From Pseudomonadota bacterium (GTDB taxonomy: Bacteria > Pseudomonadota > Gammaproteobacteria > Steroidobacterales > JBCBZW01), in NCBI GenBank assembly GCA_039815145.1, contig JBCBZW010000001.1, forward strand, positions 1-64,000: 64,000 nucleotides of DNA, given 5' to 3'. Positions 1 through 64,000 of this stretch are shown piece after piece. The notes under the pieces were generated by a model. That model worked only from the letters and a program-made list of their open reading frames with translations, was not told where the DNA came from and made no database searches. Positions within the stretch are counted from its first letter, which is position 1, and every line of letters begins with the position of its first letter. The translations under genes and the position numbers were made by a program.

Positions 1-924
1 ATCCAGTACGGCGTTGACGTCGTCGAGCACGGCCACCGTGTTGGCGTCGTTGGTGCCCGCCACGCCCACATAGGAGGCGGGGTAGCCGGAGCGGATGTTG
101 ACGCCGAAGGGGTCGATCATGCGCTTCTCGACGATCGCCACCTCGCGCAGGTGGATGGGCCGCTGCTCGACCCAGCCGACGATGAGGTCACCCAGGGTGT
201 CCACGTCGTGCTGACCGATGTAGCGCACGGTGTACTGGCGTCGGCCGATGTCGGCAAAGCCACCGGACGCGTCGCTGGCGCCCGTGAGCGCGCCCTGCAT
301 GGCGGCCACATCGATGCCGAGCGCCGCCGCTCGGTAGGGATCGAAGGTGATCCGAATCTCCTGCGGACGCTGACCGTTCATGTCGACGCGCGCCACGCCG
401 TCGATGCGGGCCAGGGCGGGTTCCACCACGTTCTCGAGCACGCGCTGGTACTCGGGGGAGTCCATGTTCGTGTTGGCGTTTTCGCGGCGCGGGTAGATCT
501 GGATCGAGGCCGCGTAGTTGCCGCCGCCCTGGCCGCCCATGCCGACGAAGGGCTCGTTGGCGTCGGCCGGCAGCGGCGGGGTCTGGTTGAGGTTGTTGAT
601 CACGTTGATCAACGCCTCGTTCATGTCCGCGTCGACGGCGAAGGTCAGGGTGATCGAGCCGAAGCCGCGGGAGATCGTGGACTGCATCTCGAGCACGCCG
701 GGCGTGCGCCGCAGCACGCTCTCCTGGGGCTCGATGATCTGCGACTCCACCTCCGCCGGTGCCGCCTCGCGCCACCCCGTATTGACGGAGATCTGGGGCT
801 GCTCGAGGGTCGGCAGCAGCTGAATCGGCCGCCCCGCGATGGCGAGCACCCCGAACAGGGCGAGGAGGGCCAGGAGCACGGCCAGGGCGGCCGGGTTGCG
901 CAGGCTGAATCGAGTCAGGTCCAT
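1..924 (-). CDS. RND-family efflux transporter permease subunit, N-terminal part (runs off window)
   Basis: Inner-membrane pump subunit of the HAE1 (AcrB/MexB-like) class, which exports drugs or other amphiphiles by proton antiport with an adaptor and an outer-membrane channel. I translated 308 codons from an ATG at 922-924; the frame is open to the window edge. The start MDLTRFSLRNPAAL is followed by a first membrane helix and then the periplasmic porter region, with the RND-typical stretches GVLEMQSTISRGFGSITLTF and ALINVINNLNQTPPLP. No adaptor gene lies upstream of this start in the window, so partner genes would be downstream outside the window or elsewhere. Substrate cannot be predicted. 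The family assignment is solid; the subclass is inference. Confidence 0.88.
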   Translation of the reverse strand, partial: MDLTRFSLRNPAALAVLLALLALFGVLAIAGRPIQLLPTLEQPQISVNTGWREAAPAEVESQIIEPQESVLRRTPGVLEMQSTISRGFGSITLTFAVDADMNEALINVINNLNQTPPLPADANEPFVGMGGQGGGNYAASIQIYPRRENANTNMDSPEYQRVLENVVEPALARIDGVARVDMNGQRPQEIRITFDPYRAAALGIDVAAMQGALTGASDASGGFADIGRRQYTVRYIGQHDVDTLGDLIVGWVEQRPIHLREVAIVEKRMIDPFGVNIRSGYPASYVGVAGTNDANTVAVLDDVNAVLD

Positions 925-1115
925 GGGGTTGAGCACCGCTTACCGTAGGGGCAGCGCGAACGCGGGCTCGGTAAGCACCGCGCGCCCGCCGCGAGACATC
1001 GGACACGGCACTTGGATGTCGTCAGGGCGGGAAAGGTCGCCTCGAATGTCGGCGAACGGTTATCCCGTGAGGTGGGTGCGCCGGCACACGGTGACAGGCG
1101 CCGCTGGCCGGCGGG

Positions 1116-1586
1116 TCAGCGGCGCTCGTAGATGCGGAATTCGAAGCGCTCGTGGTGGTCGCGGCGCGTGATCTCCCATTGCGCTTCGTCGAATGCCGGA
1201 AAGTAGGTATCGCCTTCGTAGTCACCGCGGACGATCGAGAGGTAGAGGGCATCTGCCTGCGGCAAGGTCTCGGCGTAGACCCGCGCGCCACCGGCCACGA
1301 ATACGCGCTCATCGAGCGTCGACGCCTGACGTAAGGCCTCCTCGAGGGAGGTACACACCCGCATGTTCGCGCCCACGGCTGATGCGAGAGTTCGGCTCAC
1401 CACCAGCATCGGCGAGGCGATGAGATCCGCGCCGAAGATCTCGTAGCTGCGCCGCCCCATCACGATTGGGTGATCGCGGACCTGCGCCAGGAAGTGCGCG
1501 TACTCCTCCGGGATCTCCCAGGGCAGACCATCGCCGCGGCCGATCACCCGGGCATCGCTCATGGCACTGATCAGAATCAACTCCAT
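1116..1586 (-). CDS. folA: Dihydrofolate reductase
   Basis: NADPH-dependent reduction of dihydrofolate to tetrahydrofolate for thymidylate, purine and methionine synthesis, in the cytoplasm. The product is 156 residues, close to the usual 160. It has the N-terminal strand MELILISAMS, the loop GRGDGLPWEIPEEYAHF with an acidic residue at the catalytic position equivalent to E. coli Asp27, the nucleotide-binding HPIVMGRRSYE, the FVAGGARVY turn and the C-terminal EGDTYFPAF. The ATG at 1584-1586 was preferred over one 30 bases upstream because a purine-rich ribosome site (AGGAGAAGAGG) sits directly before it. A 9-bp stem (1098-1106 with 1117-1125) overlaps the stop codon without a T tract. It diverges from the 2000-6087 module. 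Confidence 0.93.
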   Translation of the reverse strand: MELILISAMSDARVIGRGDGLPWEIPEEYAHFLAQVRDHPIVMGRRSYEIFGADLIASPMLVVSRTLASAVGANMRVCTSLEEALRQASTLDERVFVAGGARVYAETLPQADALYLSIVRGDYEGDTYFPAFDEAQWEITRRDHHERFEFRIYERR

Positions 1587-1999
1587 CCTCTTCTCCTGGC
1601 TAACCCGACCGTTCACTCAACTGTCGACCACCCATCCATGATCTATTGCCGAACGGAAAAGATAGGCGAATTCGATGCACCGCAGCCTCCCCTCGCGCCC
1701 GCAGGCGACGCCTCCGCTCCCCTCCAGGCCGAGGCGAGCCCCAGCGTAGCAGACTCCCGACACCACCTTCCGGCTTGCCGCGCCCTGCAGCGCGCCGTGG
1801 CTCATCGGGCCCGGGAACGAGACACCGCGCGCCAAAAGACCCGCTGACGACCGGCCAGACCAGCGCCGTCGAGGCGACGATCGACGCCGCCGACCCAGCC
1901 CGTTGCACCCGCCCAACACGCCAACGCGGTATGCTAAGCCTCAAGTTGCGAATGGCCGTTGCCCTGGCCTTCCCGCCCACCCGAGAAAGGAACTCTCAC
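1587..1999. other. Divergent intergenic region between folA and the ATPase module
   Basis: About 413 bases with no convincing gene. It must hold the promoters of folA (leftward) and of the two-gene module (rightward). I found no well-spaced sigma70 pair: the best rightward -10-like hexamer TATGCT at 1930-1935 has TTGCAC 21 bases upstream, which is too far. Ribosome site AAAGGAA at 1986-1992 precedes the GTG at 2000. Confidence 0.5.
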
Positions 2000-2923
2000 G
2001 TGACCTCTCCGCCGATTGCGCCGGTTAGCACGCAGAACTATCTGCTGGCTCGTCTGGCCACGGTGGGTGATGCGCGTCGCTCGGCGCGTCAGCTGGCGAG
2101 CGACCTGAGTTCTCGGCTGCCGGCAGTCCATTGGATGAAGGCCATCGGCGAGCTCACCGCGAACGCGTGGATCGCCCCACGCGCCAAGCAGGTCACGCTG
2201 ACCGACGCCGGGCGGCGGGAAGCCACGCAGCGCTTCGGCGATATCGACCCCGACGGGGGACGCTGGCGCCGCCGGGTGGAACCCGCCCTGTGCCTGGGCT
2301 ACCGGCCGGACAGTGCCCGCGCGGCGCGCGCCGCCCGCCCCGATACGCTACGGGCGGTGCTGTTGACCCGCCTCTACGCCCTGCCCTTGGACGAAGGCAC
2401 GGTCACCCTCAGCCAGGCCACCGGCGCGCTGGTACTGCGCGGGGTCGTGGCCCTGGCGCCGCCCGGGGCTGCCGTCGAACTGCGCGAGACGGCACGGCGC
2501 ATCAGCACCGATCTCGCCCACGTCGAGCGCCTACGCCAGGCGCTCGCCCAGTTGGCCCTGGAGTACGGCCTGGCCAGCGCCACGCCAGCCGATCCGCCAT
2601 CTACCCGCACGAACCGTGCGCGCCCGGCAAGCCCCAGCCTGCGCCAGTTCGCCCAGCACGTGGTCAACATCGCGCGCACCGCTCACACGGGCCCCTTCGG
2701 CCACAAGACGCCCGTTGATCACGTCTACGACGAGTACGGCCGCCGCCACGCCGATGCCGGCACCCTGGCGCAGTTCAAGGCGCGCCTGCTCAAGGCCTCG
2801 CACGCGGGCTTGCTCGCGTTACTGCCCCTGGACGACCCTCGCGCCCTGGACGCCGCCACCCGCGAGCGCAGCGAGATCGCCGTGCCGAGCGGCGCCCTGC
2901 ACTTCGTGGAGCGCGGCCTGTGA
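2000..2923 (+). CDS. Unrecognised winged-helix-like protein, first gene of the ATPase module
   Basis: Predicted 307-residue cytoplasmic protein. The GTG at 2000 was chosen because AAAGGAA lies 7 bases upstream and the N-terminal part (residues about 8-80) looks like a winged helix: an alpha-rich stretch, a helix ending HWMKAIGEL, then TLTDAGRREA, which resembles the wing and recognition region of small DNA-binding regulators. The middle is alanine- and arginine-rich with heptad-like helices. The C-terminal 75 residues (FGHKTPVDHVYDEYGRR to the end) look like a compact helical domain that I cannot name. There are no nuclease, protease or toxin motifs and no membrane segments. Its stop overlaps the GTG of the next gene by 4 bases (GTGA), so the two products are probably made together and form one complex. 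Specificity or DNA-loading partner of the ATPase is inference. Confidence 0.7.
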   Translation: MTSPPIAPVSTQNYLLARLATVGDARRSARQLASDLSSRLPAVHWMKAIGELTANAWIAPRAKQVTLTDAGRREATQRFGDIDPDGGRWRRRVEPALCLGYRPDSARAARAARPDTLRAVLLTRLYALPLDEGTVTLSQATGALVLRGVVALAPPGAAVELRETARRISTDLAHVERLRQALAQLALEYGLASATPADPPSTRTNRARPASPSLRQFAQHVVNIARTAHTGPFGHKTPVDHVYDEYGRRHADAGTLAQFKARLLKASHAGLLALLPLDDPRALDAATRERSEIAVPSGALHFVERGL

Positions 2924-5900
2924 GCACCGAGGACGCCCTCTTCCACGCCCTCGCCAGCGAGCACTTCAGCGGCATCTACTCGCGCTTCGCCACGGCCACC
3001 TGGGCGCGCGATGCGATCAGCCTCGATGTGCCCAGCATCCACGCCGAAGTGCGCCAGGGCATCTTGAACGTGGTGCGCGCAGCGCATGAAGACGCCAGCC
3101 CCGGCGATCGCGTGCTGCTGGTCAAGGGCGAAGCGGGCCTCGGCAAAACCCATTGCCTGACCACGGAGCTGGCCAAGCTCGCCCGGCGTGGCAAGGCCTA
3201 CCCCGTGCTGATGCAGCTCGCCGTCGATATCGACGCCAACGAGCTATCGCGCTGGTTCGTGAAGAAGATCTTCGACGAGCTCGCCACGGACAAGTTCGTC
3301 GATCAAGACGGCCTCTCGCCCCTGGAACGCCTGGCCACGATCCTGTGGTCCCACGCCCCGGATCAGCGCAAGCGCTTCAAGGCCAAGCGCGATGCGGACG
3401 TGGACGAGGAGGTGCTCGACAAGCTCGCCGTCAACGCCGCGCGCAAGATCACCAAGCAACTGAAGAACGCGGGGGTGACCGCGGACGATCGTGTCGTCGT
3501 GGCAGGACTGCTGGCGCGCGCCGACGACTGCGGCCTGCCCTTCAAGGCCTGGGTCAACGGCTCCTCGTCCCACCAGAGCTTCGGCTCCCTTTTCCTCGAG
3601 CCCCTGCGCCACAACGACCAGCGCACGGACGTGCTGCTCAGCCTCGCCCGCATCTGCCACGCCACCGGCGCGCCCTTCATCCTCGCTATCGATCAGATCG
3701 AGAGCACCGAACAGATCGGCTCGCTCTCCCTGCTCGAGAGCTTCCTGGCCTCGGCCATCCAGCTGTGCGAAGACGGTATCCAGGGCACCGGGGTGATCAT
3801 CTGCGCCCTGTCCGACATCCTCGCCCGCCTGCCCACCCTGCCGGCGAGCTTGCGCCAGCGCCTGGAGATGCAGCCCGCCCCCGTCCAGATGCGCCCGCCA
3901 AAGCCGATGGAGATCCAGCGCATCCTCCAGCGCCGCGCCCAGGTGCTGCTGGAGCGCGCGGACATCGATGTCAGCGAAGTGCAGGCGGCGGACCGTATCT
4001 CCCCCGCCTGGCTGTGGCGCGAGGGGTCCCTGCAACCCCGTCACGTGCTCGAGTCGGTGCGCGCTTACCGCGAGCGATGCATCGCTGCGAGTGGATTCCT
4101 TAGCCAGGACGCCTTCAGCGACAAGGCATCGGCGCCCGCCGGCGCCTCGCAATCCGTCGACTTCGACAAGGCCTGGGAGGACCGCCGCGACCAGGCCGTG
4201 GGCGGCGCGCGCAGCTTCTCCGACGAGCAGCGCATCGAGTTGCTGAGCTGGCTGATCCGCGAGTCGGCGCTCGAGATCATCGGCCTCACCGGCACGCACC
4301 TCAGCCGCAAGCACCTGGGAGGCCCCCACCCCTGCCGCATCCTGCGGGTGGAGTTCCTGGTGGACGGTGAGCAACGGCTGGAGGCGTGGGAGATCGCCTT
4401 CGCCGACGCCCCGGTGCGCGGCCGCGCCCTGCGCCGGCAGATCGATCTGTTCCTCCAGCACTGCACCGACGCCTCCCCGGCCATCTTCCGCCTCGGCACG
4501 GTGAGCGGCTTCGACGGCACGGAACCGAACCGCAGCCTCAAGGACCTGCGCCGCCTCACCACCGGCCCCGCGCTGGTCAACTTGCTCGACGCGGGGGGAC
4601 GCGTCGCGCCGACGGAGAAGCAGCACTGGACCGAACTGGCCACGGCACGGGAGTTCATCGGTGAGTTCGCCGACGCGCCCGCCTTCGCGGACTGGCGTCG
4701 CGAACGGCGCTTCCTCACCCGCGAAGTGGCGATTGGCCCCCTGGCCTCCCTCGCCCGCCCGCAAGCCAACCCCGCCCGACTCACGCTGGTGAAGTCAGAC
4801 GCCAACGGCTACGCCGAGGACGACGCGCAGGGGGTGAGTACGGGCGTCAGCGAAGACTCGGCGGACGTGGCCGACGACGACACCCCCTTGGCGCCCACGC
4901 AGGCCCTCGCAGAGCTGCCGGCGGAAAGCGACGAGAGCGCGCCACCCGTGCTAGTGAGCCCGATTCATGCGCGCCCCTTCGGTGACCCCCGCGACACGGC
5001 ACGCATGCTCATCGGCCACGGCGACGGGGAGCGCCCCATCTTCTGGCACCTGGATCAGGGCGCGAGCCGCGCCCTGCCCAACTTCGGCCTCACCGTGTCC
5101 GGCGACGCAGGCCAAGGCAAGACTCAGATCATCAAGGCCCTGCTCGCCGATGCGGCGCGCCTCGACTGCCCGACGCTGGTCTTCGACTTCAAGAACGACT
5201 ACTCGGGGGAGTTCGCGCGTACGCACGGCTTCGAGGTGATCGACCTGCAGGACGGCGTGCCCTTCAACCCCTTCCGACCACCGCCCCAGGGCGAGAGCGG
5301 CGCGCAGATCATGCCGCACGTGTTCGAGGTGGCGCGCGTGCTCGCCACCACCTTGCACCTCGGCGAGCAACAGACCGCGCTGCTGCGCGCCAGCATCATT
5401 CAGGGCTTCGAAGACAGGCTGCAGCCACTGCGCGAATGGCTGCCCGTGGAGCAGATCAAGTCACCGTCGCTGCACGATGCGATCACCATCGCCCTGCGTG
5501 ATGAATCGACCACCGCCACCAGCCTCAGCAATCGCTTAGGTCTACTGCACGAGATGCGCCTGCTGCCGGGCGACGCCGGCGCCCGCCTGACCTTCGCCGA
5601 ACTCATGGCGGGGCGCTACGTACTCTCCTTCAACAACCTGCCGAACGACGATCGCCTGAAGTCTGCCCTGGCAGAGATGATCCTGATCCAATTGCAGGGC
5701 TACATGCTGCGCGGGGAGCAACCGCGCGCCCTGCGCCGGGTGTTGGTGTTCGACGAGGCGTGGCGTGCCTCGCAATCGGAACGCCTGATCCAGCTCGCGC
5801 GCGAGGGACGCGCCTTCGGCGTGGCCGTGGTGGTGGGTACGCAGTTCCCGGACGATCTCTCCCCGGATCTGGTCGGCAACCTCGCCAGCAAGCTCTACCT

Positions 5901-6087
5901 CTACAACTCCGACGCCCAGCGCCGCCGACGCATCGTCACGGGCGTGTTCGGGCGCGCCACGGGCGCCGAGGCAGGTCGCCTGGCGGGCGCCCTGGCCGGC
6001 CTGCAGCAGTTTGATGCGGTGTTCTCCAATCAACAGCATCAGCCCTACGTGCGCTTGCGCGTGCTGCCGCACTTCGAGCGCGAGTGA
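2920..6087 (+). CDS. Dual P-loop ATPase: N-terminal AAA-like domain plus C-terminal FtsK/HerA-like domain
   Basis: 1055 residues, GTG start overlapping the preceding stop. The N-terminal ATPase has Walker A GEAGLGKT at 70-77 and a Walker-B-like strand FILAIDQIES with Asp258 followed by Gln259 instead of the usual Glu. Residues about 420-650 hold no recognised motif and 655-690 form an acidic, low-complexity linker. The C-terminal ATPase has Walker A GDAGQGKT at 728-735, the strand LVFDFKNDYSGEF, Walker B VLVFDEAW (Asp945-Glu946) and the strand VVVGTQFPDD, the order expected for FtsK/HerA/VirB4-type DNA pumps. No membrane segment, helicase SF2 motif or nuclease motif is visible. HerA-type ATPases coupled to accessory genes are common in prokaryotic defence and DNA-processing systems; assignment of this pair to such a system is inference. 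It could alternatively be a transfer or repair ATPase. The next gene converges, so the module ends here. Confidence 0.8.
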   Translation: MSTEDALFHALASEHFSGIYSRFATATWARDAISLDVPSIHAEVRQGILNVVRAAHEDASPGDRVLLVKGEAGLGKTHCLTTELAKLARRGKAYPVLMQLAVDIDANELSRWFVKKIFDELATDKFVDQDGLSPLERLATILWSHAPDQRKRFKAKRDADVDEEVLDKLAVNAARKITKQLKNAGVTADDRVVVAGLLARADDCGLPFKAWVNGSSSHQSFGSLFLEPLRHNDQRTDVLLSLARICHATGAPFILAIDQIESTEQIGSLSLLESFLASAIQLCEDGIQGTGVIICALSDILARLPTLPASLRQRLEMQPAPVQMRPPKPMEIQRILQRRAQVLLERADIDVSEVQAADRISPAWLWREGSLQPRHVLESVRAYRERCIAASGFLSQDAFSDKASAPAGASQSVDFDKAWEDRRDQAVGGARSFSDEQRIELLSWLIRESALEIIGLTGTHLSRKHLGGPHPCRILRVEFLVDGEQRLEAWEIAFADAPVRGRALRRQIDLFLQHCTDASPAIFRLGTVSGFDGTEPNRSLKDLRRLTTGPALVNLLDAGGRVAPTEKQHWTELATAREFIGEFADAPAFADWRRERRFLTREVAIGPLASLARPQANPARLTLVKSDANGYAEDDAQGVSTGVSEDSADVADDDTPLAPTQALAELPAESDESAPPVLVSPIHARPFGDPRDTARMLIGHGDGERPIFWHLDQGASRALPNFGLTVSGDAGQGKTQIIKALLADAARLDCPTLVFDFKNDYSGEFARTHGFEVIDLQDGVPFNPFRPPPQGESGAQIMPHVFEVARVLATTLHLGEQQTALLRASIIQGFEDRLQPLREWLPVEQIKSPSLHDAITIALRDESTTATSLSNRLGLLHEMRLLPGDAGARLTFAELMAGRYVLSFNNLPNDDRLKSALAEMILIQLQGYMLRGEQPRALRRVLVFDEAWRASQSERLIQLAREGRAFGVAVVVGTQFPDDLSPDLVGNLASKLYLYNSDAQRRRRIVTGVFGRATGAEAGRLAGALAGLQQFDAVFSNQQHQPYVRLRVLPHFERE

Positions 6088-6116
6088 ACGACAACGCTTT
6101 CGCGTAGTCACTCCGG

Positions 6117-7772
6117 TCAGAACGTCTCCAGGAGGATGCGGTCCTCCGCCACCCCCAGGGCGCGCAATCCAGCTGTCATGGCGGAGAGAAACGCCTGCGG
6201 GCCGCAGAGGTAGAAGTCCGCATCGAGCGCCGGGTTCACCTGCGCGAGCAGCGCGACGTCGAGGCGGCCGCGCTCCACAACGCCAGCGCCCCTCAGCTGC
6301 GATGGCACGGACCGACTGAAGCGGGTGATCGCGCTGGCGTTGCCATGCTCGCGCACCCAACCCTCGATGGCATCCGCGAAAGGGTAGTGATCGCCGTCGC
6401 GCGCGCCGTGGAGAAAGGTCAGGGGCCGCGGGTCTCGCGCGGCGGCGAGCGTCTCCAGCATGCTCAGCATGGGCGTGACGCCAACGCCCGCACTCGCGAG
6501 GACGATCGGCCGCTCGCTCTCGCGCAACACGAAGTCGCCCGCGGGCGCGCGCGCCCGCAGCACATCGCCGACGGCGAGGGCATCGTGCAGGAAGCGGGAC
6601 ACGCGCCCATGCGCCTCGCGCTTCACGCTGATCCGGTAGTGGTCATGACCCGGGGCCTGAGAGAGCGTGTAGGTACGCGATTCCCATTGCCCATCGATCT
6701 CCACCTCGATGGGCAGGTGTTGCCCGGGTTGGTAGGCCGCGAGGGCCTGCGTATCACCCTCGGGGGGTGCCAGCTTGAAGGAGGTGACATCCGCGCTCTG
6801 CGCCTCTTTGGCGATCACCCGCAGCTCGCGCACGCTCGTGGACGGGTCCGCCCAACGCAGGGGAAGCACGTCGTCGAGGCGATTGACCGCCTCCACGTCC
6901 ACCACGATCAGGCGCTTGGCCCCCGCGTATGTGCTCACCGCGTCGGGGTTCTCCTCGATCGTCGCCCGCCCCGTGAGCTGGAGCAGGCTGCCGCGCTTGA
7001 AGTCGACGAAGAGCAGGCCGACGCGGGGGTCCAGCAACAGATTGCCCACGGTGTTGAAGTGGTTGTTGCCGGCGTAGTCCGGAATCACCAGGCGACGATC
7101 GCTCTGCACCGTGACGAACCCGGGAACGCCGCCCCGGTGTGACGCGTCCATGCCCAGGGCATCTCCCGCATGGCGGCGCTGGGCGAAGCCGGAGGCGATG
7201 AAGAGGGTGTCCGCGGAGGCTATCCAGGCCTGGGCGCTCGCATCCAGCGACCGTGATCGGCTCGCCAGCGTCTTGGCGCTATCCACCGCCACCGCCTGCC
7301 ATTGCCGTTCGGTGATGTACTGGGGGCAGTTGCCGAAGGTCTGCCCGACCTCCAGGGTCATCCCGCGCCGCCCCACCTGGGTGAGCGTGCCGTTCACCCG
7401 ATTGCGGCGGCGACTGTGCAGTTCGATGCCCAACATCCCGAGGTCTGCACCCGCACCTAATGATTGCTCTAGCGCGTCGCCGGGCAAGGGCCTGGTGGCC
7501 ATGGCCAGACTGGAGGGATCCGGCGAGGTGATGAACCCGGGTGCGCCGCTCAGGATGCTGGCCCAGACCCGCTCGGCGTCGTCCCGTGCCGCCACCACCA
7601 CGAAGGGCAGTTGCGAATAGAAGTCGCGATGCTGCTCCGGCAGGTGGGAACGGACGATCTGCCGCCCCCACTGCTCGGTCTGCTCCCGCACGCCTGCGCG
7701 CGATTGCATGGTCTGCTCGCCCGCGTGAAAGGGCGAGGCGTCTTGGGGAATGAGGGGACCTGCGGTCGTCAT
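6117..7772 (-). CDS. PNPOx-domain / ferredoxin-NADP reductase-type fusion flavoprotein
   Basis: 551-residue cytoplasmic oxidoreductase. Residues about 30-310 resemble the pyridoxamine 5'-phosphate oxidase (FMN-binding split barrel) fold, including VIPDYAGNNHFNTVGNLLLD and DPRVGLLFVDFKRG. Residues about 320-551 are a ferredoxin-NADP reductase-like module: RTYTLSQAPG (flavin-binding RxYS/T type), GDFVL, IVLASAGVGVTPMLSML (NAD(P)H site) and FYLCGPQAFL. The protein ends right after ILLETF, with no C-terminal plant-type [2Fe-2S] domain, which some related fusions carry. It lies 26 bases downstream of the VOC gene on the same strand, so both are probably co-transcribed and controlled by the divergent LysR gene. 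The electron acceptor is unknown; stress or electrophile reduction is inference. Confidence 0.85.
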   Translation of the reverse strand: MTTAGPLIPQDASPFHAGEQTMQSRAGVREQTEQWGRQIVRSHLPEQHRDFYSQLPFVVVAARDDAERVWASILSGAPGFITSPDPSSLAMATRPLPGDALEQSLGAGADLGMLGIELHSRRRNRVNGTLTQVGRRGMTLEVGQTFGNCPQYITERQWQAVAVDSAKTLASRSRSLDASAQAWIASADTLFIASGFAQRRHAGDALGMDASHRGGVPGFVTVQSDRRLVIPDYAGNNHFNTVGNLLLDPRVGLLFVDFKRGSLLQLTGRATIEENPDAVSTYAGAKRLIVVDVEAVNRLDDVLPLRWADPSTSVRELRVIAKEAQSADVTSFKLAPPEGDTQALAAYQPGQHLPIEVEIDGQWESRTYTLSQAPGHDHYRISVKREAHGRVSRFLHDALAVGDVLRARAPAGDFVLRESERPIVLASAGVGVTPMLSMLETLAAARDPRPLTFLHGARDGDHYPFADAIEGWVREHGNASAITRFSRSVPSQLRGAGVVERGRLDVALLAQVNPALDADFYLCGPQAFLSAMTAGLRALGVAEDRILLETF

Positions 7773-7798
7773 GCGGGGGCTCCGGGATGTCCTGGCAC

Positions 7799-8212
7799 TT
7801 AGGCCGCGATCAATTCGAGGCGCAGGTTGCCGCCCGGGATGCGCACCATCATGTGCTTGAGCGGCGTGGTGCCGAGCGCTTCCGGGCGGAATTCGATCTC
7901 GACATCGTCGCGACGGGCCAGGTCGTCCGCGAGGCTCGCCAGCGCTTCATCGCCGCCGGGTACGCGCAGGGCAAAGTGGTGCAGGCCTAGGTTGAGGCGA
8001 CGATCGAAGGCGCTCGCCGTGGCCGGGTCTTCGGCCCGCCACAGGGTGATCATCACCGTGCCATCGCTGACGAAGACGGCGGGGTAGTCCGCCACCTCGC
8101 CCACCTGCTCGAAGCCGAGGGCGTCTAGGAAGAAGTGTTTGGCGGCGTGCAAATCGGCCACGGTCAGGCCGATGTGGTGGGCGCCGGCGGTTCGCGCGTG
8201 TGCTGTTGCCAT
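7799..8212 (-). CDS. VOC-family (glyoxalase/dioxygenase fold) protein
   Basis: 137 residues, the length of a small single-chain VOC protein built from two beta-alpha-beta-beta-beta modules. The first module starts HHIGLTVADLHAAKHFFLDALGF, which matches the usual N-terminal metal-ligand His and helix; the second has LGLHHFALRVPG and closes with MMVRIPGGNLRLELI, where the Glu near the C terminus is a typical ligand position. Metal-dependent lyase, isomerase or antibiotic-binding roles are all possible and the sequence does not discriminate. First gene of a probable two-gene operon with the flavoprotein, divergent from the LysR gene. Confidence 0.85.
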   Translation of the reverse strand: MATAHARTAGAHHIGLTVADLHAAKHFFLDALGFEQVGEVADYPAVFVSDGTVMITLWRAEDPATASAFDRRLNLGLHHFALRVPGGDEALASLADDLARRDDVEIEFRPEALGTTPLKHMMVRIPGGNLRLELIAA

Positions 8213-8290
8213 GGCTGCTGCTGGTCTCCCGAGGCTGTGGAATCAGTGGGAGGAGAGTCTGCGGCGACGGCCCAAATGAATAAATGCTCA

Positions 8291-8315
8291 AAAATGAATA
8301 AGATTTCTTCATTTT
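8291..8315. promoter_or_regulatory. Inverted repeat in the LysR/VOC divergent promoter region, candidate operator
   Basis: AAAATGAA (8291-8298) and TTCATTTT (8308-8315) form a perfect 8-bp inverted repeat with a 9-base spacer, in an AT-rich island between the divergent VOC and LysR genes. A partial direct repeat of AAATGAATAA lies just to the left. The position and symmetry fit the palindromic sites bound by LysR-type regulators. Binding itself is inference. Confidence 0.5.
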
Positions 8316-8342
8316 TTGAAGCAATAACCCCGGGGCCGTGCG

Positions 8343-9245
8343 ATGGACAAGCTGTTTGCGATGCGCGCGTTCGTGGAAATCGCCGATCAGGGCAGCATCA
8401 CCGCCGCCGCCCAGGCCCTGGACCGTTCGCAACCGTCGATGGTGCGCACGCTGGGGGCACTGGAGGCACACCTCGGCACGCGCCTGCTGCAGCGGACGAC
8501 GCGGCGCATGTCCCTGACGCCGGAGGGGCGGGACTACCTGGCGCGGTGCAGGCGAATCCTGGCGGACGTGGAGGATGCGGAGGCGGCCATCGGCCCCCAG
8601 GAGGGCGATCCTCGGGGCGAGCTGCGCCTGTCCGCCCCGCTCGAGTTCGGCACCCACCACGTCACCCCCGCGGTGCTGCGCTTCCTCGAGCGCTTTCCCG
8701 CCATGCGCGTGGAGCTCGCCCTCGCCGACCGCAACGTCGATCTGGTGGAGGAACACATCGATCTGGCGGTGCGCATCGGTGACCTGGCGGACTCCACGAT
8801 GGTGGCGATCGCGGTCGGCACCATGCGCCAGGTGGTCGTGGCGAGTCCGGACCTGCTCGCCAAGGTGGGCACCCCGCGCCAGCCCCAGGCCCTGGGTGAG
8901 CTGCCCTGCGTGCGCCTCTCCAACCTGCCTCATCAGCGCAGCACCTGGCGCTTCGGCGTCGGTCAGGACGAACGACAGGTCAAGGTTGACGGTCCCTTCG
9001 CCTGCAATCAGATCAAGGCGGCGGTGACCGCTTGCCGGGCCGGCAGCGGCTTCGGCCGTTTCCTCTACTACCAGGTGCACGATCACGTGGTGAACGCAGA
9101 CCTAGTGGAAGTACTGACTGAGCATGAGGTGGCGCCCAGCCCCGTCTCCCTGGTGTACCCCAGCGCGCGCCTCGTGCCCGCGCGCCTTCGACGGCTGATC
9201 GACTGGCTGCGCGATGACCTCGCGCGGGTGCCGGCGATGGGCTGA
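8343..9245 (+). CDS. LysR-family transcriptional regulator
   Basis: 300 residues. The N-terminal helix-turn-helix begins MDKLFAMRAFVEIADQGSIT and continues through AAAQALDRSQPSMVRTLGALE and GTRLLQRTTRRMSLTPEG, the LysR signature. Residues about 90-295 form the periplasmic-binding-like effector domain (GELRLSAPLEFGTHHV, EHIDLAVRIGDLADSTMVA). It diverges from the VOC/flavoprotein pair with a 130-base shared region containing an inverted repeat, the standard LysR arrangement, so those two genes are the likely targets. The inducer is unknown. Confidence 0.92.
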   Translation: MDKLFAMRAFVEIADQGSITAAAQALDRSQPSMVRTLGALEAHLGTRLLQRTTRRMSLTPEGRDYLARCRRILADVEDAEAAIGPQEGDPRGELRLSAPLEFGTHHVTPAVLRFLERFPAMRVELALADRNVDLVEEHIDLAVRIGDLADSTMVAIAVGTMRQVVVASPDLLAKVGTPRQPQALGELPCVRLSNLPHQRSTWRFGVGQDERQVKVDGPFACNQIKAAVTACRAGSGFGRFLYYQVHDHVVNADLVEVLTEHEVAPSPVSLVYPSARLVPARLRRLIDWLRDDLARVPAMG

Positions 9246-9247
9246 CG

Positions 9248-11020
9248 CTAGCCCTCGGAGTGGTCGTCGCCCTGGCTGCCACTACTGCTGCCAGCGTGGC
9301 GTTGGCGGGTGATGGCGAGCGCCTGCCCGCAGACGCGCACCTTCTTCAGGGACTGGAAGATTGCCTTGGGCATGCCCTTGGGGAGATCCACAAAGCTGTG
9401 ATCGTCCTCGATCCGGATGTGGCCGATGTAGCGCCCGTCGAGGCCCGCCTCGTTGGCGATGGCGCCGACGATGTTGCCCGGCTTCACGCCGTGGCTGGCG
9501 CCCACTTCGATGCGAAAGCGCTCGCTGTCGGGGTCTGGGCCTCGGTCGCGTCGCGGTGGGCGGGCCGGTCGAGCATCCTCGCGTGGCTCACGCCGAGGCG
9601 CGCGCTTAGGCCGAGGGCCGCCCGCATCGTCCTGACGCGAGGATCGCTTGGGGCGCTCCCCTCGATCGGGGCGAGGTGCCGGCTCCTCTCGCTCCTCTAG
9701 GAGAAGCGGCTTATCGCCCAGAGATAGCTGGGCCAGGGCGGCCGCGATATCCACCTCCGAGACGTCGTGTTCGTCGCGATACTGCTCGATGAGGCCGCGC
9801 ATGAAGTCGACCTCACCGGCGGCGAGCGTCTCGGTGATCTTCTGCTTGAAGTTGGCGATGCGCTGGTTGTTGACCGCTTGCGTCGTCGGCAGAGTGAGGC
9901 GCTCGATGCGCTGGCGCGTGGCACGCTCGATCGCGTACAGCAGGCGCTTCTCACGCGGGGCCACGAACAGGATCGCATCGCCCCGGCGGCCGGCGCGACC
10001 CGTGCGCCCGATGCGGTGGATGTAGGTTTGCGGATCGTTGGGAATGTCGAAGTTGATCACGTGGCTGACGCGGTCCACATCGAGGCCGCGCGCGGCGACA
10101 TCAGTGGCCACGAGGATGTCCAGGGATCCACCGCGAAAGCGCTCGATCATCTGCTCACGGTGCTTCTGCGCCATATCGCCGCTCATCGCCTCGGCGGCAT
10201 GGCCGCGCGCCTGTAAGCGTTCGGCGAGCTCGACGGTCGCAGTGCGCGTGCGCACGAAGATCAGCAAGCCGTCGAAGGGTTCCACTTCGAGGATGCGCGT
10301 GAGGGCGTCGAGCTTGTGCACGCCGCTCACCTGCCAGTAGCGCTGGCGAATGGTTTCGGCCGTGGCGGTGGTGGCGCGAACGCTGATCTCCTCCGGCGAG
10401 CGCAGGTGGCGGCGTGCGATGCGCTCCACCTCCCGGGGCATGGTGGCTGAGAAAAGCGCTAGCTGGCGCTCGGCCGGCGTCTGCTCGAGGATCCACTCCA
10501 CCTCTTCCACGAAGCCCATGCGCAACATCTCGTCCGCCTCGTCGAGCACCAACGCCGACACGGAATCCAGGCGCAGGGTGTCGCGACGCATGTGGTCCAT
10601 CACGCGCCCGGGCGTGCCCACCACCACGTGCACGCCGCGGCGGAGCTGGCGCAGCTGCCCGCCGTACTCCTGGCCGCCGTAGATCGGGAGTACGCGAAAG
10701 CCGGGAAGGTGCGCCGCGTAACGCTTGAAGGCCTCCGCCACCTGGATCGCCAGCTCGCGCGTAGGGCAGAGCGTGAGCAACTGCACGCCACGAGCCTCGA
10801 GATCGAGGCGCGAGAGCAACGGCAGGGCGAAGGCCGCCGTCTTGCCCGTGCCGGTGGGGGCGTGGCCGAGCAGGTCGCGGCCCGCCAGCAACAGCGGAAT
10901 CGCCTGTGCCTGGATCGGCGTGGGGTGCTCGTAGCCGAGGGCGTCCAGGGCTTGCACCAGATTGGGTGCGAGCCCGAGTTCGCGAAAGGCGGGCGTGGGG
11001 GTGGCGTCTTCGGGGGCCAT
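9248..11020 (-). CDS. deaD: DEAD-box ATP-dependent RNA helicase with DbpA-type RNA-binding domain
   Basis: 590 residues. The helicase core has the Q motif (YEHPTPIQAQAIP), motif I APTGTGKTAAF, DEAD (VLDEADEML), SAT (LFSATMP) and the C-terminal core motifs VATDVAARGLD and HRIGRTGRAGR. After a basic, arginine/proline-rich linker (about 430-490) comes a DbpA/CsdA-type RNA-binding domain (RIEVGASHGVKPGNIVGAI to VRVCGQALAI). This matches DeaD/CsdA, which remodels structured RNA in ribosome assembly and mRNA turnover, especially in the cold. It converges with the LysR gene (2-base gap) and diverges from the symporter gene. Confidence 0.93.
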   Translation of the reverse strand: MAPEDATPTPAFRELGLAPNLVQALDALGYEHPTPIQAQAIPLLLAGRDLLGHAPTGTGKTAAFALPLLSRLDLEARGVQLLTLCPTRELAIQVAEAFKRYAAHLPGFRVLPIYGGQEYGGQLRQLRRGVHVVVGTPGRVMDHMRRDTLRLDSVSALVLDEADEMLRMGFVEEVEWILEQTPAERQLALFSATMPREVERIARRHLRSPEEISVRATTATAETIRQRYWQVSGVHKLDALTRILEVEPFDGLLIFVRTRTATVELAERLQARGHAAEAMSGDMAQKHREQMIERFRGGSLDILVATDVAARGLDVDRVSHVINFDIPNDPQTYIHRIGRTGRAGRRGDAILFVAPREKRLLYAIERATRQRIERLTLPTTQAVNNQRIANFKQKITETLAAGEVDFMRGLIEQYRDEHDVSEVDIAAALAQLSLGDKPLLLEEREEPAPRPDRGERPKRSSRQDDAGGPRPKRAPRREPREDARPARPPRRDRGPDPDSERFRIEVGASHGVKPGNIVGAIANEAGLDGRYIGHIRIEDDHSFVDLPKGMPKAIFQSLKKVRVCGQALAITRQRHAGSSSGSQGDDHSEG

Positions 11021-11171
11021 GGGATCTCTGCGGGGGTCGGTTCAGGGGCGTTGCTCGAAGGCAGCGCGGGCCGCGCATCATACTCCTGCCAGCGCCGCGC
11101 CGCTCAGCAGGCGAGGCGAAAACCGGGTTAGACTCGGCCGCTGCCACTCATCGGACGGAAGCGCAGCGCCT

Positions 11172-12656
11172 ATGGATTCCCTGGTCAGTACTCTCAACGG
11201 CTTCATCTGGAGCCCCGCGCTCATCTACCTGCTCCTGGGTGCTGGCCTGTTCTACTCGGTGCTGACCCGCTTCGTCCAAGTACGCATGTTCGGGGAGATG
11301 CTGCGCCTGCTGTTCAGCGGCAAGGGCTCCGAGCGCGGGATCTCCTCCTTCCAGGCCTTATCCGTTTCTCTCTCCGGTCGCGTCGGCACCGGCAACATCG
11401 CGGGCGTGGCCGCCGCCATCGGCTTCGGCGGTCCGGGCGCGGTGTTCTGGATGTGGATAGTGGCCTTCCTCGGCGCATCGACCGCCTACGTGGAGTCGAC
11501 CCTCGGGCAGATCTATAAGGAGGAGGACGAGGGTGAGTACCGCGGCGGACCCGCGTACTACATCGAAAAGGCCATGGGCCAGGCGTGGTACGGCTGGGCC
11601 TTCGCCCTGATCACCCTGCTCTCCTGCGGATTCCTGCTGCCCGGGGTGCAGTCGAACGCGATCGGCAACGCGGTGGAGGTGGCCCTAGGCCCAGGTGCCA
11701 CGATCAACACCTTCTTCGGCGAAGTGGGCAGCACCAAGCTCATCACCGCTACGGTGGTCGTGTCCCTCCTTGGCATCATCATCTTCGGCGGCGTGAAGCG
11801 CATCGCCAAGGTGACGCAGGTGGTGGTGCCCTTGATGGCGCTCGCCTACATCGTCACCGCCGTGATCATCGTGGTGATGAACATCGCCAAGGTGCCCGCC
11901 ATCCTGGGCCTCATCGTGGGCGACGCCTTCACCCCCATGGCGGGCTTCGGCGCCGCCATCGGCTGGGGCGTCAAGCGCGGCGTGTACTCCAACGAGGCAG
12001 GTCAAGGCACCGGCCCGCACGCTGCCGCTGCCTCCGAGGTGGAGCATCCAGCGCAGCAAGGCCTCGTGCAGGCCTTCTCCGTGTACGTCGACACCCTGTT
12101 CGTGTGCACGGCCACCGCCTTGATGATCCTGATCACCGGCGCCTACAACGTGCACAACCCCGACGGCGGCTTCCTGATCCAGAACCTCTCGCCAGAACTG
12201 GTGGCCAGCAGCCCCGCCTTCACCCAGTACGCGGTGGAGAGCATGTTGCCCGGTGTCGGCAAGCCCTTCATCGCCCTGGCCCTCTTCTTCTTCGCCTTCA
12301 CCACGATGCTCGCCTACTACTACATCGCGGAGACCAACGTGGCCTACATCCGGCGCACGATTCGCATTCCCGGCGAACTGCTGGTGCTGAAGCTGGTACT
12401 GATGGGAGCGGTGTTCTACGGCACCATCCGCACCGCCAACCTGGCCTGGGCCATGGGCGACCTCGGCGTGGGCCTGATGGCCTGGCTCAACGTGGTGGGG
12501 ATCTTGATCCTCTTCTTCATGGGCAAGCCATCGCTGATGGCCCTCAAGGACTACGAGCGGCAGCGCCGCGAGGGCGCCACCACCTACACCTTCGACCCGA
12601 AGAGCCTCGGCATTCGCAAGGCCAGCTTCTGGGAGGAGCGCTTGCGCAAGCGTTAG
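11172..12656 (+). CDS. AGCS-family sodium:alanine/glycine symporter
   Basis: 494-residue inner-membrane protein importing a small neutral amino acid with sodium. The ATG at 11172 gives MDSLVSTLNGFIWSPALIYLL, the usual N terminus with its first helix. Family signatures are visible: GRVGTGNIAGVAAAIGFGGPGA near residue 75 and GVKRGVYSNEAGQGTGPHAA near 275, with about ten hydrophobic segments. Length is typical. I looked upstream (11021-11171) for a glycine riboswitch, which often controls this family, and found none. Confidence 0.92.
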   Translation: MDSLVSTLNGFIWSPALIYLLLGAGLFYSVLTRFVQVRMFGEMLRLLFSGKGSERGISSFQALSVSLSGRVGTGNIAGVAAAIGFGGPGAVFWMWIVAFLGASTAYVESTLGQIYKEEDEGEYRGGPAYYIEKAMGQAWYGWAFALITLLSCGFLLPGVQSNAIGNAVEVALGPGATINTFFGEVGSTKLITATVVVSLLGIIIFGGVKRIAKVTQVVVPLMALAYIVTAVIIVVMNIAKVPAILGLIVGDAFTPMAGFGAAIGWGVKRGVYSNEAGQGTGPHAAAASEVEHPAQQGLVQAFSVYVDTLFVCTATALMILITGAYNVHNPDGGFLIQNLSPELVASSPAFTQYAVESMLPGVGKPFIALALFFFAFTTMLAYYYIAETNVAYIRRTIRIPGELLVLKLVLMGAVFYGTIRTANLAWAMGDLGVGLMAWLNVVGILILFFMGKPSLMALKDYERQRREGATTYTFDPKSLGIRKASFWEERLRKR

Positions 12657-12773
12657 CCACGGGAGTTCATCCGCGCAGCTCCCGGCGCACCGAAGTTCCC
12701 CCTATACTGGCCGCACGGGCGTGCTCGAGGCGCCCCGGGAGAGCGAACGGACAGCCGAGCGAGGGATACTCCC

Positions 12774-15332
12774 ATGGCAGTCGGATCCGACGCCGAAAGC
12801 CGCGCCCTAGCGGACTGCGCAGACGAACCCATCCACATCCCCGGGTGCATCCAACCCTGGGGTGCCCTGATCGGCTGTGACGCTGCCCTCAGCGAGATTC
12901 GCTACGCGAGTGAAAACCTACCTCGTTTCGTCGGATTCACCCTCGCCGAGCTCCTTGGCTCCGCCCCCACCACGCTCCTGAGCGCCGAACAACTCAAGCG
13001 ATTGCAGGATGCCCTGACCGATCCCCTACGGCGCCCCGACGAGCGCGCGGTGGGTCTCGGGCAGTGCGAAGGCGTGAGGGGCTTGCTCGACGCCTCGGCC
13101 TTTCGGGTGGACGAGCACGTCGTCATAGAGTTCACGCCCACGCAGCCCGGCCAACCCGCGGCGGAGCATCTCGCCGAACAGCTGACGCAGCTCCTCGACC
13201 AGATCGATGATCATCGGCATCTCCCCGCCCTCCTCGACGACGCGGTGATCTGGCTGCGACGCCTCACCGGGGTCGACCAGGTGATGGCCTTCAAGCTCCT
13301 CGATGACGGTTCGGGGGAAGTGGTGGCCGAAAGCGTGGCCGCAGATGGCCAGAGCTTCCTCGGCCTGCGATTCCCCCAATGGGACATCCCCCCGCAGGCG
13401 CGGGAGATGATGCTGCGAACCCCGCTGCGGGTGATCGCCGACATCGAACAGCCCCCGGTCGACCTCGCCAGCGCGGACCCGCACGCGCCTCCCCTCGATA
13501 TCTCCCTGGCCACGGTGCGCGGCGTCTCACCCGTACACATTCAGTACCTCGCCAACATGGGCACGCGAGCCAGCATGACGCTCACCATCATGAGCCGCGG
13601 CAAGCTCTGGGGGATGTTCTCCTTCAAGCATCGCGAGGCCTACGTGCCCTCGACGGCTACTCGCACGCTGCTGCTGCCGTTCCTGAAGCACTTTAACCTG
13701 AAGCTCTCCGCGCTGGCCTACGAGGCGAGCACCGAAGACCGCGAACGCGAGCGTGCCTTCCTCGATACCCTGCGCACGCAGCAAGATGACGACACTCCCT
13801 TAGGAGAGCTGCTGGCCACCGACCACGTGCGCTTCCTGCGCCAGTTCGAGGCCTGCGGCCTCGCCCTACAACTCGCCGAGCGCGCACCGCGCAGCTTCGG
13901 CCTCTGCCCGCCGCCGGCCGCGCTGGAAGCACTGATCGACGACGTCACCGATATCGTCAGCGTCGACAGTCTTGCTGCCCACCTGCATTGTGACCGCGCT
14001 GTCCTGGGCGTCATCGCTGGCGCACTGATCATCCCGTTAGGTGGTCTTGGATGCATCGTGCTATTCCGCGAGGAGACGGCTAGCACCTTTCGCTGGGCTG
14101 GCGAGCCGAAGAAGGACATCAGGGACGACGCGGGGCGCACCAGACTCAGCCCGCGCGGCTCCTTCGGTCTGTATCTCGAGGAGAGGCGAGGCCAGTGCAC
14201 ACCATGGTCCGCCGCCGACCGTTCCCTCGCCCACGGCCTGGGCGAGGTGTTGATTGAAGACCTGCAGCGACGGCTGCTGCTCGACCGAGAGATCCTCACC
14301 CACCGCACGCGCCAGCAGAAGGTGATGATCAATGAACTCAACCACCGTGTGCGCAATATCCTGGCCCTGATCCGGGCCATCACCCGCCAGGCCCGCAGCC
14401 ATCGCACTTCCCTGGACAGCTACGCCGCGGCGCTGGAGAAGCGCATCGAGGCGCTGGCCAAGGCGCACGACCTGAGCAGCGAGAGCGCGAACCGTGGGGT
14501 GTCGCTCAGCTCACTGGTCAGCGCCGAGCTCGCGCCGTTCGAGCAGCGGGCAGCGGACGGCAGCGCCAACGTGCGCATCCATGGCGACGATGCGCATTTC
14601 CGTCCAGACATGAGTCCTCTGGTGGCGCTCGTCGTGCATGAGATGACCACCAATGCCACCAAGTACGGCGCCCTGTCGATCACCGGCGGCCGTATCGAGG
14701 TGGCTATTTCACGCGAAGCCAAGGGCGTGAGAATGCGCTGGGTGGAGTCGGGCGGACCACCGGTGGTGGCCCCCGAAGCCGCCGGCTTCGGGACCACCCT
14801 GATTCGCAACGCAGTCCCTTTCGAACTCGACGGCACGGTAGACCTGCACTTCCACCCCCAAGGCGTGGAAGTGGTGCTTTGGTTGCCCGAGTCCGCGCTG
14901 CTCACGGGCGTCCCACCGACCCGCCCCGAGGCCGTGCAAGCGCTCGCCGATGATCCGAGCGCGACACCGCCCCGCACGCGTGGTTCGGTGCTCGTTGTCG
15001 AGGACAACTCCGTCATGTCCATCGACCTCCAATCGATGATGGAGACCATCGGCTTCGAACGCGTGACACTCGCCTCCAACGAGGCGTCGGCCCTGCAGCA
15101 GCTCGACAACAGCGCGTTCGATTTCGTGGTCCTCGATATCAACCTCAATGAGGAGAACAGCTACCCCATTGCCAGGCGCCTCAAGGCCGCTGCCACACCC
15201 TTTCTATTCCTGACCGGCTACGGAACTGAGGTGCCAAGGCCGGACGATCTGGCCGACGTCGTCACCTTAACCAAACCGGCGGATCAGGCTGAGCTCACCC
15301 TCGCCATCGACGCCCTGCTCCATGACGGCTAA
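12774..15332 (+). CDS. Bacteriophytochrome: PAS-GAF-PHY photosensor with HWE histidine kinase and receiver domain
   Basis: 852-residue red/far-red light sensor. Cys15 (LADCADEPIHIPG) is in the place of the biliverdin-binding cysteine of bacteriophytochromes. The GAF domain keeps Asp204 in a PQWDIP version of the PASDIP motif and SPVHIQYLANMG with its chromophore-contacting His. The PHY tongue has SPRGSF (PRxSF). The kinase is of the HWE/HisKA_2 class with His524 in NELNHRVRNIL, and an HATPase-like domain follows (EMTTNATKYGA). The C-terminal receiver (about 740-850) has VVEDN and phospho-acceptor Asp788 in VVLDINL. The stop overlaps the next kinase gene by 11 bases. No heme oxygenase gene is in the window, so biliverdin must come from elsewhere. 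Output pathway unknown. Confidence 0.93.
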   Translation: MAVGSDAESRALADCADEPIHIPGCIQPWGALIGCDAALSEIRYASENLPRFVGFTLAELLGSAPTTLLSAEQLKRLQDALTDPLRRPDERAVGLGQCEGVRGLLDASAFRVDEHVVIEFTPTQPGQPAAEHLAEQLTQLLDQIDDHRHLPALLDDAVIWLRRLTGVDQVMAFKLLDDGSGEVVAESVAADGQSFLGLRFPQWDIPPQAREMMLRTPLRVIADIEQPPVDLASADPHAPPLDISLATVRGVSPVHIQYLANMGTRASMTLTIMSRGKLWGMFSFKHREAYVPSTATRTLLLPFLKHFNLKLSALAYEASTEDRERERAFLDTLRTQQDDDTPLGELLATDHVRFLRQFEACGLALQLAERAPRSFGLCPPPAALEALIDDVTDIVSVDSLAAHLHCDRAVLGVIAGALIIPLGGLGCIVLFREETASTFRWAGEPKKDIRDDAGRTRLSPRGSFGLYLEERRGQCTPWSAADRSLAHGLGEVLIEDLQRRLLLDREILTHRTRQQKVMINELNHRVRNILALIRAITRQARSHRTSLDSYAAALEKRIEALAKAHDLSSESANRGVSLSSLVSAELAPFEQRAADGSANVRIHGDDAHFRPDMSPLVALVVHEMTTNATKYGALSITGGRIEVAISREAKGVRMRWVESGGPPVVAPEAAGFGTTLIRNAVPFELDGTVDLHFHPQGVEVVLWLPESALLTGVPPTRPEAVQALADDPSATPPRTRGSVLVVEDNSVMSIDLQSMMETIGFERVTLASNEASALQQLDNSAFDFVVLDINLNEENSYPIARRLKAAATPFLFLTGYGTEVPRPDDLADVVTLTKPADQAELTLAIDALLHDG

Positions 15333-16374
15333 GGCCAGCAGCCCCGGCACCGACATCATCTCCGCGTACCACGCGCTGCTGCGCGAGGTGTTGGAAGGCG
15401 GCGAAGGCAGCGAAGGCATCGAACAGATCGGCCGTCGACTGCTGGCCGCCCGCGTACCGCTGACGGCCGTGCGCGATATGCACGAGCAGGTGAGCACCCT
15501 GTTGGCGCACTCGGGCGCCGCCTACGACCTCACGGACGAGATTTCTCAGGCCCTCCTGGGGATTTACGACCGGGCCATGGCGGATCTCTTCGAGCTCCGG
15601 GAGGAACTTCAGGAGGAGGTGCGCGCGAGGCGGGCAGACGATGCCGACAAGCGAGCCGAGCGACAGGCCCTCGAATCAGCCAACACGCGCTTGAAGCATT
15701 GGATCGAGGAGCTGCGCCACTTCAACCACTCCTTGGCTCACGATCTCAAAGCGCCGATCCGCACCGCGAGTGCCTACGTCGATGTGTACCTCGAAGACAA
15801 TGCGAGCCACCTAGGCGACCGCGCACCGTTGGACATCGCCCGCACACAGCTCGACCAGCTTGGCGATCGCATCGATGCGGTACTCGAGCACGCGACGGTG
15901 CTGGGGCGAGAGCAAACCCACGAGCCCGTCGACCTGAACGAATTGCTGAAGCAAGTGCTGGCGGCCCTTCGAACAGACCTGGAGCACACGAAGGCCGACG
16001 TCGCCTACGATCCCTTACCGCAGATCAACGGCGATCGCTTCCAACTCCATGTGCTGCTGCTCAACCTCCTCGGCAATGCGATCAAGTACCGAGAGCCGTC
16101 ACGCCCGCTGACGATCGAAATCCGCAACCTTCCCACCCCCAACGCACAGACCGTCTCCTTCGCGGTCAGCGACAACGGCATCGGCATCGATAAGGGTCAT
16201 CTCAAGCGAATCTTCGAGAGCTTTGCACGGGTGCGAGGCACGCACTCCCAACCGGGCACCGGGCTCGGCCTCGCCATGTGCGCCACCGTGTGCGAGCGCC
16301 ACGGAGGCCGCATCGACGCCCAGTCCGGACCGGGACTGGGCAGCACCTTCACCGTGATTCTCGGCCGCGAATAG
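15322..16374 (+). CDS. Soluble HisKA-class sensor histidine kinase, translationally coupled to the phytochrome
   Basis: 350 residues. Residues about 8-95 form a helical domain resembling the RsbU N-terminal type (YHALLREVLEGG to LLGIYDRAMADLF). A coiled coil (about 95-130) leads into the HisKA helix with His140 (HSLAHDLKAPIRT). The HATPase domain has LLLNLLGNAIKYR, VSDNGIGID and GTGLGLAMC. There are no membrane segments and no own light-sensing domain. The gene starts 11 bases inside the phytochrome gene, so the two are made together. The kinase may act with the phytochrome's receiver domain; that partnership is inference. Confidence 0.88.
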   Translation: MTAKASSPGTDIISAYHALLREVLEGGEGSEGIEQIGRRLLAARVPLTAVRDMHEQVSTLLAHSGAAYDLTDEISQALLGIYDRAMADLFELREELQEEVRARRADDADKRAERQALESANTRLKHWIEELRHFNHSLAHDLKAPIRTASAYVDVYLEDNASHLGDRAPLDIARTQLDQLGDRIDAVLEHATVLGREQTHEPVDLNELLKQVLAALRTDLEHTKADVAYDPLPQINGDRFQLHVLLLNLLGNAIKYREPSRPLTIEIRNLPTPNAQTVSFAVSDNGIGIDKGHLKRIFESFARVRGTHSQPGTGLGLAMCATVCERHGGRIDAQSGPGLGSTFTVILGRE

Positions 16375-16515
16375 CACCCGATCTATTCGTTAGGCATTGC
16401 CATTCGCTCGGTCGAGCAGACCGACAAGCACCACGCTCACGGGCGCCAGAGCCCGGCGAACGGGACGAACATCCCAACTCCATCATCCCAAGCAGTTTCG
16501 ATATCGACAGCAACA

Positions 16516-16544
16516 TTGGCTTTCTCGCCGAAGGGTTGGATATA
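16516..16544 (+). promoter_or_regulatory. Possible sigma70 promoter before the radical SAM gene
   Basis: TTGGCT (16516-16521) and GATATA (16539-16544) are spaced 17 bases apart in the 231-base gap before the radical SAM gene, a gap more AT-rich than its surroundings. The match is partial, and the overlapping TATAGT would need 19-base spacing. No riboswitch or precursor-peptide gene was recognised in the gap. Confidence 0.25.
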
Positions 16545-16605
16545 GTCCAGAGAGATGGCAGCTCGGGGCCGATCAAAAATAATAAGTTAAATACAAGGAT
16601 GGAAG

Positions 16606-17472
16606 ATGTCCGCCACGGAAGCGCAAGCGGCAGCACCAATCGAGCATCAGGCTACCTCCTTAGTCTATTCACCCGAGGAGAATCCCTATCGCACGGTGAT
16701 GGTGGACATAACGCACCGCTGCAATATGGAGTGCCGTAACTGCTATATCCCCAACCGGCACATCCCCGACATGGATGCCGATTGGCTGATCGACACGATC
16801 TCGCGCTTTCCGCAGCGCACGCACATCCGCCTCGTGGGCGCAGAGCCCACGGTCCGCAAGGACTTGCCGGACCTGGTCCGCCGCGTGCGCGAGGCGGGCC
16901 ATCTGCCGATGATCCTCTCCAACGGCCTGAAGCTCGCCAACCGTGACTACGTGCGCAAGCTCAAGCAGGCGGGCCTGCGCACCGTCTACCTCTCCTTCAA
17001 CGGCGGCTTCGATGACGACGCCTACGAGGCTATCGATGATCTTCGCTGCGCGAACCGCAAGGCAGCAGCCCTGGATAGCCTGTGTGCGGAGAACATGTAC
17101 ATCTCCCTCGGGGTGATCCTCGCGCGCGATGTGAACGAGCAGGTGATCGGCCCCGTCTTCCGCGCGGCCATGGACCGGCGCGCCGTACGCGAGCTGCACC
17201 TGCGCTCCATCGGCCCCATCGGACGTTACATGGAGACCCCCCCGCTGCAGATGGCGGAGATGGTCGATCGCCTGGTGGAGCACACGGGCCTCGAGCGTTC
17301 GGCGATCGGCGACTACGAGGGTAAGGGTCATATCGACTTTGCCGTCGGCGGGCTGCGCCTGCAGATCACCCAGTGGCCCGACCTCGAGAGTTCGACGCGC
17401 GGCCGCCTGGCGCCGGACGGCACCCTACAACCTGCCTTCGAGCATGTGCTCGCCAATGAAGGCGGCTACTAA
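16606..17472 (+). CDS. Radical SAM protein of unassigned function
   Basis: 288 residues. The [4Fe-4S] cluster motif is HRCNMECRNC with Cys39, Cys43 and Cys46 (CxxxCxxC), preceded by TVMVDIT. LVGAEPTVRKDLPDLVRRV corresponds to the usual GGEPT SAM-binding stretch, here with Ala in place of one Gly, and the barrel continues through ILSNGLKL and VYLSFNGG. It is short: no SPASM or twitch domain and no second cysteine cluster follow the barrel. The ATG at 16606 has AAGGATGGA just upstream. It is followed by an alpha/beta hydrolase-like gene and a secreted propeller-like protein on the same strand. I looked for a small peptide substrate gene within 230 bases upstream and saw none. The substrate is unknown; a modifying enzyme of a small molecule, sugar or lipid is as likely as a peptide. 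Confidence 0.88.
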   Translation: MSATEAQAAAPIEHQATSLVYSPEENPYRTVMVDITHRCNMECRNCYIPNRHIPDMDADWLIDTISRFPQRTHIRLVGAEPTVRKDLPDLVRRVREAGHLPMILSNGLKLANRDYVRKLKQAGLRTVYLSFNGGFDDDAYEAIDDLRCANRKAAALDSLCAENMYISLGVILARDVNEQVIGPVFRAAMDRRAVRELHLRSIGPIGRYMETPPLQMAEMVDRLVEHTGLERSAIGDYEGKGHIDFAVGGLRLQITQWPDLESSTRGRLAPDGTLQPAFEHVLANEGGY

Positions 17473-17489
17473 ATCCGAGCGCCTGGCCG

Positions 17490-18215
17490 GTGATCAGCGG
17501 CGTTAGCGTCGAGCGCGGCGAGGACACGAGCGCCCTGCTCGTCGTGTTCTCCGGCCTCGCCCAGCGCTGGGGCATGGGCGGTCACGAATTCGCGGGCACG
17601 GCCAGCCGTCTGCGCTACAGCCGTATCCTCTGCCGTGATGTCCACGATCGCGCTTACCTCGAGGGCTTCGACCGCGCCACCCCCTCGCTCGACGCCGCCC
17701 TCGACTGGCTGCAGGAGGAGATCGCCAGGCTGGCGCCGAAGCGCACCCTGTTCATCGGCAATTCCGTGGGCGCCTACGCCGCCCTGCTCTACGGCCACCT
17801 GCTCGGCGCCGATACGGTGCAGGCCTTCGCCCCGATCACCTGCCTGGATCGCCCCTACGTGGAGCGCCACCGTGAGCTCGATGACGCCGGTCGTGCCTGG
17901 TACGAGCAGCTCTGGGCCCTGCCCCCTCCGGCGCAGGACTCGTTCGATCTCGCCCAGGTGCTCGCCACCCACAACGGGCGCACGCAATACCACGTGCACC
18001 ATTGCGATGGCTGCGCGAGCGATCAGCACGCCGCCCAACACCTGGCGCAGGCACCGGGCGTGCAGGTGCACAGCCACGCGTGCCACAACCATCTCGTCTC
18101 GCGTCATCTGGCCCGACGCGGACTGCTATTCAAACTGCTACGACCGGAGAATCAGGATGCGGTACGGACACTGCTCGGCGACGATGACACGCGAGGGGAG
18201 CGCCATGTGGGGTAG
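17490..18215 (+). CDS. Alpha/beta-hydrolase-like protein
   Basis: 241 residues from a GTG at 17490, 17 bases after the radical SAM stop. Residues 20-30 (LLVVFSGLAQRWG) form the first strand and oxyanion region. The nucleophile elbow is FIGNSVGAYAALLYG with Ser92 (GxSxG), followed by the strand VQAFAPITCLD. The C-terminal third is rich in histidine and cysteine (about 168-205: HVHHCDGCASDQH and HACHNHLVSRH), which could supply the catalytic His and perhaps bind metal. It has no signal peptide. The same type of elbow occurs in cytoplasmic esterase-like proteins of polysaccharide loci. The real substrate is unknown. The 3' end overlaps the next gene by 11 bases. Confidence 0.75.
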   Translation: MISGVSVERGEDTSALLVVFSGLAQRWGMGGHEFAGTASRLRYSRILCRDVHDRAYLEGFDRATPSLDAALDWLQEEIARLAPKRTLFIGNSVGAYAALLYGHLLGADTVQAFAPITCLDRPYVERHRELDDAGRAWYEQLWALPPPAQDSFDLAQVLATHNGRTQYHVHHCDGCASDQHAAQHLAQAPGVQVHSHACHNHLVSRHLARRGLLFKLLRPENQDAVRTLLGDDDTRGERHVG

Positions 18216-19413
18216 GTGCCTGGCACCGGCCGCTTCGTTCGTCCTGATGCTGCTGATCGCCCCCATCGGCGCTCTCAGCGCCCAGGAGTGCGACGCGCCC
18301 TTCGAGCAGGTCTCCGAGGACGGCTTCGGTGACAGCAATAACCGCTATGCGTGGAGCATGGCCGTGTTCGGCGATCACCTCTACGTGGGCACCCTCAATC
18401 GCCTGGCCGGCGCCCAGATCTGGCGCTACGACGGCAGCGTGTGGGAGCAGGTGGTCAGCGGCGGCCTCGGCAGCATTGAGAACGAAGGCGTGCGCAGCCT
18501 CGCCGTATGCCGAGGCGCGATCTACGCGGGCACGGACAACCTCACCGAGGGCGCGCAGCTGTGGCGCAGCGCCGATGGGGTCACGTGGAACGTCACCGCC
18601 GATGGCGGCATCGGTGACCCCACCGTGCGCAGCGTGCGCTCGCTCACCTGCGCCACCTTCGACGATGTCGAGTACCTCTACTTCGGCACGCAGGACACGG
18701 ATGGCGGTGCCAAGCTCTTCCGCACGCGCGAGCAAGGCATCCAGCCCCTGGTGCTGAACGGCTTCGGTGATGCTCGCAACGATTCCATCCACGAGATGGA
18801 GCTCTTCCAGGGCGCCCTCTACGCCGGCACCCGCAACGCCGCCGATGGTCTGCAGATCTGGCGGACCTTCGATGGCGTGACCTTCAGCGGCGTGGTCGGC
18901 CCTACTGCGCAAACGCCGGGCGGCTTCGACTACGAGAGCACGGGCGCGGCGGTCGATCTGCACACCTTCCAGGATCAGCTCTACGTGGGCACGATCAACG
19001 CCTTCAACGGCTTCGGGGTCTGGCGCTCCGCCGACGGCGAGCAATGGGAGAAGATCGGTGCCGACGGCTTCGGCGTGCCCGGCAACGACTACTCTTGGCG
19101 CTACATCACCTTCGAAGACCAGCTGTGGCTGGGCACCCTGAACGCGTTTTCCTTCTTCGGCTTTCCCACCGGCGCTGGCGTGTGGCGCAGCGCCGATGGC
19201 GCGCAGTGGGAGGAACTCGTCGGCAGCCCGCGCGCCACGTATCTCGGCTGGGGCTTCGACGATAGCGCCAACATCGGCACGCGCTCGCTAGCGGAGTTTC
19301 AGGGCCAGCTCTATTTGGGCACGGCGCAGGACTCGCGCCCCTTCGCGCCGCGAACGGGCTTGGAAGTGTGGCGGTGGCGCAGCGGACAGGAGTGCGCGCC
19401 GGTCGCAGACTAG
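18205..19413 (+). CDS. Secreted beta-propeller-like repeat protein
   Basis: 402 residues. Residues 1-26 form a signal peptide (MWGRCLAPAASFVLMLLIAP, cleavage probably after LSAQ). The rest is about six repeats of 50-60 residues with the pattern LYVGT / GAQIWRY-DG-W / GGxGD-N, for example HLYVGTLNRLAGAQIWRYDG, AIYAGTDNLTEGAQLWRSADG and QLYVGTINAFNGFGVWRSADG. This is the look of a beta-propeller. Four cysteines (Cys28, one in VCRGA, one in LTCAT and one near the C terminus) could form disulfides. It is periplasmic or extracellular. The start ATG at 18205 has GAGGGGAG upstream and overlaps the hydrolase gene, so the three genes 16606-19413 form one unit. Binding or enzymatic function is unknown. 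Confidence 0.82.
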   Translation: MWGRCLAPAASFVLMLLIAPIGALSAQECDAPFEQVSEDGFGDSNNRYAWSMAVFGDHLYVGTLNRLAGAQIWRYDGSVWEQVVSGGLGSIENEGVRSLAVCRGAIYAGTDNLTEGAQLWRSADGVTWNVTADGGIGDPTVRSVRSLTCATFDDVEYLYFGTQDTDGGAKLFRTREQGIQPLVLNGFGDARNDSIHEMELFQGALYAGTRNAADGLQIWRTFDGVTFSGVVGPTAQTPGGFDYESTGAAVDLHTFQDQLYVGTINAFNGFGVWRSADGEQWEKIGADGFGVPGNDYSWRYITFEDQLWLGTLNAFSFFGFPTGAGVWRSADGAQWEELVGSPRATYLGWGFDDSANIGTRSLAEFQGQLYLGTAQDSRPFAPRTGLEVWRWRSGQECAPVAD

Positions 19414-19435
19414 CGACGCGAGCGCGCGGTGACGG

Positions 19436-19891
19436 TCAGAGCGACGCCATCACCGCGTCGACGTCCTCTTCCTCGAGGGCGTACAGGGCGTCGGGAACGC
19501 AGGTCATCGTCGCCCCGAGCCCGCCTCGCGACATGGCTCCGCGGTTGACGATACCGATCGCATCGCGTTGCGGATCAAAGCGCGCGGAGCGTGGCCCCAG
19601 CACGATGATGCTGTCGCGGCGCAGGCCTACGCAGGTCTTCGCCAGCACCAGCAGGTGCGGGCGGCGGCGCACGTCCATGAGAATCATGCGCTGGTTGAGC
19701 GGCTTGAAGTTTCGCACGTGATCCCAGCGCACATGATCCACCGGCTGCGCCTGCGCCGGCACGTAGACGATTTCCCGGCGTGAGCTGGCATCGCTGCCCA
19801 TCGAGGCACAGGCCGAGAGGGTGGCGGCGACGGCGAGGGTCGCCAGCATCGTGCAACAGCGTCTCAAACGGCTTGGGGTGAAGAGGTTCAT
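19436..19891 (-). CDS. Small lipoprotein of the DUF6491 type
   Basis: 151 residues with a lipoprotein signal (RLRRCCTMLATLAVAATLSAC, lipobox LSAC, lipidated Cys28) and Ser-Met after a short tether, suggesting outer-membrane sorting. The mature part includes NFKPLNQRMILMDVRRRPHLLVLAKTC and DAIGIVNRGAMSRGG and two further cysteines that may pair. This layout matches the small gammaproteobacterial lipoproteins grouped as DUF6491, whose role is not known. It is convergent with the propeller gene. Confidence 0.7.
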   Translation of the reverse strand: MNLFTPSRLRRCCTMLATLAVAATLSACASMGSDASSRREIVYVPAQAQPVDHVRWDHVRNFKPLNQRMILMDVRRRPHLLVLAKTCVGLRRDSIIVLGPRSARFDPQRDAIGIVNRGAMSRGGLGATMTCVPDALYALEEEDVDAVMASL

Positions 19892-20170
19892 GACATAGCC
19901 CGAGCAAGGGTAGGGGTCGATGCTAGGACGCCGCTCGGCCCCGGCGCCACTTGGAAGGTCGCAACTGAGAACTGGGCCTCATGACGCATTTTCCTCGTGC
20001 ACTGCAACCATTCCTAAGCGCCTGATCCTCCGAGAAGACTCACCACTCCTGATGCATCGCAACGAAGCACTTGGCGAACTGATTCGTCAGGTGGCGCGCA
20101 CAGCAATGGGAACGATTGCGCCTTGCGCTGCCGCATACGCGCAACGGCCTACTGAGCCCGCGCCTCCTGC

Positions 20171-21409
20171 TCAACCGACCGAGCGCGAAGGCTCGTCTTC
20201 GAACAGCTCGACGGCCGGGTGCGCCTCGGCGTGGGTCTCCAGGGGCACGGCGTCGACGCCGCGCTGGCCTCGAGCCTCGCTGACGTGGCCACTGCTCGCC
20301 GCGATTTCCTGCACCACCTGCGAGACGCGCTTTATCGACGGCACGATCGCACCCAGCAACTGGCCCGCCTGTTCGGCCGTCGCCACGCTGTCGCGGGCGA
20401 GTTCACCGATGCCCTTGGAGGCGTCCTGACTGCGCTCGGCGAGCTTGCGCACTTCGCCGGCGACCACCGCGAAGCCCTTACCGTTGGTACCGGCTCGCGC
20501 CGCCTCGATCGCTGCATTCAACGCCAGCAGGTCCGTCTGCGAGGCGATCTCATCGACCACCGAAATCTTGGCAGCGATCTGCTGCATGGCCTGCACGGTG
20601 CTGGCCACCGCCTCGCTGCCAACCTGCGCCTCCGCGCTGGCGCCCTCTAGCGCCACGGCCGCCTCGCTGACCTCAGCCAGGAGTTCACCGAGCTTCTTGC
20701 AGCTCTCGTTGGCATCGGCGCGCACGTCTGCGTAGGCACCGCCCACCTGCAATTCGATTCGTTTACTGAGATCACCGGTCGACAGCCCGGCGAACACGTT
20801 GGCCACCTCACCCAGGAAGGCAGCGTTGTCGTCAAGAAAACGGTTGATGTCCGTGCACAAGGCGGCGATGTGACCGGTTTTGCCGTCCAGGGTGATGCGC
20901 TGGCGAAGGTCGCCGTGACGGGCAGCGTCGGTCACCCGCTGCGCCTCCTCCACGGCCGCTTCCAACATGCGCTGCGACATGACCTGCGCGGTCACGTCCG
21001 TAGCGAACTTGATAATCTTGTAAGGACGCCCGCTAGCATCCAGCACCGGGTTGTAGCTCGCCTGAATCCAGATCTCGCGTCCGTCCTTGGTGTAGCGCGC
21101 ATAGCGCCCCGTGCTCAGCTCGCCCGTGGCGAGCTGCGGCCAGAAGTCGCGGTACTCCTGCGAGGCGGCGTAAGCGTCATCGACGAACATGCGATGGTGG
21201 CGTCCCTGAATCTCCTCCCGCGTGTAGCCTACGGCCGCCAGGAAGTTGTCATTGGCAGTCAGAATGGTGCCGTCGAGTTCGAACTCGATCACGGCCTGAA
21301 CGCGATCCAGTGCCGCTAGGCGAGCGCTCTTGTCATCCCCTGCCCCGCCCCACAGGCGCCGGAGGAAGGCCGCCGCCCCACCCTTTTTCGGGGCAATCCC
21401 GTTGCTCAT
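20171..21409 (-). CDS. Soluble PAS-containing methyl-accepting chemotaxis protein with shortened C-terminal arm
   Basis: 412 residues from the ATG at 21407-21409. A PAS domain (about 38-150) contains the Aer-like stretch [15 protein letters not shown] and [13 protein letters not shown]. After a linker comes the chemoreceptor signalling hairpin with the conserved tip [22 protein letters not shown] and [15 protein letters not shown]. There is no transmembrane helix or periplasmic domain, so it senses inside the cell, possibly redox or a small ligand. After [10 protein letters not shown] the sequence leaves the family pattern and ends within about 40 residues, so the return arm is shortened. The upstream frame stays open for 770 bases but overlaps the ABC permease gene and codes nothing recognisable. 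Confidence 0.88.
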
Positions 21410-21576
21410 GCTGGTCACCGCTACAGTCACAGACCTCGAAAGGTACCGAAGCAAGCTGCTGACCAGGTGATAACGGAAGCACAGTCCGTCAGGCGCGGAG
21501 CCGTTGTGTGACGTGAGTCTACCGGGCCTGCGGCGCCACGCTCGACCTACGCGGCGCAATCGATCATGCAATGGCG

Positions 21577-22980
21577 TCAAGCGGACGCGAAATAGGCGTA
21601 CCAGGCGATCAGCAACAGTAGGCGGGCAGCGACCGCGCCGCGCGTGAGCACAGCACCGAGCAGCGAAAAGACTGCCACCCCAATCGCGATACCTGCCATG
21701 TGTGGTAACAGGCGCGCAGAACCGGTCGCCACGGCCGACAGCAAGGCGGGAAGTTGCAGCACGCCTCCGAGCAGCAAGGCAGCGAGGAGAAAGCTGATCC
21801 GACCGCCTTGCGCTGCCACCAGCGTGGTATCCAGGAACGGCGGCAGATCGCCCCCCTCCCAGCGCGCAGCGGCCGCCGAGATGGGAAAGATCGTGAGCAG
21901 CAGCAGCGTGGGGCCGACGACTTCGCGGTACGGCAAGACCCACCCGCCGAGCGCCACCGCGATCAACGCCGCTGCGTACCACGTCGGACGCAGCAACAGC
22001 CGCCAATGACTGGACAGCAGATGCACGGGGATCAGGGTGGCCGCACAGGCCGGCGCGTAGGCGATCTGCTGCGTTGAGATAGGGCCGGGACTGGCAGGTG
22101 CGTCCGTGCCCGCGCGAACACGTTGGGGGGCCGCCAACAGGCCCGCCACCAGCGCGACCGACGCCGCCAACCCCAACCACGCCACCCGGGAGGCGATGAA
22201 GGCAACCGACAGGGTGCCCGCCAGCGCATCGAATGCGATCACCTCAGCCGTGGGCGGGCCTCCGCCGATCGTGAGATCGATGACCGGCACATCCACCGCC
22301 TTCACCACCGGGTAGATCATGCCGAAGGGGTCGAGCAGGGGGGACGGCGTGGCGATGGCACCGGACGTCGCGACCAGGACGACGGGCAGCGCAAGGCTGA
22401 ACATCCAGTAGAAGAAGAACGCGACGTCCCCACCCCAACCGCGGGTGAAGGGCAAGGCGGCGAGCAAGGTTCGCACGGCGGCGGTCAGGGCCATGGCGGG
22501 GCCCGCGGTGAGCCACAAGCAGGCGGCCATCGAGGCGAAGTCCGGCACCAACGACAGCACCTGGGCGCCCGCGCGCAGGAACATCAGGATCGCGCCGGCC
22601 AGGGTCAGGCCGACCAGCAGCAACCACAGGGCAGCGCTGTCCGCCGCCCATTGCCCGAGGGTCATGGCCACGCGCGAGTGCGCGAGCGTATCGGTCACCT
22701 GCCAAGGACGCCGGCGCGTAGGCCCGGCCCGCAGGAAGATGTACGCCATAGGTGTGAGCACCGTCGCCGTGATCATGCCGAGCTCGAAGCCGAGCACCGC
22801 CGGCGTCAGCACTGGTGCGGCACCATTCACCAGCAGCACCGAATAGGCCGACTCGGTCACGGGCACCATGAAGTGAGCCGCGATCGGTGTGGCTAACGCT
22901 ACATAAAGCAGGGCGGCGCTGCGCCGATAGCGCAGAAAGTCCATTCGCAGCGCGCTACTCAGTACGCCGATCGCGCTCAT
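21577..22980 (-). CDS. ABC transporter permease, multi-span membrane protein
   Basis: 467 residues with about ten to twelve hydrophobic segments spread over the whole length, no periplasmic domain of note and no recognisable catalytic motif. It starts in a 4-base overlap (ATGA) with the upstream ATP-binding gene, which is why I read it as the membrane part of that ABC system (ABC-2-like). The substrate is unknown. Export of a lipid, polysaccharide or peptide would fit an ATPase of the upstream type. Confidence 0.72.
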
Positions 22981-23660
22981 GAGATGGGCCGTAGCGTGCG
23001 CTCCGCCACGAGGTAGGCCGCCAGGGGGACACCGTCGAAGTGGGCGCGCAGGTGCGTGGTGAGGAGCACGACCGCCTGCTCGGCCCGCTCCGAGACCAGG
23101 CTCGCCACCTGCCCTGCCGTCTCAGCGTCCAGCTCCGCCGTCGGTTCATCGAGCACCAGCAGCGCCGGCGAGCCGAGAAAGGCCTGCGCGAGCAGCAGGC
23201 GTCTGCGCATGCCGCCGGAGTACGCCACGATGCGCTTATCCGCATCCGCTCCCAACCCGAGCTGCTGGAGCAGCCCGGTACACTGGGCACTCGCCCGCGA
23301 GAGCCCCTTCAGAGCTGCCAGGTGGGTGAGGAACTCGAGCGCGGTGAGGTCCAGGGGCAGATCCACGCTCTGCGGCGCGTAGCCGAGGACCCGCCGCAGG
23401 GCCTTGCGGCCCCGAGGCAGGGGCGAGCCGTTCCAACGCAGGACGCCCCCTGCCGCCTTCTCCGCCGTCGCACACACGCGCAGCAAGGTGGATTTGCCGA
23501 CCCCGCTGGGGCCGCTCAGCAGGTGCACGCCCGCATCGAAGGTCTGGTGGATGCCTTCGAATACGATCTGCTTCCCGTAGCGTTGGGAGATTCCGTCGAG
23601 TTCAAGCTTGGGCAAGGTACCGGTCTTCCTTATGGTGACCCGCCAAGGGTAGCGCACCAC
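22977..23660 (-). CDS. ABC transporter ATP-binding protein
   Basis: 227 residues. Walker A GPSGVGKST, a Q-loop region GYAPQSVDL, signature YSGGMRRR (in place of LSGGQ), Walker B ALLVLDEPTAELD and the switch His in LTTHLRAH are all present, so it should hydrolyse ATP. YSGGMRRR is common in ABC-2-type export ATPases. The start is a GTG at 23658-23660 or the next GTG codon; neither has a strong ribosome site, so the first residues are uncertain. It overlaps the permease gene by 4 bases. Confidence 0.88.
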   Translation of the reverse strand: MVRYPWRVTIRKTGTLPKLELDGISQRYGKQIVFEGIHQTFDAGVHLLSGPSGVGKSTLLRVCATAEKAAGGVLRWNGSPLPRGRKALRRVLGYAPQSVDLPLDLTALEFLTHLAALKGLSRASAQCTGLLQQLGLGADADKRIVAYSGGMRRRLLLAQAFLGSPALLVLDEPTAELDAETAGQVASLVSERAEQAVVLLTTHLRAHFDGVPLAAYLVAERTLRPIS

Positions 23661-23772
23661 GTGAGTGTCAGAGCGTCCCCGATCCCCTGGCGGTGGCAGC
23701 TAGGGGCGCTTGCTGGCATAGTCCGCCGAGCCTCGACCTACGAATTCGAACAACAACCTTCGGAGACTTCTG

Positions 23773-24741
23773 ATGCCCCACCCCTCGCGCCACGGCCCCG
23801 CAAGCCTCGCCCTCTGTGCGCTCCTCGCCGCAGCGCCCGTGACCGTCCTGGCCCAGTCCGCGCAAGAGTTGGCCGAGCGCGAAGCACTGGCAGCGGAGGG
23901 GCTGTCGGCGGAACAGATCGACGCCTACCTCGCCACTAAGGCACAGATACTCGAATCCCTGGACCGGCGCACGGGCACCATCAACCTGCGTAAGGCCAAC
24001 GCCACCCTGGTGGTGCCGGACAACTTCTACTACCTGGATGCCGACGACGCCCAAACCGTGCTGGTGGACATCTGGGGCAACCCGCCGGGGGAGAAGGGCC
24101 TCGGCATGTTGTTCCCGGCCGAGTACTCGCCCTTCGACGGTGACTCCTGGGGCGTCACCATCGACTGGCAGGAGGACGGCTACGTCTCCGACGAGGACGC
24201 CAACGAGATCGACTACGACGAACTCCTGGGCGATCTCCAACAGCAGACGCGCGAAGCCAACCGATACCGCCAGGAAGAGGGGTACCCCACGGTCAACCTC
24301 CTGGGCTGGGCGGAGCGCCCCTACTACGACGGCGGCGCCCACAAGCTCTACTGGGCGAAGGAACTGAGCTTCGAGGGCATGGACCAGAACACCCTCAACT
24401 ACGACATCCGCGTGCTCGGTCGTCGCGGCGTGCTGGTGCTGAGCTTCATCGCCGGCATGGAGCAGAAGGCCGATATCGATGCGAGCCGTGAGACGGTTCT
24501 CGCCATGGCCGAGTTCAACGAGGGCGACCGCTACACCGATTACGTGGAGGGTGACAAGCTCGCCGGCTACGGTATCGGCGCACTGGTGGCAGGCGCTGCC
24601 GGTTTCGCCCTGGCGAAAAAGGGCATCCTGGCGGCGGTACTGATCTTCCTGAAGAAGTTCGGCGCACTGATCGCGGTAGGGGCGATCGCCGCCGCGCGCG
24701 GCTTGTTCGGCGGTAAGAAGAAAGCCGAACAGGACGCTTAA
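23773..24741 (+). CDS. DUF2167 membrane-anchored protein
   Basis: 322 residues. Residues 1-30 form a signal peptide (SLALCALLAAAPVTVLAQ). The central part carries the DUF2167 hallmarks: GTINLRKANATLVVPDNFYY, VDIWGNPP, LGMLFP, WGVTIDWQEDGYVSDEDA and LLGWAERPYYD, then RRGVLVLSF. Near the C terminus there are two hydrophobic segments (GYGIGALVAGAAGFALA and AVLIFLKKFGALIAVGAI) before a lysine-rich tail. It therefore probably sits in the inner membrane with its main domain in the periplasm. The family is widespread, with no biochemical role established that I know of. Confidence 0.87.
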   Translation: MPHPSRHGPASLALCALLAAAPVTVLAQSAQELAEREALAAEGLSAEQIDAYLATKAQILESLDRRTGTINLRKANATLVVPDNFYYLDADDAQTVLVDIWGNPPGEKGLGMLFPAEYSPFDGDSWGVTIDWQEDGYVSDEDANEIDYDELLGDLQQQTREANRYRQEEGYPTVNLLGWAERPYYDGGAHKLYWAKELSFEGMDQNTLNYDIRVLGRRGVLVLSFIAGMEQKADIDASRETVLAMAEFNEGDRYTDYVEGDKLAGYGIGALVAGAAGFALAKKGILAAVLIFLKKFGALIAVGAIAAARGLFGGKKKAEQDA

Positions 24742-24749
24742 GCTATCGC

Positions 24750-24780
24750 GGGGGAGTCACGGTGATCCGATGACTCCCCC
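24750..24780. terminator. Strong hairpin between convergent genes
   Basis: GGGGGAGTCA (24750-24759) and TGACTCCCCC (24771-24780) form a perfect 10-bp stem with an 11-base loop, between the ends of the convergent DUF2167 and lipoprotein genes. There is no T tract on either side, so it is either a weak bidirectional terminator or an mRNA 3'-end stabiliser. Confidence 0.5.
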
Positions 24781-24787
24781 ACGCGCC

Positions 24788-25516
24788 TCACGAGGAGGGC
24801 GGCGGCCGCTCTCCTGCAAAGCGCACGACATCCGCCTCCGAAAGCACGCCGCGAACGCCACCGATCTGCGCCTGCTCGCTCACGAACACGCGGGCGGGTG
24901 CTTCGAAGATCAACTCGCCCTTCACCTGGCTACCGGGCCCCACGATGATCGTCGGCTGCTCTTCATCCGTCATCCCGCTGTCGGGCTTAGCGACGCGCAG
25001 ATCCCCGCCGATAACACTTTGCTCGGCCAACTCCACATCGGCGACCACCGTGCTCACGTCCCCCTCTACCTGCGCTGCGCGCAGGAAGACGCCACCGGCC
25101 ACGATGTCGACGTCGCCGCCCACCTTGGCGCCAGGCGAGAGTCCGATCTCCCCGTTCACCAACTTGATCGACTTCGCGAGCTGAGCCTCTTCCGCGAGAT
25201 CGATATCGCCGTTCACGCTCTTGATGCTTCGCGCAGTCGCCTTGGCGCCCAGACTGACAGATCCATTCACGGTGTTCGCACCACGCACGCTGGCGCCGTT
25301 ATCGATTCTGATGTCGCCGTTGACCGTGGACGCGTCTCCGTTCACCTCCGCGTCTTCGCCAACATCGATCGACCCGTTAACTACCGCGGCACCGCGCGAG
25401 GACTCGTTGGCACCGATGGTGACCGACTCGTTGATGCCGACATCACAGCCTGAGACGAGTAGCGTCGCGCTCGCCACCAGCAGCGGCAAGCGCAACCGCG
25501 TTAGCCATGCGCTCAT
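24788..25516 (-). CDS. Lipoprotein built of beta-helix-like (bactofilin-like) repeats
   Basis: 242 residues. The ATG at 25514-25516 has a clear AGGAGGG 8 bases upstream and is preferred over the TTG two codons earlier. The signal peptide ends at lipobox VSGC (Cys about 24). The mature protein is a run of near-repeats of about 18 residues with hydrophobic positions at fixed spacing, such as AAVVNGSIDVGEDAEVNGD, STVNGDIRIDNGASVRG and KSVNGDIDLAEEAQL. This is the periodicity of a right-handed beta-helix as in bactofilins and DUF4097-like proteins. Polymerisation is not implied by sequence alone. It is anchored in a membrane facing the periplasm. It is divergent from the acidic lipoprotein gene. 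Confidence 0.75.
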   Translation of the reverse strand: MSAWLTRLRLPLLVASATLLVSGCDVGINESVTIGANESSRGAAVVNGSIDVGEDAEVNGDASTVNGDIRIDNGASVRGANTVNGSVSLGAKATARSIKSVNGDIDLAEEAQLAKSIKLVNGEIGLSPGAKVGGDVDIVAGGVFLRAAQVEGDVSTVVADVELAEQSVIGGDLRVAKPDSGMTDEEQPTIIVGPGSQVKGELIFEAPARVFVSEQAQIGGVRGVLSEADVVRFAGERPPPSS

Positions 25517-25990
25517 ATCCAAACCCTCCTTGGGATCGACTCTGGGGCCTTGGCGCCCGATGGGGACGATGATATCAGCCTCCCCCGCCGCTCGCGGGCA
25601 CCGCGCAATCCCCGCCTCACCATGATTAGGTCAAGCGCTCTGTGCGCTGGTGCACCGTTTCGGGTCTCTCCCATCTCACGAACGCCCCATCCGTTGAAGG
25701 CGATCACACCCGCATCGAGCGTCTGAGGCAATACTTCGAGGCGATCCGATGTGAGCGTATCGCCACAGCGCATCGAGAACGGCACACCTGTCGCGAGGCA
25801 GGGTCGCAAAGCCACCGGTCCACACGCCAAGCGTGGGGACAGCGGAGCTGCCGAAAGCGCCGAGCCTAATCCAAAGGCCCGAGCTCTCCGGGTTATCCGG
25901 TTCTCCCGCACTGTCGCACGCACCCGAGCGAGACGTTCGCATCGCACGGATCCAAGCGAACGACAAAACCTCATAGGGGAGAACTCAAGC
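25517..25990. other. Long divergent leader region containing a riboswitch-like element
   Basis: About 470 bases without a gene. The left side must contain the promoter of the repeat lipoprotein (leftward). The right side is the untranslated leader of the acidic lipoprotein, with a cyclic-di-GMP-I aptamer-like element at about 25777-25855 and a small CCGG-GTTAT-CCGG hairpin at about 25888-25900. The start ATG at 25991 has AGGGGAG at about 25975-25981. Confidence 0.7.
25777..25855 (+). promoter_or_regulatory. Cyclic-di-GMP-I (GEMM) riboswitch aptamer
   Basis: Conserved pieces occur in the right order. GGC (25781-25783) pairs with GCC (25811-25813). Inside lies the stem CCTGTC / GGCAGG (25787-25792 and 25797-25802) closed by the GNRA tetraloop GCGA. 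Then comes the hallmark GGTCGCAAAGCCACCGGTC (25802-25820), differing by one base in the first part from the family's GGACGCAAAGCC. A second stem CACGC / GCGTG (about 25823-25835) follows, and finally GACAGCGGAGCTGCCGA (25838-25854), the counterpart of GACAGCCGGGTTGCCGA. It lies about 135 bases before the acidic lipoprotein start on the same strand. Whether ligand raises or lowers expression cannot be told; no T-rich terminator was found between aptamer and gene, so control of translation is more likely. Confidence 0.85.
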
Positions 25991-28690
25991 ATGACGCGAC
26001 AACGTTTACTCGCACTGCTCACCTGCGCGCTGCTCGCGCTCGGGTTGAGCGCCTGCGGCGGTGGCTCGAGCGGCGGTGGCTCGAGCGGCGGTGGCGGTAC
26101 CGGCGGTGGTGACACCGGCGGCGACACCGGCGGCGGCGGCGGTGATACAGGCGGCGGCGGTGATACAGGCGGCGGTGGTGACACCGGCGGCGGCGACACG
26201 GGCGGTGATAGCGGCGGCGACACCGGCGGCGGTGACGATATGAGCGACGATGGCGTCGCGCAGACCATCACCGTGAGCGGCGTGGTCACCGATGCGCCGA
26301 TCGCCAACGCCATCGTGACACTCACGGTAGACGGCCAGCAATTCGAGGCACCGGTCCCGACGGACGCCAACGGCGCCTACACGGTGGAAATCTCGAGCAC
26401 CGATCCGGACGCCCTCGTTTTGTGTGAGGCCGTCGACCCTAACGGTGCTGCGCGCTTCACCGCCCTACTCGATGACTTCGAAGGCTTCCAGGAAGCGGCG
26501 AACGAGGAAGGCGTGGTCGAGGCCGTCGACATCACCAACGTGACCACAGCCCAGTACGTGCTCGCGACCCAGCTCACCGACGACGGCACGATCGATGACC
26601 TCGACGAGCTCGAAACCGCCGCCGAGATGGTGGACGCGGACGAACTCCTCGAACTCTCCGCCGCCATCAAGGTGGTGGTCGAGGCCATCGAAGGCGTGAC
26701 CCTTCCCGAGGGCATCACCGACACCCAGGAACTCGCGGAAGCGATCGCCGAGGGCACCACGACCTTCGTGGAAGACCTCGAGGTGACGAACCCCGGCACC
26801 CTCGACGAAGCCGTCGACCTGGTGCTGACGGACGGCAACGCGACCATCGAGTGGGATGAGGACACCGTTCCCGGCGTGTACATGCCGAGCGACGGCAACT
26901 CCGTCTTCGTGTTCTTCGCCGGCGGCCAGGGCCTGCGCCAGGAGTTCGGCGACTTTCACGACGACGGCGAATTCGATGGCGATGACTTCGATCGCGACCC
27001 CAGCGATGCCCCGGACGTCTGCTTCCCGCCCCCCGATGGCGCCACCCCGCCTGAGGGCGACGACGACGCCTTTGCCGATGGTAACGGCGATGCGCTCGAC
27101 GACGGCACCGGCGACGCCTTCGATGATGGCTCCGACGTCGGCGACGACGGCGTTGCCAGCGACGAAGACGGGGACGGCACCGGCGATGCCTTCGACGACG
27201 GCACCGACGTGGGTGATGACGGCGTCGCCAACGATGACGGTGGCGTGGCCCCCGGCGAGGTCCCGACGGACGAAGGCGACGCTTTCACCCCGCCCGGCGG
27301 TGAGGAGTTCTGCGACTTCGACCAGGACTTCGGCGATGACTACGACTACTACGACGACTACTACAGCGACGCCGAGGACTTCACCTGGTCCGTCAACGAG
27401 GCCGGTCAGCTGCGCATCGAGTTCACGGCTGCCGACGGCACCGTCGAGTTCCAGCTGGTTACGCTGATCGCCGTGTCCGGTGATGTAGTCAAGGTGTCCG
27501 TCGAGGACAGCAGCGACCAGCGAGAGGAGACCGACGGCGAGGCCGAGGAACGCGGTCCTCAGACCGACTCCGCCGTCTTCATGCGCTTTGCCGAGATGGG
27601 CTTCGACACCGCCACGGTGCCGGGCACCTACACCATCTTCGAGGTGGAGTTCGAAGATGAGGAAGCCGACGAAGAGGACGGCTTCGAAGAAGATCACGAG
27701 GAAGCCCTCGTGTTCCTCGGCGACGGCAACGGCTACGAGCTGGACCTCGAGACGGGCTTCCAGGACGGCGGCTTCACGTGGCGCGTGGACGGTAACGGCG
27801 TGCTGAGCCTGGCCGAGGCCGACGGTGAGACGGCGTCCGTCTACGTGCTCGATCGCACCAGCACGGGCCTGCTAACGGTCCTCGTGGTCGCCACCGAGAT
27901 CGAGGATGACGGCACCAGCTACCGCGAGCTCTTCGTGGAGACCCTGCAGTACTCGGAAGAGATCGCCGAAGGTCCGCAGCCCGACGCCGCCAACACGGCA
28001 GCGCTCGCGGGCAAGACCTACGCGCAGATCGACGCCGAGGAGATTGGCCTCTTTACCTTCGGTGCCGACGGCACCTTTACCGAGATCTTCGAGCGTCGTG
28101 AATTCGACGGCTACGAGTTCGGTGAGGACGAGGGCGAGTGGACCGTCGACGACCAGGGCGTCATCCGCGTCGATTTCGATGACGATGACGACGACGTCGG
28201 TGGCGTGCAGGTGGAAGCTGGCCTCGGTGAGGATCAGATGACCCTGCTGGTCGATCCCGACGATCAGTTCTCCATCACCGTCGATCGCGTGACGAGCTTC
28301 GACGAGGAGAGCCTCCTCGGCCTGTGGATGGAGCAGACCCTCGCCGGTGAAGAAACCGCGATGGTCATGTTCGAGGGCGGTGGCTTCGGCGTCTACGACC
28401 TCCAGGGTGAGAACCCGACGGAGTTCGAGTGGGCCGTCGACGATGAAGGCATTCTGCACGTGTTCCCCGTCGCCGGACCTGAGGATCCGGAGGGCGTGTT
28501 CACGGTGACCTTCTACAACCTGGCCACCAGCACCGAGAACATCCTACGCGTGGTGCAGGTGTTCCGCCTGGACGGTGAGCTCGACCCGCAGGTCGGCGGC
28601 GGGCCGGACCAGGAGGACGAGGCCTTCACCGATGAGGATGCGCAGGCACCGAACGTGCTGGTGGGCGTAACCCTCTCTCGCATGCCGTAA
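25991..28690 (+). CDS. Large acidic, glycine/aspartate-rich lipoprotein behind a cyclic-di-GMP riboswitch
   Basis: 899 residues from the ATG at 25991. The signal ends at lipobox LSAC (Cys22). Residues about 23-85 are a flexible Gly/Asp/Thr tract of GGGDT-type units. Then comes a carboxypeptidase-regulatory-like beta domain (VSGVVTDAPIANAIVTLTV) and a helical part (about 165-290). A second low-complexity acidic tract follows (about 355-440, units like GDAFDDG-DVGDDGVA), rich enough in Asp to bind calcium. The C-terminal half repeats a module with W-x-V-x(3)-G (FTWSVNEAGQLRI, FTWRVDGNGVLSL, GEWTVDDQGVIRV, FEWAVDDEGILHV). It is probably surface-exposed or periplasmic, and the long tether fits an adhesin or matrix role, but that is inference. 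It ends in a clear terminator. Confidence 0.85.
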   Translation: MTRQRLLALLTCALLALGLSACGGGSSGGGSSGGGGTGGGDTGGDTGGGGGDTGGGGDTGGGGDTGGGDTGGDSGGDTGGGDDMSDDGVAQTITVSGVVTDAPIANAIVTLTVDGQQFEAPVPTDANGAYTVEISSTDPDALVLCEAVDPNGAARFTALLDDFEGFQEAANEEGVVEAVDITNVTTAQYVLATQLTDDGTIDDLDELETAAEMVDADELLELSAAIKVVVEAIEGVTLPEGITDTQELAEAIAEGTTTFVEDLEVTNPGTLDEAVDLVLTDGNATIEWDEDTVPGVYMPSDGNSVFVFFAGGQGLRQEFGDFHDDGEFDGDDFDRDPSDAPDVCFPPPDGATPPEGDDDAFADGNGDALDDGTGDAFDDGSDVGDDGVASDEDGDGTGDAFDDGTDVGDDGVANDDGGVAPGEVPTDEGDAFTPPGGEEFCDFDQDFGDDYDYYDDYYSDAEDFTWSVNEAGQLRIEFTAADGTVEFQLVTLIAVSGDVVKVSVEDSSDQREETDGEAEERGPQTDSAVFMRFAEMGFDTATVPGTYTIFEVEFEDEEADEEDGFEEDHEEALVFLGDGNGYELDLETGFQDGGFTWRVDGNGVLSLAEADGETASVYVLDRTSTGLLTVLVVATEIEDDGTSYRELFVETLQYSEEIAEGPQPDAANTAALAGKTYAQIDAEEIGLFTFGADGTFTEIFERREFDGYEFGEDEGEWTVDDQGVIRVDFDDDDDDVGGVQVEAGLGEDQMTLLVDPDDQFSITVDRVTSFDEESLLGLWMEQTLAGEETAMVMFEGGGFGVYDLQGENPTEFEWAVDDEGILHVFPVAGPEDPEGVFTVTFYNLATSTENILRVVQVFRLDGELDPQVGGGPDQEDEAFTDEDAQAPNVLVGVTLSRMP

Positions 28691-28715
28691 GCACTGGCAA
28701 CAGCACTACCGTACT

Positions 28716-28750
28716 GGGGGCGACCGCGAGAGCGGCGCCCCCTTTCTTTT
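28716..28750 (+). terminator. Rho-independent terminator of the acidic lipoprotein gene
   Basis: GGGGGCG (28716-28722) pairs with CGCCCCC (28736-28742), followed by TTTCTTTT (28743-28750). It lies 26 bases after the lipoprotein stop and just before the convergent NuoM-like gene. Confidence 0.85.
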
Positions 28751-28755
28751 CGACG

Positions 28756-30243
28756 CTAGGGAATAGCGGCCTGCACCGCCGCCACGCGGTCGACGACGTA
28801 GGTCACGCTGGCATCCATCGCCTCCAGCAAGGGTCCCGGGTAGAGGCCGATACCGAGCACGGCCACCACCAAGGGCGCCAACGTCAGCACCTCGCGAAGA
28901 TCCAGGTCCGTCAGCTGACGAGCCGCCTCCGTACGCGCCTGCCCAAGTGCCACCCGCTGCAGCATCCAGAGCATGTAGGCGGCGCCCAGCACGATGCCGC
29001 CCATGGCCAGCACGACGAAGACGAAGTTCTCGTAGGACACGCCGACCAGGATCAGGAACTCGCCGATGAAGTTCGACGTGGCGGGCAACCCGAAGGACGC
29101 CACGGCAAAGAGGCTCAGTATCGCGACGAACCTGGGCATACGCTTGTACAAGCCACCGTAGTCGGCGATCTCACGGCTGTGCGTGCGGTTGTATAGCTGG
29201 CCGACGATCAGGAACATCGCGCCGGTGGTCAGGCCGTGGGTCATCATCTGCAGGATTGCACCTTCGATGCCTTCGTTGCTGAAGGAGAAGATGCCCAAGG
29301 TCACAAAGCCCATGTGCGAGACCGACGAGTAGGCGACCAGGCGCTTCAGGTCCGTCTGCGCCAGGGCCATGTACCCGCCGTAGAGAATTCCGGCCACCGA
29401 CAACCACAGCATGTACGGCGCGAACTGCAGCGCCACCTCGGGGAAGATCGGCAGGCAGAAGCGGATCAGGCCATAGCCACCCATCTTGAGCAGCACGCCG
29501 GCCAGCAACACACTGCCGGCCGTTGGCGCTTCCGAATGCGCATCCGGCAGCCACGTGTGGAAGGGCAGCATCGGCAGCTTGATGGCGAAGCCCAGGAACA
29601 GGGCCAGGAATATCCAGAACTGGGAGTTGGCCGAGTAGTCATGCTCGGCGAGCATCAGGATGTCGAAGGTGCCCGCCTGCAGGGATAGGCTGAGGATGCC
29701 CACCAGTAGCAGCAAGCTGCCGAGCAGACTGTAGATCACGTACTTCATGCCGGCCGCGATACGTTCCGGTCCGCCCCACAGCACGATCATGAAGTACATG
29801 GGAATCATCGTGACTTCCCACAGCATGAAAAACAGGAAGGCATCCAGCGCCGTGAAGACCACCAACATGGCGCCTTCCACCAGCAGGATGAGCATCATGA
29901 ACGGCTTCAGCCGGCTGGTGATCGAATCCCAGGAACCGAGCACGCAGAGCGGCGGCAGAATGCTGGTGAGCAGCACCAGCAACAGGCTGATGCCGTCGAC
30001 GCCGACGGCGTACTGAATGCCGAAGGTGGGCATCCACTCGACCCGTTCGACGAACTGCATGCCCTGGTCCGTGAGATCGAAGCCGATCCACAGCACCACG
30101 GCCAGCGCCAGGTTCACCAGGGTGATCGCGAGCGTCGTCGACAGTACCGCGACCCGGCCGCGAACGAATGCCAAGACCGCCATGCCGAGAAACGGCACCG
30201 CGATCATTACGCTCAACAGGTGGTTTGAAAACAATTCGTTCAC
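28756..30243 (-). CDS. NuoM-like proton/cation-translocating subunit of the DabA-Mrp operon
   Basis: 495 residues with about 14 hydrophobic segments and the NuoM/MrpD signatures: MLWEVTMIPMYFMIVLWGG (with the conserved membrane Glu), LPMLPFHTWLPDAHSEAPTAGSVLLAGVLLKMGGYG and LKRLVAYSSVSHMGFV. It ends the ten-gene operon. No complex I genes (nuoA-K) surround it, so it serves the antiporter-like complex encoded upstream, not a respiratory complex I. The direction of ion flow is inference. Confidence 0.87.
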   Translation of the reverse strand: MNELFSNHLLSVMIAVPFLGMAVLAFVRGRVAVLSTTLAITLVNLALAVVLWIGFDLTDQGMQFVERVEWMPTFGIQYAVGVDGISLLLVLLTSILPPLCVLGSWDSITSRLKPFMMLILLVEGAMLVVFTALDAFLFFMLWEVTMIPMYFMIVLWGGPERIAAGMKYVIYSLLGSLLLLVGILSLSLQAGTFDILMLAEHDYSANSQFWIFLALFLGFAIKLPMLPFHTWLPDAHSEAPTAGSVLLAGVLLKMGGYGLIRFCLPIFPEVALQFAPYMLWLSVAGILYGGYMALAQTDLKRLVAYSSVSHMGFVTLGIFSFSNEGIEGAILQMMTHGLTTGAMFLIVGQLYNRTHSREIADYGGLYKRMPRFVAILSLFAVASFGLPATSNFIGEFLILVGVSYENFVFVVLAMGGIVLGAAYMLWMLQRVALGQARTEAARQLTDLDLREVLTLAPLVVAVLGIGLYPGPLLEAMDASVTYVVDRVAAVQAAIP

Positions 30244-30251
30244 GTCGGTCG

Positions 30252-32336
30252 CTACCCCGCGATCCAGTAGAAGAAGGTCAACGCAGCAATCAGAGAAAGC
30301 ACGACGACCAGCAGATTGTGCTGCAGGGTGCGTGGCTCGATGCGCCGTGCCGCCTGGCCCGATGCATCCACCCCCTTACCTAGTCCATCGACCGTTTTCG
30401 AGATACCGGCCGTATCGACGTTGCGCCCGAGCCATCGGGCAAGACTGACGCTGCCGGAACCGACGCGGGTTACCTGTCGGTCGACCGCGATGTCGATAGC
30501 GCCCAAGCGGCGAGCGAGACCGACGCTGCCGGAACCCACGTTGGTCACCTGTCGGTCGACCGCCATGTCGATAGCGCCCAAGCGGCGGGCGACACCAAGG
30601 CTGATGGCGCCCATCGAGAGCACCAGTCGATCGATGATGCCTCGATCGATCTTCGCCCACATCCAGCGAGCGGCACCGAGGGTCGGGCGCACGATGATCA
30701 CCTCGTAGATCTCATCGAAGTAGCCCTTGTTGAGGAAGAACACGTAGAGGCGCTTCTTCCACTCGGCACCACCGGCCACCCCAGCCTTATCGCGCCGTGT
30801 GTAGGCGACGCCCCAGCCGAGCAGCGCAACACCGATCGGCACCAGCACCCATAGGGTCAACCCCGAACTTGGCGATGCTGGCGCACCGCCTACCGCGGGT
30901 GATAGGAACTCGGCGAACCAACGCCAGATCACCAGTAGCAAGGCGATCGCCACGCCGGCCACCACCGCGATGCCGCCAAGCAGTCGCGTGGAGAAGGGAG
31001 TAGGCGTGACCCGCGAGCCCGCGCGGACGCCTGAGACGCCGTGACCGAATACCGTGGTGAAACCCTTGAACAGGTACATGGCCGTGAAGAACACGGTGCA
31101 GCTACCTACCACCCACAGCGCGACAGCGGCCGTGGTAAAGCCCTGGGAGAGCCACAGGTCACGATAGGCACCGGAGAACACCACCAACGGGGGCAGCACG
31201 GAGAGCACCAGGGCCCACAGGAACAGCCCCTGAGAAGGCGCGTGGGACTTCTCTTCCTCGAGTTCGAAGCGACGATGGGTCGAGGCCAGGACGTTGCCGG
31301 TGGACAGGAACAGGAACGCTTTGAAGAAGCCGTGCGCCAAGAGGTGGAAAATCGCGGCCACGAACGCGCCGACCCCGCACAGGAAGGTCATGAAACCGAG
31401 TTGGCTGATGGTGGAGTACGCGAGCGTTCGCTTGACGTCCGTCTGGGTCAACGACACGACCGACGCAAACAACGCGGTCACCGCGCCGACGGTGGCGATC
31501 ACCGCCATGCCGCTCTGCGAGAGCACGATCACCGGACTCAGGCGCGCCAGCAGGAAGGGCCCGGCGTTCACCATGGTCGCCGCGTGGATCAGCGCCGACA
31601 CGGGTGTTGGCGCTTCCATCGCCAGCGGCAGCCACGCATGGGTCGGCACCTGGGCGGACTTGCCCATAGCCCCCATGAACAGGCAAAGGGTGATCAGCGT
31701 GACAGAGAGTGTCGGAATCTCCGTACCCGATCGCGCGAGACTCAGAATCTCCTGGATGTTCAGGGTGCCGAAGGTCACGAAGGTGAGAATGATGCCGATG
31801 AACAGCCCCACGTCCGCCACGGCATTGACCAGGAACACCTTGGTCGCCGCCTTCGCCGCAGCCTCACGCTCGCCGTAGTGCGAGACGAGCAGGTAGGAAC
31901 AAAGGCCCATGACCTCCCAGAACATGAACGTGAGCAGGAGGTTGCTGCTCATCACCAGCACTGTCATGGCACCGGTGAACAACGCCGTTAGGGCGAAGAA
32001 ACGACTGTGGCGGGCATCGCTGATCATGTATCGCGACGCGTAGATCTGGACGATGGAACTGACGCCGGTGACCAGCAGCAACAACAACACGGTGAGCTGA
32101 TCGACGAAAAAGCCCACGTCGACCTTCAGGCTCCCCACATCGAGCAGCTGGTAAAGCGTGATCTCCATCGCCCCGTTCGCGCGAACGTCGAGGAATAGAG
32201 AGACGGACAGCGCGAACGATACGGCGATGGCAGGAATCACCAACCGGTGACCCACCCCTTCGAGCTGACGCCCGAACAGGGCGAGCACCAGCGCCGCGAG
32301 CAGGGGCAAGAACGGTATCAAGACGTAGATCGACAT
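30252..32336 (-). CDS. dabB: NuoL/DabB-like antiporter subunit with a duplicated C-terminal segment
   Basis: 694 residues. The N-terminal 500 residues have the NuoL/MrpA-type core: LLLTFMFWEVMGLCSYLLVSH, GKSAQVPTHAWLPLAMEAPTPVSALIHAATMV and KRTLAYSTISQLGFM. The C-terminal part, after about 560, has a charged stretch with two 25-residue direct repeats (ARRLGAIDMAVDRQVTNVGS and ARRLGAIDIAVDRQVTRVGS), then a final hydrophobic anchor (HNLLVVVLSLIAALTFFYW). In DAB-type inorganic carbon pumps, DabB is a NuoL-like partner of DabA. This gene is the best candidate in the operon for that role, though the NuoM- and MrpD-like subunits are also possible. The gene symbol is by analogy. Confidence 0.8.
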   Translation of the reverse strand: MSIYVLIPFLPLLAALVLALFGRQLEGVGHRLVIPAIAVSFALSVSLFLDVRANGAMEITLYQLLDVGSLKVDVGFFVDQLTVLLLLLVTGVSSIVQIYASRYMISDARHSRFFALTALFTGAMTVLVMSSNLLLTFMFWEVMGLCSYLLVSHYGEREAAAKAATKVFLVNAVADVGLFIGIILTFVTFGTLNIQEILSLARSGTEIPTLSVTLITLCLFMGAMGKSAQVPTHAWLPLAMEAPTPVSALIHAATMVNAGPFLLARLSPVIVLSQSGMAVIATVGAVTALFASVVSLTQTDVKRTLAYSTISQLGFMTFLCGVGAFVAAIFHLLAHGFFKAFLFLSTGNVLASTHRRFELEEEKSHAPSQGLFLWALVLSVLPPLVVFSGAYRDLWLSQGFTTAAVALWVVGSCTVFFTAMYLFKGFTTVFGHGVSGVRAGSRVTPTPFSTRLLGGIAVVAGVAIALLLVIWRWFAEFLSPAVGGAPASPSSGLTLWVLVPIGVALLGWGVAYTRRDKAGVAGGAEWKKRLYVFFLNKGYFDEIYEVIIVRPTLGAARWMWAKIDRGIIDRLVLSMGAISLGVARRLGAIDMAVDRQVTNVGSGSVGLARRLGAIDIAVDRQVTRVGSGSVSLARWLGRNVDTAGISKTVDGLGKGVDASGQAARRIEPRTLQHNLLVVVLSLIAALTFFYWIAG
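30448..30597 (-). repeat. Two-copy 75-bp tandem repeat inside the NuoL-like gene
   Basis: Units 30448-30522 and 30523-30597 are 75 bases each and differ at only a few positions, mostly synonymous or conservative. The repeat is in frame and gives two copies of a 25-residue segment with the pattern ARRLGAID-x-AVDRQVT-x-VGSGSV. A weaker third start (ARWLG) follows. Confidence 0.9.
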
Positions 32337-32341
32337 GGCCG

Positions 32342-33805
32342 TCAGACGCCTCCACCGGTGACGAAGTCAACCAGTATCTTGAAGATGGGATCGCTGAACA
32401 CCCCGAGCGCGATCATGGCGACCGACGCCACGCCAAGGCTGGGCCATAGGAGCCCCGAGGCGGCTTGCGGTTGGACACCGGCGGGCGTCGAGCGGTGGAA
32501 CCACGCAGCGAAGACCCTCACGAAGTAGCCCAGGGTCAGCAGCGTCGATGCCACCACGGCGAAGGCCGCCAGGTAGTGGTCCGCCTCGAGGGCGCCCAAC
32601 ACGATGTTCCACTTGCCGAAGAAACCACCCATGGGGGGCAGGCCGACCATTCCTACCGCGACGATGATCAGAGACGCCGTCAACCAGGGCGACGGTCTGC
32701 CCGATTCGCGCAGGTCGTCCAGCGTGCGCACGCCGTGGCTACGCGCCAGCACCCCGGCGATCATGAAAAGGGCTCCCTGCATGACCGCGTCGTTGACCAG
32801 GTAGAAGATCCCACCCGCGAAGCCCGTCGCGTTGCCGAGACTAACACCCAAGAGGATCAACCCCACGTGGCCGATGCCGCCGTAGGCGAACATGCGCTTG
32901 AGATCGGTCTGAATGAGCGCGAGCGCGCCGCCGACGATCGCGGCGATGATGCCGATCTCCTCCAGCAGCACCAGCACCGGGACCGCGCTCACCTCCACGC
33001 CGGGCAGGATCAGGGAGTACTCGATTCGCACCCACGCCACCAGCGCTACCTTGGTCACCGTGGAGGCCAACAGCGGACTCACGGTTTCCGGTGCGTTCTG
33101 GTAGGCATCGGGCAGCCAGCCGTGCAGCGGAATCAGGGCCATCTTGATCGACAGCCCGAGGAAGATGTAGATCAGGCCACCGGCCACAGCCGTCGAGTTG
33201 ATCAGCTCGGGAAGCTGGGTGGCAAGGTCCGCCATGTTCAGGGTGCCCGTCGCCACGTAGAGGTGGCCGACGCCCAGCAGGTAAAGGGTCGCCCCGAGTG
33301 AGCCCAGGAGCAGGTAGCGAAATGCGTAGACAGCGCCCTTGCCGCCGCCCGCGCCGACCAGCGCGTAGGCCGCGATGGCCGAGACCTCCAGGAACACGAA
33401 CAGGTTGAACAGGTCCGCCGCGAATACGATCCCGACCAGCCCCGTGATCAGCAACAGCACGAGCGTGTAGTGGGTCATGCTCCGGTCGAAGCGGGAGGAG
33501 AAGGCCATGCGCCCGTAGAGGAGCGTCAGGAAGGCCACCGCGCTGACGGTCAGCACCACCAAGGCGGCGAGCGAATCGTTCAACCAGGCGATGCCGATCG
33601 GTGCCCCCCAGCCGCCGAGCGCGTACTCGATCGGCCCCTCGCTCAACACCACCCGTAGGTTGATCACGGCCAGCACCACCATGAGCGCGGCCGCACCGAT
33701 CGCGATTGGCTGACACCAGCCGCGCCGATTCGTGGTCACGAGCGGCATCGCCACGCCCGCGAAGAACGGCACGAGGAACAGCAGTATGGGCAGATGCTCG
33801 CTCAC
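32342..33805 (-). CDS. mrpD: MrpD/NuoN-like antiporter subunit
   Basis: 487 residues with about 14 hydrophobic segments. Visible are LFNLFVFLEVSAIAAYALV (conserved membrane Glu), LSIKMALIPLHGWLPDAYQNAPETVSPLLASTVTKVA and TDLKRMFAYGGIGHVGLI. These place it in the MrpD / NuoN antiporter-like family. Its start overlaps the end of the MrpC-like gene by 4 bases. It sits in the mrpB-mrpC-mrpD order typical of Mrp sodium/proton antiporters. Confidence 0.88.
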   Translation of the reverse strand: MSEHLPILLFLVPFFAGVAMPLVTTNRRGWCQPIAIGAAALMVVLAVINLRVVLSEGPIEYALGGWGAPIGIAWLNDSLAALVVLTVSAVAFLTLLYGRMAFSSRFDRSMTHYTLVLLLITGLVGIVFAADLFNLFVFLEVSAIAAYALVGAGGGKGAVYAFRYLLLGSLGATLYLLGVGHLYVATGTLNMADLATQLPELINSTAVAGGLIYIFLGLSIKMALIPLHGWLPDAYQNAPETVSPLLASTVTKVALVAWVRIEYSLILPGVEVSAVPVLVLLEEIGIIAAIVGGALALIQTDLKRMFAYGGIGHVGLILLGVSLGNATGFAGGIFYLVNDAVMQGALFMIAGVLARSHGVRTLDDLRESGRPSPWLTASLIIVAVGMVGLPPMGGFFGKWNIVLGALEADHYLAAFAVVASTLLTLGYFVRVFAAWFHRSTPAGVQPQAASGLLWPSLGVASVAMIALGVFSDPIFKILVDFVTGGGV

Positions 33806-34176
33806 TCGGCCTCCTGCAGCAGCTCGTTCTCATCGAGCGTGCGGTACTTGCGGTAGGCGAGGGAGACCAACGCCAGGGACACACCGAGGGTGGCCACCTG
33901 CACCACGATGGCCGTCACCGTGAGCACGTGGGGCAGCGGGTTGGCGTACTCGATGGCATTCACCACCGAATCGGGCCTTACGATCGGCACCGTGGCGCCC
34001 TGCTTTGCACTGAAGGCCACCAGGAAGAAAATCACGCTGGTCTGCAGGATGTACAGCCCGATCAGCTTCTTCACCAGGTTCGGGTGCACGACCATGATGT
34101 AGAGGCCCCAGAGGAACAGAATCACGAAGACAATGAAGTTCGGCCGCTGCAACCAGGCCTGAAGGAGCTCAAACAT
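33802..34176 (-). CDS. mrpC: MrpC/NuoK-like subunit
   Basis: 124 residues with three hydrophobic segments: NFIVFVILFLWGLYIMVV, KLIGLYILQTSVIFFLVAFS and PLPHVLTVTAIVVQVATLGVSLALVSLAY. The last two carry the NuoK/MrpC pattern. The ATG at 34174-34176 was chosen over upstream codons because GAGGT lies at the right distance and length then fits the family. It overlaps the MrpB-like gene by 8 bases and the MrpD-like gene by 4. Confidence 0.87.
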   Translation of the reverse strand: MFELLQAWLQRPNFIVFVILFLWGLYIMVVHPNLVKKLIGLYILQTSVIFFLVAFSAKQGATVPIVRPDSVVNAIEYANPLPHVLTVTAIVVQVATLGVSLALVSLAYRKYRTLDENELLQEAE

Positions 34177-34636
34177 GGGAAACCTCATCCGCGCCGTCGC
34201 CCTCATCTTCATCATCTGAGGCCAAGCTGATGGAAATCGACACGCCGGTCACGGCGACATCCACGGCCACACCAATCTGCGTCAACAAGATCCCGAGGTA
34301 CCTGCGGGAAGGTTCGTCCAGACCCGGCACCTCGAGGTTTGCGTAGTTCAGGAACTGACCGCCGCCGATCAGGCACAAGCCGCCCACGCCTGCAAAGATG
34401 AGTAGGCCGATGCCGTCGCCATGCAGCACAGCCCGCGCCAGGCGACTGTCATCGGCGTCCACGCCGAAGATCAGAATGGCGAGAATCATGCTTGCCGCCA
34501 GCACCACCCCGCCGACGAAGCCACCGCCGGGCCCGTACTGCCCGAACACCAGCACATAGAAGCCGAACAATTGCGCCACGGGGATCACGATCCGGCCCAG
34601 GGTGCGCACGATGACGCTGTCGTGGGGATGGATCAC
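34169..34636 (-). CDS. mrpB: MrpB/MnhB-like subunit
   Basis: 155 residues with four hydrophobic segments. SVIVRTLGRIVIPVAQLFGFYVLVFGQYGPGGGFVGGVVLAASM is the classic MnhB N-terminal pattern, including the GxGPGGGFVGG loop. The C terminus (ASDDEDEGDGADEV) is acidic and probably cytoplasmic. It overlaps its upstream neighbour by 4 bases. Confidence 0.9.
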   Translation of the reverse strand: MIHPHDSVIVRTLGRIVIPVAQLFGFYVLVFGQYGPGGGFVGGVVLAASMILAILIFGVDADDSRLARAVLHGDGIGLLIFAGVGGLCLIGGGQFLNYANLEVPGLDEPSRRYLGILLTQIGVAVDVAVTGVSISISLASDDEDEGDGADEVSHV

Positions 34637-35157
34637 TGACCGCGTCTCCGCAGCAGCAGCGCACAGGCGATACCCGCCGTGAAGATCACGATGGTCTCCA
34701 CCAGCGTATCCAGAGCGCGGTAGTCCATCAGGATCGAGGTGACCACGTTGGGGGTCCGCGTCTGCGCCACGCTGTTCTCGAGGTACTGCGGCGAGACGTG
34801 CGTGCTGGCGGGCGACGTGGGATCTTCGAACACCGGCAGGTCGCCCGCGCCGTAGAGCATCAACAAGGCCAGCAGCGGCAGACCGACGAGCGCTACCTTG
34901 GGCACCGGCAGGCGGCGAATCTGCGTGTCCTTCTCGTCGGTGCGGAACAAGGTCAGCAGGAAGAACACGGTGGCGAGTCCCGCGCCGACCACCGCCTCGA
35001 CGAACGCGACGTCGACGGCGCCGACCAGCGCCCAGACCAACGCCAGGGCAAAACTGTAAGAGCCCAGAATGAAGACGGCCGAGATGAGGTCCTTGACGAG
35101 GATCGCCCCGGCGGCCGTCATCACCAGCAGCAACAGCAGCGGCAACTCGAAAATCAC
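34633..35157 (-). CDS. MbhD/MbhE-like subunit (equivalent of the MrpA C-terminal part)
   Basis: 174 residues with about five hydrophobic segments. MTAAGAILVKDLISAVFILGSYSFALALVWALVGAVDVAFVEAVVGAG is the MbhD (DUF4040) pattern: a short hydrophobic domain corresponding to the C-terminal extension of MrpA. The last 40 residues (TSILMDYRALDTLVETIVIFTAGIACALLLR) match MbhE. So the functions that are fused to MrpA in many bacteria are a separate polypeptide here, and the NuoL-like subunit supplies the remaining part of MrpA. Confidence 0.85.
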   Translation of the reverse strand: MIFELPLLLLLVMTAAGAILVKDLISAVFILGSYSFALALVWALVGAVDVAFVEAVVGAGLATVFFLLTLFRTDEKDTQIRRLPVPKVALVGLPLLALLMLYGAGDLPVFEDPTSPASTHVSPQYLENSVAQTRTPNVVTSILMDYRALDTLVETIVIFTAGIACALLLRRRGQ

Positions 35158-35456
35158 TTGTCGTCGCTCCTCTCGCCTGGGCGAAGTCCCGCCCGGTAGG
35201 CTGCGCGAATGGCCGCGTGGGTGAACACGGGATTGAGCAGGTAGATGAGACCGAGCACTACGAGGATCTTCAGCAGGTTAGTACTGAACCCCTCGTAGAC
35301 CGCCAGCCCGCCCAACACGAACAGGGCCCCTAAGGCATCGGTCAGGGACAGCGCATGGGCGCGGCTGAACACATCGGGCAGGCGCAGCATGCCGATGGAG
35401 CCGACCACCAGAAAAAACAGCCCGATCACGATCAGGACAATGGCCAGCGCCGTCAT
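35154..35456 (-). CDS. mrpG: MrpG-like subunit
   Basis: 100 residues, typical for MrpG/MnhG. It has three hydrophobic segments and the signature GSIGMLRLPDVFSRAHALSLTDALGALFVLGGL. The ATG at 35454-35456 overlaps the end of the MrpF-like gene by 4 bases. It belongs to the small-subunit membrane arm of the Mrp-type complex. Confidence 0.92.
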   Translation of the reverse strand: MTALAIVLIVIGLFFLVVGSIGMLRLPDVFSRAHALSLTDALGALFVLGGLAVYEGFSTNLLKILVVLGLIYLLNPVFTHAAIRAAYRAGLRPGERSDDK

Positions 35457-35725
35457 TCTTCCTCCTCCCCACGTTCTTCGAGGAACTTGGCAATCGCCAG
35501 CGCGCCGACGAGATTCAGGATCGCGTAGCCAGTGGAGATGTCCACGAACATATCGACCCGCCCGAAGGCCGCACCGATCACCACGATCAGGATGATCGCC
35601 TTGGTGGAGATACCGTTGAGTCCGAGCACCCGATCGAAGGCGGTGGGGCCACGCACCACTCGGTACAGGTAAACGAGCATCATCGCCGTCAGCGCCACGA
35701 GCACGAAGAACAGAAAACCGCTCAC
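35453..35725 (-). CDS. mrpF: MrpF-like subunit
   Basis: 90 residues from a GTG at 35723-35725 that overlaps the MrpE-like stop (GTGA). Three hydrophobic segments. RVVRGPTAFDRVLGLNGISTKAIILIVVIG and DISTGYAILNLVGALAIAKFLE are the MrpF pattern, including the conserved Asp in the first loop. Confidence 0.92.
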   Translation of the reverse strand: MSGFLFFVLVALTAMMLVYLYRVVRGPTAFDRVLGLNGISTKAIILIVVIGAAFGRVDMFVDISTGYAILNLVGALAIAKFLEERGEEEE

Positions 35726-36189
35726 TGCTTCTGCTCCGACCCGGAAAACACTCGCTGCACCTTGTTCTCGAGGGTGCCGTCCAGGAGATCCTGGGCCGAC
35801 TCGGCATCGATCGCGTGCACCAGCACTTCGCCCGGGGCGATCTCCACCGTGATGGTCCCGGGAGTCAGGGTGATGGAATTGCCGAACACGGCCAGTTCGC
35901 CATCGCTCTTCAAGCCGATCTCGCGACGAATCAGGCGCGGAGCGATCGGCAGCTTGGGATCGAGAATCAAGCGGGTCACGTGCAGTCCGCTCTTGAAAAT
36001 CCTGCCGAAGAGCCACGGTTGGTAGGCGAATATGGCCGACCAGGACAGCCGCCGCATGGACGGTAGCGCAGGGTTAAGCCAGGCCACCAACACCGATACG
36101 ATCGCGCCCACCACCATGTGCGCGGGTGACAAGCTCACCGAGAAGCTGAGCCATAGGGCAAACAGGATGACGGCGGTGACAATCCTCAT
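35722..36189 (-). CDS. mrpE: MrpE-like subunit
   Basis: 155 residues. An N-terminal membrane pair (VTAVILFALWLSFSVSLSPAHMVVGAIVSVLVAW) is followed by a soluble domain with LPIAPRLIRREIGLKSDGELAVFGNSITLTPGTITVEI, the MnhE hallmark. It starts in an ATGA overlap with the end of dabA, which physically links the Mrp genes to the carbon-uptake gene. Confidence 0.92.
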   Translation of the reverse strand: MRIVTAVILFALWLSFSVSLSPAHMVVGAIVSVLVAWLNPALPSMRRLSWSAIFAYQPWLFGRIFKSGLHVTRLILDPKLPIAPRLIRREIGLKSDGELAVFGNSITLTPGTITVEIAPGEVLVHAIDAESAQDLLDGTLENKVQRVFSGSEQKQ

Positions 36190-39053
36190 AGCTCGACCTG
36201 CTCCCAGATGGCGTCCTTGTTATAGCGCTGGAACGAGAACGTCTCGCGATCGAGCACTACCAGGTTCAGCCACTCGTTGTGGAAGAACTGCTGCAGGATC
36301 CCGTGCCGGGAGATGATGCCGGCGACGATCGAGGGATCGGCCTCGATGATGATCAACAGCCGCATCGGCTCATGGAAATGCGCCTCACCGTCGTTGACCG
36401 TCTGCAGGGGCAGCCCTGTCGCCAGGTCGCTCTGGGAGCCGTACATCACGCCGATGCCGCCGACCACGTTGTGGATCACCTTGCTGCCGCTGCCGTACTT
36501 CCACGGATCCGTGGCCGAGGTGTAGTACTGCATGTTGATCCACTCGCCCACCACCAACGGCGCTGTCATGATCTTCTCGAGGATCGCGCCCTCGGGATCC
36601 GAGGCAGCGTCGTAGGAATGCAGGAAGCAGCGGCCACCGATGTCGATGCCCTTGGTCACCGCCCGACGCGCGATGATGAACGCCGCGTTACCCGACAGCC
36701 CCCATTCCGGTCGCGTGGTGGCCCAGTCGAAGGTGCGCGACTCCACGTGCGCGTGCGCCTTCTCCGGGCTCATGCCCTTGGGTGTCCCCGGGATGCGGGC
36801 GCAGCGTTCGACGGCCAGGTTCTGGCCCGCTGAGATGAACGCCTGACGCAGCTTCTCGAAATCCTCCCGGTGACTCTCCGGCAGGTCGACGAGATCGTAG
36901 AAGTACACCTTGTCGGCCGTCGTATCGTGCTTGGCCGGCAGGAACCACATGTCGTCCGGGATCTCCAGCCCACGATTCTTGAGCTCTGCACGCACCTCGG
37001 GGTTGTTGCCCATGGCCGCGAAGGTCCGGGCGTTGGGGTCGCCATGGCGCCCGCCGCACGCACCGCAATCGAGCGCAGCGGAGTACGGGTTGTTGTCCGT
37101 CGTGCTGCCGTGACCGCACAGGACGAAGAAGCGGCCGAAGTTGCTCGTCAGGCCAATCGTACGCAGGCCGCCTTCGACGAAGTTCGCCTGCTGCTCGATG
37201 GAGAAGCCCCGGGTCAGCTCGATCGGCAGGCCGCTGACCTGCGCCGCTTCGCTGGTCGGCTCCACGGCGATCTCGGTGACCACGGGCCGCACAAACCAGC
37301 GCTTGGCGGCTTGCACCAGGGCGTTGTAGGGACGCCGCACCAGGGTCTTGCCGAACAGCGCCGCGCTGAAGAACAAGCCGACCACATCGACCAGGAGGAA
37401 CGAGGCGATGGGGTTGTGCTTCAGGTCGTGGAACAGGTGCCCCATGAGCGTCTTCCAGCGCGACCCGCTGGCGTAACTCGACAGTGCCTCCTCCTGCCCG
37501 TCGCGCGGCGTTTCGAGCAACGCATTGGCCGGGGACAGGAGCACCGGGCACAGGGGGAAGGATTCCTCCGTGTCGAAGTTGCGGTGATCCATCGGAATGC
37601 CGAAGAACCCGGCGTAGCCGAAGGTCTCGACGGGGGCTACGGCTTCGAAGTTGCGTCGAAACGGCTCAGACCGCACGTCGATGCAGAACGCCGCTTGCGC
37701 CAGAGGGCGCCCATCCACCGGAGGCGCCGAGGCGCGATGGCCAGCGATATCCCCAAGGAGTTGATGGCGGAAAGAGTCCTCGTAGGCTTCGAGCCAAACC
37801 GGATTCTGGTCCTCAGCAGGAAACTCGTCCAACCAGGCGAGCATGCGCTTAGCATCCTCGATAGGCATCGCGCGCAGCTCGTCGGCGGGCAGCTCCAGCA
37901 GCTGAGCCAGGTGGAACAGTCGCCAGGCATCCCGGCACACGGCTTGCTTGCCGGCGCTGACGTACGCCACCGTGCCGCTGCCTTGGGCGGCGAGCCGCTC
38001 AGCGATCGCTGCCAGCGAACCGGCTACCGACCACCGGCGACGTGCCTCGCTGGCCACAAACTGTGCTTCGTAGAACATACGAACGGCGAGGTACTGCTCG
38101 ACGTCGATGGGGTTGATCTTCTGGATCGGGTCCTCAGGGTTCAGGCCACGCCAGCGGATCAACCCGGTCCACCCGGGCAGCTGCGCGAGCACGCGCTCGA
38201 GGTAGTCCGGCCAACGCGCCTGAGGGACTTCGAGCAGCTCGAGGCAGCTTCTAATCGCCGCTTCCGGCTCATCCGGCAGGGCCGCCACCTTGTCGACGAA
38301 ACGATCGATGCCGATCAGGCGCGCGCTCGCATCATGCTGCGCAAGTTCACGCCAAGCGGCGTAGAAGCCAGCCCGCCTGGACGGCATGGCCCAAGCCGCC
38401 ATGCCCTCGTCGACAAACGCAGAGACCCACTTGATGACCTGCGCATCGATATTGGCCACGACGGTCGAGCCGGTGCCCTCGTCCAGCCAATCGCTGAGCG
38501 CGCGTCGAAACGGCAACTCGATTCGAGCGCCGTCCGCCGCCGCCTGCGCCGCGTGCTCATCGGATTGGGCCTCGCGTGGATCCTCGAGGTCGAGGACGGC
38601 CAGCGCTGCCTGCCAGATCGCCGCCAGGTCGACCGCCTCGCTGGCGCCCTCGCGGGGGGTGGAAAGCGCACCACGGCTGTTGATCTGCCAGTCGAACAGC
38701 GCCGGTTCCAGCGGATCGATACCGTGCAGCAGGTGCAGCCGATGGACGTGCGCCGCCGAGATCGTGCGCGAGGCCAGCAAGACCGAGCCGCGGTTGGCAG
38801 GCCCGTTCCTCACCAGGGCTCGATCGATACTGAGGGCGCTGATCCGCCCGCTCCGATGTAGGCCCCGGTACTCCTCGACGGGCAGATACCCTTGGGCCCC
38901 GAACAGCTGATTCGCCTGGCGGAAGGCCTCGTCGAAGGGGAGATGCTCCAGACCCTGAAGCGGGTTGTGGGAGACAAAGCCCTTCATGGGCCAGAACTGG
39001 GAGACCGGTTGTACCGCCTCCTCTATCTGTTCGCGCAGCGCACTCGTTGCCAT
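36186..39053 (-). CDS. dabA: DabA-type (DUF2309) inorganic carbon transporter subunit
   Basis: 955 residues, a peripheral protein resembling a beta-carbonic anhydrase in its active site. Residues corresponding to the zinc and catalytic residues of Halothiobacillus DabA (C351, D353, H524, C539) are all present: Cys457 and Asp459 in FCIDVRSEPF, His648 in LCGHGSTTDN and Cys663 in LDCGACGGRHG, with the same 2- and 15-residue spacings. The start ATG at 39051-39053 (MATSALREQIEEAVQPVSQF) has AAGGA upstream; an in-frame ATG 48 codons earlier gives an atypical N terminus. It heads the operon with Mrp-type genes. The known family role is energy-coupled CO2 or bicarbonate uptake with a NuoL-like partner. 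Coupling here to a full Mrp-like complex is inference. Confidence 0.93.
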   Translation of the reverse strand: MATSALREQIEEAVQPVSQFWPMKGFVSHNPLQGLEHLPFDEAFRQANQLFGAQGYLPVEEYRGLHRSGRISALSIDRALVRNGPANRGSVLLASRTISAAHVHRLHLLHGIDPLEPALFDWQINSRGALSTPREGASEAVDLAAIWQAALAVLDLEDPREAQSDEHAAQAAADGARIELPFRRALSDWLDEGTGSTVVANIDAQVIKWVSAFVDEGMAAWAMPSRRAGFYAAWRELAQHDASARLIGIDRFVDKVAALPDEPEAAIRSCLELLEVPQARWPDYLERVLAQLPGWTGLIRWRGLNPEDPIQKINPIDVEQYLAVRMFYEAQFVASEARRRWSVAGSLAAIAERLAAQGSGTVAYVSAGKQAVCRDAWRLFHLAQLLELPADELRAMPIEDAKRMLAWLDEFPAEDQNPVWLEAYEDSFRHQLLGDIAGHRASAPPVDGRPLAQAAFCIDVRSEPFRRNFEAVAPVETFGYAGFFGIPMDHRNFDTEESFPLCPVLLSPANALLETPRDGQEEALSSYASGSRWKTLMGHLFHDLKHNPIASFLLVDVVGLFFSAALFGKTLVRRPYNALVQAAKRWFVRPVVTEIAVEPTSEAAQVSGLPIELTRGFSIEQQANFVEGGLRTIGLTSNFGRFFVLCGHGSTTDNNPYSAALDCGACGGRHGDPNARTFAAMGNNPEVRAELKNRGLEIPDDMWFLPAKHDTTADKVYFYDLVDLPESHREDFEKLRQAFISAGQNLAVERCARIPGTPKGMSPEKAHAHVESRTFDWATTRPEWGLSGNAAFIIARRAVTKGIDIGGRCFLHSYDAASDPEGAILEKIMTAPLVVGEWINMQYYTSATDPWKYGSGSKVIHNVVGGIGVMYGSQSDLATGLPLQTVNDGEAHFHEPMRLLIIIEADPSIVAGIISRHGILQQFFHNEWLNLVVLDRETFSFQRYNKDAIWEQVEL

Positions 39054-39178
39054 AAAATCAGGCGTTCCTTCTCTCGCGCCGCGACGCGGTGGCCCGGCAG
39101 GGGCCGACACCGTTTCGCGCGGCCAAGCACCAACTCGCGAGTCCTCTTCGCGAATTCCGTCGTGGTGGGTGAGCCCGG

Positions 39179-39207
39179 ACATTACCGTGTGATCCACCAG
39201 ACTTCAA
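39179..39207 (-). promoter_or_regulatory. Candidate sigma70 promoter of the dabA-mrp operon
   Basis: On the minus strand TTGAAG (39202-39207) and TAATGT (39179-39184) are separated by exactly 17 bases, about 120 bases before the dabA start. Matches to consensus are moderate. Two small palindromes lie further upstream, AACAATAGGTTGTT (39351-39364) and CAACGTTG (39335-39342), and might be operators. No regulator gene is adjacent. Confidence 0.35.
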
Positions 39208-39796
39208 AGCCGTTGAATGACCACTCACGGATGTCGCACGGGCGGAGCGTCTGCGAAGGGTTGCTCGCGAACGCAAGTGGGTCGAGCGGGCCAGGCTCGG
39301 GCGGCCATTCCGGAGGTCATCGCGCAACCACCTGCAACGTTGTCCCAGCCAACAATAGGTTGTTCATGGAGCGTGCCCGGCCCGCCGCTAGTCCCCCGGA
39401 CCCGCCCCGGAACTGAGCCACGCGCGCCAGGCCGATACGGGAGTTCGGGTATTAATGCTTGGCCGGCGGATCTACTGGTTAACCCATACGATACTGCGCT
39501 TTACTGTTCGCGACTCGTGCGCGGTAAGTGGTTTGGCTTGTGCTGCGCAACGTGCCTGACACCGCCCACCAGGAGCCGATGTACGAGTAGGCTCCCGAGC
39601 CAGAGAACCTATCTGATTATTTAGGTTTGGATTTGGGCGTGGCGCAGATCGCCAAAGCGTTCGTTCGCGAGGTCCAGCGGTCGCTTTCGCGCCAGCACGA
39701 GACGGACGGCCCAAGGAGGCAGCGACTGCACGCGGGATCGGCGGAAAAACTGCAGTCCAGTTGTGGACCGTGGATCCGTCTTAGGGCAGGGAGAGA
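39208..39796. other. Intergenic region between the dabA operon and tRNA-Met
   Basis: About 590 bases with no gene I can support. Short frames exist but none has a ribosome site plus a protein-like sequence. Features seen are two small palindromes at 39335-39342 and 39351-39364 and an AT-rich patch near 39612-39636 (TGATTATTTAGGTTTGGATTTGG). Confidence 0.5.
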
Positions 39797-39873
39797 TGGT
39801 GGCTATGGGTGGACTTGAACCACCGACCTCAGCATTATGAGTGCCGCGCTCTAACCAGCTGAGCTACATAGCC
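39797..39873 (-). tRNA. tRNA-Met (CAT), elongator type
   Basis: The 77-nt minus-strand gene includes an encoded CCA (39797-39799). The acceptor stem GGCTATG/CATAGCC is complete. The anticodon loop CTCATAA has anticodon CAT. The variable and T arms (GGTGGTTCAAGTCCACC) fold properly. The sequence closely resembles the elongator tRNA-Met of enterobacteria (GGCTACGTAGCTCAG...) and lacks the initiator's mismatched first acceptor pair. A tRNA-Ile with CAT (lysidine-modified) is the alternative, but the anticodon-arm context favours Met. Confidence 0.9.
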
Positions 39874-40254
39874 ACGCGCCCGCCGAAGCGAGCCCGCGAT
39901 TCTGGCGCCACACCCCCATCCTGTCAACGCCTGCTTCGCGGATTTCCAGCCGGTGCGAGCGCTTTCATGTCGGCGCTTCGGCACCCCGCTGCGCCAAGAA
40001 AACACCCTTTCGTGAACCCCTCGCCTTGCTGCACCACAGCTAATCCGCCATACTTTCAGGGTTTTGGCGCGAATGCGCGCCGCCATAGGGATCCTTCATT
40101 GGACTCGCAACCTTCGCAGCCTTGCCGCACCGAGCGGGAAGGCGCAGGACAACACAGCGATACCCAAGCCATCACGCTGTGCAGTGGTGGCTGACCCGGC
40201 CCCACGACCCTCCTAGAAACGGACCTCGAGGGGCTGCCAGCGGCGCCCTTCCGG

Positions 40255-40289
40255 AAAAGCCCCGGTCGGTTCACCGCGCGGGGCTTTTT
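40255..40289 (+). terminator. Intrinsic terminator without an upstream gene
   Basis: AAAAGCCCCG and CGGGGCTTTTTT flank a 14-base loop: a textbook stem plus T tract, with an A tract on the other side so it could work in both directions. Nothing protein-coding ends before it on the plus strand. It may end a small RNA starting somewhere after 40100, or stop transcription coming from tRNA-side antisense reads. Confidence 0.8.
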
Positions 40290-40334
40290 TGTGCCCCTAG
40301 CCATCGCAGGACCGCGTCGCGGTTGAGCGCTTCG

Positions 40335-40348
40335 AGACCGATCGGTCT
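40335..40348. promoter_or_regulatory. Perfect palindrome AGACCGATCGGTCT, TetR-type operator candidate
   Basis: A 14-bp perfect palindrome located 47 bases before the ATG at 40395. The AGACC-N4-GGTCT form is that of operators recognised by TetR-family repressors such as NemR. No TetR gene is in the window, so a repressor would act in trans. Confidence 0.45.
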
Positions 40349-40394
40349 TCGCAGCTTCGGTCTCAGCGCGCGTCGTCACAAGGGAGGTACCAAC

Positions 40395-40607
40395 ATGCTC
40401 ACACAGACCTTCATCGTCGCCGACCACGAGCGCGGCGTGCTCTACGAGAACGGTCAGATCAAGGAAGTCCTTGGTCCGGGCACCTACCGCTACTTCGATC
40501 CGCTCAAGCGCAAGCACGTGGAGACCTTCGATCATCGCCGCTCGGCCTTCGCGAAGGCCCTGACCCGTCGCCTGGCGCGCGCCCAGGGCAAATCCTCGAC
40601 CCACTGA
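40395..40607 (+). CDS. Small protein resembling the N terminus of slipin/SPFH proteins
   Basis: 70 residues from an ATG with AGGGAGGT 6 bases upstream. FIVADHERGVLYENGQIKEVLGPGTYRYFDPLKR looks like the start of a slipin (SPFH/band 7) domain, where an ERG-xLx-xxG-ixxxLxPGxyxxF pattern precedes the main fold. After residue 46 the sequence turns basic (RRSAFAKALTRRLARAQGK) and stops, so the bulk of an SPFH domain is missing. It is either an independent small family or a remnant; the good ribosome site and clean reading frame favour a real gene. Function unknown. Confidence 0.65.
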   Translation: MLTQTFIVADHERGVLYENGQIKEVLGPGTYRYFDPLKRKHVETFDHRRSAFAKALTRRLARAQGKSSTH

Positions 40608-41129
40608 GCTCACATTGCCGGGGTCGCTCGCCACGGCGGGCGACGCTGGCTCCCCCACTGCGCGCCAGCGTCAAGCTACCGTCACCTCGGCCCCCGGGAT
40701 CGACATCCTCACCCTGCCGATTATGTCACTGCGCTGCAGCACAAGCGCTGTTCACATCCTGTGGATTACTTTCCCCGGCGACAGTTTGGGACGCAATTCC
40801 CGGTGTCGCCTAAACCCGCCAGCTTCGGAAGTGGCTGGGGATAAGCTTCTAAAAAAGTGCCAACTAAGTCACAAAACCGGGTGAGTACCTGAGAAATCCG
40901 ACGGTTATCCACTGCCGAGGCGGTTAGTTAGCGCGGCAACCGATCGCTTGAGTAATCAACGCTGGTGACTGTGGACAACTTGTTTCTCCCCAGGTCTCCA
41001 CGCAAAGCTCCTCAAAAGATGCCGGTGTCGGCCGATGCCCGGAATCGGGCGACGCTATTCTGACGCGCGACTCACAGGTCGCGTTATGTTCTACGGATAT
41101 CCGTAGGCGCCTACAGACATCCCTATGCC
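40608..41129. other. Non-coding region with four DnaA-box-like sites
   Basis: About 520 bases between convergent genes, less GC-rich than its neighbourhood and without a supportable gene. Four nonamers within one mismatch of TTATCCACA or its complement lie at 40760-40768 (TGTGGATTA), 40836-40844 (TGGGGATAA), 40905-40913 (TTATCCACT) and 40970-40978 (TGTGGACAA), spaced 65-76 bases. A perfect 16-bp palindrome CTACGGATATCCGTAG lies at 41091-41106 just after ychF's 3' end and may act in transcript ending. Confidence 0.45.
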
Positions 41130-42221
41130 CTACACGTTGAAGCGGAAGTGAATCACATCGCCTTCCGCCATCACGTACTCCTTACCCTCCAGGCGCCACC
41201 GCCCAGCTTCCTTGGCGCCGCTCTCGCCGTTGTGCTCAACGAAGTCATCGTAGGCGACCACTTCGGCGCGGATGAAGCCGCGCTCGAAGTCGGTGTGGAT
41301 CTCGCCAGCCGCCTGCGGCGCAGTGGCGCCAGCCCGCACCGTCCACGCTCGCACCTCCTTCTCGCCGGCGGTGAAGAAGGTCTGTAGCCCAAGCAAGCGG
41401 TAAGCGCTGCGAATGACGCGATCGAGACCGGGCTCCTCGAGCCCCATCTCGCTGAGAAACTCCACCTTGTCCTCGTCATCGAGGAGGGCGATCTCCGCTT
41501 CAATGGCGGCGCACACCACCACCACCTGAGCGCCCTCTTCGTCGGCCAGTCCGCACAGGGCATCGAGGTGCGGGTTGCCCTCGAACCCGTCGTCGTTGAC
41601 GTTTGCTACGTACAACACGGGCTTCACCGTCAGCAGGTGCAGCTCACGCAGCGTTGCCAGCTCCTCCGCTTCGAGCCCCAGGGACCGTACGGGCTTACCC
41701 TCATCGAGATGAGCCTGCACACGCGCCAAGAGATCGCGCTGGACGACAGCCGACTTATCACCTGTGTTAGCTTGACGGCGCACCTTATCGTGGGCCTTGT
41801 CCACCGTCGCAAGGTCCGCCAAGGCGAGTTCCGTATTGATCACCTCGACATCGCCAACCGGGTCGACCCGGCCCGCCACGTGCATCACGTCGTCGTTCTC
41901 GAAGCAACGCACCACATGGGCGATAGCATGGGTCTCGCGGATATTGGCGAGGAACTTGTTGCCGAGCCCTTCACCGCGCGAGGCCCCTTCCACCAGGCCC
42001 GCGATATCGACGAACTCGACGGTGGTGGGAATCGTCTTCTGCGGGCTCACGATATCCGTTAGCTTGGCGAGGCGCGGATCAGGCACGGACACCACGCCCA
42101 CGTTGGGATCAATGGTGCAGAAGGCGTAATTCTCGGCCGGAATCTCTGCGGAGGTAAGAGCGTTGAACAGGGTCGACTTCCCCACGTTGGGCAGTCCCAC
42201 GATGCCGCATCGAATAGCCAT
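41130..42221 (-). CDS. ychF: Ribosome-associated P-loop NTPase YchF (Obg family)
   Basis: 363 residues, the usual length. G1 [10 protein letters not shown]3 [19 protein letters not shown], and NVND (residues near 200) in place of the GTP-specific NKxD, as expected for this ATP-preferring family. The C-terminal TGS-like domain has [24 protein letters not shown] and ends [10 protein letters not shown]. Known roles are in translation quality control and oxidative stress response. The start overlaps the pth stop by one base, so the two are translated together. Confidence 0.97.
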
Positions 42222-42889
42222 CAGCGTGTTTCCTTCTTCTCTGTAGACACCGAGCCCTGCTGCTGCTCTCGAGCTGGCGAACCGGCTTCCGGGGATTTCT
42301 CTTCAGGGACATTGGCGCGCGTGTGCAGCTGATTCATCGCCTTCTGCTCACCCTCGCGCAGGAGCAACTCCACCGCGCTCAGGGACTCGCGCAGCGCGTC
42401 GTCGATGCGCTCGGCCTCCTTCTTGCTGGGCGCCTTCAACACGAAGCCGACCACCTGCTCGCGGCTGCCGGGGTGGCCTATCCCCACCCGCAGGCGCATG
42501 AACTGCTTGCCGATGTGCGCGATGAGATCGCGCAGGCCATTGTGACCGCCGTGGCCGCCGCCGCGCTTCAGACGCGCCGTGCCCGGCGGCAGATCGAGCT
42601 CGTCGTGCACCACCAACACCTCTTCGGGCTCGATCTTGTAGAAGTCGATCACCGCACGTACGGACTGGCCGCTACGGTTCATGAACGTGGTCGGCTTGAG
42701 CAGGCGCACGTTGCGGGTGGCGATCGACGCCTGACAGATATCGCCCAGGAACTTCCGCTCACTGGCGAAGCTGCCGGCGCCGTTGGCACGGGCCAGGTCG
42801 TCGACGAACCAGAACCCCGCATTGTGGCGATCCGCCTCGTGCTTAGGCCCCGGATTGCCGAGGCCGACGATCAGTTTGATATTGCTCAT
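42221..42889 (-). CDS. pth: Peptidyl-tRNA hydrolase
   Basis: 222 residues; releases peptides from prematurely dissociated peptidyl-tRNA. It has GLGNPG with the substrate-binding Asn, the catalytic His in [20 protein letters not shown] with the catalytic Asp, and [13 protein letters not shown]. The conserved Tyr of the family's KYxxTRHN motif is His here (KHEADRHN). A C-terminal extension of about 30 residues ([21 protein letters not shown]) is low in complexity and not part of the enzyme core. It is the second gene after rplY and lies behind a terminator hairpin. Confidence 0.96.
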
Positions 42890-42949
42890 GGTGTTCTACG
42901 CGCTTCGAACGGCCAACGCAGCAGCTGGGCCTGCGTGGCGGGCACTCCT

Positions 42950-42995
42950 TGGCGAAAAAGAGAGCGGCCGGGCCACCTTTCGGTCACCCGGCCGC
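42950..42995 (-). terminator. Rho-independent terminator after rplY
   Basis: On the minus strand GCGGCCGGG (42987-42995) pairs perfectly with CCCGGCCGC (42964-42972) around a 14-base loop, followed by CTCTCTTTTT. It lies between rplY and pth, so pth-ychF either reads through or has its own promoter in the remaining 60 bases. Confidence 0.85.
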
Positions 42996-43025
42996 CGGGG
43001 TAGTCCCTCGAGAGCGCGAGCGGCC

Positions 43026-43667
43026 TTAGCCTTCGCTGCTCTCCTCACCGCCATCCTCGGCCGCGGCGTCATCGTCCGAGTCGGCCTTCGCTGCGCGAGG
43101 CTTGGACACGCTGACCACCGTGAGGTCGTTGTTGTGGTTGGCGAGTTCGATGCTCTCCACACCCTCGGGGAAGGTGACATCCGAGAGGTGCAGGTTGCCG
43201 TCGATCTCGAGCGCCGAACAGTCCACCACGATGAACTCGGGCAGGTTGCCGGGCAGACAGGAGACTTCGATCTCGTTCAGCGTGTGCTGGAACACGCCGC
43301 CCTCGCGCTTGCCGGGCGACTTGTCTTCGCCCTCGAAGTGCAGGGGCACCAACATACGGATGGCCTCGTCCTCCATCACGCGCTGGAAGTCCACGTGCAT
43401 GATCAGCATCTTGTGCGGATGGCGCTGCACGTCCTTCAGGATGCAAGGCTGGGACTTGTCACCGACGGTGATCGTCAACACCTGCGAGTAGAAGGCCTCG
43501 TTGTCCAGCTGGTGCAAGAGGCGATCGTGATCGAGGCTCAGGGAACGAGGGTCACGGTGACCACCGTACAGTACGGCGGGCACCTTGCCGGTACGACGCA
43601 GGCGGCGGCTCGCACCTTTCCCCAGGTCCTCCCGGAAGTCTGCTTTTACTTCAAAATCCACGCTCAT
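43026..43667 (-). CDS. rplY: Ribosomal protein bL25 of the long (Ctc/TL5) type
   Basis: 213 residues; binds 5S rRNA. The N-terminal L25 domain has VKADFREDLGKGASRRLRRTGKVPAVLYGG and KMLIMHVDFQRV; the C-terminal beta domain (about 95-180) is the TL5/Ctc extension. The tail (SDDDAAAEDGGEESSEG) is strongly acidic. The ATG at 43665-43667 has GGAGAT in front. It sits between prs and pth, the conserved gammaproteobacterial order. Confidence 0.96.
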   Translation of the reverse strand: MSVDFEVKADFREDLGKGASRRLRRTGKVPAVLYGGHRDPRSLSLDHDRLLHQLDNEAFYSQVLTITVGDKSQPCILKDVQRHPHKMLIMHVDFQRVMEDEAIRMLVPLHFEGEDKSPGKREGGVFQHTLNEIEVSCLPGNLPEFIVVDCSALEIDGNLHLSDVTFPEGVESIELANHNNDLTVVSVSKPRAAKADSDDDAAAEDGGEESSEG

Positions 43668-43752
43668 GGTTATCTCCAAGGTTGAAGCGTGATACACACC
43701 GTGCAGTGACCCGCGACCTGGTCACCGCACGCACTAAAGTCTTTCGTTAAGC

Positions 43753-44691
43753 TCAGTCGACGTAGAGGGAGCTGACGGATTCCTCATCGGAGATCCGCCG
43801 CATGGACTCACCCAGGAGTCCCGCCACGCTGAGCTGACGGATGCGCGGACAGGCCCGCGCGTGCTCGTCGAGGGGGATGGTGTCGGTCACCACCAGCTCG
43901 TCGAGCTCGGAATTCGCAATGCGCTCCACGGCCGGCCCGGACAGCACCGGGTGCGTCACGTAGGCCACCACGGCAGCGGCGCCGCTGTCCTTCAACTTGG
44001 CCGCGCCCTGGCACAGCGTGCCGGCCGTATCGATGAGGTCGTCGACGAGCACGCAGGACTTGCCTTCCACCTCACCGATGATGTTCATCACCTGCGCCTC
44101 GTTGGCGCGCGGGCGGCGCTTGTCGATGATCGCAAGGTCTGCATCGTCGAGGCGCTTGGCGAGGGCGCGCGCGCGAACCACACCGCCCACGTCCGGCGAC
44201 ACCACCACGATGTCCTGCATCTTCTGCTTCCACATGTCGCCGAGGAGCACCGGCGAGGCGTAGACGTTGTCCACGGGGATGTCGAAGAAGCCCTGAATTT
44301 GGTCCGCGTGCAAATCGATGGTCAGCACCCGGTCGATGCCCGCGGTGGTGATCATGTTGGCCACCAGCTTGGCCGTGATCGCCACGCGCTGGGCGCGGGG
44401 GCGACGGTCCTGGCGGGCGTACCCGAAGTAGGGCACCACCGCCGTGATGCGCTCCGCCGAGGCGCGCCGGCAGGCGTCGGCCATCGTGAGGAGTTCCATC
44501 AGGTTGTCGTTGGTCGGCGGGCAGGTGGACTGAACGATGAAGGCGTCGCGACCGCGCACGTTCTCCATGACCTCCACGGCCACCTCACCATCGCTGAACT
44601 TGCCGACCGAGCACTTGCTCAACGGCAGGCCGAGGTAGCGAGCAATGCTAGCGGCGAGCTCCGGGGTGGCATTGCCGGCAAACACCGACAT
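43753..44691 (-). CDS. prs: Ribose-phosphate pyrophosphokinase (PRPP synthase)
   Basis: 312 residues. It makes PRPP from ribose 5-phosphate and ATP for nucleotide, histidine and tryptophan synthesis. It has [16 protein letters not shown], the ATP-site [12 protein letters not shown], the catalytic flexible loop with [14 protein letters not shown], and the PRPP-binding [15 protein letters not shown]. The ATG at 44689-44691 gives the standard [13 protein letters not shown] start. It follows tRNA-Gln, which lies 76 bases upstream. Confidence 0.97.
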
Positions 44692-44767
44692 GGCCCGTTC
44701 GGATTGGGGTTCCTTGAGCGGCAGCACGGTGTTGATCTCGACGGCCCTTGCGCGACGGTGCGGTAGA

Positions 44768-44842
44768 TGGCTGGGGCGGTAGGATTCGAACCTACGCATG
44801 GCGGGACCAAAACCCGCTGCCTTACCACTTGGCTACGCCCCA
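44768..44842 (-). tRNA. tRNA-Gln (TTG)
   Basis: 75-nt minus-strand gene with CCA encoded (44768-44770). The acceptor stem TGGGGCG/CGCCCCA pairs fully and starts with the U-A pair typical of tRNA-Gln. The anticodon loop TTTTGGT carries TTG. The T arm is TAGGTTCGAATCCTA. It lies directly upstream of prs, as in many gammaproteobacteria. Confidence 0.95.
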
Positions 44843-45021
44843 AATACATACACCCGGAGCCGCCGATAAGCGTGCGGATCGTGGACCGCATCGCCCATGG
44901 GCTAGGCCCGGGAAACCCGCGATTTTCCGAGGGTTGGCGAGGGGTGTCAACGCGGGGGCGGCGCAACCGTGCAACAGGTCGTGACCCAGCCCCGCCCAGA
45001 TACGCGTGAGAAGCCGGGCTG

Positions 45022-45765
45022 CTACAGCGCCGTGGCCGCCACGACGGGTTCCAGGTTCCAGCGATCGACGGCTAGGCGGATACGCACACCGCGCCCCGTG
45101 ATACGCAACTTGGTCGGCAGGTAGCTGTCGTCAATGCGCTGAAAACGTTCATATTCCACGGTCCAGCCGCCCTGGCTGAGGCGGCTCGGCTGCCCCCGCG
45201 CGTCGAGCAGTTCGCGGTAGTCGGGGGTTGCCGGGTCCGGCAGGCCGAGCATCCAGTAGCGCAGGCTGTGCACCGGCAGGGACCAGCCGAAGGCACGCTC
45301 GAACTCGGGCGCGGGATCTTCAGCGATGAAGGAATCCCCGGATGACATCTCCACCTCGACGATCTCATCGTCACCGCTGACGCGAAAGCCGCCGAGCCCC
45401 AAGGGCGCGCGGAAGCGTAGATCTAGATCGTCATCCACCTGCTCCCAGAAGATGGAGCCGTTGAAGCTGTCCGCTTCCGTGGAGAGGGCAACCCTGCCCT
45501 GCAGCGACCACGCGTCGAGGTCGCGCAACCGTTCCAGTTGCTCGTATCTGGCCACTTCCGGTGTAACCCCCTGCGGTAATGAAGGGGTCGTCGCGCACCC
45601 ATGCAATCCCCCGGCGGTGGCGACGACCCACCCCCCGAGTGATAGCAGCATTCGGCGGCGAGGGGAATGCGGCGTTCGGGAACGACGGCAAGGGTTGCGA
45701 ACGGGCGCTACCGAGCAACGAACGGGCGCGAAATCGCAAAGCTCGACGCCTTGTGACGCGCCCAT
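45022..45765 (-). CDS. lolB: Outer-membrane lipoprotein receptor LolB
   Basis: Accepts lipoproteins from periplasmic LolA and inserts them in the outer membrane. The mature part has LDAWSLQGRVALSTEADSFN, FWEQVDDDLDLRFRAPLGLG and SLRYWMLGLPDPAT, the LolB pattern, and ends LAVDRWNLEP. The lipobox is LHGC. Start choice: the ATG at 45763-45765 overlaps the upstream stop as TGATG and gives an arginine-rich n-region, 247 residues in all. The ATG at 45649-45651 gives 209 residues, nearer the family length, but a signal peptide without positive charge. ispE, which usually follows lolB, is not here: 179 bases of non-coding sequence lead to tRNA-Gln. Confidence 0.9.
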   Translation of the reverse strand: MGASQGVELCDFAPVRCSVAPVRNPCRRSRTPHSPRRRMLLSLGGWVVATAGGLHGCATTPSLPQGVTPEVARYEQLERLRDLDAWSLQGRVALSTEADSFNGSIFWEQVDDDLDLRFRAPLGLGGFRVSGDDEIVEVEMSSGDSFIAEDPAPEFERAFGWSLPVHSLRYWMLGLPDPATPDYRELLDARGQPSRLSQGGWTVEYERFQRIDDSYLPTKLRITGRGVRIRLAVDRWNLEPVVAATAL

Positions 45766-47504
45766 CAGTCGGCGAAGCGCGCCATGACGGCGCTCAAATC
45801 TTGATCGCCGGGGAAGCTGTCCAGGGCTGCGCGCCACACGCGCTGCGCATCCTCGCGGCGCCCAGAGATCCACAGCACCTCACCAAGATGTGCCGCAATC
45901 TCAGGGTCCGGCAGCAGCGCATAGGCGCGTTCCAGGTGCCCGATCGCGCGCCCCAGGCGGCCGCGTCGGTACTCGACCCAGCCGAGGCTGTCGATGATGG
46001 CCGGATTCTCGGGATCCAGGCTGAGGGCCTTTTGGATGAAGCGCAGCGCCTCGCGGTGGCGGTCCGTGCGATCGGCGAGCGTGTAGCCGAGGGCGTTCAG
46101 GGCGTTGGCGTCTTCGGGGTAGTCCTCGACCAGCGCTTCCAGCGCGGTAACCGCCTCACTGACGCGGTCGAGTTCCAGCAGCAGGAACGCCCGCTCGTAG
46201 CGAAACCCCTGCTCCTGCGGCCAACGCGCGATGGCCTGCTCGTAGGTGGCCAGCGCCTGCGCCTGGCGCCCGGCGCGGCGCATGACGGCGGCGCTCGCCT
46301 CCACGGCGTCGATGGCGTGCTGCGGCTCGGTCTGCGCCAGCAGGTCGAGGCCGTCGATGGCCTCGTCCACGCGGCCCTGCTCGCCGAGGAGCGCGGCCAC
46401 CCGGACCTGCGCCGGGAGCAGGTACTCCCCACCGGTGACCTGTTGATAGAAATGCAGGGCGCCCGTGCGATTGCCGGCCAAATCCTCGGTGCGCCCCAGG
46501 AAGTACAAGGCAGCGACCTGTTGCCCGGTGCCGAGCAGGCGTCGGAAGTAGGCCCGGGCATCGTCGTAGCGTCCCTGGCGCTGCGCCAGCAGACCGGCCT
46601 GCCGGGAGGCTGCGGCCATGTTCGGGTACTCCTCCACCAGCTCGGCGAGCATGGCCTCGGCTTTGCTGTCGCGGCCGGCGGAGATCAGCAGCATCGCGTG
46701 GCGCAGGCGGTAGTCAGGCCCCGCGTCGGCGAGCGTGGCCGCCGTGGAGGCCACATCCAGCGCCTCATCGATCTCCCGCAGCTCCAGCAGTACGGTGGCG
46801 AGCAGCGTATGGGCCCGCAACCACTCCGGGTCGAGGCGCACGGCCTCGCGGGCGGGCGCCAGGGCCCGCTCCGGCAGCTCAGCGCGCAGGTAGAGCGTGG
46901 CCAGGCTGGCATGCGACTCGGGCATCTGCGGGTAGCGGCTCTCGATCTCCTCCATCAGGGGCAGCGCCGTGTCCCAGGCACCCTCGGCATTCAGGAGCGC
47001 GGCGGCCATGGAGATGCCATCGCCGAGCCAGCCCTCGCGCTCAGCATCGCCGAGCAGGCGATCGAGCAGGGCCCGCGCCTGCGTGCGGTTGCCACGGCGC
47101 ACCTCGAGAGCGGTGAGCATGCTGCGCGAGCCCGCCGCCGTCGGAGCGAGGGCGTACCAGCGCCGGGCGCTGGCGTGGGCGTCTTCCCACAGGCCATGGT
47201 CGAAGGCGACGCGGGCCGCGCGCTCCGCCGTCTGCGGGTCGTTGCTGAGCTCTGCGGCTTTTCGATATTCCGACGCACTTACGCCCCATTCGCCCCGAGA
47301 CAGGGCAATCTCCCCCATCAGCACGTGGTAACTGGCCTCACCACTGGCGCTGACGAAGGGGAGCTGACCGTCGTAGGGCACCTCCGCCTCGGTCCGATCC
47401 GCGGATTGCTGCATCGCGCAACCCATAGGGATCAGGAAGGCGGCGAGTACCCAAAGCGGGTGCCGCGACAACAGGGACGGGAGCTTAGGAGTGTCGTTAC
47501 GCAT
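45765..47504 (-). CDS. Tetratricopeptide-repeat lipoprotein
   Basis: 579 residues from the ATG at 47502-47504. The signal peptide (LWVLAAFLIPMGC) carries lipobox IPMGC with lipidated Cys at about 29. The rest is almost wholly TPR-like helical pairs (for example ALGYTLADRTDRHREALRFIQKALSLDPENPAIIDSLGWVEYRRGRLG), about 14 units. This is the large TPR protein commonly encoded just before lolB in gammaproteobacteria. It is periplasm-facing and probably a scaffold for envelope assembly, which is inference. Its stop overlaps the lolB start; it diverges from hemA. Confidence 0.9.
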   Translation of the reverse strand: MRNDTPKLPSLLSRHPLWVLAAFLIPMGCAMQQSADRTEAEVPYDGQLPFVSASGEASYHVLMGEIALSRGEWGVSASEYRKAAELSNDPQTAERAARVAFDHGLWEDAHASARRWYALAPTAAGSRSMLTALEVRRGNRTQARALLDRLLGDAEREGWLGDGISMAAALLNAEGAWDTALPLMEEIESRYPQMPESHASLATLYLRAELPERALAPAREAVRLDPEWLRAHTLLATVLLELREIDEALDVASTAATLADAGPDYRLRHAMLLISAGRDSKAEAMLAELVEEYPNMAAASRQAGLLAQRQGRYDDARAYFRRLLGTGQQVAALYFLGRTEDLAGNRTGALHFYQQVTGGEYLLPAQVRVAALLGEQGRVDEAIDGLDLLAQTEPQHAIDAVEASAAVMRRAGRQAQALATYEQAIARWPQEQGFRYERAFLLLELDRVSEAVTALEALVEDYPEDANALNALGYTLADRTDRHREALRFIQKALSLDPENPAIIDSLGWVEYRRGRLGRAIGHLERAYALLPDPEIAAHLGEVLWISGRREDAQRVWRAALDSFPGDQDLSAVMARFAD

Positions 47505-47622
47505 GGACGGGCGACATGACAAAGGCACCTGACAGTGGCCGAGACATCTTGTGTTGACAGCCAGAACCTCGGAAAATCCCAAAGTAGGTCACCGTCGGCA
47601 TTTTGGGCCGGATAGCAATCGC

Positions 47623-48879
47623 ATGTCGCTTTACGTTCTTGGGTTGAATCACCACACCGCGCCCCTCGCCGTGCGCGAGCGCGTGAGCTTCGACCCCGCT
47701 GGAATTCCGGACGCGCTGCGCTCGCTGGTCAGCTTGCCCGACGTGCAGGAGGGGATGATCGTCTCCACCTGTAATCGTACCGAACTCTACGTGGTTGGCG
47801 CCGACGACGGCAGTACCCAGGCCAACGATTGGCTGCGCGAGACGCGCTCGCTCGGCGGCGACGCCGATCAGTCTCTGTTCACCAAGGCGCAGGGCGATGC
47901 GATCCGCCACGCCTTTCGCGTGGCCTGCGGCCTCGACTCCATGGTGCTCGGCGAACCGCAGATCCTCGGCCAGGTGAAGGACGCCTACCGCCTCGCGGGC
48001 GAGCACGGGGCCGTCGGGCCGGTGCTGAACCGCTTGTTCCAGCAAGCCTTCTCCGTGGCCAAGCAGGTGCGCAGCGATACCGGCATCGGCGCGTCGGCCG
48101 TGTCCGTGGCGTCCGCCTCGGTGAGCCTCGCGAGCAGCATCTTCTCCGATTTCTCGCGCCAGACGGCGCTGTTCGTGGGCGCGGGCCAGACCATCGAATT
48201 GGCCGCGCGACACCTGCGCAGCCGTGGCCTGCGCCGCATGATCTTCGCCAATCGCAGCGCCGAACGCGCCCGTCGCCTGGCGGATTCACTCTCCGCCTTC
48301 GCCATCCCCCTGTCGGACATCGGCGAGCACCTGGCAGAAGCCGACATGGTGATCTGCTCGACGGCGAGCCCGCAGCCGATCCTGGACGCGCCGCTGGTGC
48401 AGAAGGCCGTGAAGGCGCGCAAGCGTAAGCCCATCTTCATCGTCGACCTCGCGGTGCCGCGCGACGTCGCACCCGAGGTGGGTGAGTTGTCTGACATCTA
48501 CCTCTACACGGTGGACGACCTGGAAGAGGTGGTCCGCGACAACATGCGCCTGCGCGAGCAGGCGGCACGGGCGGCCGTCAAGATCGTGGACAACGAAGTC
48601 ACCCGCTTCGAGCGCAACCTGAAGCTGCTCGATGCGGTGCCGGTGATCCGCGAAGTGCGACACCAGGCGGGGGTCGTGAGCACCGAGGTGCAGGAGCACG
48701 CGCGGCGTATGCTCGCCGCCGGCCGTGATGCGGACGAGGTGCTGGCGTGGGTCACCACCACCCTCACCAACAAGCTGCTCCACGCCCCCACCACTCGAAT
48801 GCGGGTGGCCGGCGAAGACGGTGACGAGACCCTCCTCGCCACCTCACGCGAGCTGTTCGGCGTCTCCAAGCCGCAGTAG
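47623..48879 (+). CDS. hemA: Glutamyl-tRNA reductase
   Basis: 418 residues; first committed step of C5 tetrapyrrole synthesis, reducing Glu-tRNA to glutamate-1-semialdehyde with NADPH. The ATG at 47623 gives MSLYVLGLNHHTAPLAVRERV, the standard start. The catalytic Cys50 lies in VSTCNRTELYV. The NADPH domain has ALFVGAGQTIELAARHL and the C-terminal dimerisation domain is complete. It is followed after 54 bases by prfA. It could feed heme and, indirectly, biliverdin for the phytochrome. Confidence 0.97.
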   Translation: MSLYVLGLNHHTAPLAVRERVSFDPAGIPDALRSLVSLPDVQEGMIVSTCNRTELYVVGADDGSTQANDWLRETRSLGGDADQSLFTKAQGDAIRHAFRVACGLDSMVLGEPQILGQVKDAYRLAGEHGAVGPVLNRLFQQAFSVAKQVRSDTGIGASAVSVASASVSLASSIFSDFSRQTALFVGAGQTIELAARHLRSRGLRRMIFANRSAERARRLADSLSAFAIPLSDIGEHLAEADMVICSTASPQPILDAPLVQKAVKARKRKPIFIVDLAVPRDVAPEVGELSDIYLYTVDDLEEVVRDNMRLREQAARAAVKIVDNEVTRFERNLKLLDAVPVIREVRHQAGVVSTEVQEHARRMLAAGRDADEVLAWVTTTLTNKLLHAPTTRMRVAGEDGDETLLATSRELFGVSKPQ

Positions 48880-48933
48880 CTCAGCCGCCTTTTGCGCGGC
48901 TTCCCCTATCGTTACTTTTAAGCTAAGAGCCTT

Positions 48934-50025
48934 ATGCAGCAGGGCATTCTCAATCAGTTAGAAGCATTATGTGAACGCTTCGAAGAGGTGGGCGCCCTCC
49001 TCGGCGAAGCGGAGGTGATCGCCGACCAACCGCGCTTTCAGAAGCTGATGCGCGAGCACGGCAAGCTAGAACCCGTCACCCGCGACTTCTCCGCCTGGCG
49101 CGAGGCGCAAGAGGCGCTGAGCTCGGGCCAGGAGCTGGCCAAGGATTCGGACCCGGAGATGCGGGAGCTCGCCAACGAGGAAATCGCGAACGCCAAGGGC
49201 GACATCGAGCGGCTGGAACTCGCCCTGCGCACGCACCTGCTGCCGAGCGATCCGAACGATGACAAGAACATCTTCCTGGAGATTCGCGCGGGCACCGGCG
49301 GCGATGAAGCGGCGATCTTCGCTGGCGACCTTTTCCGCATGTACCAGCGCTACGCGGAGAAACACCGCTTCAACGTGGAGATCCTGAGCGAAGCCCACGG
49401 CGAGCACGGCGGCTACAAGGAGATCATCACCCGCGTGGAAGGCCAGGGCGCCTTCTCGAAGCTGAAGTTCGAGTCCGGCACCCACCGGGTGCAGCGCGTG
49501 CCTGCCACAGAAACCCAGGGGCGTATCCACACCTCCGCCTGCACCGTGGCGATCCTGCCCGAGGCGGACGATCTCGGTGAGATCACCATCAGCACCGATG
49601 AGCTGCGCATCGACACCTACCGCGCCTCGGGCGCTGGCGGTCAGCACGTGAACAAGACCGACTCGGCGGTGCGCATCACCCACCTGCCCACGGGCACGGT
49701 GGTCGAGTGTCAGGACGAGCGGTCGCAGCACAAGAACAAGGCGCGAGCCATGAGCCTGCTACAAGCTCGCCTGCAGGACGCGGCGCAGGAGAAGCAGGCC
49801 AGCGCCACAGCCGAGGAGCGACGGCTACAGGTGGGCTCCGGCGATCGCTCCGAGCGCATCCGCACCTACAACTACCCCCAGGGCCGGGTCACGGACCATC
49901 GCATCAACCTCACCCTGTATCGCTTGGAAGAGGTGGTCGGCGGCGGGCTCGATTTGGTGGTAGAGCCCCTCGTCAGTCAACATCAGGCGGACCTCATGGC
50001 CAGCTTAGCCAAGGAAGCGAACTGA
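48934..50025 (+). CDS. prfA: Peptide chain release factor 1
   Basis: 363 residues; terminates translation at UAA and UAG. The stop-codon-reading tripeptide PAT (PxT class) is in [10 protein letters not shown]. The catalytic GGQ is in [18 protein letters not shown]. The N-terminal helical domain is complete. The stop is followed after one base by the ATG of a cysteine synthase, not by prmC, which normally occupies this place. Confidence 0.97.
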
Positions 50026-50026
50026 C

Positions 50027-51064
50027 ATGACACGGGCACCCTACCGCGACGTCTGCGACGCCATCGGCAACACGCCGCTGATCCGCCTCCAGCGCGCCAG
50101 CGAGCTCACCGGCTGCCACATCTACGGCAAGGCCGAGTGGATGAACCCTGGCGCCTCCGTGAAGGATCGCGCGGCGCTCGGCATCGTGCGCGACGCGGAG
50201 GCGCGCGGCCTGCTCGAGCCCGGCGGCACCATCGTCGAGGGCACGGCGGGCAACACGGGCATCGGCCTCGCCGTGGTGGCGAATGCCCTCGGCTATCGCG
50301 TGCGCATCGTCATGCCGAACACGCAGAGCGTCGAGAAGGTGCAGACCCTGCAGGCCTACGGCGCGGAGGTGATGTTGATTCCGGCGGTGCCGTTCAAGAA
50401 CCCGAACCACTTCGTGCATGTCTCCAAGCGCGAAGCCGAATCGCTGGCGCAGAGCGATCCGCGCGGTGCGTTCTGGGCCAATCAGTTCGACAACACCGCC
50501 AACCGGGAGATGCACGCAGCGACCACGGGACCTGAGATCTTCGAGCAGACCGACGGCAAGGTGGACGGCTTTATCTGTGCCGCAGGCACCGGCGGCACCC
50601 TCGGCGGCGTCGCCGCGGCCCTGCGCGCGCGCAAGCCCGAGGTAAAGATCGGCCTCGCCGATCCCACGGGCTCCGCCCTGTTCAACCACTACCGCCACGG
50701 CGAGCTCAAGGTGGAGGGCAGCTCCATCAGCGAGGGCATCGGTAACAGCCGCATCACCGCCAACCTGGAGGATGTGGAGATCGACGTGGCCTACCGCATC
50801 GGTGACGAGGAGTCGGTGCCGCTCGTGTTCGATCTGATGCGCGAAGAAGGGCTGCTGCTCGGGTCATCGAGTGGCGTGAACGTGGCCGGCGCCATCCGCC
50901 TCGGTCAGGCCCTGGGCCCCGGCAAGACCATCGTCACCATCCTCTGCGATACGGGCCTTCGCTACATGAAGCGCTTGTACAATCCCGACTGGCTGCGCGA
51001 GCGTGGCTTCGCCGTCCCCGACTGGCTGCTCCGCCAGGCCGAGTCCGTCACCCCATCCTCGTGA
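50027..51064 (+). CDS. Cysteine synthase (PLP-dependent, CysK/CysM family)
   Basis: 345 residues; forms cysteine from O-acetylserine and sulfide or a related sulfur donor. The PLP lysine is in MNPGASVKDRAAL, the substrate loop is EGTAGNTGIG, the phosphate-binding loop is GTGGTLGG and SSSGVN lies near the end. The C-terminal tail is longer than in typical CysK by about 20 residues. It starts one base after prfA and is therefore likely co-translated with it. A second fold-type-II enzyme of the family (CBS) lies at 59293-60699. CysK versus CysM cannot be settled by eye. Confidence 0.92.
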   Translation: MTRAPYRDVCDAIGNTPLIRLQRASELTGCHIYGKAEWMNPGASVKDRAALGIVRDAEARGLLEPGGTIVEGTAGNTGIGLAVVANALGYRVRIVMPNTQSVEKVQTLQAYGAEVMLIPAVPFKNPNHFVHVSKREAESLAQSDPRGAFWANQFDNTANREMHAATTGPEIFEQTDGKVDGFICAAGTGGTLGGVAAALRARKPEVKIGLADPTGSALFNHYRHGELKVEGSSISEGIGNSRITANLEDVEIDVAYRIGDEESVPLVFDLMREEGLLLGSSSGVNVAGAIRLGQALGPGKTIVTILCDTGLRYMKRLYNPDWLRERGFAVPDWLLRQAESVTPSS

Positions 51065-51140
51065 GCCGGGCCGGCCGGCCGTACTGCAAGGGCCCAGGCT
51101 TGCCGACTCCGCTCCCACTGCCCCCATCATCGACGAAGCG

Positions 51141-53381
51141 ATGAGACCGATGACGCTCGCGCTGAGATGCGCTCCACTCGCCATCCTCGGGTGCCTGGCC
51201 CTAACCGCGGCTGGCCAACCCCACCTCAGCAATACCGACCCCGCGCCCACGCCGCAGGAGACCGCTGCCCCCATGTCCGAAGACGCCAAGCCAACGCCCA
51301 CCCCGCCGATCGCCACCGAACAACCCTACGAGCTGCTCGCCCACGGCGAGACGCGCGTCGACCCCTACTACTGGCTGCGGGACGACGAGCGCAGCAATCC
51401 CCAGGTGCTCGACTACCTGCGCGCAGAAAACGCCTACACGCAGGCGAGTCTTGCGCCGCACGGGGCGTTACGCGATGCGCTGTACGAGGATCTGGTGTCG
51501 CGTCTGAAACCTGACGATACCTCCGTACCGGTCTTCGACGCCGGATACTGGTACTACGCACGCTACGAGGCAGGCAAGGAATACGCAGTGCACGCACGAC
51601 GCAAGGGCACGATGGAGTCGCCGGAAGAGATTCTGCTGGATGAGAACGTCGAGGCCGCCAACCATGAGTTCTATGAGGTAGGCGCGATCGCCGTCAGCGA
51701 CGACGGTCGCCTACTCGCCTACACCCAGGACACGCGTGCCCGCGGCGAGTACGACCTGCACGTACGCGAGATCGCCTCAGGCAAGTCCGTGCTGGTGCCG
51801 CGGATCGAGCAACTGGAAGCGGACCTCGCCTGGGCGGCGGACAATCAAACCCTCTTCTTCGTGCGGCGCGAAGAGGAGACCCTGCGCCCCCATCGGGTGT
51901 TTCGTATTCGCCTCGATCAACCCTTCACCCCGCCCGCTCTCGTGTATGAGGAGCCGGACAGCACCTTTTATCTGACCATCGGGCGCACCCGCGATGAGCG
52001 TTACCTGCAGATCGACCTGACGAGCACGCTGACCACCGAGGTGCGCCTGCTCGACGCCCAGATTCCCGACGGCACCCCGATCCCCCTGATCCCGCGGGAG
52101 GCGGGCCACGAGTACGGGGTGGAGACCGCTGGCGACGCCGTGTACCTGCTCTCGAACTGGGACGCGCCGAACTTCCGCCTCTACCGTACGGACGTGGCGA
52201 GCGCCGATAAACGCGAGAACTGGGAGCTGCTGGTGCCCGAGCGCGAGCACGTCTTACTCGCGGACTTCGCCGTCTTCGATCAGGCGCTCGTACTGGAGGA
52301 AACCGAATCGGGTATCGGCCGGATACGCGTACTTCCGCGCGGGGAAGACGATACGCCGAGCCTCGACACGGGCTACCTGATCGACGCCAGCGAACCCGCC
52401 TACGTGGCGAGCATCGACGACAACCCCGACCCGTCCAGCCCCTCCCTGCGCTACAGCTACTCCTCCCTGGCCACCCCCGACACGGTCTTCGAACTGGACT
52501 TTGCGAGCGGCGAGAAGCGTGCGCTGAAGCAGGACTTCGCAGGCCCCACCTTCGACCGCGAACGCTACGCCGTGGAACGCTTCGCGGTAGCCGCCCGCGA
52601 CGGTGCGGACGTGCCCGTCACGCTCCTGCGTCGTCGCGATCAGAAGGCGGACGGCAGCCACCCGCTCTACCTCACGGGCTACGGCGCCTACGGCATCGAT
52701 TCAGAACCGGACTTCGCCCTGCGCATGCTGCCCCTGGTCGATCGCGGGTTCATCTTCGCCATCGCCCACATCCGAGGTGGCCAGGAGCTGGGGCGCGCCT
52801 GGTACGAGCACGGCCGCAAGCAGCACAAGAAGAACACCTTCACGGACTTCATCGACGTGGCGCAGGCGCTGGTGGAGACCGGTTGGTCGGCACCCGACGG
52901 GCTGGTCGGCAGCGGCCGAAGCGCCGGGGGTTTGTTGATCGGTGCGGTGGCCAACATGGCCCCGGAGCGCTTCCGCGCCCTGATCGCAGGCGTACCGTTC
53001 GTGGACGTGCTCACCACTATGCTGGATGAGTCGATCCCCCTCACCACCTTCGAATACGACGAGTGGGGCAACCCGAACGAGGCGGAAGACTACGCGTACA
53101 TGCGCCAGTACTCCCCTTACGACCGGGTGAGCGCGCAGGACTATCCCGCGATGCTGGTGACCTCAGGTTTGCAGGACCCGGCCGTGCAGTACTGGGAGCC
53201 GGCCAAGTGGGTGGCCCGCCTGCGCACGGTGAAGACCGACGCGCAGCCCCTGCTCCTGTACACGGACATGGAGGCAGGACATAGCGGCTCGGCGGCGCGC
53301 TATCAGCGCCTGCGCGATTACGCGCTCGAGTACGCGTTTCTGGTCGGTGTGGTGGGCCTGGGATCGCCAGACCCGCAGTAG
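51141..53381 (+). CDS. Oligopeptidase B-like S9 serine peptidase with signal sequence
   Basis: 746 residues. Catalytic Ser in GSGRSAGGLLIG, Asp in GLQDPAVQYWEPAKW, His in DMEAGHSG; LTGYGAYGID and AHIRGGQELGR are the S9A oligopeptidase B pattern. An N-terminal propeller domain precedes the catalytic part. The start ATG at 51141 adds about 40 residues with a hydrophobic stretch (LAILGCLALTAAG) followed by a proline/threonine-rich linker, so this copy is probably exported or a lipoprotein, unlike the cytoplasmic E. coli PtrB. It cleaves short peptides, usually after basic residues. It follows the cysteine synthase gene by 76 bases. Confidence 0.92.
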   Translation: MRPMTLALRCAPLAILGCLALTAAGQPHLSNTDPAPTPQETAAPMSEDAKPTPTPPIATEQPYELLAHGETRVDPYYWLRDDERSNPQVLDYLRAENAYTQASLAPHGALRDALYEDLVSRLKPDDTSVPVFDAGYWYYARYEAGKEYAVHARRKGTMESPEEILLDENVEAANHEFYEVGAIAVSDDGRLLAYTQDTRARGEYDLHVREIASGKSVLVPRIEQLEADLAWAADNQTLFFVRREEETLRPHRVFRIRLDQPFTPPALVYEEPDSTFYLTIGRTRDERYLQIDLTSTLTTEVRLLDAQIPDGTPIPLIPREAGHEYGVETAGDAVYLLSNWDAPNFRLYRTDVASADKRENWELLVPEREHVLLADFAVFDQALVLEETESGIGRIRVLPRGEDDTPSLDTGYLIDASEPAYVASIDDNPDPSSPSLRYSYSSLATPDTVFELDFASGEKRALKQDFAGPTFDRERYAVERFAVAARDGADVPVTLLRRRDQKADGSHPLYLTGYGAYGIDSEPDFALRMLPLVDRGFIFAIAHIRGGQELGRAWYEHGRKQHKKNTFTDFIDVAQALVETGWSAPDGLVGSGRSAGGLLIGAVANMAPERFRALIAGVPFVDVLTTMLDESIPLTTFEYDEWGNPNEAEDYAYMRQYSPYDRVSAQDYPAMLVTSGLQDPAVQYWEPAKWVARLRTVKTDAQPLLLYTDMEAGHSGSAARYQRLRDYALEYAFLVGVVGLGSPDPQ

Positions 53382-53396
53382 TACCCCGCGCCCGGC

Positions 53397-53825
53397 TCAG
53401 GCGGCCTGCAGGTGGGCCTGCAGCAGGGAGACCAGATCGAGACCGTCCAGCTCCTCGAGCTTCAGGCGAGACTCCTGGGTCAGGCGGTTGAAGGAATGCA
53501 ACGCGTCGCTGTCGTGTCCTTCGTAGGCCATAGTCCACTCGCCGAAGTCACGGCGCGGCACGGGGCGAAAGCGCAGTACCGTCGTTTGCTCGTGGCGCTC
53601 GTCGCACTGTATCCGTTCGTAGGCATCCTGCACCACGTCCTGGCCGCCCTCCAGCACCTGCGCGAAGTAACGTCGGTTGCACAGCAGAGCGCCGGTGATC
53701 TCATCGCGCTGGTTGTTCTCTCGCGAGACCTTGAGGATCTCATCGATCTGCTCACGGTAGCTCTGCTCGTCGCCTTCGATGACGCTACGACTCACGTAGA
53801 CGAGCTGATAAAGGTCGGTAGCCAT
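53397..53825 (-). CDS. BLUF-domain blue-light photoreceptor
   Basis: 142 residues, a stand-alone BLUF protein binding FAD. The flavin-contacting Tyr10 (QLVYVSRS), the Asn of RENNQRDEITGALL and Gln56 (YFAQVLEGG) are in their conserved places. The C-terminal helix region has DFGEWTMAYEGH with the semi-conserved Trp and Met. After the domain come about 35 residues of helix as in short BLUF proteins. It lies 9 bases after the GGDEF-EAL gene on the same strand, so the two are co-transcribed and may interact, as several short BLUF proteins act on partner proteins. Confidence 0.92.
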   Translation of the reverse strand: MATDLYQLVYVSRSVIEGDEQSYREQIDEILKVSRENNQRDEITGALLCNRRYFAQVLEGGQDVVQDAYERIQCDERHEQTTVLRFRPVPRRDFGEWTMAYEGHDSDALHSFNRLTQESRLKLEELDGLDLVSLLQAHLQAA

Positions 53826-53833
53826 GGTGACTC

Positions 53834-55453
53834 CTATGTGGTGGTCGTGGTGGACGGGAGTTGGTGGCGCAGGTAAGCGTCGAGGTCCTCTCGGGTCAGG
53901 GGGGCCCCGAACAGCCAGCCCTGGCCTTCGCGACAGCCGATGGCGAGGAGCGCGTCACATTGGGCTTGGGTCTCGATCCCCGCCGCCAGAGTGCTGATGC
54001 CCAAGCTCTCGCCCAGGGCCAGGACGCACTTCACGAGGCTTCGGGCGCGTGGGTCGTCCTGCTGCCCCCGCACGAAGGAGCGCGCAATCTTGATGCGACC
54101 GAAGGGGAAGCGATTGAGGTAATTGAGGGAGGAGTAGCCCGTGCCGAACTCATCGAGGGTAACGGACACCCCCAACGCCTTGGCCTCGGTGAGTCGCTCC
54201 AGGATCAACGGGAGGTTCGACATCAGGACCGACTCGGTCACCTCCAGCTCCAAGCGTTCTGGCGCCAACCCGGCACCTTCCAACGCTCGCTTTATGGTGT
54301 CGATGAAACGCGGGTCCACGATTTGCCCAGCAGAGACGTTAACCGCCACAGGCAGATCGTCGGGCCATTGCGCCGCGTGCGCGCAGGCATTGCACAACAC
54401 CCACTCACCGATGGAGCGGATCTCGCCGATCTCCTCTGCCATCGGCACGAAGTGCTCCGGCGTGAGCTCGCCGCGCTCGGGATGGTCCCAGCGCAGCAAG
54501 GCCTCGATACCGTTCACGCGATGATCCGCCGTCGCCACCTGAGGTTGGTAGTAGAGCCGTAGCTGCCCCAGGATCAGGGCCTGGCGCAGCTGCGCCTCCA
54601 TCGCTCGGCGGTCGTTGGCCTGCTCCTCCAGCGTCTCCTCGAAGCACCAATAGCGGTTGCGACCGTTGGCCTTGGCCGCGTACAGGGCGAGGTCTGCATG
54701 GCGGTACAGCTCCTCACGGGACGTGTGACCGGTGCGCAGAGAGGCGATCCCCACGCTCACCCCCACATGCACCGTTTGCGATTCCACCAGGAACGGGCCA
54801 CCGATCAGCTTGATAATGCGCGAGGCGATCTTCTCGGCAGTCCCCAGCCCGCTCTCTCCCGCCGAATGGAAGATGGCGAACTCATCGCCGCCGAGACGAA
54901 CGATCGGATCGTCGTTGCGAATCGCCTTCAGGAGTCGCTTGGCGGCCAGCTTCAGGAGCTGGTCCCCGGCGTTGTGACCGAGCGTGTCGTTGACGGCCTT
55001 GAAGCGATCGAGATCCAGCAGCAGCAGGGTGTCGTAGCGATCGTTGTGGAGCAGGCGCTCGAAACGGGCGCGACTGCCAAGTCCCGTGAGTGGGTCCCGG
55101 TCGGCACCGGCCTCGGCATCGTGTTCCCACCAAGCGAAGAGCAGGCGGTGGCCGTCGCGTACGGCCTCGAGGTAGAGCTCTACCGGCGCCTGGCCCTCCA
55201 CCGGGACGGACGTCCGCATCGCCTGGGTGGCGTCCACCTCGCCCAGCCAGTCGCGCAGAAAGGCAACCTGATCGAGAAGTTCATCCAGGGCCCGGTTGCT
55301 GTGCACCACCGTACCGGCCTCATCCACCACGCCGAGCGGCGTGCTCGCCGAGGACACGAGCTCCCACAGGTGGAGGGCCTGCGGCGGTACACCCGGTGCC
55401 TCGCCAGCGCGAGGGGGCGAGGATCGTTCAGCGGTGAGCGTAGGTGAGGTCAA
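53834..55453 (-). CDS. PAS-GGDEF-EAL cyclic-di-GMP enzyme with degenerate EAL domain
   Basis: 539 residues. Residues about 20-120 form a PAS-like domain (SASTPLGVVDEAGTVVHSNRA). The GGDEF site is intact at 188-192 (RLGGDEFAIFHS), so diguanylate cyclase activity is expected. The EAL domain (about 280-535) has Glu317-Ala-Leu (GIEALLRW), NVSAGQIV and ELEVTES. It departs from the active consensus at three sites: DDFGTG is Asp434-Glu435-FGTG, KIDR is Lys455-Ile-Ala457-Arg, and EGVET is Ala491-Gly-Ile-Glu494. Phosphodiesterase activity is therefore doubtful. No membrane segments. It is co-transcribed with the BLUF gene. Confidence 0.93.
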   Translation of the reverse strand: MTSPTLTAERSSPPRAGEAPGVPPQALHLWELVSSASTPLGVVDEAGTVVHSNRALDELLDQVAFLRDWLGEVDATQAMRTSVPVEGQAPVELYLEAVRDGHRLLFAWWEHDAEAGADRDPLTGLGSRARFERLLHNDRYDTLLLLDLDRFKAVNDTLGHNAGDQLLKLAAKRLLKAIRNDDPIVRLGGDEFAIFHSAGESGLGTAEKIASRIIKLIGGPFLVESQTVHVGVSVGIASLRTGHTSREELYRHADLALYAAKANGRNRYWCFEETLEEQANDRRAMEAQLRQALILGQLRLYYQPQVATADHRVNGIEALLRWDHPERGELTPEHFVPMAEEIGEIRSIGEWVLCNACAHAAQWPDDLPVAVNVSAGQIVDPRFIDTIKRALEGAGLAPERLELEVTESVLMSNLPLILERLTEAKALGVSVTLDEFGTGYSSLNYLNRFPFGRIKIARSFVRGQQDDPRARSLVKCVLALGESLGISTLAAGIETQAQCDALLAIGCREGQGWLFGAPLTREDLDAYLRHQLPSTTTTT

Positions 55454-55586
55454 CGGTATCCCGAGGCGGTGCGCGACGATGGCGTTTCTACCTCAGGAGT
55501 GTCGAGCACCCCTTACATCGACCACAGCGGCCGTTTCACAGTTTCCCGCCACCTCCTCCAGGCCAGGTCGCGCCGGAGGACCGGGT

Positions 55587-56957
55587 TCACACTTTTTCTG
55601 ATCCCGTGCCCGCACGGTCGAGGACTGCCCCCCTGAAGGCCAGGCCCATGGTCAACGCACGCGCTAGCATGAAGAGGGAGAAAGCTGCCCACAGGCCATG
55701 GTTTCCCCACCCCGCAAACAGCCACAGAGCGGGCAGGTAAATCGCGAAGGTGGAGAACACCATCGCGTTTCGCATCTCGCGGGCGGCCGTCGCCCCGATG
55801 AAGGCACCGTCGTAGATAAAGCTCCACAGGCTGATCAGGGGCGAGAGCACGAGCCAGGGGAGGTAGCGCCGCACCCCCTCGCGCACGGCGCTCTGATCGG
55901 TGAGCAGGTCGGCGGCCGCTCCGCCGCCGATGGCGAGCATAATCGCGGCCACCACGGCAACGGCGATGGCACACTCGAAGCCGTAGCGTACCGCGCGTTC
56001 GACCGCCTGCCGTCGGCGAGCACCGAGCCCACGACCGACCAAGGCCTCCACCGCTTGAGCGAACCCATCCAAGCCGTAGGAGATAACATGCTGAAAGGTG
56101 AGCAGCACGGCGTTCACAGCGAGGATGGCCTCCCCCAGGCGCGCCCCCCGACCCGTTAGCACCAGAAAAGCGAGCTGCAGCGCCAGCGTGCGCACGAGGA
56201 GGTTGCTGTTCAAAGCGAAGAGCTGACGTAGCCCACGCCAGGCGACCGCTTCGTCCAAGGTAGCTTTCGACCACAGACCGAGACGCGGTGCCGGGTGGCT
56301 CGCCAGCCCACCGCGTGCCGCGAGGGTTGCAGCAAGCAAACCTAGCAATTCCGCTAGCACCGTCGCCGCGGCGACGCCCCTGATGCCCCAACCGAAGCCG
56401 TACACAAACAACAGATCGAGCAGGATGTTGGCCAGGTTGATCGTGAGCGTCACCGCCAGCACAGCCCGCGTACGCGCCAAGCCCACCAGCCATCCCACCA
56501 GCACGAAGTTCACCAGCACCAACGGGGCGCTCCAGATGCGCACGTCGAAATAGGCGCGCGCCGCCTGCCCCACTGCGGCATTCACACCGAGCAGGGACAT
56601 CGCCAGTTCGCGCACGGGGTGCTGCAACACCAGGAGGAGCGCCGCGCAGGCGAGCCCCACCAGCACGCCCTGGAGCAACAGCACCCTCAGGGCGTCGCCA
56701 TCCCCCGCACCCGTCGCCTGCGACGCCAACCCGGTGCTCGCCATGCGCAGGAAATTGAGGCCCAGGAACAGCAGGCTGAACACGCTGGCGCCTACGGCGA
56801 CGGCCCCCAGGTAGTGCACTTCGCCCATGTGGCCGACCACTGCCGTGTCCACCATGCCGAGGAGCGGCACGGAGAGGTTGGAGAGGATCAGCGGCGTGGC
56901 GATTCGCAACACTTCGCCGCGGGTGGGCGTGGCAGCAGCGTCGGATGCAGGCATCAT
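55587..56957 (-). CDS. MATE-family exporter, DinF type
   Basis: 456 residues with 12 predicted helices. It has RIATPLILSNLSVPLLGMVDTAVVGHMG at the start, the DinF-like first-helix signature, and the second-half equivalent. It exports cationic or other toxic compounds by sodium or proton antiport. Two adjacent ATG codons at 56955-56957 and 56952-56954 serve equally as start. It diverges from the quinone oxidoreductase gene. Confidence 0.92.
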   Translation of the reverse strand: MMPASDAAATPTRGEVLRIATPLILSNLSVPLLGMVDTAVVGHMGEVHYLGAVAVGASVFSLLFLGLNFLRMASTGLASQATGAGDGDALRVLLLQGVLVGLACAALLLVLQHPVRELAMSLLGVNAAVGQAARAYFDVRIWSAPLVLVNFVLVGWLVGLARTRAVLAVTLTINLANILLDLLFVYGFGWGIRGVAAATVLAELLGLLAATLAARGGLASHPAPRLGLWSKATLDEAVAWRGLRQLFALNSNLLVRTLALQLAFLVLTGRGARLGEAILAVNAVLLTFQHVISYGLDGFAQAVEALVGRGLGARRRQAVERAVRYGFECAIAVAVVAAIMLAIGGGAAADLLTDQSAVREGVRRYLPWLVLSPLISLWSFIYDGAFIGATAAREMRNAMVFSTFAIYLPALWLFAGWGNHGLWAAFSLFMLARALTMGLAFRGAVLDRAGTGSEKV

Positions 56958-57088
56958 GGCGGGGACTTGGGCACTTGGGCGGGCGAACCCACCGAAGCGG
57001 GGGCGGCGAGGCGCAGATCCTCAAGGATAGGGCCAGGCCTACCGGCTCGCCAGCACCACCGCTCGTGCTCAGCAGCGGAGACACCGTC

Positions 57089-58084
57089 ATGCGCGCCATC
57101 GATATTGAGGACATGGGACCGAACAGCCGACTCGTGTTCGTCGACCGACCGGATCCAGCCCCCGCCCACGATGAGTTGCTCGTGCGCGTGGTGGCCACCG
57201 CCGCCAACCGCGCCGATCTCATGCAACGGGCCGGTCACTACCCGGCGCCACCGGGCGAGAGCGAGATTCTGGGCCTTGAGATGGCAGGTGAAGTGGTGGT
57301 GGCCGGCGAGGCCTGCGAGCGCTTCGCGGCGGGGGATGCGGTGTGCAGCCTGCTCGCCGGCGGCGGTTTTGCCGAATACGTGATCATCCCCGAAGCACTG
57401 GCGATGGCGGTGCCGGCGGGCCTGGATCTGGCGCAGGCGGCAGCCCTGCCAGAGGTGTTCATGACGGCCTGGCAGACCCTGGTCTGGCAAGCCCAGGTGC
57501 AGGCCGGGGAGACCGTACTCGTCCATGCTGGCGCGAGCGGCGTGGGCACGGCGGCCACCCAAATCGCCAGCGCCCTCCTCGACGCGCGCGTGCTGGTCAC
57601 GGCCAGCGCCCCAAAGCACGAACTGTGCGCCTCCCTCGGCGCCAGCGCGACGATCGACTACCGAACAGCATCATTCGCCGAACGGGTGAGCGACCTGACC
57701 GGCGCACGCGGCGCCAACGTGATCGTAGACTTCATGGGTGCCTCCTACCTGGACGCCAATATCCGTGCTGCTGCCCTGGACGGGCGCATCATCACCCTGG
57801 CGCTCATGGGCGGCGCCACGGCCGAGCAGGCCAACCTGGGGTTGTTCTTCCGCAAGCGACTCACCCTTCGCGCCTCGACCCTGCGCAATCGCTCGCTGCA
57901 GCACAAGGCGCGGCTGGCGAGGGCCTTCGAAGAGCACCTGGCGCCCGCCTTCACCGACGGCCGTCTGCGACCGGTGATCGATCGCACCCTGCCGTGGTCG
58001 GAGGTGGAACAGGCGCACGCCCTGCTCGCCCGCAACGAGACCCGGGGTAAGGTGGTGCTGGTCGTGGACCCGAGCGCTGTCTAG
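57089..58084 (+). CDS. NAD(P)H quinone oxidoreductase, zinc-free MDR family (PIG3-like)
   Basis: 331 residues. The NADPH-binding strand is VLVHAGASGVGTAATQIA, with the catalytic-domain stretch ANRADLMQRAGHYPAPPGESEILGLEMAG, which is the signature of the PIG3/TP53I3 and QOR group. It lacks the zinc-binding residues of alcohol dehydrogenases. The ATG at 57089 (MRAIDIEDMGP) is preferred; longer in-frame upstream sequence is not protein-like. It is convergent with the cystathionine gamma-synthase/lyase gene. Confidence 0.92.
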   Translation: MRAIDIEDMGPNSRLVFVDRPDPAPAHDELLVRVVATAANRADLMQRAGHYPAPPGESEILGLEMAGEVVVAGEACERFAAGDAVCSLLAGGGFAEYVIIPEALAMAVPAGLDLAQAAALPEVFMTAWQTLVWQAQVQAGETVLVHAGASGVGTAATQIASALLDARVLVTASAPKHELCASLGASATIDYRTASFAERVSDLTGARGANVIVDFMGASYLDANIRAAALDGRIITLALMGGATAEQANLGLFFRKRLTLRASTLRNRSLQHKARLARAFEEHLAPAFTDGRLRPVIDRTLPWSEVEQAHALLARNETRGKVVLVVDPSAV

Positions 58085-58094
58085 GAAAGACCCG

Positions 58095-59267
58095 CTAGGA
58101 GGCCAGGGCCTGCTCCAGGTCGCCCATTAGATCCTCCACCCCCTCGACCCCCACGGAGAGGCGCACCAGGTCATCGCTGATGCCGAGCACGGCGCGGCGC
58201 TCGGGCGGCACGGAGGCATGGGTCATGATCGCCGGGTGATTGGCGAGGCTCTCCACACCGCCCAGGCTCTCTGCCAAGGTAAACACCGACAAGCGTTCGA
58301 GCATGCGCTTGGCGCCGTCGAAGCCACCCTCCACGCGCAGGCTGATCATGCCGCCGAAGCCGTCCATCTGGCGCTGGGCCAGGGCGAACTGGGGGTGATC
58401 TTCCAAGCCGGGATAGAACACCTGCGGCACCTGGGGATGGCGGTGCAGCCAGTCGGCAAGCTTGGCCGCGTTCTCGTTGTGGGCCCGCATGCGAACTGCC
58501 AGCGTCTTGACCCCGCGCAAGGCGAGGAAGCTATCGAAGGGACTAGCCACTGCCCCCACCGCGAACTGTAGGAACCCGAGCTCGTCGCCGAGGGCCTGCT
58601 CGCGGGTCACGGCGACGCCGCCGATGATGTCCGAGTGACCGTTGAGGTACTTGGTGGTGGAGTGCATCACGATGTCGAAGCCCAGCTCCAGAGGGCGCTG
58701 GATCAGGGGCGTGGCAAAGGTGTTGTCGGCCACGGCGATCAGGTCGTGGTCCCTGGCCAGGGCGCCGAGGGCGGCGAGGTCGGTGAGCCGCATCATGGGG
58801 TTGCTCGGGGTTTCCACCCAGAGCATGCGCGTGTCCGGCGTAATCGCCGCGCGCACCGCGTCCACGTCTCCCGTATCGACGAAGGTGACGCGCAGCCCCG
58901 CCGTCTTGGCGCGCACCCGGTCGAAGAGGCGGTAGGTGCCGCCGTAGAGATCGTCGCTGGCCACCAGGTGGCTGCCGGCCGGCAGCAACTCGAGGATGGT
59001 GGCGATCGCCGCCAGCCCCGAAGCGAAGGCGCAACCGCGGACACCGCTCTCGAGGTCTGCGATGCAGCGCTCCCAAGCCATGCGCGTGGGGTTCTCCGAC
59101 CGCGAGTACTCGTAACCCTTGTGCACACCCGGGCTTTCCTGCGCGTAGGTGGAGCTCAGGGAGATCGGCGGCATGACGGCGCCGGTCACCGGGTCCGGGT
59201 GCTGGCCGGCGTGAATGACTCGTGTCGCCAGGCGCTGGGGGGCACCGCGGGAAGACTGATCGCTCAT
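58095..59267 (-). CDS. Cystathionine gamma-synthase / gamma-lyase family enzyme
   Basis: 390 residues, PLP fold type I. The PLP lysine is in HSTTKYLNGHSD. Other hallmarks are YSRSENPTR, FASGLAAIATILELL and SDDLYGGTYRLFDRV. Whether it makes cystathionine (forward) or cleaves it to cysteine (reverse) is not decided by these motifs. The neighbouring cystathionine beta-synthase, 25 bases upstream on the same strand, favours the reverse transsulfuration role (gamma-lyase). The ATG at 59265-59267 has GAGGAAC upstream. Confidence 0.93.
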   Translation of the reverse strand: MSDQSSRGAPQRLATRVIHAGQHPDPVTGAVMPPISLSSTYAQESPGVHKGYEYSRSENPTRMAWERCIADLESGVRGCAFASGLAAIATILELLPAGSHLVASDDLYGGTYRLFDRVRAKTAGLRVTFVDTGDVDAVRAAITPDTRMLWVETPSNPMMRLTDLAALGALARDHDLIAVADNTFATPLIQRPLELGFDIVMHSTTKYLNGHSDIIGGVAVTREQALGDELGFLQFAVGAVASPFDSFLALRGVKTLAVRMRAHNENAAKLADWLHRHPQVPQVFYPGLEDHPQFALAQRQMDGFGGMISLRVEGGFDGAKRMLERLSVFTLAESLGGVESLANHPAIMTHASVPPERRAVLGISDDLVRLSVGVEGVEDLMGDLEQALAS

Positions 59268-59292
59268 GAAGTTCCTCGATTATCGAATCTGT

Positions 59293-60699
59293 TCAGCCGC
59301 CGGTGGCGGGTGGCGTCACGAGTTCCGTGCCCTCCGGCATGTTCATCTGCTTGCGCATGTAGTTGAGCATATCGGCGCGGGTGATCAGGCCCAGGAACTG
59401 GTCGTGGTCCGTGACCGCCACGTAGGGCACTCCCGTGAGCAGGGAGACCGTGTTGTTCATGGAGAAGTCCTTCTCCACCTTAGCGAACGCCGTGCGCATG
59501 GCGTTGCGCACCGGATGGCGCAGACTGCCGGGGTCGCCGAACACGTAGCGCATGATGTCCTCCTCCGTGAGCACGCCCACGAGGGTGCCGCCCTCGATCA
59601 CGGGCAGCTGGGAGAAGCCGGCGTTGCGCAGGCGATTGTGGGCCGTGGTGAGCACGTCGTCCGGGCCCACGGTCACGGTGGCGCGCTGCCCGTGGGGACG
59701 GCCGATCAGGTCGCGCAGGTCACCGTAGGTCTGGCGTTCGATGAACCCCTGATCCTCCATCCAAAAATCGTTGTAGAGCTTGGAGAGGTACTTGTTGCCC
59801 GTGTCGCAGGCAAAGGCCACCACGCGCTTCGGCTCGGTCTGCTCGCGGCAGTACTTCAGGGCCGCAGCCAACAGAGTGCCCGAGGACGAGCCGGCGAGCA
59901 GACCCTCTTCGCGCAGCAACTCGCGGGCGGCGGCGAAGGACTCGTCATCGCTGATGCTGTAGGCGTTGCCGATACCGCTCAGATCCGCGATGTCGGGAAT
60001 GAAGTCCTCGCCGATACCCTCGACCAGCCAGGATCCCTTCTCGCCGATCTGCCCGGTCTTGATGTACTCGGCGAGGATCGACCCGCGCGGATCGGCCAGC
60101 ACCATCTTCACGTGGGGTGCCACCCGCTTGAAGAAGCGCGTCATGCCGCTGATCGTGCCCGAGGTGCCCACGCCGACCACCACCGCGTCGAGGTCCTGGC
60201 CCATCTGCTCCCAGATCTCCGGCGCCGTGTGCTTCTCGTGCGCCGTCGGGTTGTCGGGGTTAGCGAATTGATTTATGTAGTAGGCGCCGTGCTCCTGGGC
60301 GTAGGACTGGGCGAGATCCTGGTAGTACTCGGGATGACCGCGACCCACGTCGGAGCGCGTGAGCAGGATCTCCGCGCCCATGGCGCGCAGGTTGAAGATC
60401 TTCTCCTGGCTCATCTTATCGGGGATCACCAGCACCAGGCGGTAGCCACGCTGCGAGGCGGCCAGGGCCAGGCCGATACCCGTGTTGCCCGCAGTGGCCT
60501 CGACGATCGTGTCGCCGGGCTTGATGTCGCCGCGCGCCTCGGCCGCATCGATCATCGCCACGCCGATGCGATCCTTGATCGAACCGCCAGGATTGAGCAG
60601 TTCGAGCTTCAGAAACAGCCGGCACGGCCCCGTGTCCAGGCGCTGAACTTCGAGCAGGGGCGTGTTGCCAACCATCTCGAGCACGTTGGAATAGATCAT
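59293..60699 (-). CDS. Cystathionine beta-synthase with CBS-domain pair
   Basis: 468 residues. Catalytic PLP domain with lysine in LNPGGSIKDRIG, substrate loop VEATAGNTGIG and phosphate loop GVGTSGTISG; then two CBS domains (about 340-465). No N-terminal heme domain is present. The start ATG at 60697-60699 has AGGAGG 13 bases upstream. It condenses homocysteine with serine to cystathionine, which its co-transcribed neighbour can cleave to cysteine. Allosteric control by an adenosyl ligand through the CBS pair is possible but unproven. Confidence 0.93.
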   Translation of the reverse strand: MIYSNVLEMVGNTPLLEVQRLDTGPCRLFLKLELLNPGGSIKDRIGVAMIDAAEARGDIKPGDTIVEATAGNTGIGLALAASQRGYRLVLVIPDKMSQEKIFNLRAMGAEILLTRSDVGRGHPEYYQDLAQSYAQEHGAYYINQFANPDNPTAHEKHTAPEIWEQMGQDLDAVVVGVGTSGTISGMTRFFKRVAPHVKMVLADPRGSILAEYIKTGQIGEKGSWLVEGIGEDFIPDIADLSGIGNAYSISDDESFAAARELLREEGLLAGSSSGTLLAAALKYCREQTEPKRVVAFACDTGNKYLSKLYNDFWMEDQGFIERQTYGDLRDLIGRPHGQRATVTVGPDDVLTTAHNRLRNAGFSQLPVIEGGTLVGVLTEEDIMRYVFGDPGSLRHPVRNAMRTAFAKVEKDFSMNNTVSLLTGVPYVAVTDHDQFLGLITRADMLNYMRKQMNMPEGTELVTPPATGG

Positions 60700-60823
60700 C
60701 TGCTTATCTGGCCTCCTGCGATCCCGGCCGAATTCTAATCCCAATCGCACCGCATCAAGGGAGCCGGAGCCCGCGTTTTTTTCCGCGGAACGCACGCGCC
60801 GCGATTCGGCTACCATCGCGACC

Positions 60824-61705
60824 ATGACGGAGCAGGAGATCTCGATCTTGCAGGTGCTCGCCCACGCCCGTGAACGCGGCCTCGAGCGCCTCGACGCGGA
60901 GGTGCTGGTGGCGCGCGCCCTCGGCCGCCCGCGCAGCTGGCTGCGGGCCTGGCCCGAGCATACGTGCACGGCCTCGGAATTCGATGCGTGCGACGCCCTG
61001 ATCGGCCGCCGCGCTCACGGCGAACCGATCGCCTACATCCTCGGCGAGCGGGAGTTCTGGTCCCTTCCCCTGCGCGTGGACGAGCACGCCCTGATCCCAC
61101 GCCCGGATACGGAGACCCTCGTGCAACGGGCGCTGCGCTTGCGCGACGCCATCGACCGCTGGGCCAGTCCCGTCGCCCGCGTCTTAGACCTCGGCACGGG
61201 CAGTGGCGCGATCGCCCTCGCCCTCGCCAGTGAAGCGCCCCACTGGCACCTCACCGCGACGGACGTCAACCGAGAGACCCTGCGCCTCGCCGGCATCAAC
61301 GCCGAACGCCTCGGCCTGACCTTGCACTTACGACACGGCCATTGGTGGCAGGCACTGGACGATGAGCCCCCCTTCCACCTCATCGTCTCCAATCCGCCCT
61401 ATCTCCCACAGGATGACCCTCACCTGCGCGAGGGCGATCTGCGCTTCGAGCCACGCACCGCCCTCGTCAGCGGCGAGGACGGCCTCGACGCCTTGCGCGA
61501 GATCGTCGGTGGCGCGCGCTCACACCTGCGAGACGGCGGCTGGCTACTCGTCGAACACGGTTACCAACAGGGCCCGGCCGTGCGCGACCTGTTCGCCAGC
61601 GCCGGCTACGAAGACATCGAAACGGACCTGGATCTGAACGGCCACGAGCGCGTCACCCTCGGACGCTGCCCACAGTATCCTCACCTCCACACACTGTCTC
61701 GATAG
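60824..61705 (+). CDS. prmC: Release factor glutamine methyltransferase
   Basis: 293 residues; methylates the GGQ glutamine of release factors. The catalytic IVSNPPYLPQDDPHL has the NPPY motif. The SAM-binding motif is VLDLGTGSGAIALALA. The N-terminal helical domain carries REFWSLPLRVDEHALIPRPDTE. Its usual partner prfA is about 10.8 kb upstream. It is followed after 4 bases by a MoeB-like gene. Confidence 0.96.
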   Translation: MTEQEISILQVLAHARERGLERLDAEVLVARALGRPRSWLRAWPEHTCTASEFDACDALIGRRAHGEPIAYILGEREFWSLPLRVDEHALIPRPDTETLVQRALRLRDAIDRWASPVARVLDLGTGSGAIALALASEAPHWHLTATDVNRETLRLAGINAERLGLTLHLRHGHWWQALDDEPPFHLIVSNPPYLPQDDPHLREGDLRFEPRTALVSGEDGLDALREIVGGARSHLRDGGWLLVEHGYQQGPAVRDLFASAGYEDIETDLDLNGHERVTLGRCPQYPHLHTLSR

Positions 61706-61709
61706 CACG

Positions 61710-62480
61710 ATGACCGAACACCGCTTGAGCGGCGCCGCTCGCCTTCGCTACGCCCGACACCTCGCCCTGCCCCAGGTAGGAGAGGCCGGACAACACACCA
61801 TCGGTCGCGGGCGTGTGCTCGTCATCGGCCTCGGCGGACTCGGTTCACCGGCCAGCCTCTACCTTGCCTCGGCAGGCATCGGTGAGCTGTGGCTGAACGA
61901 CTTCGATCGCGTGGACGGCTCGAACCTTCAACGCCAGGTGCTCTATCGAGCGAGCGATGTGGGCGAGCGTAAAGCGACGGCTGCCGCCAAGGCCCTGCGA
62001 GAGGTGAACGGCGACGTGAAGCTGCACCCGCTCGACGAGCGCCTGGACCAGGCGGGGCTGCGCGATGCGGTCGGTGCCGTCGACGTCGTCCTTGATGGCA
62101 GCGACAACTTCGCCACGCGCTTCGCCGTGAACGCGGCGTGCGCCCAGGTCGGCACGCCTGTGGTGTCAGGCGCGGCGATCCGCTTCGAAGGACAGCTCGC
62201 CGTGTTCCGGCACGATCGTCGTCGACAGCACGGCGAGGACACGCCGTGCTATCGCTGCCTGTTCGCCGAGAGCGATGAGGCCAACGAGGACTGCCAGGGC
62301 AACGGCGTCTTCGCTCCCCTCGTGGGCACGGTGGGCACCATGATGGCAGCGGAAGCCCTAAAGCTTTTGCTAGGGGTGGGCGAGGACAGCGCTGGGCGCT
62401 TGCTCACCTACGATGCACTGAACATGCACTGGCGGTCCTTGCGCTTCGCACGGGACCCGGCCTGCCCGGTATGCGCCTGA
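61710..62480 (+). CDS. MoeB/ThiF/HesA-family adenylyltransferase
   Basis: 256 residues; E1-like enzyme that activates the C terminus of a small sulfur-carrier protein with ATP. It has the nucleotide-binding VIGLGGLGSPASLYLASAG, the conserved Arg in GSNLQRQVLY, and Asp in LDGSDNFATRF. Zinc-binding CxxC pairs are in PCYRCLF and ACPVCA. MoeB for molybdopterin synthase is the likely role, since moeB often follows prmC; a ThiF role is the alternative. Confidence 0.92.
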   Translation: MTEHRLSGAARLRYARHLALPQVGEAGQHTIGRGRVLVIGLGGLGSPASLYLASAGIGELWLNDFDRVDGSNLQRQVLYRASDVGERKATAAAKALREVNGDVKLHPLDERLDQAGLRDAVGAVDVVLDGSDNFATRFAVNAACAQVGTPVVSGAAIRFEGQLAVFRHDRRRQHGEDTPCYRCLFAESDEANEDCQGNGVFAPLVGTVGTMMAAEALKLLLGVGEDSAGRLLTYDALNMHWRSLRFARDPACPVCA

Positions 62481-62487
62481 AAGGCTG

Positions 62488-62958
62488 CTAGTGTAGGTCG
62501 GCCAGGCCCGGGTTGGCATACATGGCCGGCGCGCGCCCGCTGCGAAGGAGGCCGCGATCCGGCGCCCCCAGGCGTTTCAGGGGCAGCCCCGCCGCCGCCA
62601 TCGCCTCGCGCAGACGACTCAGGTAACCGGGAACCTCCTCGGCCGTGCTCTCCACCACGCTGACGGCCTCCCGGTCACCGGTGAGAGCGGCAGCGAAGGT
62701 CACCTCGTCGCGGGTCAACTCGCCCGACGACGGCTTGGCCACGACGAGCTGACGCGGCGTTTCCTGGGCCACGGCCACTACCAGGTCCTTCAGGCTGTCC
62801 AGGGCGCTGGCAGCGCCCGCGATCTCGAAGCTGCGCGGCACGCACCACGGCGTCCCCTTATCGCGAATCGCGGCGCCCACCAGATGGCGCGCGGCCCACA
62901 TGATGAGCTGTGCGCCCGTGCTCAATTCACTCATTCGCGTTACGGGGATAGCAGTCAT
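62488..62958 (-). CDS. Unrecognised small protein behind a Fur-like box
   Basis: 156 residues. The ATG at 62956-62958 has CGGAG 6 bases upstream; an upstream GTG/ATG pair at 62983-62988 would add 9 to 10 residues with a poorer site. LIMWAARHLVGAAIRDKGTPW, LVVAVAQETPRQLVVAKPSSGELTRDEVTFAAAL and the rest suggest an all-helical soluble protein with no signal peptide, membrane segment or metal motif. I do not recognise the family. Its promoter region contains a Fur-type sequence, so iron-responsive expression is likely. Confidence 0.75.
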   Translation of the reverse strand: MTAIPVTRMSELSTGAQLIMWAARHLVGAAIRDKGTPWCVPRSFEIAGAASALDSLKDLVVAVAQETPRQLVVAKPSSGELTRDEVTFAAALTGDREAVSVVESTAEEVPGYLSRLREAMAAAGLPLKRLGAPDRGLLRSGRAPAMYANPGLADLH

Positions 62959-63022
62959 TGGCACTCCGTCGTCCAGCAGATCCATCACGTGTTGGATACG
63001 GTAGTCTACCCGATCCTTAAAT

Positions 63023-63041
63023 GCAAATGATTCTCATTGAT
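63023..63041. promoter_or_regulatory. Fur-box-like sequence
   Basis: GCAAATGATTCTCATTGAT matches 12 of 19 positions of the Fur consensus GATAATGATAATCATTATC, with the core AATGATTCTCATT, in the short gap between the metH 3' end and the unknown gene at 62488-62958. Since metH ends on that side, the regulated gene is the unknown one on the minus strand, about 65 bases downstream of the box. Confidence 0.55.
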
Positions 63042-63066
63042 GGTAACGAAACGCCCGCGCTCCCCT

Positions 63067-64000
63067 TTAGGCGGCCGACTCCCGCGCCTGCTCGGCAGCC
63101 TCCTGCTGGGGATCGTAGCCCAGGCTCGGGGCCAGCCAGCGCTCCGCCTCCTGCACGCTCATGCCCTTGCGCGCCGCGTAGTCCTCCACCTGATCGCGAG
63201 CGATGGTGCCGAGCACGAAGTACTGCGATTGCGGGTGTGAGTAGTACATACCGCTCACGGAGGAGGCCGGGTACATGGCCAGGGACTCGGTGAGACGGAT
63301 GCCCGTGCAGGCCTCCACATCCAACCACTTCCACAGGGTCTCCTTCTCCGTGTGGTCCGGGCAGGAGGGGTAGCCCGGCGCCGGCCGGATGCCCTGGTAG
63401 CGCTCGTCGATGAGTTCGTCGTTGCTCAGGGACTCCTCCGGCTGGTAGCCCCAGAATTCCTTGCGCACACGCTCGTGCATGAGCTCCGCGAAGGCTTCGG
63501 CGAAGCGATCCGCGAGGGCTTTGAGCATAATCGCGCTGTAGTCGTCGTGGGCTGCCTCGAAGCGCTCCACGTGCTCCTCGATGCCGATGCCGGCGGTCAC
63601 GGCGAACCCACCCACCCAGTCGATCACCCCGCTCTCGCGCGGCGCCACGAAGTCCGAGAGACACAGGTGCGAGTGGCCGTCGGGCTTGGTCTTCTGCTGG
63701 CGCAGGTTGCGCAGGGTCTGCAGCACCTCGCTGCGCGACTCGTCCGCGTAGATCTCCACATCGTCGTGATTGACCGCGTTGGCGGGGAAGAAACCCACCA
63801 CGGCCTTCGCCCCCAGCCAGCGCTCCTCGACGATCTGCTTCAGCATCGCCTGGGCGTCCGCGTAGAGTTTGGAGGCCTCCTCGCCGATCACCGGGTCCTT
63901 GAGCAACTGAGGGAACTTCCCGTTCAGCTGCCAAGCGTTGAAGAAGGGCTTCCAGTCGAAGTACTGCATGAGCTCTTCGAGCGAATAATCCTCGAAGGTG
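63067..64000 (-). CDS. metH: Cobalamin-dependent methionine synthase, C-terminal part (runs off window)
   Basis: The visible 311 residues are the activation domain that binds S-adenosylmethionine to re-methylate inactivated cobalamin. It begins just before DYSLEELMQYFDWKPFF, typical for the domain start, and contains AVVGFFPANAVNHDDVEIY, RPAPGYPSCPDHTEK (the SAM-binding motif) and TGIRLTESLAMYPASSVSG. The rest of the enzyme lies beyond 64000. It connects to the cystathionine genes through homocysteine. Confidence 0.96.
   Translation of the reverse strand, partial: TFEDYSLEELMQYFDWKPFFNAWQLNGKFPQLLKDPVIGEEASKLYADAQAMLKQIVEERWLGAKAVVGFFPANAVNHDDVEIYADESRSEVLQTLRNLRQQKTKPDGHSHLCLSDFVAPRESGVIDWVGGFAVTAGIGIEEHVERFEAAHDDYSAIMLKALADRFAEAFAELMHERVRKEFWGYQPEESLSNDELIDERYQGIRPAPGYPSCPDHTEKETLWKWLDVEACTGIRLTESLAMYPASSVSGMYYSHPQSQYFVLGTIARDQVEDYAARKGMSVQEAERWLAPSLGYDPQQEAAEQARESAA

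Follow-up and report, generated by a model that had tools for sequence, protein, structure and literature searches.

The window, i.e., the whole stretch of 64,000 nucleotides analysed here, carries ten co-oriented and mostly overlapping genes in the order dabA-mrpE-F-G-mbhDE-B-C-D-nuoL-nuoM at 28756-39053 on the minus strand. All ten gene products were assigned by Pfam (DabA, MNHE, MrpF, MrpG, MbhD+MbhE, MnhB, Oxidored_q2 as MrpC, and three Proton_antipo_M proteins), and no redox subunit gene was found among the ten by this assignment. Both Pfam and the junction positions confirmed the extent and start of this dabA and Mrp-type operon as given in the initial annotation, including the ATGA overlap of dabA and mrpE. 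Overlaps of 4 bases occur at six junctions (dabA/mrpE through mbhDE/mrpB, plus mrpC/mrpD), mrpB and mrpC also overlap, and gaps of 5 and 8 bases precede nuoL and nuoM. The dabA gene starts with ATG at 39053 and is preceded by a Shine-Dalgarno-like GAAGGA; promoter and terminator scans gave no more signals than shuffled sequences. The features are as follows, where DAB2 is the DabA2-DabB2 pair of Halothiobacillus neapolitanus (PDB 9rd0, PMC13144422).

39797-39873, minus strand: tRNA-Met, directly upstream of the operon, where relatives have a SulP gene
36186..39053, minus strand: dabA, 955 aa (PF10070, E 4e-263; phmmer match to H. neapolitanus DabA2, 9rd0_A, E 3e-113)
37677..37685, minus strand: codons of DabA Cys457 and Asp459, aligned with DAB2 Cys351 and Asp353
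37671-37673, minus strand: DabA Arg461, aligned with DAB2 Arg355
37341..37493, minus strand: DabA finger helix-loop-helix, residues 521-571 (AlphaFold model; DAB2 structure, PMC13144422)
37386-37388, minus strand: DabA Asp556, in the alignment column of DAB2 Glu444
37065..37112, minus strand: DabA His648 to Cys663, the remaining zinc ligands, aligned with DAB2 His524 and Cys539
35722..36189, minus strand: mrpE (MNHE by Pfam), ATGA overlap with dabA, NSITLTPGT motif retained
35453..35725, minus strand: mrpF (PF04066), conserved Asp-Arg pair aligned with other MrpF
35154..35456, minus strand: mrpG (PF03334)
34633..35157, minus strand: mbhDE-like gene (DUF4040; PF13244 and PF20501), counterpart of the MrpA C-terminal part
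34169..34636, minus strand: mrpB (MnhB, PF04039)
33802..34215, minus strand, start ATG possibly at 34176: mrpC, NuoK-like (PF00420; MrpC-type in NCBIfam)
32342..33805, minus strand: mrpD, antiporter-type (Pfam), TM5 Glu, TM7 Lys and TM12 Lys retained
30252..32336, minus strand: nuoL-like gene, proposed DabB equivalent, TM5 Glu141 retained, Ala390 in place of TM12 Lys
30442..30603, minus strand: tandem repeat with a 75-base (25-aa) unit and 2.2 copies, within the part of the nuoL-like gene that encodes the C-terminal lateral-helix region
28756..30243, minus strand: nuoM-like gene, TM5 Glu and TM12 Glu retained (TIGR01972 over cut-off)

MrpB, C, D, E, F and G, the set of an Mrp (CPA3) antiporter, are all encoded, so the earlier description of a complete Mrp set holds for these subunits. 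It does not hold for a single mrpA, in which a NuoL-like part is fused to an MbhD/E part; here the counterparts of the two halves are separate genes, and the NuoL-like protein is not of MrpA lineage. The mbhDE-like product aligns with MrpA residues 606-763 of 7d3u, and its NF009159 match exceeds the cut-off. The copy number of the 25-aa repeat in the NuoL-like protein differs between relatives. Elsewhere in the window, 25751-28690 (plus strand) is convergent with the operon and encodes a long, acidic protein that is rich in repeats, includes a Gly/Asp-rich stretch and gave a weak CarboxypepD_reg match alone, and 23773-24741 (plus strand) encodes a DUF2167 membrane protein (PF09935, E 8e-88).

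Conservation and genomic neighbourhood

The same ten-gene order was found in 13 further complete loci besides the window, and because the identical order recurs in these loci, the arrangement is far beyond chance. With the window DabA as query, a scan of genome contigs identified 22 loci, including 12 complete same-order sets, 2 sets intact up to the contig end, and 2 that show dabA alone at a contig end; the thirteenth complete copy (L097) came from a census of the class. According to the record titles, with MAG names taken as deposited, the hosts are Gammaproteobacteria (Pseudohongiella, Arenicellaceae, Pseudohaliea rubra) and Rhodospirillaceae, Myxococcota and Acidobacteriota MAGs. Identity to the window proteins is 50-75% for the operon DabAs and 51-77% for the NuoL-like proteins. 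In one relative (L030:9893-12858), dabA is split into several reading frames, and the Mrp and NuoL/M genes of the operon remain open.

Upstream DNA was available for 17 relatives. In each of them, the gene immediately ahead of dabA, in the same orientation, belongs to the SulP family of anion/bicarbonate-type transporters, and both upstream SulP genes tested gave a Sulfate_transp Pfam match. No SulP gene precedes dabA in the window, where the nearest upstream feature is tRNA-Met; a SulP gene of the same genome lies on contig C17 and is closer to the Pseudohaliea operon SulP than to that of the other operon type. By eye and clustering only, small ArsR-like or LysR-like regulators were seen upstream of SulP in different relatives, on the same strand in L017, L018, L024 and L028 and on the opposite strand in L019, L020, L022, L023, L025 and L030.

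In the class census, DabA was found in 83 of the 369 genomes sampled. The great majority of the 60 DabA regions retrieved are DabB-DabA pairs, about 10, some of them incomplete, have the order NuoM-DabA-NuoL-NuoM-NuoM without Mrp genes (among them L108, L124, L125, L129, L130, L131 and L142), and one is of the Mrp type (L097). In a quick DabA tree, the DabAs of the operons group in a single clade whose sister is the multi-antiporter type (87). The NuoM-DabA-NuoL-NuoM-NuoM loci differ from our operon in that the acid of the DabA finger is mostly missing (Asp in 3/11) and the NuoL-like protein is shortened after TM11. One NuoM-like copy in this arrangement lacks both the TM5 Glu and the TM12 charge.

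DabA and the NuoL-like subunit

The five active-site residues of DabA (C, D, R, H, C) aligned with those of DAB2 and are conserved in all 17 operon DabAs, as had been proposed for the catalytic residues from the window alone. Their spacing, first described as original, is so locally, where C-x-D and H-x14-C are the same as in DAB2; between the two pairs, it is 18 residues longer (191 vs 173). In the DAB2 structure, a finger of DabA enters DabB2, and Glu444 of this finger occupies the place of NuoL TM12 Lys399/Asp400 (PMC13144422). The corresponding column holds Asp in 17/17 operon DabAs and Glu in 57/59 canonical DabAs, and it is mixed in the NuoM-DabA-NuoL-NuoM-NuoM type. The AlphaFold model of DabA places helices 521-545 and 548-571 at the expected finger site, with pLDDT <50 at 545-556. 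A fold search with this model, in which the finger is poorly predicted, against a library that may predate 9rd0 returned nothing significant, neither DAB2 nor beta-carbonic anhydrase.

The phylogeny of the antiporter subunits, proposed as a check in the initial annotation, was run. The operon NuoL-like proteins, the DabBs and the NuoL-like proteins of the Mrp-free arrangement group apart from 11 complex I NuoL and 6 MrpA proteins with support of 97/98, and the same grouping was obtained in a smaller set with one NuoL (97/93) and in a quick tree (87). Three rows labelled NuoL in the quick tree (L145-L147) were not clear NuoL and were removed before the 97/98 tree. Within this group, the operon proteins form a separate subclade and do not fall within DabB. 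A copy of complex I NuoL was rejected as the identity of this gene on the tree and the TM12 residue, and descent from the N-terminal half of MrpA was rejected because MrpA forms a separate clade. We propose from these sequence comparisons that the NuoL-like subunit is the DabB equivalent and the likely partner of DabA. The best PDB matches of the protein are complex I NuoL/NdhF (E 3e-81), with DabB2 weaker (E 3e-36), which counts against this explanation; a fold model of the lone subunit had a mean pLDDT of 60, and its top fold matches were all complex I NuoL/ND5.

Residue patterns distinguish the NuoL-like subunit from its relatives. Each of the 14 operon NuoL-like proteins has lost the TM12 charge and carries Ala, Ser or Pro there, in a part of the alignment that has no gaps, whereas Lys is retained at this position in 14/14 NuoL, 6/6 MrpA and 15/15 operon MrpD and Glu in 14/14 operon NuoM-like proteins; such counts are not independent events, since each class is one clade. 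Since they belong to one clade, the NuoL-like proteins of the operons may have lost the TM12 charge only once. The TM12 region of DabB aligns poorly, and thus the absence of the charge from DabB rests mainly on the DAB2 structure. These points would suit a neutral decay of a duplicated NuoL unrelated to DabA, in which one event explains the whole clade and the structural match depends on the alignment and on DAB2. We regard such decay as very improbable, because TM12 alone was lost while the TM5 Glu (14/14) and TM7 Lys (13/13) were retained, and DabB, which falls in the same clade, has the same loss.

The TM5 Glu also bears on whether DabA and the NuoL-like protein could be an ordinary two-subunit DAB, with the Mrp genes and NuoM making a separate antiporter that is merely co-transcribed. 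A canonical DAB requires DabA and DabB alone (PMC13144422), and the NuoL-like protein does group with DabB. However, the interface ion pair includes a TM5 Glu that DabB2 does not have (PMC13144422). This residue is absent from 59/59 single-partner DabBs but present in the 14 operon NuoL-like proteins; it is also present in 8/8 NuoL-like proteins of the Mrp-free arrangement. Two proteins labelled DabB in which it is present (L117 and L132) resemble that arrangement, with the partner gene downstream of dabA, and stand outside the 59. In addition, the operon NuoL-like proteins (649-729 aa) have a NuoL-type C-terminal extension, compared with 455-574 aa for DabBs, and the separation would leave the Mrp set without an MrpA/NuoL-type subunit. 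The seven PF00361 matches in the window's genome are all accounted for (three of complex I, one DabB and three of the operon), and thus there is no separate MrpA in this genome. On this evidence, the two-subunit explanation is unlikely. The residue pattern instead fits a NuoL-like subunit that would give up its TM12 charge to DabA and keep the TM5 Glu for communication with its neighbours.

The proposed complex and related systems

The NuoM-like protein has complex I NuoM as its sister group in the tree, and the operon MrpD groups with NuoN/MrpD types and a haloarchaeal Mrp. Together with the placement of the NuoL-like protein, this suggests a complex combining an Mrp module, a NuoM-type subunit and a terminal subunit of DabB lineage. 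Where checked, the Mrp residues reported as essential (PMC5703873) are conserved (MrpD Glu and Lys, MrpF Asp-Arg), and the sole MrpE of the window's genome is that of the operon. These conserved residues and the lack of another MrpE would allow cation coupling; coupling of the putative complex to sodium or protons is plausible.

From the genes, their order and conservation, the phylogeny and the residue pattern, we infer complex formation, finger insertion, coupling, the ion and the direction as follows. With a probability of roughly 60%, the operon encodes one membrane complex, in which DabA, as a vectorial carbonic anhydrase, would hydrate CO2 while attached to an Mrp/complex-I-like arm at the end formed by the NuoL-like subunit. 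The order along the membrane would be the Mrp small subunits (E, F, G, B, DE, C), MrpD, NuoM-like, NuoL-like and DabA. The DabA finger would enter the NuoL-like subunit, where Asp556 would replace the missing TM12 lysine and complete the ion path, like Glu444 in DAB2. Since the NuoL-like subunit keeps its TM5 Glu, it could exchange electrostatic signals with the NuoM-like subunit and MrpD. CO2 hydration would be tied to, and gated by, the passage of ions via three channels and the Mrp cation module. The most likely function would be to turn CO2 into cytoplasmic HCO3- for carboxylation, with a proton and/or sodium gradient as the driving force. Several findings support the earlier suggestion of DabA acting together with three antiporter-type subunits in one membrane complex: the operon conservation, the DabB grouping, the TM12 loss and the acid in the DabA finger.

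Compared with DAB2, the operon shares the PF10070 DabA with its Zn ligands and Asp-Arg dyad, the acidic finger residue, and a NuoL-family partner of the DabB lineage without the TM12 charge. DAB2, however, has two subunits, a finger Glu and a partner without the TM5 Glu, whereas the operon has ten genes, a finger Asp, the TM5 Glu, an additional MrpD, a NuoM-like subunit and the Mrp small subunits. Because the NuoL-like protein keeps the TM5 Glu (14/14 vs 0/59), we call the putative complex a DAB variant and not a canonical DAB.

A second comparison is NDH-1MS of cyanobacteria (CupA-NdhF3-NdhD3), in which the terminal NdhF3 keeps the interface ion pairs, loses the lateral-channel charges and carries the CO2-hydrating CupA (PMC6981117). 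In NDH-1MS, and as proposed for the operon, the last NuoL-type subunit of an arm with several antiporter-type subunits bears the protein that hydrates CO2, and in both systems this subunit loses a channel charge yet keeps an interface residue. They differ in the fold and site of CupA and in the ferredoxin/quinone redox module of NDH-1MS, in place of which the operon has the Mrp cation module. As the operon has neither CupA/CupS on NdhF3 nor a quinone/ferredoxin module, the likeness is one of working principle only.

Mrp (CPA3) loci with extra NuoL/NuoM-like genes occur in, for example, Natrononativus (L046), Aminobacter (L047) and 'Ca. Nitrospira alkalitolerans' (PMC7784846). They share the order E-F-G-DUF4040-B-C-D followed by two more antiporter-type genes, but no DabA is annotated in them (for 'Ca. 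Nitrospira alkalitolerans', by the text of PMC7784846), and the antiporter subunits of L046 and L047 retain the TM12 Lys. In 'Ca. Nitrospira alkalitolerans', BicA (SulP family) also lies beside Mrp, NuoM and NuoL, and the combination of SulP, Mrp and NuoL/M recalls the BicA-Mrp cooperation proposed for Aphanothece and this organism (PMC7784846). That DUF2309 (DabA) genes lie beside NDH-like genes was, as the initial annotation noted, known before: the COGNAT study of 2017 described DabA with NuoL, NuoM and SulP neighbours and proposed multi-subunit ion-translocating complexes, in which more membrane subunits would mean more ions (PMC5700660). Its clade C YbcC/COG3002 operons, like the NuoM-DabA-NuoL-NuoM-NuoM loci, share with ours DabA upstream of nuoL and the NuoM and SulP genes, but Mrp subunits are absent from the text of that study (PMC5700660). 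Our literature search, which covered papers readable without subscription, found no description of a full Mrp set with DabA, of the TM12/finger swap or of the NDH-1MS parallel.

If the proposed complex is correct, vectorial CO2 hydration would extend from a two-subunit pump to a multi-subunit complex driven by a cation gradient, and complex-I-like arms with a carbonic anhydrase at the NuoL end would have arisen at least two times, with a redox module in NDH-1MS and with an Mrp module here. DAB coupling could then be put as residue-level predictions, namely that the partner subunit cedes its TM12 charge to DabA and retains the TM5 Glu only if it has neighbours. Since the Mrp cation module adjoins DabA in these operons, they are also relevant to the debate on whether DAB/MpsAB couples to protons or to sodium.

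Likely use in the hosts

RuBisCO was found in none of the 13 operon host genomes examined, and beta-carbonic anhydrase was absent from 11 of the 13, several of which are incomplete MAGs; the window's genome has one alpha-carbonic anhydrase match, on contig C149. CO2 concentration for carbon fixation was rejected as the main role on the lack of RuBisCO, and the inorganic carbon uptake on a larger scale first suggested for this operon is doubtful for the same reason. As these genomes lack RuBisCO and mostly beta-carbonic anhydrase, an anaplerotic or biosynthetic supply of bicarbonate is likelier than CO2 fixation, and ion/pH (Na+) homeostasis is also favoured over fixation.

The complex might instead be mainly a Na+/H+ antiporter for pH/salt homeostasis, with DabA as a CO2/bicarbonate- or pH-responsive regulator or a proton source. 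The single MrpE of the genome, the conserved Mrp residues and the hosts without RuBisCO are in line with this, and a second DAB could supply bicarbonate. However, the conservation of every DabA catalytic residue in 17/17 operons counts against this, as does the SulP gene directly upstream in relatives, which suggests a role in handling anions or bicarbonate, although the SulP family transports various anions; we consider a mainly antiporter function quite improbable. The proposed complex could also run in the opposite sense, a reading to which we give little credence: in a heterotroph under alkaline conditions, respiratory CO2 would be hydrated in the cytoplasm, bicarbonate would leave via the neighbouring SulP, and the protons delivered to the three antiporter subunits would help to power Na+ extrusion by Mrp, which would make a CO2-driven sodium pump.

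An ordinary DabB-DabA pair is encoded in the window's genome (contig C9:51102-54616; L009:9974-13974) and also in genome G082, in addition to the operon, and these pairs count against the need for a larger machine. The pair in the window's genome is closest to other canonical DABs, and the best PDB match of its DabB is DabB2.
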